A stretch of 64,000 nt of DNA from Ascidia mentula (lineage: Eukaryota; Chordata; Ascidiacea; Phlebobranchia; Ascidiidae), in the NCBI GenBank assembly GCA_947561715.1, contig OX387203.1, positions 19,406,001 to 19,470,000 on the forward strand. Reading direction: 5' to 3'. Position 1 is the first letter of the stretch; each line of letters starts with the position of its first letter. The position numbers were made by a program, and so were the translations under genes. This document shows, in pieces, positions 1 to 64,000 of this stretch. Below the pieces are notes generated by a model. The model did not search any database and was not told the DNA's origin. It saw nothing but the letters and a program-made list of their open reading frames with translations.

Positions 1-340
1 ACAACTAAGAGTGGATAGGAGATAATGGTGTTAACAAAATATGTTCCACTGCATTCCAGGTAGCATGCATTTTGTTAAGTAGGTTACTAGTGTTCGGAAT
101 TTTTGGGACGGAAAAGTTTTGAAAATGCCTAATTCAATGCTCCAGTGACATGGAACTAACTATGAAAAGTTTTTGGCATCCAATCAAGTTGATTGTGATT
201 GCAGGTGGTCATATATCCATTGAAATATATACCCAGGGTCCTGGGGTGAATTATCAATAAATTCGGTTCAGTTTGTACGATCTGTGTAATAAGCTTGGCA
301 TAGTTTGCAACAACATACATAATATGCAGGCTAATGTTTG

Positions 341-3300
341 TCAACTTTCAGCACTAAAATCCCAAAACGTTTCACTCAGTCGTGTTGCTGCAATCTTCCC
401 CTCTATAACTTTAATGTCATTGGAAGTGGGCAAATCTGAAAAAGAAGCTTCCTTTAGACAAGTTTTAATGAGTTTTGTTGCTTGAAACCAAACTGAATAC
501 ATACTTGCTTCATGTACAAATAATCAGAGCACATCAAATTTACCTTCTTGCAACAGTTTTGTTGCCCATATGTAAAGTTCAACACAAGCTTGTAGATAAC
601 CAGAACATTTTTAGGTACTTGCACATAACTAGTTTATTCTGAAAATACCTTTACTTGGGTCAAATGATGAAATCGGGACGAGGGGTTTGAGTTTTTCTTT
701 CAAATCGATCGGGGACAAAAAGCTTTGTTCGATGAACGAATCAAAAAGTGCTTCAGTGGCAGTCGGACGAGATGATGGGTTGTATTGTAGGCAGGAGAAC
801 ACAAACTGAAAAGGAATTTTGTGTGGGTTTAAACAATAATATTTAGTGCAGAAAACATTTGACCACTTAACACACACATTTTGTTAAAGCTTCAAGTCAT
901 ATTTTATTCTGAAAAAAAACATCAATAAAAATACTTGAAGCACGGCAAGATTATTAAACTAACTTTGTGAAAATGTTGAGAAAATCTTCGAGACCTCGTT
1001 ATCATTTGCTGTTCATTGTTTTGAGGTGAAGTTGGATCTGGCACAAATTTTATCTGAAGTTATTCATTGAACAAACTGATCTTAGGAACACTGTTTACGA
1101 GTTTTCTACGAATGAAGTAACTGGCCCATACTATTGTTAACCTTATCTGTGACATCGGTCAGGTTAGCTCCATCTAATGGTGGAGTTACACCAACCGCGT
1201 CATTCAAACTGATGATGGCATAAGTTGTTGCAGAAAATTTTTTCAAACATGAAATATGTCGATGTTAACAACAGTATAGGCCAGTCTCTTTATTCTCAAA
1301 CTTATCTTGCTTTTATTGAACAAACTTATCTTAAAAGTACTTTCACTAATTTTGAGTAATTTGTGTCAGCAACCAATGAAGTTTCGCATGAAATGCATAA
1401 TGTACTTGACTTTGTCGAACAATTCAAGAAAACAAAGAGTTTTCATACTGGACACATCACACTTTAATCAATGGAAAGTGGATTTGCCAAAACGAAGTAA
1501 AAAAATATGCAAGTCATGTTAAAGTTACCATCTAATGGAGGAACAGTGGTCTCATCCAGTATACAAGGAATTGTTCCATTCAATTTCTCTAGAAGCATCT
1601 GTAAAGCAAACAAAATGTTCAGCTTGCAGTGAAATATACCACAAACATACTTTACAAAACAACATCATAGTAATTTGAAACCTAGCGCAAAATATTGTCT
1701 GGGCACGAAGAGGTTCCAACTTGAATAAAGACGTTAGTTTTAAGTCGTACACTGTATACTCTAACTGAAAAAACGCTTCTGCAAAATCATTTTTTCTACA
1801 ATTCAAAAAGACATTTTGGACATACATATAGAGTTCTATAGTATTGACAAAAAGAAAAAGGCGTTTTATTTCTGTTGGTCGAATTAACTTCACAACTTGG
1901 AGTTACTTTAGTATCAATAACTTTGTCTTCCATCTTGCTACAAATGAATATTTGCTCATCACAAAGTAGTGCAAGACATCGGGCTGACAATCATCAAACA
2001 GAAATAATTTTCACTGCAGTTTAATTAATCTGTCCTTCTGGCACATTTAAAAGTAACTGTTATGGATTCGCAAGCTACTCAGCTGGGTTTTCTCAGTGTA
2101 ATTGTACAACACACAACCAAACATCAAGAACTGTACAAACACGAAAAAGGGGACCACTAACGTCGCTTGTTAAATTATGTGATACAATTAAAAGTGGGGG
2201 AAACAACAGTTGCAACGAAGGTGTTTGTAATCACCACAATATATACACACTGTTCTCTGACATTTACTGAGATTGTTTTAGTGCATATGGTTTGGTGTGA
2301 CTCCTTTTCAAGAACCCCAGAAAGCTCCTCTTTCTGGAAGCGCTCCATATTCACAAAAACAATCTCGGTATAAATGTACCATTACCATGAGAAAGCCTAG
2401 TTGAATAGTAGGGAAAACGTCCGTCAATAAACTTTATGTTTAATTGTGCCACAAAAACAGATTTATTAAAATACAATATGCCTGGCAGTAACAGAAACAT
2501 AATTTTCACTGCATTTAAACAATTTGCACAAAAACTTGAAAGATATTTTGAGTTTCCCTAAGCGACTTTTTCTACAGTAAGTTAAACAAACACTGACCTG
2601 GGTGCTGGGCATATCATGGAAAGGAGGGTGTCCATTTGCAAGTTCACAAGCAGTTACACCAAGACTGTAAATATCAGTTTGAGAAGTGTATCCTTGCATA
2701 TCCTGGAATACAGAAACCAGTTAGTAACACAATCACAATCAAATCAAGTTCGACTAAATAGTTTTTACCACAAGAAACTACAATTTTGAAGTTAAAGTTT
2801 CAGTCGGAAATCGATGATGATTAAGAACTCCGTTTTCGCGTGCCTTTACTTGTTATAAAAACCTTTTTTTTCTTCACCTGCTTTAAAATTTCCGGGCTCA
2901 ACCAAGGGAGTAACATGTGATCGTGTTTTGGAAAATCGTAAACTTTTTGAGGGCGATTTTCTTCACTTAAAAATGTGATAATATTTCTATGGCCTGTCAG
3001 CTTCACGACTCCGTTATCTGATAGCAGAATATGACTCGCTTTCACGTTTCTGTACACAAATATGTGTCATGATAGACTGAAGCAAAATTGTAACTGGACA
3101 AGAGCTAAAGAGTTTTTATGCCTTTTCAAACATTAGAAGTTAAATTGTAATAAAACCAAACGACTAAGACTGTTGCTTGGTGATGATTACACTTGAGATG
3201 TTTATATAAAAAAGTCTCATGGCTGACCAGAATTAGTGCAATTATTTTTTACAAATATGAATTTTATGTGGACAACAATGCAAGAAACTTTACTTTTAAA

Positions 3301-5449
3301 CATTCTCAAATGTTAAACTTGGTTACTAACCTGTGTATGAAGCTGAGTCTGTGTAAATATTGCAACGCTTTAAGAATCTCCTTAAAAATGTGTGACACGA
3401 CTAATTCATCGAGGCCATACTTGAAATGTGCCTCCATGACATCTGAGCAAGACCCTTTCCATGCAAAATAAACATGTTAAACCACATGGGAATCCACAGC
3501 ATGCTGCCATCCCTCAAGATGATTTAGGACAGTGGAACCTTTTTTCTGTAATTTCCCACTTTCAGTTTAAACAGAATACTTTTATCCCACTAGGCACTAG
3601 GTTAAGAATGTTAATGTTGCATTTCGTCATATCTGTTATACTTTATTAACTTTTTCTACAGCATGGCATGACCGATTGTCAGTAAGTGTGCGACACACAT
3701 TGAATACAGAACAGAACATTTCTTTCCCAACTGCTTTTGTATATTTTGGTGCTGACTAATTACCCACCTACAACCCTATAAGTTCACATAAGTGGGAAAT
3801 TCCCCACCGGTAAAGTACCACTGAGTTAGGAGTAAGATAAACTTGGAAATGACATAATGGAAAATACAAGCTTGAAGTTGCAGAAAAAAGAAAGAATTTT
3901 AGTTTGTAGTGAAAAGAATTATCACTATATTTATTTTGCTAAACAGTTACAAAAGTGTTTATTTCTATTGCACGTACCATAGGTCATTATGTCGGTAACC
4001 ACGTACAGGTTCATTCCACCAATGAAAGCATTTTCATGAACCAATAAGTTTGGATGCTGGAATTTATGCGATATCAATAATTCGTGCTGAAATAACAAAA
4101 CTTAACATCAAGCTGACATCAGTAAATTATCCACATGCTTATAAGTAGTACAACAAGTAATGGCAGTGTTTGATTGTCATAAATGTTAAAATTAGTCAGT
4201 TTGTTGCATGCTTGTGCGCATTTTAAAGTGTTGTTACTCAACCTGTCTAATCTTAGATGCTTCTAATCATTGCTTTCACAAACGAAATCATGTCTATTTT
4301 GTGCAAAAATGATGGAATAAAAACAAATATTCAAGTGTTGCGCCCTACTGTTTAATTATATTTGGTTGTCAACACCATAAGAATGTTTGAGATAAAACCC
4401 ATTTTATACAAAAGCATAAAACCAATAAATACTATGGCATATATTTAAGTTATATAAAAACATTTGGCAGTTCGTCAACTTTGAGCAAACAATTCCATAG
4501 ATTTGACGTTTACATGTATTTTCTTTCCTTGTTTTTGCAATTATTAATGTTTAACATAATTTAAGCTTACCTGAATAAAGGAAAATGAGAGAGAAGAACA
4601 AGATTCGAGATCTGTGACACGGACAGAACAAAGTTTGTTGGATTTTCTACGCTTTGATAAATAAACGGCAGTAGGAGAGAAACCGCTTCTTCCTGGTTGA
4701 ATGAATTCATTGTGAAACCCTGGCTCGATTCTTATTGACATTAAAATAACCTCCATGCACAAGAAACTTTAGAAAGTAAACCCAGCAAGAATGAAATTAA
4801 CTAATAAAATTAAATATGTTTGCTAGTTTATGCAATCAACAGGCACCCAAAAATTTTAATGGTCAGAGAGAAATCTATCTTGTGCGCTTATTGTTTAAGA
4901 ACAAAAGAATTATCCTTAAAGCAACTTTTTGCAAGGGCCATCTATACAAAACTAATTAACTAAAGCATTAACATCCCAAAATAGGTCTGTGCACCATTCA
5001 GACAATCAGTGTTCGCCGAATCAATTTTCCACACAAATTATAAACTTTTTAATCTGGTCAGTTGCCATAAAAGTTTTAGAACAACCGATAAAAAATTTCC
5101 TGGTATAAAAATCACTAGAATGGTGCTCCTGCTACGGTGTCATGTTCGTGGAAGAACCTCACTCCAACAGATTGCATATAGCCAAGGATAAGTGACTTAA
5201 TGGAATTGGAGCCAGGAATACGATTTTGCTCTGTTGCAAATGAATGTCCGTTTTGTTTTCTGCACAAGACTTTTTGCCAATCTTAACCTGCGACATTGTG
5301 ATGCCAGACCAATTGATGACATGATGATGGGAACCATGAATAAATAATGTAAAAAAAGAATATATATTGAAAAATTTTTTACCTATGACTTGTAGTAAAT
5401 GAAAATCAGAAATGGATATATGGTTTGTCATCTTGTGACGCCCATTCAT
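341..5449 (-). CDS. STRAD: STRAD-family pseudokinase (LKB1/STK11 adaptor), 10 exons
   Basis: STE20-related adaptor; in animals it binds LKB1 and MO25 and activates LKB1 allosterically in the cytoplasm. Exons inferred on the minus strand: 5383-5449, 4571-4719, 3978-4086, 3331-3442, 2878-3049, 2598-2702, 1529-1598, 964-1037, 649-805 and 341-435. All junctions are GT-AG with matching phases and sum to about 369 codons (human STRADs are about 420). Recognisable blocks are [48 protein letters not shown] and [15 protein letters not shown]. It is a pseudokinase: HRN replaces HRD, LTGHRN sits where DFG should be, and the catalytic lysine strand reads CSVRVTDLE. The start is the first Met after an in-frame stop at 5449; extra 5' exons are possible. 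The 964-1037 acceptor was chosen for phase and is the weakest junction. The protein ends in WDFSAES, where vertebrate STRADs end in WEF. Confidence 0.9.
1136..1306 (-). mobile_element. Diverged half-copy of hairpin MITE (same family as 55838-56128)
   Basis: Read on the minus strand it follows the left half of the 55.8-kb hairpin element in order: TGAGAATAAAGAGACTGGCC, CATCATCAGTTTGAATGACG, then ACCTGACCGATGTCACAG. It lies in the STRAD intron between the 964-1037 and 1529-1598 exons. The other terminal repeat is missing and many substitutions have accumulated, so it is an old copy. Confidence 0.75.
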
Positions 5450-6617
5450 TCGCCAAACATTGTCGTTACATCAGTGGCAAGATTCTGGTTAAGTTGAGAT
5501 CCTCTTTCAATCTCTTGTCTCTTCAAAAATCAATCGCTTCCAAATTGCAATAAAACAAAACAGATGATTCTGTTTGTACAAAGTAATGTCTGGTTATTGG
5601 TGACAAATGAAAGATTTTTTTTCTTGGAATCCCCAATGCCTCAGACTCAGTAACATATTTTGTAACAACTCCTGTAACGACTTAAGATTATTAACAGGAG
5701 TGGTTATTTGTGACATGAATTAATCACATGACCAGCATATAATGTAGGCCTACAACAAACTTTGTATGCCTTTTTTAACGACTACTAAAATAGCAAATGA
5801 AACAACGTCTACTAAAATATCAACAGGACATTCGGTACAGCAAGGAAATAAACTTCTTTAAACGCGACGAAGAAATGTTGGGTTTACTTTCTTCTGAAAC
5901 ATTCCCATACGCAAAATGCTGGAAAGGCGATTTACAAAAAAATATTTTGCATGACTAGATTTTACGCTTCACTAATCACAATTTCACTAAAATGGGACAG
6001 CAAAATAGAAAATCAGTTATGCAGTAAAAAATTAGCGAAATAGTTAAATTAACAGTACTACAAAAACAAACAAAGTCAGCTATTTGTTTGAGAAAAACCC
6101 CAACATGCAATTTTAATGCTTATTTATAAGTAAAATTATTTTAAACTTGGTTTGCGGCGCGCTTTCTGGGCTTTTTGAAATAATCGAAAAAAGTGTTCCG
6201 CACTGTTTGCTAACATTTCGGGATTATTTTGTCAAATCGGTTTTACGAAACACTGTTATTCGTACGCAATTTCGCCCAAAGCATTTTGCGGTCTATTCTC
6301 CCCCCAACCTGTTGCGGCCCAGTGACGACTGTTACTGTTTATCCCAGATCCTTAATCATAATCGCTTCATCTACTTGTTCTGCGTGGAAGACATAGAAAA
6401 AAGCAAAGCTGATTTATAAAAGATTACGAAACTGGAACTATTTTGTCACACAGTTTTGGAAACTCTGCTTCAGATCAGAGAATAAAAATAGTGGTTTTTA
6501 ATGTGATCTGTTGTGTTGTTGTAAAGAGCAGATGTTGATGCTACGTGTCGTTGACCTCGTGTAACATCTGAAACCGCAATATTTTCGTTTATCCGAAATC
6601 CTTGGAAAGGATTCCTA
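5450..6617. other. Non-coding flank upstream of STRAD
   Basis: AT-rich sequence with only short shadow ORFs. It may hold the STRAD promoter or 5' untranslated exons, but I see no convincing splice pair, core promoter or conserved coding block. A 90-codon plus-strand ORF at 6147-6419 is not recognised. Confidence 0.4.
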
Positions 6618-7021
6618 CTGCAAACTAGTGATGTTCCCAGTTCCAAATTATTCGGCTCGGCCGGATCCGGATAGTTATTAATCAAATCCGGCGTTAACAC
6701 CGATTCGTGTATTATGGCAAAAATGTTTGATTGCCAAACAGAATGCTATGTTAAGGTTAGCCTGTCATGAGTGGAACAGATAAACGTGGGCATTTATTAA
6801 TATGGTAAACCACGTCACGAAAAACCCTAATAACAAATAACAGAAAAATCTTACGTCGGCGAGTATAACAGACTGGATCCCCAAAACGGGTAATTTGCGA
6901 AATGTTTGTCTATCCGGTAAATTTAAGTGTATTATCCGGCCGGGTCCGGGTATTGAAAATTGTTCAATGTCCGGCCGGGTCCGGATACCAGAATCCGGCG
7001 CAACACATCACTACTGCAAAC
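6618..7021. mobile_element. hAT-like MITE with 8-bp TSD
   Basis: The element spans 6626-7013 and is bounded by inverted termini TAGTGATGT / ACATCACTA. It is flanked on both sides by the identical 8-bp direct repeat CTGCAAAC (6618-6625 and 7014-7021), as expected for hAT transposition. The 388-bp interior has repeated CCGGCCGGGTCCGG motifs and no transposase, so it is non-autonomous. Confidence 0.85.
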
Positions 7022-7579
7022 CACATAGAAGTATTTCTAATGAAGAAAGTTTGTGTTAGAAATGAGAGGTGGAAAGTTCTTATCGCACTTATATTATAAC
7101 GTCACAATGTTTCACGACACGTCATAAAACAACCAGTGATGCAACAATGTCCTGTCACCACACGTAGAAAGACCTAAAATGAGTTTGTTTCGGATATATC
7201 TCTTCTGTGCATAGTGACATTGACACATTATTCCCATAATAACTGCCTCAGGAAAAATATTTTTTTCTCAGTGACATTTACTGGAAAAACGAGGAAACTA
7301 GTTTTTGATGCCAGACGTTAAATTAATTTAAAAAGCTGTACTGCCCAAAAATCCTCTTTTAGCAAATTAGTTCTTAGATGTATCTTTGAAGATGACCTAC
7401 TAGGTATGATTTGTGGAATAATCGCATTATAGGACCTGTATCCAGACTAAGCTTGATTCTGTCTGATGCTGGCCCGCGCCCCTGTCATCTTGACAACAAA
7501 TGGAGAAAGTGGCGATCAACCCTGGCATTATGTTCATTCATGGTGACAAAAATATGTTTTGCTCTTAGCCTCACATACG
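7022..7579. other. Intergenic, no confident feature
   Basis: AT-rich; only short ORFs. The stretch from about 7384 may belong to the degraded helicase fragment that follows, but no conserved block can be named before 7600. Confidence 0.3.
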
Positions 7580-7589
7580 ATGATCTACC

Positions 7590-7694
7590 TTTGCTTGATG
7601 GATTTTTGTCAACAACACGGAAGAATAAAAACCTTGTTGTTTGTCGTCACACAAACCATGCACTTGATCAGTTCCTAGAAGGAATCATTAGGTT
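7590..7694 (+). pseudogene. ZNFX1-type (NFX1 zinc-finger) helicase fragment
   Basis: The translation contains NLVVCRHTNHALDQFLEGI, close to the helicase block VVCYTNHALDQFLEGI of ZNFX1/NFX1-type SF1 RNA helicases. Only about 30 residues are recognisable. No Walker A block is visible upstream and there is no continuation: the sequence runs straight into a tRNA-containing repeat at about 7695. It is therefore an isolated exon scrap, probably a duplicated pseudogene fragment interrupted by a SINE. The family call is strong; activity is very unlikely. Confidence 0.65.
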
Positions 7695-7865
7695 TGCTGG
7701 ATTCGCACAAGGCATGGCAGCCAAGCAGGATCAGCCATTTTTCCTGAAAAGTCGGAGCGAGATCTAACAATCCCACGACCCTGAGCTAACCAGGCCTAAC
7801 GCTCTACCAACTGAGCTCAGTGGTTTCACTGGGTATATTGTGGCCAAGGCACACTCCCATGCTTT
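7695..7865 (-). repeat. tRNA-containing SINE-like repeat, copy 1
   Basis: On the minus strand: CCTTGGCCACAATATACCC, then a degenerate tRNA-like body (CTCAGTTGGTAGAGCGTTAG, GCCTGGTTAGCTCAGGGTCG) and a tail containing AAAATGGCTGATCC. The same order occurs at 25484-25680 on the plus strand, so tRNA body and both flanks move together as one repeat. The T-arm and acceptor strand are mutated here. Confidence 0.7.
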
Positions 7866-8465
7866 CATTTATTTTTGATTTTATTAAAAAAATCTCGAAA
7901 ATAACGAAAAAAAATATTACAAGCTGGCCCTTGGAAGCAACAAGAACTTAGGTAACCAGTTTTATCAAAAAATACACAAATTGTAAGATACGTAACAAAC
8001 CTTGAAAGTAACAATTGGGAAAAAAATGTCGTTTAAAAACTAAAACGTTGTAATGAGTAGAGACGAAACACGTGATTGCATGAATGCGGTAGATTCTCCC
8101 CCTATTATTGGTCACGGGTACTGGTAGCGTAGCAACTTGAATCCCGGTCGGCTGTTGTAAGTGAAGCTAATGTCAGCAGACTTATTATATATAACGTTAT
8201 TTTGCGAGCGTACTTTGACTCGACAAAAATGTTTACGAGCACTGGCAGTTGGCAAGCGCTGCCCTCGTGTGCGGCGTAACAATTACAACGTCGCAAATCA
8301 AATCAGAAGCAATGATTATAAAGGAAATGTGCCGCCAGCAGTTGTGTTGATCAAATAATGAAGCGAAACGTGCCTCAAACCATGAATAAACCTCAGGGAT
8401 GTTTAAACACGTGGGTTAGCGTGGAGAGCATGTGTTTCTTCACAGCATTTTTGAAGCCAGTAAAA
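7866..8465. other. Intergenic, no confident feature
   Basis: AT-rich with two overlapping short ORFs at 8105-8358 that match nothing I recognise. No splice, tRNA or repeat signal is evident. Confidence 0.3.
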
Positions 8466-8600
8466 CTGAAACATTTTATTGTGTAAGCTGCAGACAGATG
8501 GCCGTTTGGTCAGAAAAAGTCGTCTGATAGTCACACCAGCTGGGTCGAAACAGTGGCCATCTGCTCACACAATTCAGATTATTGGCTCAACTTTGCTTAT
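8466..8600 (+). repeat. Rearranged copy of hammerhead-bearing repeat
   Basis: Contains family landmarks GTTTGGTCAG, GTCGTCTGATAGTCA, CACCAGCTG and GGTCGAAACAGTGGCCATCT, but the catalytic CTGATGAGACC block is deleted between CACCAGCTG and GGTCGAAAC. It opens with an inverted piece of its own 3' half (AGCTGCAGACAGATGGCC), so the copy is partly palindromic. It cannot form a hammerhead core. Confidence 0.7.
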
Positions 8601-8879
8601 CATAAAAAACATATATATATTATTCCACACCAGCATAACGCAATGATACTTCAACGTTTGTAGATCACCTGTGGCATCTAGAGAAGGAAGAGACATTAAG
8701 CGATCTTGTTGGTTTTGTTTTTTGAAACTACGCATACAAATATCGGCAACCACGGGTTATCATTGTGCTTGGTGTAAACGAGGTGTAAGGGCAGAATTCC
8801 CCAGCAAGTGTCGCTAAATTGGGGGAAATAGGGTTTGTTTCCTGTCTTTGAGCGATAACGCGTACAAATTGATATTAAA

Positions 8880-9125
8880 CAATCTCTTGTACCTGTCAGT
8901 CTACAGTTCCAAAATCAGCATCACCGCGTTTTTAAAGTCCACCGCATGTCCTGATTCGACCGCATGTTGAAAAACAGCTCATGTTTTTCACGTCCCTATG
9001 ACGTTCTTTCCCTATGAGCTTATCGTGCATGCGGTCTTTTGGGTGCGATATTAAGGAAAGCAGGGTAGCGGCCGGCCGTTCAAAAACCTGAATATTGAAG
9101 TCGCCAAGCAGGCGTTTCAACGTTT
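8880..9125 (-). pseudogene. Penelope-like element endonuclease fragment, frameshifted
   Basis: The minus-strand translation LKRLLGDFNIQVFERP followed by LLSLISHPKDRMHDKL matches the linker between reverse transcriptase and GIY-YIG endonuclease in Penelope-like elements (compare LRRLMYDYDIKVYTKP at 19.8 kb). After a frame change the translation reads QHAVESGHAVDFKNA, the block downstream of the GIY-YIG core. The core itself is deleted. It is a dead, doubly truncated fragment from a different lineage than the 19.2-kb element. Confidence 0.7.
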
Positions 9126-9379
9126 CCTAAACGTTGATATGATAAAACTATTGCCAAAAAGTCGTATTGCACCAAAAAGTCATTAAAGATGTTAAACTCC
9201 TCTAACCTTCTGACCACGGGGTCAGGTGCCCAACATTTAAACTTCAATTAAAATTTAGTGCCTGTGTTGACCCTGTAAGTAAGCAAACCGTAATACTTCA
9301 TGTCGTGTGACAACGAATACACGAGTCCGCCTTTTAACCAAAACATGGTTTGTAAACGTATATTTTACTTTTATAACTT

Positions 9380-9730
9380 ATTGTTATTTTCCAGGGTTGT
9401 ATGAGGAAACGGGTAAATACTTTAACCACCTCACAGACGGTCGAAACGGAATTTCCTCGGTTCATGCGTGGCCACTTCAACTAAAGTTTTCGCGAAGACT
9501 TTGCAATATTACGACTCTAATATTTACTTTATTTACGCAAAAACGTTGTTACACACTAAGAGCGTATTTGCTTTGGTAGATTTGCTTAAAGACCGTGAAT
9601 TTCGATACTTTGGGACGTGTGGAGCATTGCCGAAGCAAACAAACGTTTCGTTGATGGAATATGTTTTGCTTGTTTTTAAAATACCTCTGTGTATTACCTT
9701 GATAACTATTTTACTTCGGAAAGAATGATA
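9380..9730 (+). pseudogene. piggyBac-like transposase remnant
   Basis: Two frames together give FAKTLQYYDSNIYF, VDLLKDREFRYFGTCGALPK and, in another frame, YYLDNYFTSERM. These resemble the piggyBac (DDE_Tnp_1_7) stretch DN(Y/F)FTS ... LL..G....GT.R.N. Order and frames are scrambled and no full catalytic triad is present. Family assignment rests on short motifs only. Confidence 0.5.
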
Positions 9731-10029
9731 TTTTGCCCGTACGTCAGGTGGTTAAAGTATCTACCGAGGAAACGTCGTTCTGTTGATCCAGACCACCACA
9801 GATGCCAAACATTCAGACACATCAAAATCGTACAAACTGAAAAGTGTTACATTTCAAAAAAAACGTGGATTTTTGCAAGAAACGAAATCTGAATACAAAG
9901 AAATAATATTATGTGGCATGTTTGCTTTTTATTCGTAGTAAATCGAAAGGCGAACACATGTCATGACAAATGAAGGTTACACCAGCGTCTCCCTGCCCAC
10001 ACACTCACATTCCCCTTCTCTTTTAATTA

Positions 10030-11011
10030 TCGAAATATTTATTGTCGTGTTTAGGTAAAAACAAATATTTATTGTCGTGTTTGGGTAAAAACAAATATTT
10101 ATTGTCGTGTTTGGGTAAAAACAAATATTTATTGTCGTGTTTGGGTAAAAACAAATATTTATTGTCGTGTTTGGGTAAAAACAAATATTTATTGTCGTGT
10201 TTGGGTAAAAACAAATATTTATTGTCGTGTTTGGGTAAAAACAAATATTTATTGTCGTGTTTGGGTAAAAACAAATATTTATTGTCGTGTTTGGGTAAAA
10301 ACAAATATTTATTGTCGTGTTTGGGGAAAAAACAAATATTTATTGTCGTGTTTGGGTAAAAACAAATATTTATTGTCGTGTTTAGGTAAAAACAAATATT
10401 TATTGTCGTGTTTGGGTAAAAACAAATATTTATTGTCGTGTTTGGGTAAAAACAAATATTTATTGTCGTGTTTGGGGAAAAAACAAATATTTATTGTCGT
10501 GTTTGGGTAAAAACAAATATTTATTGTCGTGTTTGGGTAAAAACAAATATTTATTGTCGTGTTTGGGGAAAAAACAAATATTTATTGTCGTGTTTGGGTA
10601 AAAACAAATATTTATTGTCGTGTTTGGGTAAAAACAAATATTTATTGTCGTGTTTGGGTAAAAACAAATATTTATTGTCGTGTTTGGGTAAAAACAAATA
10701 TTTATTGTCGTGTTTGGGTAAAAACAAATATTTATTGTCGTGTTTGGGTAAAAACAAATATTTATTGTCGTGTTTGGGTAAAAACAAATATTTATTGTCG
10801 TGTTTGGGTAAAAACAAATATTGATTGTCGTGTTTGGGTAAAAACAAATATTGATTGTCGTGTTTGGGTAAAAACAAATATTTATTGTCGTGTTTGGGTA
10901 AAAACAAATATTTATTGTCGTGTTTGGGTAAAAACAAATATTGATTGTCGTGTTTGGGTAAAAACAAATATTGATTGTCGTGTTTGGGTAAAAACAAATA
11001 TTTATTGTCGT
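10030..11011. repeat. 30-bp minisatellite, about 33 copies
   Basis: Tandem units of about 30 bp with core ATATTTATTGTCGTGTTTGG and spacer GTAAAAACAA. Most units are identical. Variants are TTTAGGTA (first unit and near 10383), 31-bp units with GGGGAAAAAAC (near 10321, 10473 and 10563) and paired units with TTGATTGTCG (near 10821-10860 and 10941-10980). Because 30 is divisible by 3, both strands show long open frames that are artefacts. Confidence 0.97.
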
Positions 11012-11107
11012 TTGGGATCCAATAGCGCTATCGGCTCGGCTTTGACACAAATCATATTATACGCGAAAAAGAGCCATAATAATCAATGAGACCTGTTCCA
11101 CTGTAAG

Positions 11108-11502
11108 AATTGGGGTTGTTTGTTTGTTGATTACGTGTTCAGCTGCGGCTGCACAGTTTCCTTGACTCCAGATTCCTGACTAAACCAAACTTGGGTTGGT
11201 TTGTTTATTTTCGGAATCACTAAGATACGAACGAATATATGCAGGAATACAGACGGTTGATCCTACACAAAGGCAATCCAGAAATGTAGAATGGATTTCA
11301 CCACAAAACCACAGATTTTATACACACTTGAGTTATGCGATCGCGTGAGACCACGATGCAATAATTGCATGTTACGAGCGATTCTCCTGTGCCGTTAAAG
11401 AAACGGGAGTTATTTCCTGGGTACAAACTGCAAGTCATTCCATTTCCTCATGGGAAGTTTAATGAGTTTGAAAACCACATTGCATCATAGCATAACGTTG
11501 CA
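11108..11502 (+). repeat. Dispersed LTR-like repeat, copy 1
   Basis: Shares a roughly 400-bp collinear sequence with 14404-14850. Landmarks in both are TTGTTTGTTTGTTGATTACG, TTTGTTTATT, AATCAC.AAGA.(T)ACGAACGA, ATGCAG.AATACAG, CACAGA(A/T)TTTATACACA and CATAGCATAA.CGTT. No coding capacity. A solo LTR is likely, but termini and target duplication are not clear. Confidence 0.65.
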
Positions 11503-11804
11503 CCACCGTCACCAGCTGTACCGAGGAGATTTCTCTTTCTACCACAGCGGCGTATCGCAGAAAACAATTTTTTATCGTTTTAACCTCTTTGTTTTTTTGT
11601 CGTAGCAGTCCCGCAAAGTGGACTTACTCCTGAGTTATTTTGTTTTTGTTGTGTTTTTTTAATAAATTGGTTTAATTTTTTTATTGCTATCCTGTTTTTC
11701 GGAGAGAAACTGAAGATGCCCTATGTTGAATTGCAAAGACAGATCCGTCGGTTACCGACCTGCAAAGGCTGATTCCTGTCAGACAAATTCCTTACGTTTT
11801 TTTC

Positions 11805-11945
11805 TATACCTACAGATAACAGTGTAAGGGGCATTTTATAACTTATCAGGGCCTACTGTTATATATTTCAATTTGTTTTGTTTTTCAAATATAACCGTAC
11901 AACATTGCGTTCTTTTAAGTTCAACAACCATTGTTCGTACGGTTT
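11805..11945 (+). repeat. Dispersed repeat, copy 1 (second at 26305)
   Basis: The sequence ACCTACAGATAAC.GTGTAAG followed by GG.CATTTTATAAC, ATCAGGGCCTA and CGT.CAACATTGCGTT recurs at 26305-26415. Non-coding; superfamily unknown. Confidence 0.7.
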
Positions 11946-12057
11946 TTCTGCAATAAAGCTACGCGTCATTAAAAAATTAGTTGAAATTGTTAAAACCAAC
12001 TATTATTTAAAGTTTTACAACATTTGTATTTAGGTTTTATTTACACTTGTAAGACGT

Positions 12058-15016
12058 TTAGTTAAGGATTGAGTTACAAACCCATCCAAAATTGGAGTAC
12101 AAACCAATCCAAAATTCTGTTGAAACATTCCCAAACCTGTTTCCATAATCCACCCAATCTCTATCGAAACTCACAGATCCGTCATAACCACGCTGGAACA
12201 CCTGGTATGTATCATAAAAGGTAAGGTGTTCCGAGAATAATTTTAAATGTAACGTCCACAGAACGCTTCCCAACCATTAAACTTAAGATACAGTTCTAGC
12301 CTCGAGAGGCAAACTCACCAGCCAACCTCCAGCATCTATGGCGCAATATCCCTGGAAAGTTTGAGGAGAAGTTAAATTGTAGACTCCGCTTACATTAAAG
12401 CCGTTTTGTAACGCGTCCTTGCAGGTTGGAAACGAGCCTATGTTTCGAAGATCATGAACATTGTTAATAAATTGCATTCCTTTCATCCAAAAAGAACCAA
12501 ACATTTTTTTTTTCAATCACAGCCATTTTTACTATGTCTGCCGTACCCGTGGGCACATGAACAATTGTAGGAGGTTTTTTTGTCAATACAAGTTCAATTG
12601 TTCTGGCAAATACCAGGATTTTGTGCACATCTGGATCTGGATCTAAAGAGAACTTCGATTTAATATTCTGAGTTTGTTTTCTTCATGCTCATGTACAGCA
12701 TTTGGCATCCTCAAATGAAGGCCAACATTTTCCACTAACCGGTTACAAACGGACTTCAACAGGTTCGTTGCCCAGGAGGTTGGAATGCCTGTTTTTGAAT
12801 ATTGTAAAAATGACGTCAAACTTACAAAAATCAATGGCATCTTCGGTGTAGTTTGCGTTGCAAGAACATTGAAAACTGCCGATGGTGTTGATACAAGTTG
12901 CATGCTGTTGATGACAGTTGTGCATTCCATTCGCGCATTCGTTTATGTCTAAATATAACAATTACGATCAATTTCGGTGGACTGTCCCTCCGAAGAAAAC
13001 AGGGAGCATGAACTTCATTAAGAACAGCACCTTCAACAGGACTAGAAGTGTACGTTCGTAAGGCCGAAAATTCAAAATTAATATTTTGTCGCATAACAGA
13101 ATATTTAATAGGCGCCAGACTCAGTGTGAGTTTTGCATATTATTCAAGTGGAGTTCGACTTCTTTTCTGGCGATTAATTTTTTTCATTGTATCAAATATT
13201 ACAGCTTTCGGGGCAATTTCTTACCTATTTCACAGTCTAACCCGATTAACCCGGGGTTGCAAGAACAATGTTGGTCGTTAACTCCAGACAAACATTCACC
13301 GTTGTTAGAACACGTTCTCAAACAATCTTCATCTGAAATATTGGAAAACAAGCGTTATTTCGTTGATCATTTGTTTTTACTACCAATCCCTGTTTATCGG
13401 TTAGAAGGATTTTTGTTAACTTACGAGTGAACGAAAAATACCGACTTTATGAACCACACGATTTGCTGGTTACACCACCCTTGGTCGAATAAAACGTCAC
13501 GTATCCTCCACTTCCTGAAAATATTCATGGTTGATTCAAACAAACCACAAAGTGTCATCTACACTAACTTACGCGACAAGATACCAGCGTGAATGAAATT
13601 ATTTATTCTAACCGCAACGCCATCAACGGATGCATAGCTTACTTTCAAATGTGTACGACCATCTTGCAAACGAACAAGATTTGTGTAGACTCTGAACGCC
13701 CGGCCTGCGAGGGCCAAGTCTCATAAAGGGTAGCCTGCTTTTTCGAAACACGCCGTTCCCTTTTCCCGGTGTATTAAATTCACTGTGTAACGACGGTTTT
13801 CTATAAAAAGTTCATGATCACAACACAGCCAAGAAAAATAAATGCTAGCAAGCACTCACCAACTGTTTTTCATCAGGCCACGTTTTCAAATAACAGCTTA
13901 TTCAAATGACATTACTATTTAAGCCCAAATTGTCTCCTGTAAGGGGTAAATAAACAATTTTACTGACACAAACTATTTCACCCTTCAAGCACGCAGCAAA
14001 CAAGCAAACTAATCACTACCAAGAAACAATGTCATTCGAAACGAAGTGTTACGCATAGTGGTCATTGTTTCGTCACTATGAATGACGTGGAGATGTAACA
14101 ATTTGCTTTTCACTGCGTTCCTGTATATTCATGGATTGGATCACTTTTGTATACTTCAAAGCAGCCTCCATCATCTAAACTATTGGGTTTGAGTTCATAC
14201 CAAAGAAAATCCGGTAAACATGCCAGGGTACTATCACTGTAACTTACTATCCATTAGTCCTGCATGCATTGCAGCCAGACAAAGGGGACCAGAGGCGTAA
14301 TCATCACTTCCACACAAATCCGAATATTGTCTCCAGCAGTTGGGTGGGCAGATTACTTTTGAAATTGAGTGATTTAAATCTGATAACATTGTGCCGCATG
14401 CAGCAATTGGGGGTTGTTGTCTTTGTTTGTTTGTTGATTACGTATTCAGCTGCGATTGAATTGCTTCCTGACCCTTGACTCCCTTCGGTAACAAACCAAA
14501 CGTGGGTTAGTTTGTTTATTCAGAATCACCAAGACTACGAACGACGGTATGCAGAAATACAGGCATTGGCATTTGATCCCACAAGGCGAACCAAAATGTA
14601 GAATTAGGGGTGAATCCGCACTAGGCAAAAACCCAGTGTTGAATAGTTGATTCCACGATGTGGAATAAATTCTGACCACAAGAACACAGAATTTATACAC
14701 AACTATTATGCGAACGCGTGAGCTACGATACTGCAATTATGTGATTACGGTCAATTCTCTCTGGGCAGTTCCAAGAACTGTGGGCGACACAAAACTGCAC
14801 AGTCATTCTCATTACAACATAGCATAAACGTTACACACACGTTGCTGCATTAAAGTGGTAGATTTAATTCCTGTAAACTCATTCAAATGAAATTCAAATT
14901 TTTTGAATACTAACTGTAAAACACAGCTTACCTATCAACGAATTGCATTGCTTATGGTTTTCGACAAAGATCATCAATATTGGAAAAAGGTGGAAAAAAT
15001 AGTAGTACTTTAACAT
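12058..15016 (-). pseudogene. Secreted EGF/fibrinogen-related protein gene, decayed
   Basis: Minus-strand phase-1 modules. 14932-15016: signal peptide MLKYYYFFHLFPILMIFVEN. About 13456-13730: two beta-rich pieces (RVYTNLVRLQDG..., SGGYVTFYSTKGG) of unrecognised fold. 13225-13332: EGF (DEDCLRTCSNNGECLSG). 12826-12948: calcium-binding EGF (DINECANGMHNC). 12521-12640: six-cysteine EGF. About 12319-12480 and 12060-12201: the N-terminal part of a fibrinogen domain (CKDALQNGF.VSGVYNL, VFQRGYDGSVSFDRDW, EFWIGL). The last EGF carries an in-frame TGA at 12594-12596 and a frame offset at its acceptor. The fibrinogen domain stops after about 90 of roughly 215 residues. An LTR-like repeat lies in an intron. 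Related intact animal proteins are secreted lectin or adhesion molecules. Exon choice upstream of 13450 is uncertain. Confidence 0.7.
14404..14850 (+). repeat. Dispersed LTR-like repeat, copy 2
   Basis: Collinear with 11108-11502 over its length and lies in the first intron of the EGF/fibrinogen gene. It carries about 50 bp around 14600-14650 that copy 1 lacks. Confidence 0.65.
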
Positions 15017-15410
15017 GGTTTCTAAATGTTTTGAAAGTGACTGAATATATTGCTTATAGGTATGTAGTAATCGCATTGAAAAGTGTCTCATCAGAATTTT
15101 ATTCTACTAGTCATTTAGAAACAAAAAACGCTACAGATTGACTTAATCGAAACTTAATTTCCTAAATTTCAAGCTTTCTCTCACTGGCTTATGTTTCATT
15201 TGTGAAAATTTAACTTGGACGCAGTAATTTCTATGCATGAGAATGCGAAACTTACAATGCGTGTGCTTCTGTCCAACCTTTACTGAAAATTAAGTTTTCT
15301 GTTTGGAAACAGCAACATTGCAACACGTGAGCAACGCCTCACATCATACAGCAGTTCCGTTAATTTTAACGCAAATATTTTGAATCTCATCTCTTATCCG
15401 GTGATGATAT

Positions 15411-15521
15411 TTGGATTCGCTGTTGATGATTGGATTCGGTGTTGATGTTTGGATTCGGTGTTGATGTTTGGATTCGGTGTTGATGTTTGGATTCGTTGTT
15501 GATGTTTGGATTCGCTGTTGA
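15411..15521 (+). repeat. 19-bp minisatellite
   Basis: About six tandem units of GTTGATGTTTGGATTCGGT, with edge variants GATGAT and TTCGCT. Confidence 0.9.
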
Positions 15522-15979
15522 ATGTGTCAATTGAAGGAACTAATATTCAGGAAAAGTAATGGAACAATTATAAATTGAAGTTTTATTGACGTCTGAAAGC
15601 AGCGCTCAATTTTTTTGTCAGGGTCGTAACCCGTATTCTTTTGTATTGTTCACAATGTGTTCCAACCTATAATGAACATTTCTTGTTTAGACACTGCAAC
15701 ATTGCAACGTGTTAGAGATGCCTAACGACGCACAGCAGTTCCGTTGATTTAAACGCAAAATGTTTTGGATCCCACTCGGCAAAGGTAAACCCATGGAAAT
15801 GAAGATGTTAGTAATTAAAATAGAAAGCAGCTAAGTTATTTCCAACGAAAAACGTCTGGGAATCGCGCACAAATCAGGTTCCTCCCAGAACGACAACATA
15901 AAAACGACATTTCGCCGACACTGAAGCGGTTTCTAATCAAATTAGAAAAACAATTAACGTACAATTGAGTTATTACAGC

Positions 15980-16270
15980 TCAACAAAACATATCACGCTG
16001 AACAAACGTTTTTACGAAACATACGGATGAAAATTGTGTTACAAGCGCTGAGGCATGTTTATTGCAATAACCTTCTCCATAAAATTGTGTCCAATCTTTC
16101 ATTTCATTGTTTATCATTCGAGACAAAACGTTTGCATACGTCGAAACACATTCTGTGTTGTATCGTGTCAGAGGTAAGTATAACAACCCACTAGTTACAA
16201 AGGGAAATTCAGTTGCTACAAACTGATGAAGTTCAATCAAAGCCCAATCCAATACTTGTACTTGACTCAC
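15980..16270 (-). CDS. Unrecognised possible terminal exon
   Basis: A 96-codon minus-strand frame, cysteine-containing (ECVSTYANVLSRM, GEGYCNKHASALV), ending in MFC and a stop. A CACCAG acceptor lies just upstream (about 16272). Composition is protein-like, but I cannot assign a family and see no partner exon. It could belong to a gene upstream of the fibrinogen-like locus or be a chance frame. Confidence 0.3.
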   Translation of the reverse strand: MSQVQVLDWALIELHQFVATEFPFVTSGLLYLPLTRYNTECVSTYANVLSRMINNEMKDWTQFYGEGYCNKHASALVTQFSSVCFVKTFVQRDMFC

Positions 16271-16599
16271 TGGTGATCAGCAAAGTTCTCTCGAAAGTTA
16301 CCATTCAGATAGTGAAAGTCGTTGCTAAAAGATTTGAACTCTTAAAATTATAACCCAGAATTGAACAGAAAGTTGTTAATTAAAACAACCCCTGTTTAAA
16401 ATCCAATCTCATATAGTAGTAAAATGTTCACGCATGCATCTTAAATTGGACCGCGCAAAAATAAACAGATGAAATTGCGAGCTGAAAGGAGTTGGACACT
16501 GATCTTACCAATATATTCACCAAAACCGTGACCATGGAAATATATTTTAAGATTAAGATGAAGGCGACATCTAGAGGATGCAATTGTTCGGTGCAGCAA

Positions 16600-16790
16600 T
16601 GTTTCTACGTGAATAAACAGATTGTGAGCTGCAGACAGGTGTACACACTGTTTTGACCTATAAGGTCTCATCAGTGCAGCTGGTGACAGTGGCACATGCT
16701 AGCTGATAGACTAGCAGGCACACAGATTTCCACTTTGTGGTACCTTTCGGTCGATCGTCGATATGCTGTAATTTCAAAACAAGCAATATA
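16600..16790 (-). repeat. Hammerhead-bearing repeat, copy with mutated core
   Basis: On the minus strand: TCGACGATCGACCGAAAGGT, ACCACAAAGTGGAAATCTGT, GTGCCTGCTAGTCTATCAGC and then the hammerhead motif. The same order occurs at 49488-49650, where the element lies inside a hAT-like element. Confidence 0.8.
16627..16681 (-). ncRNA. Type I hammerhead ribozyme motif, probably inactive
   Basis: Minus strand: stem I AGCTGCA/TGCAGCT, core CTGATGA, stem II GACCT/AGGTC, stem III CAG/CTG, cleavage dinucleotide TC. The conserved GAAA box reads AAAA, removing the invariant G12, so self-cleavage is expected to be lost even though all stems still pair. Confidence 0.8.
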
Positions 16791-16799
16791 GCCCATGTA

Positions 16800-17849
16800 G
16801 TTTCTACAAAGTTAAAGTTCATGCAGACGTTTCGATTGTAATTACAATCATTCTCGATGTGAAATGCAAACGAACGGGTAAATTGTTGCTGTAAAGTAAC
16901 ATGATTCTGTGAACGTCTTTGTTCGTTTTTTTTCACACTTTATTTCTTTTTGTATTTTCATTTCACCTTTAAGTCACTTTGTTCATTTTCACATTTACCT
17001 TTTAAAATATATTTGTAATTATTTCGCTATTTTACTCCTTTTTTTACGCCCGAACAGTCACGCTTGCGTGGCAAACGTAGGCAGTGATGATTGGTTAAAG
17101 TGCTGGCGGCTGAAATAATAAGCGAAAAGCGAGGAAGTTCTCTGGGAGATCGTATGATGTATTTGTTGAGCATGCTAATGGTAGTGGATTGTTATAGTTT
17201 TAGAACAAACGTTGTTTTATTTGAACTTTTGTCAGTTTTATTCTTTTATAATTATTAGCGTTTTTCCATTTGATCACAAAAGTAGCCACCTTGGTCGTCT
17301 GACTCCAGAATCTGGATTCTTGCGATAGGCTGTCAGTGCGGAGCAGCCTAGGCGTTAACCAAGTTAGGGGGACAGTTAGGGTTACAATTGTAGTAACAGA
17401 TTATTTTAGCTGATTATAATTGAAATTAGAGCAAGTGGTATGAAAGACTGGATATTTTCACAGTAGAATTTACGTAGTGATCGTCTTTATTGAAAACATA
17501 CCTGGTTGCTTACAGACTATCAACGTGTGTCGTCATTTGACAGCAAAATGTTGAAAAAAATAGATGTTTTGTCTATGCTCAGTGCGGCGCAGACCCACAT
17601 TAATGGTGATACATCGTATTACAAAAATATTTGTTAAAGATAAAGTTTCCATGGATGTTGACTGAGAAGCAATGGTCGTATTCATGTCGACCACGCCATA
17701 AACTTCACGGTATATAGCTGGTTGGTCTTCATTGATGCTTAAACGACGTAATCTTGGATAAAAAGGGACCCAAGCAATTGCCTTTTAAACAACAATGGCG
17801 GTTATAATGTTTCTGTTGCTGCATATTGTAATTCAAAAATCACTTCTTC
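16800..17849. other. Intergenic, no confident gene
   Basis: A T-rich tract lies at 16920-17050. At about 17610-17775 the minus strand is open for about 50 codons (PFYPRLRRLSINEDQPAIYR); it reads like protein but matches no family I know. Confidence 0.3.
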
Positions 17850-17935
17850 TGGCAAAACGTAACTTTATTTACCGACGTTTCGCCTGTTGTACAACAATGG
17901 CTGTTATAGAGTAAAATTTATCGCGTTTCGGACAG
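17850..17935 (-). repeat. Penelope-like 3' stub with degraded hammerhead
   Basis: On the minus strand: CAGGCGAAACGTCGGTAAAT, then AAAGTTACGTTTTGCCAGAAG. This matches the 3' ends at 19.27, 41.25 and 53.70 kb. The CTGATGA box is replaced by CTATAA, so the ribozyme is dead. Confidence 0.7.
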
Positions 17936-18093
17936 CCACATTCTACGATCACCAACAATGCAACAACATTTGAAATTTCTTTTTCATAGAGTGCTCAGTG
18001 ATCACTTAACTAACGTGACTAATCATCTGATTACAAGGAATGGAAAGTAATAAGTAGGGCCGGATTGATGCCAGGGCGATAATGTTACAGAAG

Positions 18094-18135
18094 GAAAATT
18101 GACAAGTCTTGTCGGGGAAGGAATCTGATTATTTT
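18094..18135. repeat. Short duplicated block shared with atlastin-like exon
   Basis: TTGACAAGTCTTGTCGGGGA and the following AGGAATCTGATT occur here and again at about 20015-20048 inside the P-loop exon of the atlastin-like relic. They are absent from the paralogous exon at 25.97 kb. It therefore looks like a small copied insertion. Confidence 0.7.
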
Positions 18136-19243
18136 GATCTGTGTTTTCCTGATGTTTTGCATTTCAATGCATATTTTTTTGGCAGAAAACGGTCTTCTTT
18201 ATGGTAAGTCCATAAACCTCATGTTTCCGAACACTAGTGGGATGTTTCGTAACATGTACGTGAGTCCTTTTGATTGTGAATGACGTCATCAATTTCCCCA
18301 AAGAGTTGCCGTATAGTTGTGTGCAATGGTTTTTAATTTTCACCACAATAAGTCATCTATGTTTAGCATTCGCCCAACATTGTGGTCAGTTATACGCTGG
18401 ATTTTATATTTGTTAAATTCGTTTTTAGGAATTGCAGATTCTTTTAAAAAATATCATCAATAAGTTCAAGCTTCACCTGAAAAGGTTTGGTGGTTTTTTG
18501 TTTAAAAAACGTCAGTGCTTATGCATAGTCTGCGAAAAGCTGAAAAAAAATGTTGTTTGCAAAAGTAACAAACATGTGTAAAACGATAGAGTACTTGTAG
18601 ATACTGAAGGTTGTCTTCCTGGATTTGATGTGAAAGGTTGTAAATTTGAACTGAGATTATTAAAGTACTGAGAGCAAATATGGCAAAGCATTTGGACACT
18701 GTGGTATCGGCATCGTACATTCCTTGCTTATCCATCAGGAACACGGCAGTGTGCACTGTATAATTGTATTATTCGCTGAAGGAGAGACAACCTTACAATG
18801 ACCCGCCTCATTGCCGTGCTTATTTTTTGCAATAAAGTATTTGCTGTAAATTAAAATTCCATGTGTATCGGGATCCATTCCTCCTCTCCAAGCAAATCCA
18901 TCATAGTTATCGTCGGTATCCATCCACCCTAAATTATGGTCCTGGAATTTATAATTAGGTAACTGGACAATACATATTGTGTTTCTGATGTATTACCGAA
19001 AGTAACATACAACCCTAAGTACGTTCGTTTATAACGCTATAATCATAAAAACGCTTTTTGCTGCGTGACAGCGTTTGTCAAAAACGTATGTAATATTTGC
19101 TGAAACACTTTAGTCGTAAAAACAACTGTGCGTTTTTTTTACTGTGGGCCCAGCGTTGCAAAACTTGGGTACTTCAATTGAATAATTAAATAAAAATATG
19201 TCATCACCTGGTTTTCGAAAGATCGCAAGTATTTCAAAAACAA

Positions 19244-19932
19244 TTAAAAATGTACTGCTCTTCTGGCATAAACGTACTGTATTTTGCGACGTTTCGTCTG
19301 CCATGCGGCGAGACTTCATCAGGTATAACGCACCAATTGCATCACACTGAAACACGCAGGGGCAAAAAAGAAAAAGAAAAAAGGGGGAACGTTGACACCA
19401 CTTGTCAACTCACGTGCTAGAGGCAGAGGCGCCAAACATTGCAGAAGACACAACAATTACAACAAATTATTGTAAACCGCCGGAAAGAAAACACATTGTT
19501 CTTTGTTATTGACGCAACCACTATTTTTGTGGATGTGCAACGACTCAAGAAATAGCCGCTTGGCGTGCTCCAGCTCTATTTCCAGGACTTGGGCTCTATC
19601 GAAGTCAACTTTATGTCGCAATGTCACCGCATGATTGGCCAACGCAGTCTTGCTGGCATCTTTCGATGCGACATCACGGCGATGCTCTTTCAGTCGCGTC
19701 TTAATGGCCCTTCTGGTTTCGCCCATGTATATACCATCGCAATCTTTGCATGGTATTAAATAGACCACTCTCTTTGGCTCGAAAGCCTCCGTAGCAATGG
19801 GTCGTAAAATTAGATTGCCAAGCGTTGTAAGAGGCTTCGTGTAAACTTTTATGTCGTAATCATACATCAATCTTCGCAATGTTTCGGCAAGGCCAGGGAC
19901 GTAGGGAATTACAACTGTTCCGCTAGTGGGCG
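19244..19932 (-). mobile_element. 5'-truncated Penelope-like retroelement with GIY-YIG endonuclease
   Basis: Minus-strand coding from 19932 to 19457 covers the linker (VIPYVPGLAETLRRLMYDYD) and the C-terminal endonuclease: VVYLIPCKDCDGIYMGETRR, then TRLKEHRRDV, ALANHAVTL and a conserved C-terminal tail. GIY...YMGE is the GIY-YIG signature with the upstream CxxC of the Penelope type. The reverse transcriptase is missing. The 3' untranslated part carries a hammerhead motif. The insertion is bounded by the 12-bp direct repeat TTTCAAAAACAA (19232-19243 and 19933-19944). It lies inside an atlastin-like exon, whose uninterrupted paralogue at 25.88 kb shows the original sequence. Confidence 0.92.
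19281..19330 (-). ncRNA. Penelope-type hammerhead ribozyme motif
   Basis: Minus strand: CTGATGA (19316-19322), stem II AGTCT...AGAC, then GAAACGTC. Stem III is reduced to the self-complementary ACGT, which can pair only between two molecules. Minimal hammerheads of this kind are known from Penelope-like elements and are thought to cleave as dimers. Stem I is degenerate here. Confidence 0.75.
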
Positions 19933-20140
19933 TTTCAAAAACAAGTTCAGCATGAAGGATTTTCTTTTTATGAAAGCTCCAGCAATGAGATAAATTGCCA
20001 CAGGCATTTCCTTCACTTGACAAGTCTTGTCGGGGAAGGAATCTGATTCGTGAAAGAGTTCATGGAGTTCGCCCTTAATATGCCGTCCTTCTGTGTCCGA
20101 AATCGAAATCACCCGATAGTTGCCATCTGTTTACATCGTG

Positions 20141-20730
20141 CGAGTTATGTGGGTTTGTAGCTACATTAAGTCATTGTGACATTCCTATGCAAATACACAT
20201 AGTTTTGTGTAATAAATATCACGCTTGCGTGATCATCAGTCATTGCATTTTTACTTACAACATGATGCCTCATAACAAGTCAATAGAAGAAGATGTGTTA
20301 ACCAGGTAGCTACACTATACAGTAGCATAGCTCTTATAACCAGATGTCATGGTGAGGAAAGAGATTCATTTACAGTGGTGTTAAAACACGACGTACTGTT
20401 AAAATATCACTGAGACTCTTCAACTTGTAGACATAAATTTAAACGCAAACACGCGGTAACTTTTTTTATGGTAGCTGTGAAAGCAGGATTAGTTCGAGGT
20501 ATAGCGGGTTTTCTTTCTAAACGAATCAATGTATAACGTGAGCGAATTCATCTAAAAAAGCGTCAACACTTTTCGGGTGCGTCGTTCTATCATTTTATTA
20601 GGAATGATTGCGTGACCGAAAGAAAATTTAAAGGAGTAAGGGAAAAAAGTAACCCATTTAATTTGATCCCAGTGGTTTTAGCGAAGCTCAAAACGTTTAT
20701 GTAATTAAATTAGACCGACAATAAAACCAG
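20141..20730. other. Intergenic, no gene seen
   Basis: Flanks of the atlastin-like relic; 20141-20220 is paralogous to 26095-26190. The remainder is AT-rich with no supported feature. Confidence 0.4.
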
Positions 20731-20880
20731 CAATGAGATTCCTTGTTATATTATTTGTAAATTTTCTACCTGTGGTTTGTGGACAATCTTGGTACAAGTT
20801 GGACGACTTTCGTGGAAGTCATCCAACTTGTATCAAGTTTGTCCACAAACAACCGGTGGGAAATTTGCAAATAACACAAT
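20731..20880 (+). pseudogene. Lectin signal-peptide exon in an inverted duplication
   Basis: The plus strand reads MRFLVILFVNFLPVVCGQSW, nearly the start of the 22.9-kb lectin (MKLFIVLFVNFLPFVFGQTW). After about 60 bp the same sequence runs back in reverse complement: AAGTTGGACGACTTTCG is answered by GGAAGTCATCCAACTTG, down to GCAAATAAC. This gives a near-perfect hairpin with about 60-bp arms and almost no loop. No downstream lectin exons follow, so it is a dead fragment. Confidence 0.85.
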
Positions 20881-22938
20881 GAATAATTTCATTCTCCCCT
20901 ATTTCCATAACTCGCTACCACACTGTAGTTCACAGTTAGACCTTTAAAGGTATAGAGTAAAAAAAAGACTTTCAGTTTCCAATTTCAAATAACTTAATAA
21001 CTTATGTGTAGCAGAGTTTCTGTGTATTTTTTTGTTATTATTATCATGTGATACTTACAGAAACTGACGTTGCTTACAGAAGCCTACGTAAGCGAAATCG
21101 ATTTTTTCAAATAAAATGACATAAATTAGATGGTTGTTGTTTCACAGTATATACTATGGGTAAGACTATATAGACTAAAACACAAATGTTACAAAAATAA
21201 CTGCATTTTACTGTTGCTTTTCTACCACTATTAACTTAAAATCTTCTAAATCATTTAACTTAATTTGTAGTAAATTTTGGATCAATGGTTTTCGTTGAGT
21301 CGTTTCGTCTTTTGCTGCTCAAAGTCATGCACAGTCACTTAATCGTATTATTACTTTTCTTGTACAGTCGTCGTCAATTAAAGTTTGGAAAATAAAATTG
21401 GATTGTGATTGGTTGGAGTTTAAATAATTTTATTATTGTCGTAATCCAACAATAATAATGGCGATTTACGGTTTAAAACATGGCGATTTACAGTTTAAAA
21501 CATGCCGATTTACAGTTTAAAATCAGACTTCACAAAACTAAGCGATTTTACACAGAAATAGAGGATCAAGAAATGGTAAAACATATTTTGGTTCATTAAC
21601 ATGTTCTGTCTTTCTGTCTGTTGTATTCCTTTTTCTACCACGTGACAATCTCATCTATTAACCGTGATACATTTGTTGTGAATCAAGATAACTAAATATA
21701 CAATACGACTGTAATGTGAGTGGGAAATAGTGTGGTTGGTTCTATGTTGCAGAGCATCCCACTGTGCGTAGTTTACTGTTGTGCTTTATGGGCTGCGTCC
21801 CACGAAAAACGATCACCACAACTGACAAAAAGACTTCACAGGTTATGTTACAAGCAGTCCCTGGGTTGGGGCAATGCAGCCGGTGCCGCTTATCTGAGAC
21901 TCTGCCTGTGTATGGAGCTAATAGCAAATAGGGCCCCACGAATATCATTGTTTGTTTTTAAACTAAGGGAATTATATCGTAAAGGCTGCGTTCCTTTAAA
22001 AATGTCACGTGATCTTCATCAAAAAAGGATCCACACAACGGACTATTTTTTTCTTAAGGACTATAGTTGTAAATATGCACTGAGCAGGATTTGGATTGAC
22101 AACAACATTTGATTTGGTCAACCTAATGTAGCACGTAGCCTACAAATATTTATTCGCCAAATAAGTTTGTACTGACCACTGACCAAAGCTATAGCAGCAA
22201 ACACTTTACACATGACTGCGAGATAAGTTTACAAACTTTTAAACAAGGAAAACCCGCAACTTATTTGTTCTCCGCTGACACAAGAGGAAACTAAACACTA
22301 CAAGAACCCACTCATTCCTAAACATAGACTGATTTGTAAACTGTGGCAATCAGCACAGTGAGTAGAGGCATCTATATTACAGTGCGGTGTGTGAATCAAC
22401 ATTGTTTCGTTGATGAAATTTGTAAATCTTAATTTACATGAACTTTGCTTCAGTCTGTTCTCTCGGAATTCTGTCAGTTGCAACAATGGTTTGGAATGAT
22501 GCAAATGACTCAGATCCTTGTAAACGTTTAAACGAGTTGACGAATTCTTTTGTAACTATTGTAGATAGAACTTTGCTAACATTGCGTTGATATGATTTGG
22601 ATTCGTTTAGAATTGAAGTTGGTAGTAAACACGCAGTTTTTCACTACACCTATTTCCTGTAAACCAGTGATGCGTTTGCAGGCTGTTACAATTTGTGACG
22701 TCACAAACAGAGAGTTGTAGAAAAAGTTCGTATTCGTCAAATATCTCCAATGCAATAAAGTGATCATTTTTCAAATATTTTTAACGTGCTTGTGTGCAAT
22801 ATGTAATTAGTTTGGTGGAGGGGTGAAGGGGGTTTTTGCTGTGTAGCTGACTTAGTTACTGCTAACTAAGATAAAAACTTTAACTGGAGCGTTTGCGTAC
22901 ATATGTTATCACACTCAATAATTTCCACAGACAGGACA
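20881..22938. other. Intergenic between lectin fragment and lectin gene
   Basis: A 130-codon plus ORF (21720-22112) has no recognisable family and contains repeated GGCTGCGT(C/T)CC, so it may be transposon-derived. A short tandem repeat is listed separately. Otherwise AT-rich, with the lectin promoter presumably near 22850-22935. Confidence 0.35.
21457..21525. repeat. 22-bp tandem repeat, three units
   Basis: Three adjacent units of CATGGCGATTTACAGTTTAA with single-base variants (CGG for CAG, GCC for GGC). Confidence 0.85.
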
Positions 22939-24685
22939 ATGAAATTATTTATTGTGTTATTTGTAAATTTTCTACCGTTTGTTTTTGGACAAACTTGGTA
23001 CAAGTATGATGACTACCACGAATATTTGATCGGACCTGAAGTTAATTCATACACAGAAGCTGAAACAGCGTGCAGTAAACACAATGCACATCTCGCCAAT
23101 GTTCAAACAACAAACATATCTAACTTCCTGGTTGAAAAAGTTGGAAATATAACAGGTATGAAATTTCGTTTCTTCTCCTCAGAAACATAATGTTCGTTCA
23201 AAATGGAACAAATAAAAACGTAAACGTAACAAAGTCACATTTCTAATTAAATTATTTTTGTTTGATATCACCCTCCAATCAACAGCATTGCTGCTGGAAC
23301 TACATACATACATTTTCATGGATGTCTCGTAACATAAAACCACATTGAATTGTTGATGTACACAGCCTCCCCATACTCTTTCTACATCGGAGCGAAACGT
23401 GCTGTAGGGACAAACAACTATAAGTGGACGAATGGATCAAATATTGTCAATGGACAGTGGGCAACAGTGGAACCGATCGCAACAGGATCCAAGTATTGTG
23501 TGATAATGGGTTCATTAACTTCACTTGATCCAACATACAAGTGGAGAAGTACGAAATGCAATGTTACTTCGGGATATATTTGTCAACGAAAACCAGCTGG
23601 TAATTACCCAGATGCATTAAATTAATATTCTATAGATATGCAATGACATACAGCGCATAGGTTGTTATGTATTTCTATGCAAATTCCAACACAGCGGTCA
23701 TGCAGACAGCTCAGTTATATTTCGCCTAAAGGCACCATCAGTTCCTTAATGTGATAAATGTTATTCAAAAAAGGGTTGTATTTGAATCAGAAACTGATGG
23801 CGAAATATATTTTCTGAGCATCAACAAACGGAGTTTTGTGCATGAACGCTGTATTGGAATTTACATAGAAATACATATCGAGATACGGTGCGCGATCGAC
23901 ATGTCAGGGAACACCTTGGTTAAAAATCCAACTTAAATTAATAATCTACAAACACTGTTAGGTTGTTTAAATGATAGACGTGCACATGTTTAATAGCACC
24001 AAACACAACAACAACAGCAGCAACAACAACGAGGAGAATAGCAACGAGTTACGCCACAACCTACGCAGCCACTTACAAACCAAAACCAGCAACAACGACA
24101 TCCATTGATCTCCAAACTTCTGCTACAAACGAATCAATACCAAATTCTGCAACCTCCATTCGTAAGTTCATTTTTATTTAACTAAAGAAAGAGTATTTCA
24201 CTTTCCCGAAAAAATACATTTGTTTGCCTTGAGCAGTAATTCTTACAGGTTCGTCAGATGCAATCCAATACAATCACGACGATAGAATCATGAACATAGC
24301 CTCTTTGGCACTTGATGCCGTTCTTATTGTTGCTGTTGTCATTGGGATCATCAGCTTCTGGTCGCGTACAAAACATATGTAAGTCTGTGTGTTGTTGCTT
24401 GTGATTAACGTTACTTGTTTTCAACTAGTAGGGTTTGTAATAATGTGATATTTAGAATTGATCTTCAAATCAACCTTATGGAAAATGTTGCTTCTATAGG
24501 TAAGTTAACACATTTCCTCAGTAAACCAAACTTACCTCAACAACTTAAGTTTAAATTAACCCTTTCCAAATATTTCATCAAAATTGTCGGGGTTGAGAAA
24601 TATGTATTAATTTCTTTTTCACAGAGCCCAGAAATCGAGATGAAAGAAACAAAGTTGTCCACAACTATGACGTCATCAAATAACC
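22939..24685 (+). CDS. Type I membrane C-type lectin (copy 1), six exons
   Basis: Exons: 22939-23155, 23366-23599, about 23997-24161, about 24249-24379, about 24455-24498 and about 24626-24685; junction phases agree. Order: signal peptide MKLFIVLFVNFLPFVFG; a compact C-type lectin fold (YTEAETACSKHNAHLANV, FYIGAKRAVG, NNYKWTNGS, KYCVIMGSL, CNVTSGYICQR); a Thr/Ala-rich stalk suited to O-glycosylation; one membrane span (LALDAVLIVAVVIGIISFW); and a short tail ending NYDVIK. The sugar-site triplet is EPI rather than EPN/QPD, and the usual WND is replaced by KWRSTKC, so calcium-dependent sugar binding is doubtful. The tail YDVI fits a YxxPhi sorting signal. It is the only intact member of the local lectin set. 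Start chosen for the signal peptide; an upstream ATG at 22903 is in the same frame. Confidence 0.85.
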
Positions 24686-25341
24686 GCTTTACGTAAATAC
24701 GAGTGTGAAAAACAACCCTGAGGAAGCTTAAATGAAATGTGTTTAATTTTAATCACACCTCCTGATAATATAATCGACTTATGTTACAACAATATATTGC
24801 ATTATAACTGTGTCAGATGTATTGGATGAATCCATCTCATCGTGAGAGTTTTGTGTTCGTTAAGTTCCAATAATAAATCAAAGAGTGATGTCATGAATTA
24901 GAACAAAAAAACGATTTTTGTTTCACAATATAGATTTTGTTTGAGTACATGGTGCGTATTGCGACACACATTGGCAAACGTACGAGAGTTCACGTTAATT
25001 GTAGTTGTCATTTCCCAGTTGTTCGATTTTCAAATCAGAGCAGTATGAGGATAATTGTAATATTGTTCTAATTTACGAAATCCAATTGAGCTTCAATTTA
25101 ACATTATTACTGAGTGACAAGACATGGTGAATAACAATAAAGTCACTGCGTGGGAGCACCAGAGCATGACAGCGTTTCAAAACGTGGCACGTGATTAGTT
25201 AGTTAACTAATCGTATTTATCGAACTTAACAAACATATGTATTACTACACCAACATTGCTTGATTCTTGATATAAAGTGCGTAGAATATGTTGGATTTAC
25301 TTCTCCGCTACATAACACGACGTAGGTGGCTGCTGATGCCT

Positions 25342-25495
25342 AGGTACACTGGTGCGCAAGCGCACAACTTGTCAGGCGACCTTCACATGCGTAGAGGATC
25401 TCCACCACCGTAATCAGACAACGCAGAAGTAATGCCATGCTTTCGCATAGCAAGGCAGCCTGACAAGTTGTGCGCTTGCGCACCAGTGTACCTTG
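25342..25495. repeat. Inverted repeat (foldback) element
   Basis: Arms AGGTACACTGGTGCGCAAGC ... ACTTGTCAGGC (25342-25377) and their reverse complement at 25459-25494 enclose an 80-bp loop. It directly abuts the tRNA-containing repeat. Confidence 0.85.
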
Positions 25496-25680
25496 GCCAC
25501 AATATACCCCGAAGCCACTGAGCTCCTGTAGCTCAGTTGGAAGAGCGTTGGGCCTGGTTAGCCCAGGGTCGTGAGTTCAAACCTCACCGGGAGCTCGATT
25601 TTTCAGATCTTGCTACGACTAGTCGGGAAAATGGCAGATCCACCTTGGCTGAAATGCCTTGACTGCGAAGCCTGTGAACC
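25484..25680 (+). repeat. tRNA-containing SINE-like repeat, copy 2
   Basis: CCTTGGCCACAATATACCCC, tRNA body, then GATTTTTCAG and AAAATGGCAGATCC. Flanks and body match the reverse-strand copy at 7695-7865, showing the tRNA travels within a larger repeat. Confidence 0.75.
25522..25595 (+). tRNA. tRNA-like sequence (anticodon GGT by the 7-nt loop fold)
   Basis: GCTCCTG pairs with CGGGAGC; D-arm GCTC/GAGC; anticodon stem TGGGC/GCCCA with loop CTGGTTA (GGT, threonine); T-arm GTGAG/CTCAC with TTCAAAC. One extra base sits between D- and anticodon stems. Since it is embedded in a dispersed repeat with flanks shared by another copy, a SINE head or tRNA pseudogene is likelier than a working tRNA gene. 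Confidence 0.6.
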
Positions 25681-25686
25681 TCATAA

Positions 25687-26190
25687 CCCTAAGTATGTGT
25701 GTTTATAACGCTATAATCATAAAAACGCTTTTTGCTGCGTGAAAGCATTAGTCAATTACGCATGTTATGTTTCCTGAAAAACTGTGCGGTTATTTGCACT
25801 TTATTCCAGCAAAACTTGGGCACTTTAATTGAATAATTAAATACAAAAACAAAACCTGTCATCAACTGGTTTTCCAAAGAACGCAAGTATTTCAAAAACA
25901 AGTTTAGCATGAAGGATTTTCCTTGTTTTAAAGCTCCAGTAATGGAATAAATTGCCACAGGCATTTCCCTCACATTATGAAAGAGTTCATGGTGTTCACC
26001 CTTAATATGCCGCCCTTCTGTGTCCGAAATCAAAATCACCCGATGGTTGCCATCTGCTTGCTGAACAGTTTTCAAGTATAATTTAATATTCAAACATCGT
26101 GCGAGTTATGTGGGTTTGTAGCTACATTAAGTCATCGTGTAATTCCTATGCAAATAAACATCGTTATGTATGATACATATCACACAAAAC
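25687..26190 (-). pseudogene. Duplicated atlastin-like P-loop exon
   Basis: The minus strand reads LISDTEGRHIKGEHHELFHN, then PVAIYSITGALKQGKSFML and a continuation LFLKYLRSLENQ. This is the uninterrupted paralogue of the 19.2/20.0-kb split exon, with an intact GxxxxGKS P-loop. The splice donor after ...AACCAG reads TTGATG instead of GTGATG and no other exons accompany it. Flanks are also shared (CTAAGTATGTGTGTTTATAA versus 19.0 kb), so it arose by segmental duplication before the Penelope insertion. Confidence 0.8.
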
Positions 26191-26304
26191 AAAAATTATG
26201 GAAACATTCGAATTTTGTTATCAAATTATTGTCGAAAAGTTGAAATGTGTTGTCAAACCTACTTGAAACCAGGCTGGTTTGAAGATCTTCTTCCACTTGA
26301 ACAA

Positions 26305-26415
26305 ATACCTACAGATAACGGTGTAAGGGACATTTTATAACTCATCAGGGCCTAGTATTAGATAATTTGTTTAATTTTCAATTGTAACCGTGCAACATTG
26401 CGTTTTTTTTTAAAT
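26305..26415 (+). repeat. Dispersed repeat, copy 2
   Basis: Matches 11805-11945: TACCTACAGATAACGGTGTA, CATTTTATAAC, CATCAGGGCCTA, CGTGCAACATTGCGTT. Confidence 0.7.
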
Positions 26416-26779
26416 TGTTAAAAGTCCGGGCACCCAACAAACTTATATCGTTTTGAACAGACACTAAGCAAACATACAACAGAAACTTTTGTACTTTTTT
26501 GGCAATGGTTACTCGATGTCAGACTTTGCTTTCATTTGTAAAGCAAAAATTAAATTAGTATTTGTAGTCAGATACCGGGCGTGTTTAATATTCTTGTTCG
26601 TTCACCAGCGCAGTTAACTCCTATGTCGCTTCCACATATATGCATTCGTTTGACACAACGACGTTTTTATACCAGGACGTTTTTAAACGTGGCCAATAAA
26701 ATGGGTGCAAAATATGGCATAAGATTCGATCGTCGTCAAATAATTTGGATGCTGTTTATCAGCGTACGTTGAGTTAAAC

Positions 26780-27210
26780 ATATGTCCATTGATATTGAAA
26801 GCGATTTATTTCGTCAAATATACACAATATCCTACACGATTACATTTTAACTGAATCATGTGAGTGAATCATGAAATCATCACGAAATGCTCACAAATGA
26901 AATCATTTTTATTTTGCACGTTAACTACGCCAATGATCAACAAATATGAAACATAAAATGTCATGGGTCCATGAAACCATTTACGGAATAAATCTAATTG
27001 TCGCGGCAAAATCCAAAACCATAGAGAAATAAACATGAATTCTAACCCCAAGTTCAGTCCCACTAGAGCCAAAAATGCATGCATATCTTTGTTAATTACC
27101 TTCTGTTCGTTTGTTAGGTTATGGCCAATATACACCCAAAACGTCGATGACTGAACGGAGATATGGCTGTGCTTTCCCGTTCGATGTATGCGAATAAATA
27201 AAAATTCCAA
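26780..27210 (-). other. Unrecognised membrane-type frame with a degraded paralogue at 27940-28145
   Basis: A minus-strand frame with two hydrophobic stretches (FLALVGLNLGLEFMFISLWF, then MTFYVSYLLIIGVVNV). The sequence 26780-27090 recurs in degraded form at 27940-28145 (AATATACACAATATC..., GTTCAGTC/GATTCAGTC...), so it belongs to a duplicated segment. Splice sites and family are unknown. Confidence 0.3.
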
Positions 27211-27328
27211 GACAACGTGTTAATAATTTATCGACGCGCGAGAAGCGCAGAGCAAGATGCTGTCAATCAACTTGCAACCATGGTTGCAACGTAATGATTG
27301 TGGAAATATTTCAATGCTGAGCAGGAAA

Positions 27329-27517
27329 TCAGTTGTCACGCTGTTGAAGAAAGAGACCGTGTGTTAAAATAAAAATCTGCGGGAAGCAAGGTAAGATCTT
27401 CCCCGAGGTTGAAATTATAAACTGCCCAAATTCTTTAACTTTATACGATGCATCTTTCGAAACGGAAGAAGTCAACACAGTTATTTTACAACATTCACTT
27501 TTAATCCGCGCCACCAC
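27329..27517 (-). pseudogene. Possible hAT/CGGBP1-like zinc-finger scrap
   Basis: The minus strand reads VSKDASYKVKEFGQFIISTS then GKILPCFPQIF, weakly like the VTEFG....GKLFC..C region of transposase-derived zinc-finger proteins. Cysteine spacing is incomplete. Tentative. Confidence 0.25.
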
Positions 27518-28149
27518 AAACCAATTGGTCTGTCCAGTGAATATTCTTTATTAACTTTTATAATATTATCTGCTATTTTGACTTTTAAACCGAAATTGTC
27601 GCAGGGTGGTGAAAAGATTTAATTTCGTCAAAACCGAGGAAATTTGATGGTGAGTCGACCATAGAAATCCCCACGCATAATTTTTATTGCTTTTCTTTCA
27701 AAATTAGTTGAAGAAAACACATGTGTTTTAAGTTATTGGTTGTTGCGTCTTAGTGTAATAAATATTACAACAACCGAGCATATGAGTAAGGTTTGTAGCG
27801 GTTGGGATGTTTTAGTGTGTAAATATATTCATTTTGCACATCCACGTTTTGTTTTCCCAGGGACGGGAGGAATTCTATAGATGTCAAATAATTTGCATTG
27901 GATCGTGTTCAGCCTGCGTTGATTAAAATAGATGTCCGTTGACTGTAAAAGAGATTTATTCAGTGAAATATACACAATATCTTGTACGATTACAACCTAA
28001 CTCATGAATGAGAGCTGCTGTATCAACAAAGATGTACAATACACTTACACGTTGTTACTGCAAAATCTTAGTTTATAATAAAGAATAAATATGTGTAATG
28101 ATACCGAATTCAGTCACACAAAGACCAAAATGAATGCATACCTTCTATT

Positions 28150-29081
28150 AGTCAACCCTGTTCAATGGGTGGGTAATGAGCCAAAGCTTAACACACAACG
28201 CTGCCGGGCCAAATACACATAGGCTAAGTTAAATTGTCTTTCCGAGCAGTACTTTTGCATCGTTCGCTAAACGTACGAAATTCCTGTTAGACCACCTTGG
28301 TACACATGTTTCACCGAACAGCCAACGGTTAGTTTGACAGCCAACCTCAAGGATATTTAAGCTAAGTGTGAATTTCATTAGAAGCAGAAGAAGTGCAGGT
28401 TTTTTCTGTAAGGACTTGGCGTGTACGAGCCAGTTAATTATGATTAGTATAGTTCTTTTGTAGGAACACAAATATTTGTGTCAATGGTGGTTGCGTGCGT
28501 CTCAACACTCCAGTATTACAACCCCGGAACAAGCGAGTGCAATGGTAGACTGCATGAATCGAGGAAATCCTTTTCAACGTTTGTCATAATTTGGATTTTT
28601 TAATTTCACACAATGACGTTTGTTTCAAAGGATGTCTTTGAGACGTGTGACAGACAGTGGATTAGAAACTGTCAGTTTTAAATGTTAGAATTTAAAGGGA
28701 GAATGCGTAAAATCCATATATTAGTGTGGAAATATGTGGATATGTTTAATTGCCGCTTATAGGGTGCGGTTTTAAACCTATAGGAAGTAGTAAGGTTGCT
28801 TAAATACAAACTAGGCTTCTTCACTGAAATAAATATATTCATTTTGATTTCCGTTTCTATGAAACATCTGCAAATATTGTTGTTGCAGAGTTAGGATATT
28901 TTGCTGTGATTTGGGCCAGCTTATTTGCAAACAAACTTTTCAATCTTATACAGGTATGGGTAGTTTTGCTGCAATAAATCCATATTATAAAGTCGTTGGC
29001 TTTGCAGAAGTCGTTGGTTGGTCAGAGGGTGGATTTAAGACGGATCATTGCAGGTTCTTTCGTGTTGACCCCAGACCAAAA
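28150..29081. other. Region upstream of the LDLa receptor
   Basis: Short frames only; a minus frame at 28229-28471 (CQTNRWLFGETCVPRW) is not recognised. The receptor promoter is expected in the last few hundred bases, but no core motif is convincing. Confidence 0.3.
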
Positions 29082-32000
29082 ATGGGAGCAAGGTTTGTGA
29101 GCTATTTAAATTATCTCCAAGTTATTAAATAACCACATTTTTCTCGGAAAAACCATAAATAAGTCTACATTTTGCGCGATAATAATGAAAAAAATTATTC
29201 TCCCGGTCAAACCAAGCGGGGACATTTTTAATTATTTAATCTTGTTATTTCTCTGCAAAGTGTTATCATGGCTAAGACTAGGGTTTGTTGAGTTAGGTTT
29301 TACTCGGCCTAGCATGTCAATCAAAGTGAATAATCAATTTGTCTCATAAACTTGCCCGGTGTCTCACGCTTCGCCAGTCGCACTGTGAGTGCAGGACGAA
29401 ATTTTGGTCCGTTCATATCGCTCAAAACTATACCAGGTCACAATCTGACATCTGGTTATAAACGGTTGCTTACAATATTTGCCAAGCCTTTTTATGTCCT
29501 GGAGTAAACTAAACGTGGTTTAAAGTATTTATATCAGACATATGGTTGAACCAGTGTGGTGATTAAACTTTCGTTTTGCCAAAATGACAATAAAATCCTT
29601 TCAATGCAAGTTTCATAAAAAATATGAATGGTTCAGTGAGTTTTTGGTCAGAACTACTGAATATTTATTCTAAGCGTTTGAGCAACAAGCGGATGAGAAT
29701 AAAGACAAACAGAAAAAAGTGACGACGTTTGATATAAAAGCCATTTTGGAGGTTACCAGTTAAATAACCTTGCAGTGTTCCTTGGGCATAAAGTTTGCAA
29801 AAGTCCGCTAAAATCAATGATGACATCATTCCCCTGAATTAGAGAAATATATCTTTACAAGATATAAACTCTTTGTGTTTTTATCAGGTATTGGTTGAAG
29901 GTGGTTGGAATCGTGCTCTCCTTCATCACAATTTCTTCAGCAGAGTATAAACGTGGCGAAAGTAAGTATTTTGTTACAAATCATAATCTCTCAATTAACT
30001 TTATATATTTGTTAGTTTTCCAGATTTTGATGGATTTCACATCGATTTACGTTCATTTGTTTTGTGCAGAGTTCACTTGCGATGATGGGAGGGAGGTGTT
30101 GGCTGCATTGTTTTGTGATGGTTATCGTTTACTCGGTTGCTGGGACGGAAGTGATGAGAAACCGGCCAACTTTTCCACTTATCCTAAAAACCTCACCAGT
30201 CCTTACATGAGGTGAAAGCACTTAAATATGTTCCCTACATTCGTTGTATTAGTGTTGACCAACCAATAGACCATGTTATCAGGGTTTGACTTATTTGAAA
30301 TAACCAATTTTGAATAGTTTGTATTAAATTCCGAGACAGTTTCAAAACCCCATGCATTCAGAAGTGTTTTTACTTCAATATTGAATGGAAATTATGGATT
30401 GCGAAACACTCCCACGTAACAATAATGTTGTTGAGGTATGAAGTGGCCAGTGGGTGGCGCAAAGAGTGAATCTAAGATAAGTAATGGTTTATATCAGGGG
30501 TGGCCAACACGTCGATCGCATCACAGTTTGCGTTGACTTTACAAAATTTTAAATAAACGTAATCGTCAATCTTTTTGCATAATTTACCAAGAAAACTGAA
30601 AGTTTCATGTTCGCCAGTTTAACACATTGTTTTTAATATGAGCATTGTTACTAAACACGTAGCACATTGTTCCGTAACACGTCTCTTTATTACTACACAA
30701 GTGGTATTATTCGGCAATACGAAGAAGCAACATTATGTGCCTTTATTACCAGTTTCCTCAGTGAAACATTTTTGGCGCAGAACGTAAGTTAAAATATTTT
30801 TGATATTGTAGGTGGTATAAATACGTTACAATCATAATGCATATACTTCTAAAACCTTTTGTTGAGGAATTGTCTATTATAGCACACGAAAAGTGTATAC
30901 CCACTTACAACAGGCACGTATTTAATGTTACTCTGATTTACTTTCTTGTAAATTCAGTACCTGGCGCACGCACCGACGTAAAAGCTTTTGTTTGTGAAAT
31001 GCGCATTTTATTTCTTCGGTAATCCAACACAACTACGCAAACTACCTTAAATGCGACGCCGCAAAACCCCACGTAGGTTTTCTGCCCAACTCGAACTCTA
31101 GCAGCGAACATGGTCCTGCGAAAATATATTGGAAACTTCCCCAAAATTAGACCACATTTTAAATATTCCCGTCGCATGTGAGTCGATTATGCAGAAGCTC
31201 GATTACTTTCGCTGACAAGTTGGCCACCCCTCCATACCAAGAAGAAAGTCTGATGGTGGCTGGGATATCCTGGGTTCGAATCCCATCGTGGTAAAAAAAT
31301 AGTTTTAATGGCGGGAGTAAAACCAGAAACGTGAAATGGTTGCTTGGATTGATGGCAAATTTGTAAAATTTCCTTGTCGATAATTTTGGCAATATTTGCT
31401 TATCTTGCATACAATCAAATTTGAGCCAATAATATGAATTCTGTGAGCTGCAGACAGATGGCCACTGTTTCTTTCTTTTTTTATGAGGGAAAACTAATCC
31501 GCCACCACGAATATCACACAAAACTTACACAAAGCAATCTAAACAGAAATAATTTAAACGATGGCAAAAGGAAAGGTGTTGTCCCTGTTCCGCTGGATTG
31601 CGAGCCTAAAGTTTATAGAATGTTTAAGGGACTGGATTAGGTGTTGGGGATCTTATTCAAAGGGCGGGGGTCATTACAGATTCAGTTACGGGTTTCCTAA
31701 TGGTATGGCAACATAGACGTGTTCAGAAGGGCCACAAGGGTTGTGGCGTAGGTTGTGTTAGGTTGTGGGAGTTTGGGAAAGTTAAGGAGAAGTGCGTTGA
31801 GGGTGTTTATTTACCAGAGGCTTCAAAAAGTGTATCAGAACAGATTATTAAACGAGAAAGCGGAAAAGTTACACGAAAAACAGAAATCTTCACTACTTCG
31901 CGAGAGACTTGAAAAATTTGCTATTGCTTGGCAGAGTTCTAGACACGAATAATTACCTGATTCCAATTGTTTTCTTCCACCTTGTTTCCTCCGTATGGAT

Positions 32001-35000
32001 GCACCTAATTTGGTGCCCAACGGGTGACGGTGGCTGTATAGTCACCACAATGTAGAAGTATTTGCCTGACAGGATGGTCGGCATGATCGTCTACAACAGT
32101 CGCACCAAGCTACACTGATGAGACCTTATAGTGCGAAACAGTGGTCAACTGTTTACAGCTCACAGAATTTATAACATTGGCGCCAATTTTCTTTCCATTA
32201 GTTTTTTTCAACAGATGTTACGCGAAATTATTGTGAAGTCGTAGATTGTGTATTGTTATTCACACATTTGCATACACAATCGTGCATGACTAGTTGGCAT
32301 TAATCTAGTTTATTTCAAACCAAACCTAACATTTACAGATTATCAGCCATGACGACTCTTCATGTTTCAACATTTACAAACGCAAATCATCCGTAACTAT
32401 TATTATCTGACCTAATATATTACTTCGTTACAGTTGCGACAACCTATTTGACCACTACGGGTCAAACAAAGTATGCGCCTTAAGAGAGAAGGAGTTTTGC
32501 AAAGGAATGATCCAATGTGTTGGAAAAACGTTGTGTGACTTCTGCCCCTCCCACTTCCAGTGTCCGAATTCATCTTGTTGGAAACGTTCGTCTGTTTGTG
32601 ATGGCGATCCTTGCAATGACTGTCCAGCTTTCCAACACTGGAATAATGGACATGGGTTCAAATGTGTTCGGAATGGCAGGAATTGCAATCTTCCGCAGAT
32701 GTTTCTATGGGATGGCATTGCCGATTGTGATGATAAATCTGATTTGTGTTACGCCTCGGAGAATGGAGATGTCAGGTGTTTCGTTTTTGATTGCATTTTG
32801 CATATGCGTACTTGCCAGCACTGCTCCAGACTAACCTCTACCTCTGTGCTCCTTATCTTTCCATTATTCGGCGTCACTCTTCCTATTGCAGTGAAAACGA
32901 AAAAACTGAAACATTTGCAAACATGAATATAGTTTTAGTCAAATGAGCTTAGTGGTTTTATGGTTATAAATGTTAACAAAGAATGACAATAACTGCTTGC
33001 TTGTGGTAAACTATTGCTTCTGTAAACAAATTTGTTATTGCAGAGATATTGTTAATACATCGTCCATGAAAGAAGGATTGTGTTTCCAATGTAAAAATGA
33101 CTCAATGATCATCTCAAGGTCAAGTGTTTGTGATGACGTCATAGATTGCCCTGATATGAGTGATGAATGCAGTTGTAATGGAAAATTCCATGAGCAATAC
33201 ATCAAGAACAAGGAAGTGTATTTTGGGTAGGTTTGAAAAGACCTTTATTTCGTTGATGCAAATAAACTATCAATTTTATTTAGTTCTAAACCACGTTGCA
33301 ATTGTTTCGACAATAATGGAGTCTGTTACAACACATTGGATCAATCCAACATTTCCTGTAACTCAAAAAATGAAATCTGCGACAAGCTCGCTCATTGTTT
33401 GGGGAATTCCCCATGTGAGTACCTCTGCCCCTCCCACTTTCAGTGTCCGAATTCAGCTTGTTGGAAACGTTCGACTGTTTGTGATGGCGATCCTTGCAAT
33501 GACTGTCCAGCTTTCCAACACTGGAATAATGGACATGGATTCAAATGTGTTCGGAATGGCAGGAATTGCAATCTTCCGCAGATGTTTCTGTGGGACGACA
33601 TTGCCGATTGTGATGATAAATCTGATTTGTGTTACACCTCGAAGGATGGAGATGTCAGGTACTGATGAAATGTTGTGGTTGGTTGAAAGTATCTTCCGGT
33701 TAAGATAAGACAGAATGGATTTTAATGTTAGAATATAAATAACCTCATGTCAAACGCAGTTTAGTGCAAAGAAAACATGTTTCACCAAAAACATCATCAG
33801 TTCTTATTCAAAAAGAATGGACTTCATTTGCAGAGACATTCGAAGTTCTCAGACATTTAATCATCGTTCATGTTTCCAATGTACAAATGACCCCATGATC
33901 ATCTCAAGGTCAAATGTGTGTGATGACGTCACCGACTGTCCCGATAAAAGTGATGAATGTTTTTGTCAACCTGGGAAAACCAAAGATTGTTGCAAGTTTC
34001 ATTAGTAAGTGATAAAGCATTAGTTTATTCTTTGGATTGAAACCACTGACATCCAAAGCGTCACCAGAAATCTATGACTTGCAATATTGTAAGATGTGTT
34101 AAGTGTCTGTTAATACTACATGACTTGTTTTATTGGCGCGACTCATAAAGTAATGCAGGTGTTAGGGATGTGTTTCGGCGATGCAGGAAAATAAACATTC
34201 CTTTACTGTTATGGCATCATAAAGACGTTTTTGACCGTGATTACAAAGTATTGAAGTCGAAAAAGACTTTAAATGCAAGTCATCGCATATCTGGGCGCCA
34301 CAAGTCACCAACCTTTGTGACGTAACAGTGTTTCAATGATGGTCAACCAAGCGTGGGAAATTTGCTTTGTTCCAAGTTGACAGTTTTATTTGTTGGGTTA
34401 AAGTGGTTTCAATATGTTTGTCTGTTCTTCAGCTACCGTGTTTTAAAACCAATTAGGATAAAGCGAATGTTTGGTATTGTTTATATTTCTTGACATACTA
34501 TTGTTGTTATGACAAGAGAACAAATCCAGTGTGAGTCATTTTTGCTTCAGTGGAGTGCAGCAGGTGTTTGGAGGTTAAACTTCCTTTCGTAATTTTTGGT
34601 CAGTTTTGAGGAGAATTCCCATGTACGGGTTTTAAAAATGTTTGTTTAATTACTACAGAAGTCGCAAGTAAATATCATCTGCATTCAATTTGAGTTTTTA
34701 ATTATAAAATAAACGCGAAACAGTCAAATATATTCAGTGTTGATGAGGAAGTGAAGAACGACTGCTCAACAACAACAACCAACTACATACAGGGGGAGTG
34801 GACGTGTGCGGTAAGTGAGAATACATGGCTTCTTTTTAGTCGGAAGTCAGTTCACCAGACTAAATGAAAATGGTTTAGATGTTTACGTACATTTGCAGGT
34901 TCATACCAACACAATGTACTTACTCACTTGCTGGACAATCTCCAGTTTAAACAAACGTTTGCAACAATGTTTACGCAGTGGAACGCAATTATTACACGAA

Positions 35001-38000
35001 CTTGCAAAGATTTTGACCTACTTCGCCACACGTGAATATTTGTTACCACATAGGTTTGGTTTCTGTAGTTTTTCTAAACTACTGTGGAACAAACCAACAC
35101 TCAGAGACATGAAGCGAGTTACAACCAATGTTGTGGTTTTGCAATTTCGCTTGTTCGTTTCAAAGCGAATTAATCCACGAAGCACAATGAAAATATTTTT
35201 TAATACTTCATTCTTATATGATCAAAGAAAACGTCACACTGCGCAGAAGTTTACGCTTGGTAACTTACTTCACACTGCGCAATTACATGAATACCTGTGT
35301 CTCGAAGATGTTTGTGTTAGATACGACAACGTCACAGCACCGGGATCATCCATTTATTCCAATTTAAAATGTTTCTGTGTGTGGCGCCATCGCGACCACT
35401 TCAAACACTATTGCATGTAGAAAGATTACGTTGTACAGACGTTGTTGTATACTGGCGGGCAACATTCACTGACATCATCACAATATAACCGCACTACACC
35501 TACTTCGTTGCTACAAAACACAGGGCTCAAGTAATTCCTCCAAAGCGCGTTGCATTCGGCTGATAGGGTGGATATGACTTCCGCCGCATCTCACTTTGCC
35601 ATTATCTTCACGGATGATGTACGAACCCGATGTCTTATGAGGTTGAGCCACTTCGTAATACCAAACTTCACATTCGTAGCCGACAAACATCCCCGTAATA
35701 TCGTTACAGATTTTACTTTTATTGCGTTTTGCTAATTCTGAATCATTGAAAAAATAATTCCAAAGTTTTATTTTGCAAAAATTGGAACAAGACTTCAATA
35801 CGTGATAATAATTATTAAAAAAATCATATACCTTACTAAAGTAATACCTTCAAGGGCGTTAACAGTTGGAACTCGTGCTTGTACCGAGTTTCCACAGACA
35901 ATTATTGTGCAACGTTGACATGCGTGGAATTTATGTGGCATTTGGGTTGCACTTAACGGCATGTAGTACTGATTTGTAATACCAACATTTTTAAAAATTG
36001 CCACAAAAATAAGAGGCAAACTTTTGTGGGTACTTAAAGTACTGCGACCACGGCGAGAGTTTGGAAGAGGAGTCGCGTGAAAAGTCAATTTCGTTGTCAC
36101 ATTCCACACGTTTAAGATTTAATTCTCGCTTTCGTCACAAATTGTATTTGTTCGTCAAGCTTATTTTGCTATTTTCTTTGTTTTTTACCTGGTTGATGTA
36201 GAAACTATAGCCAAACTTGTGAGAAATAAACATCTTGCAATACATGACAATCGCAGAGTGATCACATTCCCAGGTATAAAAATCCGGAACAAGTTTGCTA
36301 TCATGACGTTTGTTGCTGTTAGTGTTTTGTTGGCCGTTTCAAAGTGTCCCACATGGGCACTATTACCTGACAAATTGAGTTTGGAAGTGTCACGGATTTA
36401 TTTCCTACCTCGGCCCGGACCCTGCAGTAACGGATCACCACTGAAGTCATAGTCTCTCACGCTGGTTCGCTAAATGGGCTTTTCTTTAATGAACAGGCTA
36501 AAACGACGGTAAAACGTGCATATACTCAGTAAAAACCAATACCATCGATACTCTTTTCGTTTGCTCACACTCACTCTCAGTACAGCACCACGCCCGTTTC
36601 GAAACTAACTCGATCGTACCCAAAGCACCTCCTCGCACCGGTAAATTAACCAATCAACGGTTTTTCATGAAACCAATGGGGCGTTACGGGACGACGTGGC
36701 AAACATAGAAAAACAAATAAAGTGTCAGAAAAGATGAAAACATAAACAAAAGTGCGATGAGATGATATGTAATGAACAGTGATTTAAATAAACAACGCAG
36801 GTGAACAAAAAAACATAAAAAAAATTAGTGCTCTGTGTCATGTGTCTTTTACGCCACACAAGCGAAAAGTTTAAGGTCAGCACTGCTGAATTGTCGCCAC
36901 CGGATTTACAGATTTTGTGGCAGAGAATTCTGTTTCAAAACTTACTAATGATAAAACCTCATGTAACAGCCACGAAATCCTGACAAGCGTTACAATAACT
37001 AATAAAAGATTCGTTTAAAATAATAACAAAAATATTCGTTCCATTTTGAGCAACAAATCGTTCGCACAAAAACATACCAGAAACCACGTGATGTGTTTTA
37101 CATAGCTTGGGCTGTGGGGGAGGAGGTTCGGCAACAAACAACTGTGCGATGGAAGGCGGGATTGTGGTAATTGGATCCACAACACACGTCGATACTTCGA
37201 CCACGATGAAGATCCTCAACTTTGCAAACATCTGAAATACTGCGACACAAAAGACGGACTTATCAGTATTCCTATGTCCAAAGTATGCGACGGTTTCATC
37301 GATTGCAAGGATGAAAGTGACGAATATCCAGAAGAATTGTGCACAAAGGAAGGAAGATTCTACTGTCCAACGTTAAACGGAGCCAAAGTAAAATTATTTC
37401 TTGTCAACAAAACTAGAAAAAATTAATGACACCGTAATTGCAAGAATTAGAGCAAAATCACTTCAAAACTGTATTTTAACTATAAAAGTCAAATAGTTAT
37501 CGGTGTCTGTTGTTCAGTATTGTTTGTCATAATGCCCTTTGTTGAATCTTTCGCACACAGTTAACCACAAAGACGGTTCAAGTATTTCCCAGATTTTTGT
37601 GACAGATTTCTGTCAACGAATCGGATGTTTGTGACCTCACAATTAACTGCGATGATCAAAGTGACGAAATAAACTGCACAAAGGACGGGAGGTTTTATTG
37701 CGAAAAGAAAGATCCATTGTTCGTTAAGAAGGAGAAGGTAAACATATGTCAACAATATTTTTTATCCTGCAGCAAATATGTTTTGATTCCGTGCATGTTG
37801 CTGTTGTGACTGAAATTAATTCAGCAATTTCGAATTCGGACTAAAGTTATTGGGAGGGCGGGTATGGAAGTTTTAGGACCGATTTAGAAAGACCTTTTCT
37901 CCGTTTTTTGGCGCTTAATTTCCAAACCTCAACAATGGTAAACGTTCAGTTCACCCTGCACTAACGGCTCTCCGTTAAAACTAAAGTTGGGATCCGAAGT

Positions 38001-40302
38001 ACAGAGGCGGATACTTTCATAATTAAGTAAAGTGACGTCAATATGAATAAAACTTTTGAAGCGCCCAATGGTAAAAGGACGAATACCAAAGAATAAAGTG
38101 CGACCCACTGCACAAATCATGTTCTTTGCACTTAACCACACAAGCACACCTCATCGTTTGCCAACAGATGAGAACTACCAGTTTACGAATTATTTTTGAT
38201 TTTTTGTCCAATTTCCATAGTTCCGTTGTTAACCAATTACATACAAAACAGTAATTTCGCATTGTGTTGTTTACCGACGCCAAGATGACTACAAAGTTTT
38301 CTTTAATTTACTTCACATAGAAATTCAATGGAGTCGACGACTGCTCTGATTGGTCAGACGAGTGCCCAACAAATACAAAAGTGATCAACGAAAACATTTT
38401 TTCATCACGATACGAGTTGATTGCAAACCCATTTCTACGTGCCATTGTGTGGATAATGGGGATGCTCGCCATTGCCGGAAATTTGGTAAATTAAACTAAG
38501 TTTGTTTTGTCTTGGTTGCACAATAAGAACACGTGTTATATTCCTTCAATTTGTTTTAAGGTTGTCATGGTGATGGAAGGTAAAACGTTGGCGACGACAG
38601 AATCACAATCTGCTGCATTTCGTACAAACCATCTGCTCGTTTTGAATCTATCCGTTTCCGATCTACTCATGGGAGTTTATCTGATCATGCTGGGAGCCGC
38701 TGGTGTCAAATACTCTGGAAATTATTGTGCCAAAGACCTTATTTGGAGATCAAGCGGAAGTTGCACTACAATGGGGGTATTGGTTTTGCTTTCAAGCGAA
38801 ACATCGGTGTTTACAATGGTTCTGTTGACAATATTCCGACTGTATGCTGTGAAAAACGTAAGTGAAACAATTGTATTTGGTTAAGTCAGCTATTGCCAAC
38901 TTCGTTGAACCGGTGACGGCCCTTGCAAAAATTTTACGACAACTTTATCTTTAGAAATCTTTTATCTCCAGAAACCTATTTATTATCATTCTCACAGCTA
39001 TCGCTAGAATCTAAGCCTGACATGAGAAACGAAACTAAAACGAATATTGTTAAAATGACGCAGTTTTGCCCAATTTGGGAACTACAGGGTAGAGAAAGAA
39101 GGAGCAATTTCCATTACGATGGGATTCGAACTGATAACTATGTTCCCCACCCCTCGATTTGGAAGAACCACAAAGCTTGCAAACTTGTTGTTTTTAATGA
39201 AAACACGTGAATGTTCTCTTTTGTTTCAGCCACTCGATGCATCCTTGAAACCGGAATTGAAAACTGTCATCCTCTCCATTATACTCTCGTGGGCATTCTC
39301 GTTTACAATTGCTTTTATTCCACTCACAACTCAACTTCAACATTTGTTTGAAACCAAAGCTTGGATGAATGAGAATCCGTTTTTTGACAATGCTGCAGTC
39401 GACTTCTCTAGTAAGATTTTGTCGTAGATGTTGGTGATGAAACCAGTTTCGAATGACACTAGCGCTCCGTATACAGGCATGAATACCTTCTTGGATCGAT
39501 TTGTAACTTTCCAACAAAACTTCACAAGCAACGATTCCCATGTACTCAACACTGTCCTCATGCGAGTGAATGATGCTAATTCCTGGATGGATTTTATGGA
39601 TATTCTTGAGGATTACAATTACACTGAGCTATTTGATATTTCTGGATATTTGGGGTTCGTTTTTATTCACGCAAAATCTTTAAGTTACGATTCACAAAAT
39701 TGTTTATGTGTAGATATTACAGCAGCAGCAGTGTTTGCATCAGCAAACTGTATGTAACGACCAACGACAAGGCATGGGGATATTCAATTGCCATCATTAC
39801 TCTTAACTACCTGGCCTTCATGTTCGTGGCAATTACATATTTTTGGATATACAAGAAGACAACTGCCAGTGCCAGGCAAGTGAACGAGAGACCAAGAGAT
39901 GGCAGAGCGGCAAGACAAAACAAAGGTAACCGCATTCGTATTTGCAAACGTGTTATCCCATTAATGCTGTTTGTTTCGGCAGAAATGCAAAAGAAAATTC
40001 TCCGACTGATAATTACCGATTTTCTCTGCTGGGTTCCAATTTCAATCATGGCATTTGTAAACTTGGGTGGAGTCCCTATGCCTCCAGTGATGTACGCTGT
40101 GTCAGCAATCATCCTACTCCCCATCAACAGCTCTCTAAATCCCCTCATCTACTCCAACGCACCGAAACTGCTTTATGATGGAGTCCGGGATGGCCTACGT
40201 GCCGTATTCAGGCCTCAACCACAGGAAGAGCAACAGGAAAATGTGGCTGTGGTTGCTAACCGACAAAACTTAGATGTGGTTGAAGCAGAAACTGCTCTGT
40301 AA
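29082..40302 (+). CDS. 7TM receptor with LDLa-module array (rhodopsin family, RXFP/GRL101-like)
   Basis: Fifteen exons: 29082-29092, 29888-29961, 30070-30211, 32434-32775, 33044-33226, 33284-33658, 33834-34004, 34738-34810, 37106-37387, 37606-37737, 38321-38485, 38561-38857, 39230-39410, 39447-39654 and 39714-40302. Phases agree throughout and total 1075 codons. Order: signal peptide MGARYWLKVVGIVLSFITIS; about ten LDLa or LDLa-like modules (CDGYRLLGCWDGSDE, CDDVTDCPDKSDEC, CDGFIDCKDESDE, CSDWSDEC); then seven membrane spans starting FLRAIVWIMGMLAIAGNL, with TM2 NLSVSDLLMGVYL, TM6 ITDFLCWVPISIMAF and TM7 NSSLNPLIYS. The TM set resembles relaxin-receptor/GRL101 GPCRs, but no leucine-rich repeats are seen between LDLa modules and TM1. 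The D/ERY site reads IFRLYAV. The 11-bp first exon and weak junctions at 39447 and 39654 are the least certain. Ligand unknown. Confidence 0.85.
30495..31228. mobile_element. Probable degenerate hAT element
   Basis: Begins CAGGGGTGGCCAACACGTCG, a typical hAT terminus, and ends TTGGCCACCCCTC, its near-reverse complement. No matching 8-bp target duplication is visible, and the interior is not transposase-like. Lies in an intron of the receptor gene. Confidence 0.5.
31160..31310 (+). repeat. tRNA-derived SINE-like sequence
   Basis: Has a pol III B-box-like stretch GGGTTCGAATCCCATCGTGG followed by an A-rich tract. A related box (GTTCGAATCCCATCGTAATG) occurs on the minus strand at about 39110-39130, and a weaker form at about 62370-62390. 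Confidence 0.5.
31440..31476 (-). repeat. 3' half of hammerhead-bearing repeat
   Basis: On the minus strand: GAAACAGTGGCCATCTGTCT then GCAGCTCACAGAATT. This is the GAAA box, stem III, cleavage site and distal stem I strand of the family; the CTGATGA half is absent. Confidence 0.75.
31640..31950 (+). pseudogene. Intron-embedded coding-like fragment
   Basis: Higher GC than its surroundings; one frame reads QRLQKVYQNRLLNEKAEKLH and is helical and charged, another reads TGFLMVWQHRRVQKGHKG, loosely IQ-motif-like. Possibly a processed pseudogene scrap. No family can be assigned. Confidence 0.25.
31976..32165 (+). repeat. Hammerhead-bearing repeat, degenerate copy
   Basis: TTCCACCTTGTTTCCTCCGT, GCACCTAATTTGGTGCCCAA and TATAGTCACCACAATGTAGA, then CTGATGA (32115-32121), GACCTTATAGTGC, GAAACAG and CTGTTTACAGCTCACAG. 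Stem II and stem I have mismatches and the cleavage site is TT rather than TC, so activity is unlikely. Confidence 0.8.
32434..34004 (+). repeat. Tandem duplication of an LDLa exon pair in the receptor
   Basis: Exon pair 32434-32775 + 33044-33226 is paralogous to 33284-33658 + 33834-34004. The blocks CDGDPCNDCPAFQHWNNGHG and FKCVRNGRNCNLPQMFLWD are identical in both, and CFQCxNDxMIISRSxVCDDV recurs in the second exon of each pair. Introns differ more than exons. Confidence 0.9.
34815..36380. other. Large receptor intron, no certain exon
   Basis: Holds a 201-codon plus frame (34815-35420), an unrecognised minus frame (35511-35798) and a stretch at about 35990-36370 that is duplicated at 58640-59035. 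One plus frame there reads FCGYLKYCDHGESLEEESRE, possibly a relic LDLa-like exon, but splice sites do not fit the receptor phases. Confidence 0.3.
36387..36858 (-). mobile_element. Solo LTR (Gypsy-type) in receptor intron
   Basis: Reads TGTCACGGATTTATT ... TTTTACGCCACA on the plus strand (TG...CA termini). Flank CAAG follows it, with GAAG before it and CAAG in the 59-kb paralogue, giving a 4-bp target duplication with one later change. Paralogous to the LTR at 59038-59529, which still has internal retrotransposon sequence beside it. Confidence 0.8.
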
Positions 40303-41220
40303 ATAAACCTTGGGTTTGGTTTTGTGCAAAATATGAAGTACTTTTTCTGACATCGAATTGACAGAACCGACTCCATACGCTTATCTTCCATGTGTAGAAT
40401 TCTATTTGTGATGGCAGAGTAATTCGAACACAAAATTGATGTTTCAAATGACATCTGTGTTTCATTGTCTCTATTAGTGCCCGATCATGCTTTTCAGTTG
40501 TATTTTGCGAGTAATCATTTTATGTAGCATGGTATGAGTCACGTGATATGTTGGTTGGACTCGGCATGCAACACATGGACACTCTTATTATGTGTGAGTG
40601 TTGGAACGCTTGACATCAACTTGGGTGGAATCGTTTTGGACATTAAAATGATGCGGTGATTCCCCTTGCTTCCAGTGACTTCCGCACTTTATTTTGTTTT
40701 CTGTCGAATTGGAGAAACATTTGAGTGCATTTGTGGCGTCCAAAGTACCAACCATCGTATGAGATAAAATATGATGAAGTTGGACCATAATGGGGATGAA
40801 ATCAGTGTGTTTAACGACGGATATGAAGAATTGTGTCGCTGGATGATTCCACGAAACCAAGACAAACTACTGGTAGAGGGAAATATATTCTGCCAATTAA
40901 ACTTTACCGAAAAAAGTTAAAAAAAAACCTCTTACATGCCTTGTACATAATCCTGTATAAGTATGATTTAATGCAAACAAGATGTTGTAAAATTCTTGGC
41001 ATGACAAACTGTCAGTGCAAATTCCAATAAGAATTGCGTTTATCGTAACGTAGCATCCAACGAGCAGCAACAAGATTTTTTGTTTGAAGTTAATTCTTCT
41101 TGCCATCAACTACCGTTTGGTACAAACTAGCGGTTAGTTTTGTCCCTTTAAAATGTTTTTGTTAAAAAATATTTAAACTTTCACAAACATGTTACAATCG
41201 TTTTGTCAAATTTAATATCT
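40303..41220. other. Receptor 3' flank, duplicated at 52617-53660
   Basis: Includes TTTTTCTGACATCGAATTGA and CATGGTATGAGTCACGTGAT, both repeated at 52.6-52.9 kb with a few percent divergence. Probably 3' untranslated region plus intergenic DNA; no polyadenylation site can be fixed with confidence. Confidence 0.6.
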
Positions 41221-41224
41221 GTTC

Positions 41225-41300
41225 TTCTGACACAATAAAAACGTTACTTTATTGACCGACGTTTCGCCTGTTATCCAAATTGGCTTCCTCAGGGTAAGGA
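41225..41300 (-). ncRNA. Penelope 3' stub with hammerhead motif
   Basis: Minus strand: ACCCTGAGGAAGCC, loop, GGCGAAACGTCGGT, then CAATAAAGTAACG. CTGAGGA satisfies CUGANGA; stem II GCC/GGC; ACC/GGT starts stem I; stem III is palindromic ACGT. No coding part remains. Confidence 0.75.
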
Positions 41301-42300
41301 AGGAATGAATATCAACTCGATTCCCTCATGTTGTTGTTTTATAAAGAACAAAAACAGCGAGTTTAAGACCTCATGTTTAACCTGCGAAATCCTTGTTTAA
41401 TGAAACTATGTGTGGTTAAGGTAGCCAATGTGTCTGGCTGCGTCCATTCTTTGTGGTCAGACATTTTTGTGAAGAACATTGAAAATATTTTTGAGCAATT
41501 AAGGTTAACATCTCTTGGCGTAATGTTTATGTGGAATAATAACAAATGCAACAACAAAACGTAAATATTGCAGCAAGAGCTGTGATCGCCAAGAATATTA
41601 GAGCTGTGATCGCCAAATATAAAGGGCCTGCGCATTGGGGCGATCATGCCTTGCTATGCGAAAGCATGGTATTACTTCTGTATTGCAGCAAGATGATAAA
41701 TATAAACTCTTATAACTCATTGTTGTGAAATTAAGACAAGACTTGTCTTAATATGCGTGAGCCAATGGCGGTACGCTAGTTGCCCTGATCCTTGCGCGCT
41801 GTACGCTTGCGTGAGTGATTGACTGTGTGTTGTCGCGCACGTGTTCTGTTGGTGTGGTTTTTCGTTCTTGTCCAGGCATATGTACAGTTTTCTTTTGACC
41901 AATATGTTTTGCAGTTGTTCCTTAGTTAAAGTGACTTAAACCTCATGAAACCTCATGTATGAAATAAACAATTGACATCATAACACTCATCATAACAGAA
42001 GCACTGAAACGTTTTGCAACATGTTAATTCAGTCAGCTTTCTAATAAAGGCAAAAAATATATTGCGCTTTGAAAAACACAGTCAGTAAATTATTTGAATG
42101 GATTTAAATCGAATATACGTTACCATGCTGGTGTTGGAACCAATTATGATTGGAGTGAGCTGCGGTTACGCCACTGTTGCGAGGAATTTAATTCTCACCC
42201 GTTCAGCTTGCTGCCTGATGAATAACTTGCCCGTAAAACCAGGCGAAGACTTCCACATTATGGTGACTATTTTGCTAAAGAGAAGTCGTTTAACGGGATG
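41301..42300. other. Between receptor and lectin copy 2
   Basis: The tandem phrase AGAGCTGTGATCGCCAA occurs twice at 41577-41621. A 73-codon frame at 42098-42319 is also duplicated at 54470-54620 as part of the segmental copy; it has no recognisable domain. Confidence 0.35.
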
Positions 42301-42971
42301 CAGCAACAAGCAACTATAAGTGGGAATCGTTTTTCAAATATTGTCAATGGACAGTGGGCATTGGGGAACCGATCGCAACAGGAGGAAAGTATTGTGTGAT
42401 AATGGGTTTATTAACTTCACTTGATCCAACATACAAGTGGAGAAGTACGGAATGCAATGTTACTTCGAGATATATTTGTCAACGGAACCATCAGTTCCTT
42501 AATGTGATAAATCTTATTCAAAAAAGGGTTGTATTTGAATAAGAAGCTGATGATGCCTTGAGGCGAAATATATTTTCCTGAGCATCAACCAACAGAGCTG
42601 TGTGTATGAACGCTGTATTAGAATTTACATAGAAATACATATCGAGATACGGTGCACGATCGACAGCCTGTCAAGAGAACCTTGATTAGATTAATATTCT
42701 ACAAACACTGTTAGGTTGTTTTAATGATAGACGTACACATGTTTACTAGTAACACCAAGCATAACAACAATGACAGCTACAACAAAAACAATGACAACAA
42801 CAACAGCAGCAGCAACAACGAGGACAATAGCAACGAGTCACGCCACAAACTACGCAGCCTCCTACAAACCAAACCCAGCTACAACCGCAGCAATTGATCT
42901 CCAAACTTCTGCTACAAAGGATCCAAAACCAAATTCTGCAACCTCCATACGTAAATTCATTTTTATTAACT

Positions 42972-43883
42972 TAATGTTGCGACCTATATGCCAAATGTTC
43001 TTAACTTAACGTTGGGTATTAACAAGATTAATTACCCATTTGATAAAGAAATCCTATTTGACTAATTCATTTGACAAAAAGCCACACGTGAGTTCTAACT
43101 TTTGTGTTTTCTGATCTGATTTCAATTGTAAACCTGATAGAAAATTACTTTACCATTGATTAGATTAAGGATAGGCGAATAATTTAATTATTAATTACAA
43201 GCAAAGCATAGTTGAATTAGACATAGACCGAGTTAAACTGAGACAGAGATTGTGACTGACTGCGTTAGTCAAGGAAGCATGTACATATATATACACTTCG
43301 ATAAAAGTCACCACACGAAAAAGTCGGTTCGAAATTACTATGACATAAGCTTTTTTCTTATCTGATGGACAGCAGCCCATCCTCTTCACAAAACAAGTAC
43401 TTGAAAACCAAACCAGAACCATTGATGCAATATGTTTCCTCTGTGATAGCAAAAAACCTAACATTATAAATAAATATATAATAGTTGATAAATAATAGTT
43501 GATGCATTACAACAATTACGTGAGAAGCGAACCTTCTGCAAACAATGACTGTAGAGATCTCGTGCGAACACAAAGCGTGCGTCCACAAAGACTGAAGGTC
43601 AGCAAAAGAGATCGCGTGCGAACACAAGGAATGACCACATGTCCATCAAACAAAACAACGAACATCGCGTGAGAATAGCGTTGGATGTTTGCAAAAGCAC
43701 AATTCTACGTAAACAAAGAAATGAGGTCACCAACGAATGCGCATTCCTATTTTAACGAGCTACAATCAGAATTTGAGAGGTCCCAAACTTTAATGACGTA
43801 ATTTGGCTATTTGTGATCAATGTTCATGATATGCGTAAATGTCCAATGTCCATGTTACGTGAACACGTAAACGTAACACTTAA
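42972..43883. mobile_element. 0.9-kb insertion in lectin copy 2, type unknown
   Basis: Absent from the corresponding place in lectin copy 1 (about 24185), where the flanks are adjacent. Its ends CTTAATGTTGCG and CGTAACACTTAAG are weakly inverted. Inside, GATC(T)CGTGCGAACACAA is repeated. No coding family recognised. Confidence 0.5.
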
Positions 43884-44103
43884 GAAAGAGTAATTTCACT
43901 TTCCTGAACAAATGCTTTTCTTTGCCTTCAGCAGTAATTCTCACAGGTTCGTCAGATGTAATCCAATACAGTCACGACCCTGCAATCATGAACATAGCCT
44001 CTTTGGCACTTGATGCCGTTCTTATTGTTGCTGTTGTCATTGGGATCATCTGCTTCTGGTCGCGTACAAAACATATGTAAGTCTGTGTGTTGTTGCTTAT
44101 GAT

Positions 44104-44938
44104 CAGGGTGTCGATTTATGCCTTTTTCGGCAATCTAAGTGTTCGACACGCGACGCCACTGTTCGGCGTGAATAAATTTTGAGTTACCGATATGCAGTTA
44201 CATGAGGAGACCAACACTATTGTTATCTACAAAAGTCCATAAATTAACTTATCGCCAATCTTGCAACATTCACATTGATCTTACTAGTTATCTTTTTTCG
44301 AAGATTGGACGGCAACGATTCTCTTATAAACATGCAGTTATTTGTCAATTTTTTGCCGTACATGCTGGTTAGAAAGTGGTTCGAAGAAGTTCGTGCCAGT
44401 ATAAGTCGTTAAATTCCAAAACGCAAACAACTTTTTGTGGAGAAATTTGTATTTTTATTCACTATGAAAAAGCAACTTGTAACTGAACAGAGAACGTAGT
44501 GTTGAAAACTTAATGGCATCATCGTTTGGGTTCCCCACCTGAAATAAATTTGTCTGTTTACATGGCTAATAAACGCAACCGCAAAAAACTTTTGGACAAA
44601 ATCCATGCAAAAACCAGCGAAAACTTGCTTTACCGTTTACCGTTGAATAAGCGCACTAAACCTAAAACTAAACATTGTTTCCAAACATGGAGAATTGTTA
44701 CCGAACATATGTTGTATTGTTACGAAACAAGTTTATAGCAGCTTACAACATGCAAGAATTATAAATGTTTTGGGGTTATTTTAGCGTGTATACCAAACTT
44801 ATGTAAGTACGAGAATCACGTAATCGAAATAAGCCTTATGTTCTCATACGTTAATCACCAGATACGACATATTTACTATTAGACACGCACGACAATTTTT
44901 CTCAAGATGTTCGACATGCAGAAAAAATGGACGCCCTG
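44104..44938. mobile_element. hAT-like non-autonomous element, copy A
   Basis: Termini CAGGGTGTCGATTTA / GGACGCCCTG and a perfect 8-bp target duplication CTTATGAT (44096-44103, 44939-44946). Lectin copy 1 has the empty site (TTGCTTGTGATTAACG at about 24405), so it inserted after the lectin duplication. 835 bp, no transposase. Confidence 0.9.
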
Positions 44939-45245
44939 CTTATGATTAACGTTACTTGTTTTCAACTAGTAGGGTGTGTAACAATGTAACATGTTTATTT
45001 TTAGAGTTGATCATCAAATCAACCTTGGAATGGAAAATGTTGCTTCTATAGGTGAGTAAACATTTCCTCAGTTAACCAAAATTACCTCAACAGCTTCAGT
45101 ATGAATTAACCCTTTCCAAATATTTCACAAAAATCGTCGGGGTTGAGGAATATGTATTGGTTTCTTTTTCACAGAACCCAGAAATCGAGATGAAAGAAAC
45201 AAAGTTGTCCACAACTATGACGTCATCAAATAACCGGATTACGTA

Positions 45246-46182
45246 AATACGAGTGTGAAAAACCACCCTGAGGAAGCTTACATGAAATGTGTTTAGTTTT
45301 AATCACACCTCCTAATAATATAATCGACTTATGTTAAAACAATATATTGCATTGCAACTGTGTCAGAGCTATTGGATCAATCCATTTTTGTCGTGAGAAT
45401 TTTGTGTGCGTTAAGTTTCGATAATAAAGAAAAGAGTGACGTCATGATTTAGAACAAAAAACTATGTCTGTGTCACCAGACAGATTGTGCTTGAGAACAG
45501 TTGTTTTATTTTCTAATCAGGGCAATATGAGGATAATTGTAATGTTCTTCTAAATTGTATAATACAATTCAGCTTCAATTTAACTTTCATCCATTTATGA
45601 CTGACTGACAAAAACATAGTCAGTAACGATAAAGTCACTGGGATCACCAGGGCAGAAAAGTGTTTCAAAATATGGTTTGTGATTAGTTAGATAACCGGTG
45701 AGGTGATGAGCTTCAAAGCAACAGTTATAGAGGACAATTATATGTTTTGCTCACCTTTTGAACGCTATGTAATTTAATAAACCAGAACTTTTCGTAAAAA
45801 TTTAAAAAATCAACGCGTTTCAGCTTTGACCAAATTTCTCTATGAAGTACGAACAAAATTTTTGTTTTTGCGGCGGAAAGAACCTGAAATCACACAGACA
45901 TCCCTTATATTTTGGGCAAACAATGGTGATTGTGGGCATTTATAGGCTTTGCTTATAGTAAGTACTTCATTGTGAAAAAATATGGATAAAAGCAGCATTT
46001 TACACAGGTTTATGCAGAGATAAACACGGAGTCAGTAACTTAAATTTACCAGCAAGGAAAAGACTTTCACTTTCTGGTAACTTTCTTCGTTATTCGTTGA
46101 GCATCAACACGGAGAAACAAGGCGGGAACATTTATACAATGGGGATGCAAAAGCTACAGCAATATTGGTATATTGTGACACC
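45246..46182. other. Lectin 3' flank and intergenic DNA
   Basis: Up to about 45690 it is paralogous to 24690-25200 (AATATGAGGATAATTGTAAT and other shared stretches). Beyond that, no supported feature. Confidence 0.5.
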
Positions 46183-47009
46183 CAGGGCGTCGATTTTTTT
46201 CTGCGTGTCGAAAATCTTGAGAAAAATTGTCGTGCGTGTCGAATAGTAAAAATGTCGTATCTTACATAAGTTTGGAATGCGCGTTAAAATAACGACAAAA
46301 CAATTAAAAACCTTGTATGTTGTAGGCTGCTATGTCTCTTTTTAGGTTCGATTGAACGAAAAATGGAACTTGTTTCGCAACAATGCAACAGGTTCGGTAA
46401 CAATGCTCCACGTTTGGAAACAATGGCTAGTTATTTAAATAACGCGCTTATTCGTTGAAGGTTAAAGCAAGTGTTCGCTGGTTTTTGCATGGATTTTGTC
46501 CAAAAATGTATTGCGATTGCGAGTTTTTAGCCATCTAAACAGACAAATTTATTTTGGGTGGGGATCCCGAACGATTATGCCATTAAGTTTTCAACACTGC
46601 GCAACCGTTCATTTAAATGTTGTTGTTTAATAGTGACTTGAAATACAAATTTCTCCCCAAAAAAATTGTTTGCGTTTTGAAATTAAACGACTTATACTGG
46701 TACCAACGTCTTCAAACCACTATTGCCACCAGCATGTACGGCAAAAAAAATACAAATAGATGTGAACAGGAAAATCGTCCAATCTTCGAAAACAGAAAAC
46801 TAGTACGATCGTTTGGCGTGACCGATACGTTAAGCTAAATTGAGTAATTATAATAATTCAATTTTTAAACTTTGGTAGATAACAATAGCTTGGTCTGTTC
46901 GTGGTACTGCATACCGGTAACTTAAAATTTATTCACGCCGGCCGTTTCGAACCGTGGCGTCGCGTGTCGAACACTTAGAATGGCGAAAAAGGCATAAATC
47001 GACACCCTG
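46183..47009. mobile_element. hAT-like non-autonomous element, copy B
   Basis: Termini CAGGGCGTCGATTTT / AAATCGACACCCTG with a perfect 8-bp duplication GTGACACC (46175-46182, 47010-47017). Same family as 44104-44938 but in opposite orientation. Confidence 0.92.
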
Positions 47010-47017
47010 GTGACACC

Positions 47018-48130
47018 TAGTGGCGTTACATATAGGAAACATTTACGCTGCATTTGTAAACACTACGCACCCACATGAACTCGTTTCGGGCGTTCAAATT
47101 TTTGGTTTTCGGCGGCATCTCCTGCTTAAATACCTGGCAAACTCCATATTATCTTCCCCTCATACAAATCGAGGGATCAATTTGATTTGTTTTAAACTTC
47201 TCCAATCTTTTCCCTTCCTGCAAACCTTGTTGGTCAATCGCTGTTATTTGACGTTTTATGAGCGTCATCATATTTCTCGCTCAGCTAAAGCAATGCAATA
47301 ATCTATGACGCAAAAACGTCAGCGTAAATATTTATGTATCCTTCTGTAAAAAAATGAGTTTAATGTTGCACTTAACAGCGAAGTTTACAAATTTTTCTCG
47401 TTTTTGTCGCCAAAGTTAAAAGGAATCAAGACCCCCGTGTGCTTCATTCATTCACTTGGATTTTCCTTTGCAAATTTCATTGGGATGAACCTGGTCTAAG
47501 AAAAAGTGACATGGGCCAAGTAGCACCAGAATGGCAAACATAGAACAAATTTTGGGCCACATGGCACCAGCGTAGCACAATTGTCACCGAAACTTTTTAC
47601 TGCATCCAACGCTGATACGCAAAGTTCAGTTTAGATTAGAATCATTGTTTAAACTGCACGAATGTTTGTTCGTTTTATTTTTTTTTTCACCGAAATGATG
47701 AAAATCAACTTTGAGCATTTGGTACAGCAATCGAGGTTATTCTATAAGTGCCAATAAAAGGCTTTATAGTAAGATTAGATCCAATCCAGCACATGTTTTG
47801 TTTAAATTTATTGCGTTTAAAAGAGATGGATACCAAAATTAGTTTCGGTTTATTCGGTCGAATTTATTCGGCAACTTATGATAAAAAAAAAATAATAATA
47901 ATAAAATGTTGTTTCGGGACCGTTCACTATTAGGAACCGTTGAACCAACGGATTGTATTCAATCGGAAATTTAAATACGTAACAAAACTATGATTATTAG
48001 ACAACTGATTAACTTCTGTCTAATTAGAGACCCCCGTCTCCCTACAGGACAATAGAAATGATTGGACTTTTAAATTGCCCTAAATGAAACGTCGGCCCAT
48101 TGTTTAAATAATAAGTTTAAATAATAAAGA
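47018..48130. other. Intergenic, no confident feature
   Basis: Several short plus frames, none recognised. The local phrases GTGACATGGGCCAAGTAGCA and GGGCCACATGGCACCAG suggest an old repeat, but no terminus can be defined. Confidence 0.3.
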
Positions 48131-48133
48131 AAA

Positions 48134-48334
48134 GATTCTGAGTATAAGGAGACTTGGCCCATATTGCTATTAACTCTGTCATGTTTAAAAGAAGACGTAT
48201 CGGCAGAAACTTATGCCATCATCAGTTCGAATGACGCGATTGGTGTAGCTCCATGATTACAAGGATCTGACCAGACCGACGTCACAGATAAGGCTCGCGC
48301 GGGTGGTGACGTCATTTTGCTATCGGCCACACAC
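48134..48334 (+). mobile_element. Truncated hairpin MITE
   Basis: Matches the left arm and centre of the 55838-56128 element (TGAGTATAAGGAGACTTGGC, CATCATCAGTTCGAATGACG, CAGATAAGGCTCGCGCGGGT, CACACACCACT) and then stops; the right terminal repeat is missing. Confidence 0.85.
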
Positions 48335-49487
48335 CACTAAGAAGCGGAAAATGCGCAGTAAGCGACGCAAAACGCATAATACACATTAAACGGCATAAAA
48401 CGCAACAAACACATTGCATAAAAATAGTGGTGCAGAAGGTGCCGTCCATATTGAGTTGTGGTTGTTGCTGAAATGCATGCAATGCACACAATGCACGTCT
48501 CGCTAATGTTAAAACAACAAACATATTTAACTTCCTGGTGGAGAAGATTGGGACAGTAACAGGTAATGCGATGATCATTAACTCTTCTTTGTTAAGGAAA
48601 AGTTTTACTTTTGGTTTCGTAAAAATCCTTTTATATCCATGTATGATGCTTGTTCTTTGCATGTGTTTGAGTAAAGATCGGAAAATTTTATTCTGCAGTC
48701 ACTGATGTTTCAAAATAGGTAATTTTTGTGTACAAGTTGTGAGCAATTGTGAGCAAAAATCTTTACCATCATGGTTACTTTAAAGCCAAACTTTTTTTAA
48801 ATTGAAACTCCTCAATGAAGCGAAAATTTCTTGTGGTTGATCGGCTCAGCAATATTTTGATAAACAACGTTAAGGCTTTCAATTCTCATTCTACATCGGA
48901 GCAACACGAGTTTCGGGAACAAACAGCTTCCAGTGGAGGGATGGATCACGTGTTGGAACTTTACCTTGGAGTACAGGCGAACCAAAAAGATTTGGGCGAT
49001 GTACTCTTGCCACTAACCTGTGGTAAGCATGAAAGTTCACATATGAATGTTCATTTCTTCTGCTTTATGTTTTTCAGTGAAATTTTACATGCACCAAATG
49101 CATCTAATGCTATCAACCAGGGCGTCGATTTTTTATTGTGTGTCGTAAGTTTAGAAAACACGTTACATAAGTTTAGAAAACACGTTAAAATAACGACAAA
49201 ATAATTTAAAACCTTGCATGTTGTAGGCTGATATGTCTCTTTTGAGATCCGATTGAGCGAAAAATGGTACTTGTTTCGTAACAATGCAACATGTTGCGTA
49301 ATAATGGCACGTGTTCGGTAACGATGGTTCATTTTTGGAACCAATGGTTAGTTTAACTCGATTATTCGCTGAAGGTTAAAGCAAGTGCTGGCTGGTTTTT
49401 GCATGGATTTTGTCCAACAATTCATTGCGGTTGCGTTTATTCAGTTGTTTATTTTATTTGGGGTGGGGATCCCGAACGATGATGCCA

Positions 49488-49665
49488 TTACACATCGACG
49501 ATTGACCGAAAGGTACCACAAAGTGGAAATCTGTGTGCCTGCTAGTCTACCAGCTAGCACAGTGCCACATCAACAGCTGCACTGATGAGACCTTACAGGT
49601 CGAAACAATACGTGTATACACCCTGTCTGCAGCTCTCATTGATTATTATGGCTCTTTTGCGCATA
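49488..49665 (+). repeat. Hammerhead-bearing repeat inserted in hAT-like copy C
   Basis: Compared with copy B (GATTATGCCATTAAGTTTTC), copy C splits at ATGCCATTA and resumes at ATGTCATTAAG, an apparent 9-bp target duplication with one change. The insert runs from CACATCGACGATTGACCGAA to GCTCTTTTGCGCATATA. Confidence 0.85.
49575..49634 (+). ncRNA. Type I hammerhead ribozyme, all core residues present
   Basis: Stem I AGCTGCA (49575-49581)/TGCAGCT (49628-49634); CTGATGA 49582-49588; stem II GACCT/AGGTC (49589-49593/49597-49601); GAAA 49602-49605; stem III starts CA/TG with a longer palindromic loop containing GTGTATACAC; cleavage predicted after C49627. All invariant residues are present. Confidence 0.88.
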
Positions 49666-49782
49666 TAATGTCATTAAGTTTTCAACGCTACGTAACCGTT
49701 CCAGTTAAATGTTGTTGTTGGATAGAGACTCGAAACACAAATTTCTCCCCAATAGTTTGCGGTTGAAATAAAACGACTTAAC

Positions 49783-49858
49783 GCCGGTTGCCGGTAATGG
49801 CTGGGGCAACCGGCGTCTATTTAAGCCTGTTCTTTCTTTGGGACAAGGTTTCCGGCCG
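49783..49858 (+). pseudogene. 75-bp scrap of Gypsy gag-protease junction
   Basis: Translates as RLPVMAGATGVYLSLFFLWD then KVSGR, identical in sequence to the reverse complement of about 52313-52385. It lies as filler inside hAT-like copy C and has no flanking retrotransposon. Confidence 0.85.
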
Positions 49859-50239
49859 CAACTTTTTGGATAATTTGTTAGGCTTAATTAAGTTATTATA
49901 GCAATTCAATTTATGGACTTTTGTAGATAACAATAGCGTTGGTCTGTTCGTGGTACTGCATTCCGTTAACTAACATTACACTTGCGCTGCCCGTGTCGAA
50001 CAGTGAGGTCGCGTTTCGAACACATAGAATGGCGAAAAAGGCATAAATCTACACCCTACTAATAACTAAAGCAATGGATGGTTGTATTTATTTTTCAGCG
50101 GAATCAACTATCACCAACCAAGATTCCAAACCGCTAGATGTCAGTACAGAGATGGTGGTGGATTTGGACGATGATGAAATTCAATTTAAATCTCCGCCCA
50201 AGTCGGCAAAGGTCAAGAAGCGGTCAGTGCGCTTATAAT

Positions 50240-51112
50240 ACCGTGACGAACCATCCAATGAGAAAGGCCGAGGGAAATCGCCCACCAACAACAGACAAAC
50301 AGAGGCGGCGCTATACGACCTCAGTTCAACCAATCAGGGAGGTGCTGGCGGTAAAGCAACCAATCAAATGTCGGGCCTTGCCACACCCAAACTATAAATT
50401 TGAAGTCAGCTGTGGGCAGGTTCTGAGTTTGGGTTTAGCGAATCTATTTAATGTTTGATTTCAATGCTTTAACTTTTGACACGGTTTAAAGTTTGTAATT
50501 TTCACATCGTTCTTGTCGTTCGAAACGAAAACTGGCAAATGTGCATCAGTTTGTGTCACTGGTTGTTTGTTCATAGTAATGTAAGCCGGCAGGTCCTTTG
50601 TATATTTGACCGCTTAGACCAGTGGTTCTCAACCTGAGTTATATCGAGTACCATTTTAAAATCCTGCACAGTCGCTCTACATTTAAACAAAAAAAAACAA
50701 TCTATGGCACAAATTAAGAAAATATAGGAATTATAGGAAAGTGTCATTTTTAAACCTTGTTGTCGTATAAGAGTTCATGTCTTCCAAATCATTTCAACCG
50801 TTAAATGTATGCTACAAGCTAAATTGTTAGCGCCAAACATATTCATTAAATATTTCCCTGTTCCGCCTGGATGCCTTTCGCGTATCATAGGCAGGGAATC
50901 ACTGACTTCAGACTAAGTTGACCCCTGCGCCTCCGAAATCTTTAAATGTCCGTTCAAAGTGTGAGTTTTGGTGAAGTGCGAAACCCTCATGTCGGGGGTT
51001 CTTTGTATGTTCCAGCGCAGTGTACGTGGTTACAGTATGTATTGGAGTACAAGCGTGGATGAAACAAGACTAATTAAGCGTGAATGTATTGTATGTATTG
51101 GTGTACAAGGGA
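50240..51112. other. Intergenic; one hAT terminus at about 50620
   Basis: CAGTGGTTCTCAACCTGAGT at about 50621 is a classic hAT end, but no partner terminus follows before 51.1 kb, so only a truncated end is present. Near 51040-51110 a GTATGTATTGG(A/T)GTACAA phrase is duplicated at the retrotransposon border. Confidence 0.5.
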
Positions 51113-52637
51113 CAATCCGTGAACGGCATCGAACACCTTCTTTTGCCAGGACGAGGGAACGACGGGCCGAGGTCTTCCAAGGGATGTTTCACACAGCAGC
51201 GTGGTTCCTGAATTGCCAACCGGGACATCTTGCAGACGTAACCCGGTAATTGCTGTGCGATAAGACTGCACTTCATCGGTTTGTTGCGCGCGTGCCAGAG
51301 CCTCGCAATCAAGGTCGAATAGAGGCACACGTAGGGCACTCAAGAGAGACCTGGAAAGTGCGTCCGCGACAGCATTCGACTTGCCGCTAATGTGCCGGAC
51401 ATCGGTAGTGAACTCTGAAATGGAAGAAAGTTGACGCTGCTGGCGAGCAGACCAAGGGTCGGCAGCCTTCTTGAATGCGAAAGTAAGGGGTTTGTGGTCG
51501 GTGTACGCAGTAAACTTGCGCCCTTCTAGAAAATAGCGAAAGTGCCTTATGGCCAGATGCAGCGCAAGAAGCTCGCGGTCAAAGGCGCTGTATTTCGTTT
51601 CCGGCTTTCTCAACTGACGGCTGAAGAAAGCAAGTGGGGCCCAATGACCGTCGGAAAATTGTTCAAGGACTGCACCCACAGCGGTCGCAGAGGCATCTGT
51701 CGTGAGCGCGATGCAGGCTTGCCACTGTGGATGATGCAAAAGCGTAGCATTGGCGAGAGCGTCTTTAGCCTTATCGAAAGCCCGCTGCAGGTCGACCGAC
51801 CACACCAGTTGTTTAGGTTTGCCCGCTAAAGTACCATAAAGCGGTTTCATAATATTGGCAATATTGGGCACGAACCTGTGGTAGAAATTGACCATTCCTG
51901 AAAACTTCTGCAAACCTTTGATGGTGGTCGGCACAGGGAAGTTCTTCACCGCGCCAACTTTGCTGTACAAGGGTTTGATGCCGCATTGGTCGACGAAATG
52001 CCTAAGAAACTCGATGCCGCTTTTGCCAAACTCGCACTTTTGTAAGTTGACGACGAGATCGTGGTCCGAAAGCCGTTGGAAAAGCTGCTCGAGATGTTCC
52101 ATGTGGGCTGCATGTGTTGGACTTGCGACAAGAATGTCGTCCAGATAGACATAAATAAAATCCAAACCTTGACAAATGGCGTCCATGAGCCTTTGGAAAG
52201 TTTGAACCGCATTCTTCAATTCAAACGGGGTTCGAAGAAACAGGCCAAATGGCGTGATTACAGCTGTCTTCGGGATGTCAGCTTCAGCCACATGACCCCC
52301 CTCCAGAAGCGGCCGGAAACCTTGTCCCAAAGAAAGAACAGGCTTAAATAGACGCCGGTTGCCCCAGCCATTACCGGCAACCGGCGTTGTCGTTTCCCTG
52401 ATAAGCGCACGAAGGGCAGCATTGGCGCGCGTCTGCTCCAAAGCGGCTGTGATAAAAGCACATGCTGGAGGGCTTCGCAGTGCGGCGTGGAGCTGACCGA
52501 GTGATATGCTCCTCGCTGACAGCAAATTCCGCGCTGTTATTGCGAGAAAGCCACAATAAATTCGCCCGTTGGGCAAGCTGCCGCGGATCTGCAGTATCCT
52601 CACCCGCCAAAACCACCATTTTTCTGACACCGAATTG
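51113..52637 (-). pseudogene. Gypsy LTR-retrotransposon fragment (gag end, RT, RNase H), GC-rich
   Basis: A 518-codon minus frame. Gag C-terminus (MCFYHSRFGADARQCCPSC, in a neighbouring frame) runs into the gag-protease linker, which is fused by deletion to reverse transcriptase: [27 protein letters not shown] (YLDD catalytic box), KCEFGKSGIEFL. RNase H follows with TTDASATAVGAVLEQ, FDRELLALHLAIRHF and YTDHKPLTFAF. It ends before the integrase zinc finger. Most of protease and the RT N-terminus are deleted, and no LTRs are attached. Its GC content is clearly higher than the surroundings, pointing to a different retrotransposon lineage from the 54.6-kb element. Confidence 0.92.
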
Positions 52638-53664
52638 ACAGAACCGACTCCATACGCTTACCTTCCATGTGTGGAAATCTATTTGTGATAAAAGAGTATT
52701 TCGAACACAGAATTGATATTTCAAATAACATTTTTCTGTTTCAAGAGCTCTCAAGTGTGACAAAGTATCAACATAGACGCCAGATCTAGTTGGATGACGA
52801 ATCGAACCAACATAGACGCCAGATCCAAAGCGTTTACAGGTTTCATTGTCTCTATTAATGCCCGGTCATGCTTTTTAGTTGTATTTTGTGAGTAATCATT
52901 TGATGTACCATGGTATGAGTCACGTGATGAGTTGGTCGGACTCGGCATCCAACACATGGACACTGTTATCATGTGTGAGTGTTGGAATGCTTGACATCAA
53001 CTTGGGTCAAATCATTTTGGACATTACAATGATACGGTGATTCCCCTTGCTTCCAGTGACTTCCGCACTTTATTTTGTTTTCTATCGAATTGGAGGAAAC
53101 ATTTTAGTGCATTTGTGGCGTCCAAAGTACCAACCATCGTATGAGATGAAATATGATGAAGTTGGAACATAATGGGGATGAAATCAGTGTGTTTAACGAC
53201 GGATATGAACTTATCGTGTCGCTGGATGATCGTTTACTTGTAAATATGATGTTATGCTGTTGGAACCATTCCATGTAACCATACAAACTATCGGGAGAGG
53301 GAAATATATTCTGCCAACTAAAAAACTTCACCGAAAAATGTTAAAAACAGCCCCTCAAAACCCCTCTCACATGCCATGTACATAAACCTGTATATCATGA
53401 ATAACATGGATAAGTATAATTTAATGCAAAAATGATGTTGTAAAATTCTTGGCATGACAAACTGTCAGTGTAAATACCAATAAGAATTGCGTTGATCGTA
53501 ACGTGGCATCAAACGTGCAGCAACAAGATTTTTTGTTTGAAGTTAATTCTTCTTGCCATCAACTACCGTTTGGTACAAACTAGCGGTTAGTTTTATCCCT
53601 TCAAAGTGTTTTCGTTAAAAAATATTTAAACTTTCACTAACATGTTACAATCGTTTTGTCAAAT
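52617..53664. repeat. Segmental copy of the receptor 3' flank
   Basis: Collinear with 40345-41220 at a few percent divergence. A phrase CAACATAGACGCCAGATC is duplicated locally at about 52769 and 52809, unique to this copy. Confidence 0.85.
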
Positions 53665-53760
53665 TTAATATCTGTTCTTCTGGCACAATAAAAACGTTAC
53701 TTTATTGACCGACGTTTCGCCTGTTATCCAACATGGCTTCCTCAGGGTAAGGAAGGAATG
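53665..53760 (-). ncRNA. Penelope 3' stub with hammerhead motif (segmental copy)
   Basis: Paralogue of 41225-41300: minus-strand CTGAGGA (53739-53745), stem II GCC/GGC, GAAACGTCGGT. It arose by the segmental duplication, not by separate insertion, as flanks are also shared. Confidence 0.75.
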
Positions 53761-54167
53761 AATATCAACTCGATTCCCTCATGATGTTATCGGTCCTCAT
53801 TCCATTTTGTTTTAAATTATTATTGTTCATACGCGTTCAGTTCTATTTGTGCAGAAATAAAATTTAATTGAATTCCGTTGTGGAATGGATGAGCTTGTTA
53901 AAATCTATTAAGAACTCGACCTATATCCTAAATGATATTATTGGCCAAGATAACCGCCGAAATTGAAGCCAAAGAATTTTTCCGGATCGGAATCCACAAA
54001 TTATTGGAACCCGTTGTGGTGAAAAAATAACAATATAATCTAGAATATCTCTTATAAAGAACACAAACCAGCCAGTTTAAGATCTATTGTTTAACCTGCG
54101 TTGTGACACGGGGCCTGACGGCACTATTGGTTGAGCTTTGCTTGGCCATAGTGTTTCCACCTTGTTT

Positions 54168-54350
54168 TATCCGTTTTGGTTGCACCTAGTTTGGTGCCCA
54201 ACGGATGATGGTGATTGTATAGTCACCACAAAGTGGAAGTCTTTGCTTGGCCGTTTGGTCAGCAAAGTCGTCAGATATTCAGACCAGCTGCACTGATGAG
54301 ACCTTTTAGGTCGAAACAGTGGCCATCTGTCTGCAGCTTATACACAATAA
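54168..54350 (+). repeat. Hammerhead-bearing repeat, best-preserved copy
   Basis: TTCCACCTTGTTTTATCCGT, GCACCTAGTTTGGTGCCCAA, TAGTCACCACAAAGTGGAAG, the hairpin CTTTGCT...AGCAAAG and then the ribozyme. Copies of the same order lie at 31976-32165 and, in part, at 8466-8600. Confidence 0.88.
54286..54338 (+). ncRNA. Type I hammerhead ribozyme, intact
   Basis: Stem I AGCTGCA (54286-54292)/TGCAGCT (54332-54338), 7 perfect pairs; CTGATGA 54293-54299; stem II GACCT/AGGTC (54300-54304/54308-54312); GAAA 54313-54316; stem III CAG/CTG (54317-54319/54327-54329) with loop TGGCCAT; cleavage dinucleotide TC, predicted cut after C54331. Every invariant hammerhead position is satisfied. Confidence 0.93.
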
Positions 54351-54795
54351 ACTCTTATACCTCATCATAACAGAAGAATGGAAACGTTTTGCAACATGTT
54401 AATTCAGTCAGCTTTCTAATAAAGGCAAATATATTGCGCTTCGAAAAGCACAGTCAGTACACTATTTGAATGGATTTAAATCAAATATACGTTCCCATGC
54501 TTGTCTTGGAACCAATTATGATTGGAGTGAGATGCGGTTACGCCACTGTTGCGAGGAATTTAATTCTCATCCGTTCAGCTTGCTGCCTGATGAATAACTT
54601 GCCCGCAAAACCAAACGAAGACTTTGTGGCGGATGCCACCCATGAATTTACTGAAGCGTGATACGTTTTGATTTTAGTATTACCTTTTTCTGCGCGTCTC
54701 GAAACAATTAAGCGTTTTCTGGCAACGACGCGCATTCAGATAAATACACGCTACGAAGCACCCGCTTCAATTGGTGACCCCTGACGTTTGAGGAT

Positions 54796-55262
54796 ATGGA
54801 AGAAACTCCTGCCATGCACGCAGTTGCTATGAAACTGCCAACGTTTTGGACACAGCAACCAAGAATATGGTTTCACCAAGCAGAAGCCCAGTTTGCGCTA
54901 CGAAACATTTCTGCTAATGAAACGAAATGTTTTTACGTTGTTTCGTCCCTGGATCAAGCAAGCGCCGGTAGACTATTGGATTTATTGGAAAAAACCCCGG
55001 TTCACGATAAGTACAATTACCTAAAGCAACGGTTGATAAACACTTACGACTGCTCAGATTATGAAAGAGCGCATAAACTGTTACATACATCTGAACTTGG
55101 AGACCGATCTCCAGCAGAATTAATGGATGAGATGCTGTCAATGTTAGGCCGTCATAAGCCTTGTTTCCTTTTTCGTTATATCTTTCTGCAAAGGATGCCC
55201 GAAGAAATACGAATTATACTCGCAAAAGAAGATTTTGACGACCCACGTGTATTGCAAAGGCA
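54796..55262 (+). pseudogene. Gypsy gag (N-terminal part)
   Basis: Begins MEETPAMHAVAMKLPTFW; capsid-like segment with WFHQAEAQFALRNISANET, YYL-type VVSSLDQASAGRLLDLL and GRHKPCFLFRYIFLQRMPEE. Both the zinc-knuckle-like C-terminus and protease are deleted at a junction near 55260, where the frame changes and RT begins. Confidence 0.9.
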
Positions 55263-55808
55263 CGTCGTTTATCCCCCGAAAAGCTTGCAATCGCTAGAGC
55301 GGAGTTTGCCAAGATGCTTCAAATGGGTATCATTCGTCGTTCATCCAGTCCTTGGGCCGCACCACTACATATGGTTCCAAAGCCATCAGGTGAATGGCGC
55401 CCCTGCGGTGACTACCGCCGCCTAAATGTGTCCACCCAGCCAGATCGCTACAGCATTCCGCACATCCAAGACTTCACATCGCGGTTGTCCGGCTCCACGA
55501 TATTTTCGAAGATCGACCTAGTTCGGGGCTACCACCAGGTCCCTGTTGCAGAGAAAGACATCCAAAAAACTGCTATCATAACTCCGTTTGGACTGTTTGA
55601 ATTCTTAAGAATGCCTTTTGGTCTGAAAAATGCAGCCCAGACTTTTCAACGGCTTATGGACCAGGTATGTCAATCTTTACCATTTGTTTTTGTTTACCTG
55701 GACGACATACTGGTGGCCAGCAGTTCCCCAAGTCAACATAAATTACACCTAGAACAGCTTTTCCGCCGCCTGCAGGAATGCGGCCTTTTAATCAACTTAA
55801 ACAAATGT
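55263..55808 (+). pseudogene. Gypsy reverse transcriptase, first part
   Basis: [53 protein letters not shown] and [16 protein letters not shown] (YLDD catalytic site). The reading frame is interrupted after LINLNKC by the hairpin MITE at 55809. Confidence 0.92.
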
Positions 55809-56140
55809 AGGAACACAACTCACGGGTTTTCTCATAATGCTGAGTATAAATAGACTGGCCCATATTGTAATTAACACTGTCATGTTAAAGACGTTTCGAC
55901 AAAAACTTTTGTCATCATCAGTTTGACTGACGCGATTGGTAGAGCTCCATCAATATAAGGAGCTGACCTGACCGACGTCACAGATAAGGCTCGCGCGGGT
56001 GGTGACGTCATTTTGCTATCGGCCACACACCACTGAGAGTCAAACTGATGATGACAAAAGTTTTTGTCGAAACGTCTTTAACATGACAGTGTTAATTACA
56101 ATATGGGCCAGTCTATTTATACTCAGCATTAAACAAATGT
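55797..56140. mobile_element. Hairpin MITE inserted in the Gypsy RT gene
   Basis: Two near-perfect inverted arms of about 91 bp (55838-55929 and 56038-56128; ends TGCTGAGTA/TACTCAGCA) surround about 108 bp including CAGATAAGGCTCGCGCGGGT. The interrupted RT codons resume after a 12-bp direct repeat TTAAACAAATGT (55797-55808, 56129-56140). Between the left repeat and the left arm lie 29 extra bases (55809-55837) with no counterpart on the right. Confidence 0.93.
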
Positions 56141-58134
56141 GTTTTTGGAAAAAAACAAATCCAGTTTCTAGGTCATTTGGTTGATGCCGAAGGCGCAAAA
56201 CCTTTGCCCAGTAAAGTGGAAGTCATAGAAAAATTTCCTCGGCCCACCACGGTTAAAGGTTTGCAGAGATTTGCTGGAATGATAAACTTTATCACAGATT
56301 TATTCCTTCTGCCGCAAGTATCATGTCCCCCATTTATAATTCCATGTCAAAAAGGAATGCTCATCTGCAATGGTCTTGTGATTTGCAATGTGCTTTTGAC
56401 GCAGCAAAACTTGCACTGGTAAATGCAACCAAACTTAACCACCCACATCCTGATGCCACAGTCGCCCTGACTGTTGATGCATCCGATAGGGCTGTAGGAG
56501 CGGTGCTTGAACAGCATATAAACGGGGTTTGGAAACCTCTTGCATTTTTTAGCCGTCATTTGCGTGCTAACGAGATGAAATACAGCGCTTTCGACCGAGA
56601 GTTGCTGGCGGCTCATCTGGCTATTCGTCATTTCCGATACTTTTTGGAGGGCCGCATATTTACCCTCTACACCGACCACAAACCGTTGACTTTTGCGTTA
56701 CAAAGGGCATCGGATCCATGGTCTGCAAGACAACAGCGCCACTTGTCCGCCATATCCGAATATACAACGGACCTTCGCCATGTACAAGGTAAATACAATT
56801 GTGTTCCTGATACCTTATCCAGAGCAGTGATTGGCTCCATTCAAAATCCTGCAATCAATTTGGATCACATTGCTCTTGCCAAAGCGCAGCATGTTCCCGA
56901 AGTACAAGCTTACCGCACTGCCGTATCCAACTTACAAATTAAGGAAGTTGTCATGGACACCTCACTGGTGAGACTTTTATGTGATGTGTCCACTGGTGTT
57001 TGCAGACCAATCATCCCGCAATCATGGCAAAGAAAGGTGTTCGACGCTATTCATGGTCTAGCCCATCCATCATTCAGAACAACACGCAAAATCATTTCGT
57101 CAAGGTTTGTGTGGCATGGTTTAAACAAGCAAGTTGCAGAGTGGGCTCGGCAATGCTTGCAATGCCAACGTGCAAAAATTCGAACACACGTACGTTCCCC
57201 TCTTCATCGTTATGAAATCCCCAAAGCGCGATTTTACCACGTTAATATTGATATTGTTGGCCCTCTGCCGCCATCACAAGGAAGTAGATACTTGCTTACC
57301 ATCGTCGACCGCTTTACACGATGGCCAGAAGCCATTCCAATGTCTGATGCGACAACCGTCACTTGCGCAAGAGCGTTTATATTTCATTGGATTGCCCGCT
57401 TCGGGATCCCAACGGAAATATCGTCTGACAGAGGCTCGCAGTTCACATCTGAATTGTGGAAGAACATTTGCCAGCTCATGGGAATTAAAAACCACTGCAC
57501 TACAGCGTTTCCCCTACAGGCTAACGGATTGGTGGAGCGATTTCACCGGCAACTCAAAAGCAGCCTGATGGCTAGATCGGCTAATCCAAATTGGATTGAC
57601 GACCTGCCCTGGGTTCTGCTCGGTATACGTAACATGCCAAAAGAAGATCTCACCACGTCTAGCGCGGAACTCGTTTACGGCTCAACCATTTCCCAACCTG
57701 GGGATTTTCCTGTTGCTGCAGACACGTCTATCAAGTATTCCGAGTTTGTTCAAACTCTTCGTCGTGCGATTCAAACATTATTACCGCAGCCCATGTCGCG
57801 CCATTGTCGAACTCGTGTATTTGTGCCACCTTCGTTACGCAATTGCACATATGTTTTCGTGCGTAAAGATGGATATCGCCCCCCACTTTCGCCACCGTAT
57901 GATGGTCCTGTTAAAGTGTGTGCTCGTCACGAAAAGTATTTTGTGATAAACATTTCAGGTGTTGAACATTCCATTTCGATTGATCGCCTTAAACCTGCTA
58001 TAGTTGACTGCTCCAAACCGGTACCTGTTGGGCAAGCTCGTAAAAGAGGGCGACCAAAAAAACAACATCCCGCTTCTGGGGGGAGTAATGTGGCGGATGC
58101 CACCCATGAATTTACTGAAGCGTGATACGTTTTG
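56141..58134 (+). pseudogene. Gypsy pol: RT end, RNase H, integrase
   Basis: FLGHLVDAEG and TVKGLQRFAGMINF, then a single-base frame loss near 56290. A 600-codon frame continues: RNase H (TVDASDRAVGAVLEQ, FDRELLAAHLAIRHF, YTDHKPLTFAL), integrase HHCC (HGLAHPSFRTTRK, CLQCQRAK), catalytic core (NIDIVGPLPP, SSDRGSQFTSELW, ANGLVERFH; D-D-E residues present) and a C-terminal GP-type module (YDGPVKVCARHEKYF). It runs into the 3' LTR and ends HEFTEA. The RNase H and integrase are intact at the residue level. Confidence 0.93.
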
Positions 58135-58481
58135 ATTTTAGTATTGCCTTTTTCTGCGCGTCTCGAAACAATTAAGCGTTTTCTGGCAACGACGCGCATT
58201 CAGATAAATACACGCTACGAAGCACCCGCTTCAACTTCCACATTATGTTGATTATTTTACTAAAGAGAGGTCGTTGCAAAATATAGCAGCAACAAGCAAC
58301 TATAAGTGGGCACCGTTTTTCAAATATTGTCAACGGACAGTGGGCGCTGGGGAACCGATCGCAACAGGAGAAAGTATTGTGTGATAATGGGTTCATTGAC
58401 TTCACTTGATTCAACATACAAGTGGAGAAGTACGGAATGCAATGTTACTTCTTTTATCGCGAGTAAAAACATCTTACTGAA

Positions 58482-61400
58482 GAAATACCTTAAAGGTCGG
58501 TAACAGTTGGAACTCGTGCTTGTACCGAGTTTCCCAGACGTTTCATGTGCAACGTTGACATGCCTGGAATTTATGTGGTATTTGGGTTGCACTAAACGGC
58601 CCAACACGGTATGTAGTACTGATTTGTGATACCTACATGTTTAACAAATTCCAAAAAAAAAGATGCATCCTTTTGTGGGTACTCTAAGTACTGCGACCAC
58701 GGCGAGAGTTTAAAAGAGGAGTCGCGTGAAAAGTCATTTTCGTTGTCACATTCCACACGTTTAAGAGTTAATTCTCGCTTTTGTCACAAATTGTATTTGT
58801 TCGTCAAGCTTATTTTGCTATTTTCTTTGTTTTTTACCTGGTTGATGTAAAAACTTTAACCAAACTTTTGAGAAATAAACATCTTGCAATGCATGACAAT
58901 CACATAGTGATCACAATCCCATGTATAAAAATCTCGAACAAGTTTGCTATCATGACGTTTGTTGCTGTTAGTGTTTTGTTGGACGTTTCCAGGTGTCCCA
59001 CATGGGCACTGTTACCTGACAAATTGAGTTTGCAAGTTGTCACGGATTTATTTCCTACCTCAGCCCGGACCCTGCAGTAACGGATCACCACTAAAGTCAA
59101 AGTCTCTCACGCTGGTTCGCTAAATGGGCTTCTCTTTAATAAACAGGCTAAAACGACGGTAAAACGTGCATATACTCAGTAAAAACCAATACCATCGATA
59201 CTCTTTTCGTTTGCTCACACTCACTCTCAGTACAGCACCACGCCCGTTTCGAAACTAACTCGATCGTACCCAAAGCACCTCCTCGCACCGGTAAATTAAC
59301 CAATCAACGGCTTTTCATGAAATCAATGGGGCGTTACGGGACGACGTGGAAAACATAGGTAAACGAAAGTGTGAAAATAAAGTGTGAGAAAAGACGGAAA
59401 CATAAACAAAAGTGCGGTGTGAAGTGAGCATATATGTAATGAACAGTGATTTAAATAAACAACGCAGGTGAACAAAAAATGCATAAAGGCAAGAGTTAGT
59501 GCTGTGTGTCATGTGTCTTTTTCGCCACATTTCCCCCCAACCCAAAGACAGTCCCAATCCGCTGGGACTATGTTTCCGTTGCTGGGTAAAACTTGGTTTG
59601 CTTACGTTCCCGCACCGGACGACTAGATCCGTCAGTGTTCGACGGGACGTCCATGTTTTTCCTTTTCGGAACGTAAACGTGGCCACATGCCGGTAAGCTG
59701 ACCCTTTCGATCTCCTGTTCCTGGTCCGATCGCTTACACTCGTCCTCTTCTGGGAAGTTATCGGTTGTGGGCTTCATCCGGTTAAAGTGAACTGTTTGCT
59801 TTTTTCCAGCCGCGTCCTCGATGATATAGTTGACGGGGACAACCACTTGGACAGTGCGGTATGGTCCTTTGAAAGGTAGCTGTAGCTTTTTGCATTTTCC
59901 CACCGGGACTGCTGGGTTCGTGATTAAAACGTAATCGCCGACTGAATGTGGTCCCGTGTTGTCGCCGATCGTATTGACTTCATCCGCTGGCGCTGGAGTC
60001 GAAGACTTTCTCGGACGATCTCTTCCGTCAGTTCTAAACAATCGCGCAAACGATCGATTTCGGCATCGTATGACATCTCGTTCCGCTGTTTGCCGATTCC
60101 TCCCCCAACCAAGTCTACGGGCAGTCGTAGTGGTTACTAACAATAAAACCTCATTGAACTGCCACGAAATCCTGACAAGCCTTACAACAACTAATAAAAG
60201 ATTCATTTATAATAATAACCAAAATATTCCTTCCAGCATGAGCAACAAATCGTTCGCACAAAAACATACCAGAAACCATGTGATGTGTTTTGCACAGGAT
60301 GGGTGGGGGGGTTGGCTCGACAACAAACAACTCTGCGATGGGAGGCGGGATTGCAGTGTTGAGATCCGCAATTATGACGCAGGTCAATATTTCGCCGAAG
60401 ATGAAGATCCTCAACTTTGCAAACATCGGAAACACTGCGACGCAAAAGACGGACTTATCAGTATTCCTATGTCCAAAGTATGCGACGGTTTCATCGATTG
60501 CAAGGATGAAAGTGACGAATATCCAGAAGAAAACTGCACAAAGGAAGGAAGATTCTACTGTCCAACGTTAAATGGGGCCAAAGTAAAGTTATTTCTTGTC
60601 AACAAAACCACAAAAAATTGATGACACCGTAATTGGAAGAGTTAGAGTAAAATCACTTCAAAGCTGTATTTTAACAAAAAAAGAAAATAGGTATCGGTGT
60701 CTGTTGTTCGGTATTGTTTGTCATAATGCCCTTGGTAGAATCTTTCGCACACAGTTAACCACAAAGACGGTTTAAGTATTCTACAGATTCTTGTGACAGA
60801 TTTCTGTCAACGAATCGGATGTTTGTGACCTCACAATTAACTGCGAGGATCAAAGTGACGAAATAAATTGCACAGAGGACGGAAGGTTTTATTGCGAAAA
60901 CAAAGATCCATTGTTCGTTAAGAAGGAGAAGGTAAACACATGTTAACAATATATAAAGTTTTGTGTCCTGTGGCAAAGATTTTTTGATTCCGTGCGTGTT
61001 ACTCTTGTGACCGAAATTAATTCAGCGAACCCGAATTCGGACTAAAGTTATTGAGAGGGCGGTTATTGAAGTTTTAGGATCGATTTAGAAAGACCTTTTA
61101 TCCGTTTTTTAGCGCTTACTTTCCCAACTCCAACTATGGTAAACGCTCAGTTCACCCTGCACTAACGGCTCACCGTCAAAACAAAAGTTGGGAACAGAAC
61201 TGCAGAGGCGGATACTTTCATAATTAAATAAAATGGCGTCATAATGAATAAAACTTTAGAAACGCCCAATGTGAAAAGGACGAATGTCAAAGAATAAAGT
61301 GCGACCCACTGCACAAATCATGTTCTTTACACTTAACCACACAAGCACACCTCAACGTTTGCAACCAGATGAGAACTGCCAGTTTACGAATTATTTCTTA

Positions 61401-62820
61401 TTTTTGTCGCCAGTTTTCTGGCCAATTAGCGCGTCACACGCCTTCCACGTATACAAAACTACACATGTATGTTGCAGTACACAATTTTTGTCCAATTTCC
61501 ATAGTTCCGTTGTTCACCAATTACATACAAAACAGTAATTTCGCATTGTGCTGTTTACAGACGCCAATATCACCAACTTAACTGCAAAGTTTTCTTTAAT
61601 TTACTCCACATAGAAATTCAATGGAGTCGGTGACTGCTCTGATTGGTCAGACGAGTGCCCAACAAATACAAAAGTGATCAACGAAAACATATTTTCATCA
61701 CGATACGAGTTGATTGCAAACCCATTTCTACGAGCCATTGTGTGGATAATGGGGGTGCTCGCCATTGACGGAAATTTGGTAAATTAAACAAAGTTTGTTT
61801 TGTCTTTGTTGCACAATGAGAACACGTGTTATATTCCTTTAATTTGTTTTAATGTTGTCATAGTGATGGAAGGTAAAACGTTGGCGACGACAGAATCAAA
61901 ATCTGCTGCATTTCGCACAAACCATCTACTCGTTGTGAATCTATCCATTTCCGATCTGCCGCTGGTGTCAGATACTCCGGAAATTATTGTGCCAATGACC
62001 TTATTTGGAGATCAAGCAGAAGTTGCACCACAATGGGGGTATTGGTTATGTTTTTAAGCGAAACCTCGGTGGTGTTTACAATGGTTCTATTGACCATATT
62101 CTGTGAAAAACGTAAGTGAAACTATTGCATTTGGTTAAGTCAGCTATTGCCAACTTCGTTGAACCGTTGACTTCTCTTTTCAAAAGTTTATGACAACTTT
62201 TTCTCTGGAAATCTTTTATCTTCGGAAACCTATTTATTATCATTCTCACAGCTATCGCTAAAATCTAAGCCTGACATGAGAAACGAAACAAAAACTAGTA
62301 TATTGTTAAAATGACGCAGTTTTGCCCTATTGGGAACTACAGAGTAGAGAAAGAAGGAGCAATTTCCAGTCCTATGGGATTCGAACTGACAACTATGTTC
62401 CCCATCCCTCGATTTGAGAGAACAACCGAGCTTGCAAACTTATTGTTTTTAATAAAAACACGTGAATGTTCACTTTTGTTTCAGCCGCTCGATGCATCCT
62501 TGAAACCGGAATTGAAAACTGTCATCCTTTCCATTATCCTCTCCTGGTCATTCTCGTTTACAATTGCTTTTATTCCACTCACAACTCAATTTCAACATTT
62601 GTTCGAAACTAAAGCTTGGATGAATGAGAATCCGTTTTTTGACAATGCTGAAGTATACATGCATGAATAACTTAATGGATCGATTTGTAACTTTCCAACA
62701 CAACTTCACAAGCAACGATTCCCAAGCACTCAATACTGCCCTCATGCGAGTAAATGATGCTAATTCCTGGATGGATTTTATGGATATTCTTGAAGATCAC
62801 AATTACTTTTTCACTGTTTA
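58482..62820 (+). pseudogene. Second copy of the LDLa 7TM receptor, truncated
   Basis: Paralogous to 35840-39650. LDLa exons at about 60295-60588 (CDGFIDCKDESDE) and 60796-60930; LDLa/TM1 exon at about 61614-61778 (GNL becomes DGNL); TM2-TM3 exon from about 61854; TM4 exon at about 62486-62660. Defects: a deletion of about 32 bp inside TM2 (after NLSISDL), a further 11-bp loss before the TM3 donor, and no TM5-TM7 exon before homology ends near 62815. A Gypsy fragment sits in the intron where copy 1 has a solo LTR. Confidence 0.88.
59038..60131 (-). mobile_element. 3' end of a Gypsy element: integrase tail plus LTR
   Basis: Plus-strand coordinates: LTR 59038-59529 (minus strand TGTGGCG...GTGACA), purine tract GGGGGGAAA beside it, and a minus coding frame from about 60125 to 59575 with the GPY-type integrase module (SVGDYVLITNPAVPVGKCKK, LPFKGPYRTVQVVVP) and a charged tail. 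Upstream pol is missing. Same insertion as the 36387-36858 solo LTR in the paralogous intron. Confidence 0.88.
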
Positions 62821-63359
62821 ATTTCACTGTTTTCTTTCGTTGTTACCACTTTGTTTATTATATTGTTTTACTCACGTACATTGCTTTTAAGTCTCGCACT
62901 TCACTTTCACCACACTATTTTATTACCTTCGTCTCCCCTCTTTTTCCCATTATTTTACGCTCCGTTTATTTTTGTATGCCCCGGATGTGCCGCGTGTCGG
63001 ATCCTGATTGGTTGGCGATTGCATGTAACGAACGATTTCCCTAAAACGGGCGAGTCTTCTTCTGGGCGTCGCGTTGTGAACATCTCAGTGTTGTGTGAGT
63101 TGTCGGGATCTTTGCCAGAACGTCTTGTATTGTTTTTAGTCGCTTTGAGTTTAACACGACGTCCAATAAGTTAAATCAGCCTGGGTTACTTTGGCTTTGT
63201 GGTGAGCCGTTATTGCAGGGTTCTGGGCAGTATCAGAATTAGGGAGGCAGTTTTGTGCAAAGTACCGAATTAGGTAGAAGGGTTAATTGGGGGATAACAT
63301 CGCCACCCGAAACACCTAACCGCTTAATTGCAAAGCTGCCGAAATAATTCCGTAACAGT
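62821..63359. other. Intergenic, no supported gene
   Basis: T-rich then GC-richer; two overlapping plus frames have no recognisable family. Confidence 0.35.
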
Positions 63360-63603
63360 AATGTTAAGCAATCGTGCAGCTCTTTCATACTCCGTAAGTC
63401 CAAATGTTCTAAGCAAGCGTTCCTTTAGTTGCTGCGTATTTATTCTGCTCAGGCTTATTTTCTTGTAGATCCAAAAGACGGCTTGCTGTTAGTTGGTCCA
63501 ATGCTGACACCACATAATAATACTGCGTTCTATCGCAAGATATTTTGAACGTTGGTAATTTCAAAGAAACAGCAGTGTGTAGTACTTCTTCTCGATCCTG
63601 CAT
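63360..63603 (-). pseudogene. Gypsy gag fragment
   Basis: The minus strand reads HTAVSLKLPTF, YYYVVSALDQLTASRLLDLQ and ENKPEQNKYAATK, homologous to gag at 54.8-55.0 kb. It ends after about 80 codons. Confidence 0.85.
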
Positions 63604-63642
63604 TGTCCAAGAAATATCGTTTCTTGACGCGCGGGGTCACCA

Positions 63643-63805
63643 AAATGTGGCGTGCTTGCTCTTTATTCATAGCAAATTGAATGATGCCAACATGGCGTGA
63701 CACGTGACACGTGACACGTGAGAGAGTCGCAAGAAAAAGGCAACACGCACTGAAAATAACACAACCCGCGACGGTACATCGTTACAATATATTATGTCGC
63801 TACAG
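63643..63805 (-). mobile_element. Probable LTR of the 63.4-kb Gypsy fragment
   Basis: Plus strand TGTGGCGTGCTTGC ... GTCGCTACA has TG...CA ends. The adjacent GGGTCACCAAAA on the plus strand is the reverse of a TTTTGGTGACCC primer-binding site, correctly placed between LTR and gag. Contains GTGACACGTGACACGTGACA, a three-unit tandem E-box-like (CACGTG) repeat. Confidence 0.7.
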
Positions 63806-64000
63806 GTTTTGTACCTTTTGGAGTTAGGCCTCTCTTTTTAGCCTTTGGTGTGTAAGAACTGGCTGTGTTACATTAGTAAAGGTCGGCGATCAATGGAGAC
63901 CGTGGGTTTGATTCCTTTTTTCATTAAAAAAAAACTTTCTGTGTACAACGTTGTATAATCATCCGCATGGGGGCGCACGCAGTCATACTGAATTGGTTGA
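63806..64000. other. Window end; possible pol III box
   Basis: GTGGGTTTGATTCC at about 63901 resembles a tRNA B box followed by an A-rich tract, suggesting a SINE that continues past the window. Weak. Confidence 0.3.

Follow-up and report, generated by a model that had tools for sequence, protein, structure and literature searches.

What is the dispersed repeat that carries a hammerhead ribozyme at this locus of the Ascidia mentula genome, and which enzyme spreads it? Retrozymes have been named as mobile elements that produce circular RNAs, and the mobilising enzyme in animals had been left open. We analyzed a window of 64,000 nt, by which we mean the whole stretch of DNA considered here, together with further copies of the repeat in the genome. 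The best explanation as a whole, to which we give a probability of roughly 85%, is that the repeat is a non-LTR retrozyme with a two-site insertion cycle of the type of Penelope-like elements (PLEs). Retrozymes of this kind are already known; the added result is the mode by which the copies insert.

54286..54338, plus strand: type I hammerhead ribozyme, predicted cleavage between 54331 and 54332

Judged by its sequence, this segment is an intact type I hammerhead ribozyme. Stem I is formed by AGCUGCA (54286-54292) and UGCAGCU (54332-54338), seven perfect pairs whose strands start 46 bases apart. The core consists of CUGAUGA (54293-54299) and GAA (54313-54315), stem II pairs GACC (54300-54303) with GGUC (54309-54312), and stem III pairs ACAG (54316-54319) with CUGU (54327-54330) around a loop of 7 nt. 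C54331 is the cleavage nucleotide, directly before the predicted cut. Every residue, stem and distance named in a preliminary description of this DNA was found in the letters, and its assignment to type I and predicted cut after 54331 hold on the sequence. The same description had called a chance origin negligible. A structured scan, defined by the hammerhead core with stems of at least 5, 4 and 3 pairs, gave two sites in the window (49582 and 54293) against one in 300 dinucleotide shuffles of the window. When just the looser core pattern was required, 48 matches at 10 places were obtained, with 3.2 expected and 27 in the largest shuffle; several of these places are minimal motifs of the PLE type, and one is a decayed relative of the ribozyme, for which the structured scan gave no match:

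32115..32153, plus strand: decayed family-1 hammerhead with broken stem II, found by the loose pattern, its likeness to family 1 judged by eye

Genome-wide, the 39-nt core was present 1,462 times (771 + 691) with at most three mismatches, and its reversed control not once. The core occurs both singly and in tandem. An exact scan of viral contigs for the hammerhead core gave no match.

None of the Rfam 15 hammerhead models reached its gathering score in the window, so that one half of what the preliminary description had named as speaking against the ribozyme did occur to the letter. The top scores were 23.1 bits for the RAGATH-1 hammerhead (cut-off 56.3) and 19.6 bits for Hammerhead_3 (48.5); the core residues and three stems of the canonical type I hammerhead are present in the sequence at scores below these cut-offs. 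The minimum-energy prediction was an alternative fold, with -17.4 versus -15.1 kcal/mol for the hammerhead over the 53 nt and -19.2 versus -15.7 kcal/mol with flanks (differences of 2.3 and 3.5 kcal/mol, respectively), where the predicted energies ignore the non-canonical hammerhead core. In the minimum-energy fold of both families of the repeat (see below), CACUG of the core (54291-54295) pairs with CAGUG (54317-54321), which comprises part of a stem III strand and of the loop. This pairing would silence the ribozyme and might represent an off-state of the circle.

The Rfam misses and the alternative fold do not outweigh the ribozyme, because 46 of its 48 positions are conserved between the family of the window copy (family 1, unit of 285 nt) and a diverged relative with a unit of 293 nt (family 2), which is also present in the window:

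49575..49634, plus strand: family-2 hammerhead, predicted cleavage after 49627, in a copy that covers at least 49500-49675

Elsewhere the two families agree at 150 of 253 positions (59%). We gave little weight to the Rfam shortfall also because the models miss family 2 as well: four of five family-2 loci scored 25.5-29.1 with RAGATH-1, below the cut-off, and the fifth (L099) gave no match at an E-value of 1. Two other Rfam matches with low E-values, both below cut-off, were seen over retrozyme sequence at L013:1382-1668 and L108:186-354 (minus strand), namely to snR70 (45.2 bits, cut-off 55, E 1.2e-07) and MIR6140 (46.8 bits, cut-off 140, E 1.9e-06); they perhaps reflect long hairpins or inverted pieces. 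When the two families were aligned and folded, the energy was -41.6 versus -20.5 (sd 4.1) for column shuffles, lower than in all 200 of them. The alignment contained four compensatory pairs compared to a shuffle mean of three, and 70 of the 200 shuffles also reached four; because the pairs do not beat the column shuffles, we do not claim covariation as proof of RNA structure.

The copy in the window is a single, incomplete unit. Throughout, unit numbering starts at the base following the cleavage point, and site A is the first of two 3' ends described below.

54101..54348, plus strand: 5'-truncated family-1 retrozyme monomer, unit positions 55-285 followed by 1-17, ending at site A
54332..54348, plus strand: stretch 3' of the cleavage point that ends at site A (GCTTATACACA), where many copies have a fixed 3' end

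This copy is 97.6% identical to the 285-nt unit of locus L013 and has at least 81 matches in the genome (40 of 1,995 candidates scored). The GC content is 46.3% in family 1 and 47.4% in family 2, and the longest ATG-initiated frame on a 4-mer of the unit has 31 and 30 codons, respectively. The repeat is thus non-coding and dispersed, as the preliminary description had stated. In the region around it (50-64 kb), the copy was not flanked by any pair of direct repeats of 24 nt or more, and ARAGORN predicted no tRNA gene at 53900-54700. With the five-unit query and edge search introduced below, no target duplication was found for the window copy. The insert is missing from a paralogous repeat at 41 kb. 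There the host match reaches 54100 (41386) and resumes either at 54347 (19-nt match, 41702) or at 54361 (267-nt match, 41986), which leaves roughly 315 to 600 bp exclusive to the 41-kb paralogue. An insertion with loss of target DNA and a later gain in the 41-kb copy both fit this arrangement. As the window copy is a monomer, its own transcript could be cut only once and could not release a unit circle.

To describe how copies end, we collected 75 family-1 loci, 35 from a BLAST search with the window copy (38 minus three identifiers for places already included) and 40 from chromosome 1. The ribozyme is expected at the 3' side by selection, because the chromosome-1 loci were picked for the exact core and the others for likeness to the window copy. 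Ends were called with a five-unit query per locus, and a target-site duplication (TSD) was accepted at a score of at least 9 within 8 bp of both block edges. A two-unit query (52 of the 75 loci) had produced false ends at position 285 and was replaced; under the five-unit query L003 and L004 fall out because their pieces lie too far apart. TSDs were present in 54 of the 75 loci compared to 14 of 2,960 mispaired flanks used as controls, and 21 loci, including the window copy, had no clear TSD under these rules. The duplications were 9-17 nt long (12-14 nt in 39 of the 54) and 77% A+T. L042 and L043 were taken as one insertion owing to their common duplication, leaving 53 insertions with inserts of 60 to 1,825 nt.

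The 54 loci with TSDs showed 87 outer 3' ends, which fell at two places. Site A (unit 13-26) accounted for 49 of them, 46 at 13-20 and three at 22, 25 and 26, all three overlapping the duplication by 8 nt; the other 38 were at site B (unit 37-53). With respect to combinations, 31 loci were A+B, 16 A+truncated and five B+truncated, two combined B with an end at 25 or 26, and neither A+A nor B+B occurred. In the A+B insertions the outer pieces stand head to head, with A at one end and the inverted B at the other. The 5' ends of the pieces were scattered across most of the unit, with positions 1-20 overrepresented (16 of 86) and four ends within 2 nt of the cleavage point; pieces primed at B were often short. 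These end positions, the orientation rule and the target duplications are direct observations, as are the multi-unit copies described below. A hairpin between A and B was considered as well and dropped, because the predicted structures were not clearly above shuffles, of which 21, 133, 93 and 76 of 300 folded equally well.

Family 2 ends in the same way. A TSD score of at least 9 was reached in 10 of 20 fetched loci, five of the 20 being cut at the fetched edge, and in none of 380 controls. Six of the 10 were A+B, four B+truncated, and again A+A and B+B were absent. Site A was located at 13-17 and site B at 41-49 after the cut, so that both positions are nearly kept between the families while the surrounding letters differ. 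Two families of largely different sequence with nearly the same two positions give a hint of where constraint may lie.

A two-site tail has been described as unique to PLEs (PMC11167929). In work with a purified PLE protein, reverse transcription was initiated at two neighbouring sites within the RNA (Frangieh et al., 2024; PMC11167929); the protein cuts and extends both DNA strands and prefers A/T-rich DNA, and the interval between the sites corresponds to the PLE tail. In rotifer PLEs, a 31-bp tail at one inverted end and duplications of 8-10 bp were reported in 2013 (PMC3846280). Besides the two retrozyme families, which both bear the two-site signature, we found the same geometry in a PLE of Ascidia mentula, termed PLE-W, of which one insertion lies in the window inside the LTR element downstream of the ribozyme:

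55797..56140, minus strand: PLE-W insertion (comparator) with TSD TTAAACAAATGT at 55797-55808 and 56129-56140, sites A and B at +55 and +81 relative to cleavage
54625..58234: Ty3/gypsy-type LTR element, starting 287 bp downstream of the ribozyme, with 146-bp LTRs that are 99% alike

The TSD of this PLE-W insertion measures 12 nt, and minimal hammerheads are present in its two inverted pieces. Among 16 PLE-W places, 13 had a TSD of 11-14 nt (mispaired control 2 of 240), and all 13 were A+B, site A lying at +48-55 and site B at +79-81; this share is not a rate, because 15 of the 16 places were selected for pieces in both orientations. A longer PLE-W stretch (L095) had a match to RVT_1 and, in a separate frame, one to GIY-YIG just under the cut-off. 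A second PLE family (L079) has an open frame of 872 aa with both RVT_1 and GIY-YIG, and its match ends cluster at two points about 37-38 nt apart. A genome search for GIY-YIG returned at least 121 matches, of which at least 19 fell in open frames no shorter than 700 aa (150 of 382 candidates scored). PLEs with minimal hammerheads thus coexist with the retrozyme in this genome, and those with open frames are the likely source of its enzyme. The retrozyme unit itself has no frame for a reverse transcriptase with GIY-YIG and is not a PLE. The letters at site A of family 1 (TTATACAC) resemble by eye those of PLE-W (TTATACTC). Neither family 2 nor the second PLE family has these letters; the A-site letters for this reason do not single out the helper PLE, and a shared A-site motif was abandoned as proof of it.

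The preliminary description had noted no visible reverse transcriptase. This stands for the repeat itself; nearby, the separate Ty3/gypsy-type element contains reverse transcriptase, RNase H and integrase pieces and, by eye, a 4-bp duplication (ACTT). We rejected a link of the retrozyme to this element, because it has its own LTRs and duplication and because the dispersed retrozyme copies end at A or B. Other features of the window are as follows. A repeat with a minimal PLE-type hammerhead is present in two copies (95%) at 53407-53788 and 40954-41335, with the hammerheads on the minus strand (53687-53745 and 41234-41292). Its best 19 genome matches, both window copies included, all lie at 17.5-19.5 Mb on the same chromosome, and its ends were not clean in the end analysis. 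Another minimal motif of this type was seen at 19269-19322 (minus strand). A 518-aa frame at 51074-52630 (minus strand) with reverse transcriptase and RNase H matches belongs to another retroelement. There is also a 30-bp tandem repeat at 10033-11011 (32.5 copies, 98% matches), and a frame at 39700-40302 (plus strand) matches a rhodopsin-type 7TM receptor just above the cut-off.

With site A 13-20 nt past the cleavage point and the copied RNA running through that point without a break, the template was joined there. It was therefore a circle or an uncut multimer. In 15 of the 53 insertions, a run in a single orientation exceeded 285 nt (in three by at most 3 nt), the longest measuring 1,679 nt. 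Units within one insertion differed by a median of 2.7% on the same strand (26 pairs) and 1.1% when inverted (17 pairs), compared to 5.2% between loci; L051 and L075 contributed 31 of these 43 pairs, and differences of 10-20% were seen for single pairs in L026, L059 and L069. At L010, two variants occur in both inverted pieces and in no other locus of the set. The tandem arrays of L051 and L075 each hold two unit types within one target duplication. One circle copied repeatedly does not explain every array, because the units within an insertion are not identical. In both arrays the inverted piece seems to be of the type of the nearest direct units (at L051 by one base in 89), a pattern that might result from a template switch or snap-back and is seen in these two cases only. 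Some templates may also have been cut at the cleavage point, given the 5' ends at unit 1-20 and the four of them next to that point; copies made from RNA cut there would be too short to enter the sample.

The alternative that survives best, which is compatible with mobilisation by PLEs, is that an uncut tandem or read-through transcript served as template and self-cleavage was a side reaction. Such a transcript would be joined at the cleavage point, as the ends require, and would account for the mixture of unit types in L051 and L075. Furthermore, insertion of Anolis PLE RNA in vitro did not need cleavage (PMC11167929). On the other hand, the 54 loci reach their TSD within 8 bp on both sides, with edges free of flanking DNA, an argument softened by the fact that carried flank could still hide among the other 21. 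The far stronger conservation of the ribozyme than of the remaining unit is also what is expected if cleavage matters. We consider an uncut template unlikely on balance, and a circle with moderate confidence the form that was copied.

Ordinary target-primed reverse transcription by a LINE, with inversions made by twin priming, would also account for 5'-truncated copies that share a fixed 3' end and have TSDs of 9-17 nt, as observed here. Twin priming yields variable inversion points, whereas here the inverted piece also has a fixed outer end, at a second site. A 2024 review still gives LINEs or PLEs as candidates for the enzyme (PMC11722881). The LINE reading is nevertheless very improbable, as A pairs only with B (31 versus no A+A or B+B) and the duplication, lying within 8 bp of the block edge in 54 loci, leaves no space for a poly-A or repeat tail. 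Finally, a MITE-like DNA transposon whose terminal inverted repeats are imperfect, or a satellite that recombination has spread, with an incidental ribozyme, can be dismissed almost entirely: head-to-head copies with TSDs can mimic a MITE and tandem arrays do exist, but 21 of the 54 copies (A+truncated, B+truncated) have no inverted outer piece, the 5' ends are spread over the unit and the inserts have no constant length, TSDs of mostly 12-14 nt are long for known cut-and-paste families, and the ribozyme is conserved in two families.

For the two-site PLE-type cycle we propose the following course. Tandem retrozyme copies would be transcribed, each hammerhead would cut the RNA into 285-nt units, as its sequence predicts, and a host ligase would close the units into circles, as work in other animals suggests. 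A PLE protein would nick both strands of an A/T-rich target. Reverse transcription would then start inside the RNA, at site A from one target strand and at site B, about 28-30 nt beyond A, from the other. Copying would proceed towards the 5' side of the RNA past the cleavage point, in some cases going round the unit more than once, and would produce head-to-head pieces and tandem arrays within one target duplication of mostly 12-14 nt. Catalysis, closure of the circle and the role of the PLE protein are steps that we infer from these features and from other systems.

The insertion ends suggest, at the level of integration, that PLE machinery mobilises retrozymes, which had earlier only been suspected in the literature. 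Cervera and de la Peña (2020; PMC7229834) regarded PLEs as a strong candidate from their co-occurrence, tandem copies and hammerheads, and we encountered no insertion-end analysis in the accessible text of that article, whose main text does not contain the words tunicate, Ciona, ascidian or urochordate. A guide of 2022 states that animal retrozymes may rely on PLEs, and a tunicate genome paper gives nine loci for the type I hammerhead (PMC8704543). Among the matches listed from the open-licence literature, no earlier title concerned insertion ends or a tail signature of retrozymes, or retrozymes of tunicates. The ends provide a simple signature that could be looked for in any genome with retrozymes, and they predict that a PLE protein would start in vitro at unit 13-20 and 37-53 of the RNA. 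A wider reading, whose chances we rate as even, is that animal retrozymes are SINE-equivalents of PLEs, with a two-site internal start on a hammerhead-made circle and rolling or switching between circles. If true, two start sites about 30 nt apart, one per target strand, would be their mark, and L051 and L075 would each record a single event in which two circles were copied.

Compared with known systems, the element is, on sequence grounds, a non-coding, non-autonomous non-LTR retrozyme of Ascidia mentula. The comparison with retrozymes made in the preliminary description holds on the sequence. The repeat shows six of the eight listed features of the animal non-LTR type, a list that also names the absence of LTR, PBS and PPT signals and expression as linear and circular unit RNA. 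It resembles these elements (PMC7229834) in the type I hammerhead, non-coding units of 170-400 bp (here 285 and 293 nt, from monomers up to the longest multimeric run), single and tandem occurrence, GC content below 50%, high copy number, PLEs in the same genome and, when present, TSDs of more than 4 bp. RNA circles were shown for those retrozymes and are a predicted stage for the Ascidia mentula element. Plant LTR retrozymes (PMC7229834, PMC7761336, PMC11722881) are likewise non-autonomous hammerhead elements for which a circular RNA stage is assumed. Their hammerheads are of type III and lie inside LTRs; these elements also have a PBS, a PPT and 4-bp TSDs and probably use gypsy machinery. 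Here the hammerhead is of type I, the TSDs measure 9-17 nt and the nearest LTRs belong to a separate gypsy element. PLEs with minimal hammerheads are like the retrozyme in having two internal start sites separated by a tail of about 30-40 nt, partial copies in inverted orientation, tandem copies and A/T-rich targets (PMC11167929, PMC3846280). In both, the hammerhead lies 5' of the start sites, and the TSDs of PLEs are 8-10 nt in published cases or 11-14 nt in PLE-W. The retrozyme differs from them in being non-coding, in its short unit, in its full stem III and in the position of site A, which follows the cleavage point by 13-20 nt compared to 48-55 nt in PLE-W.
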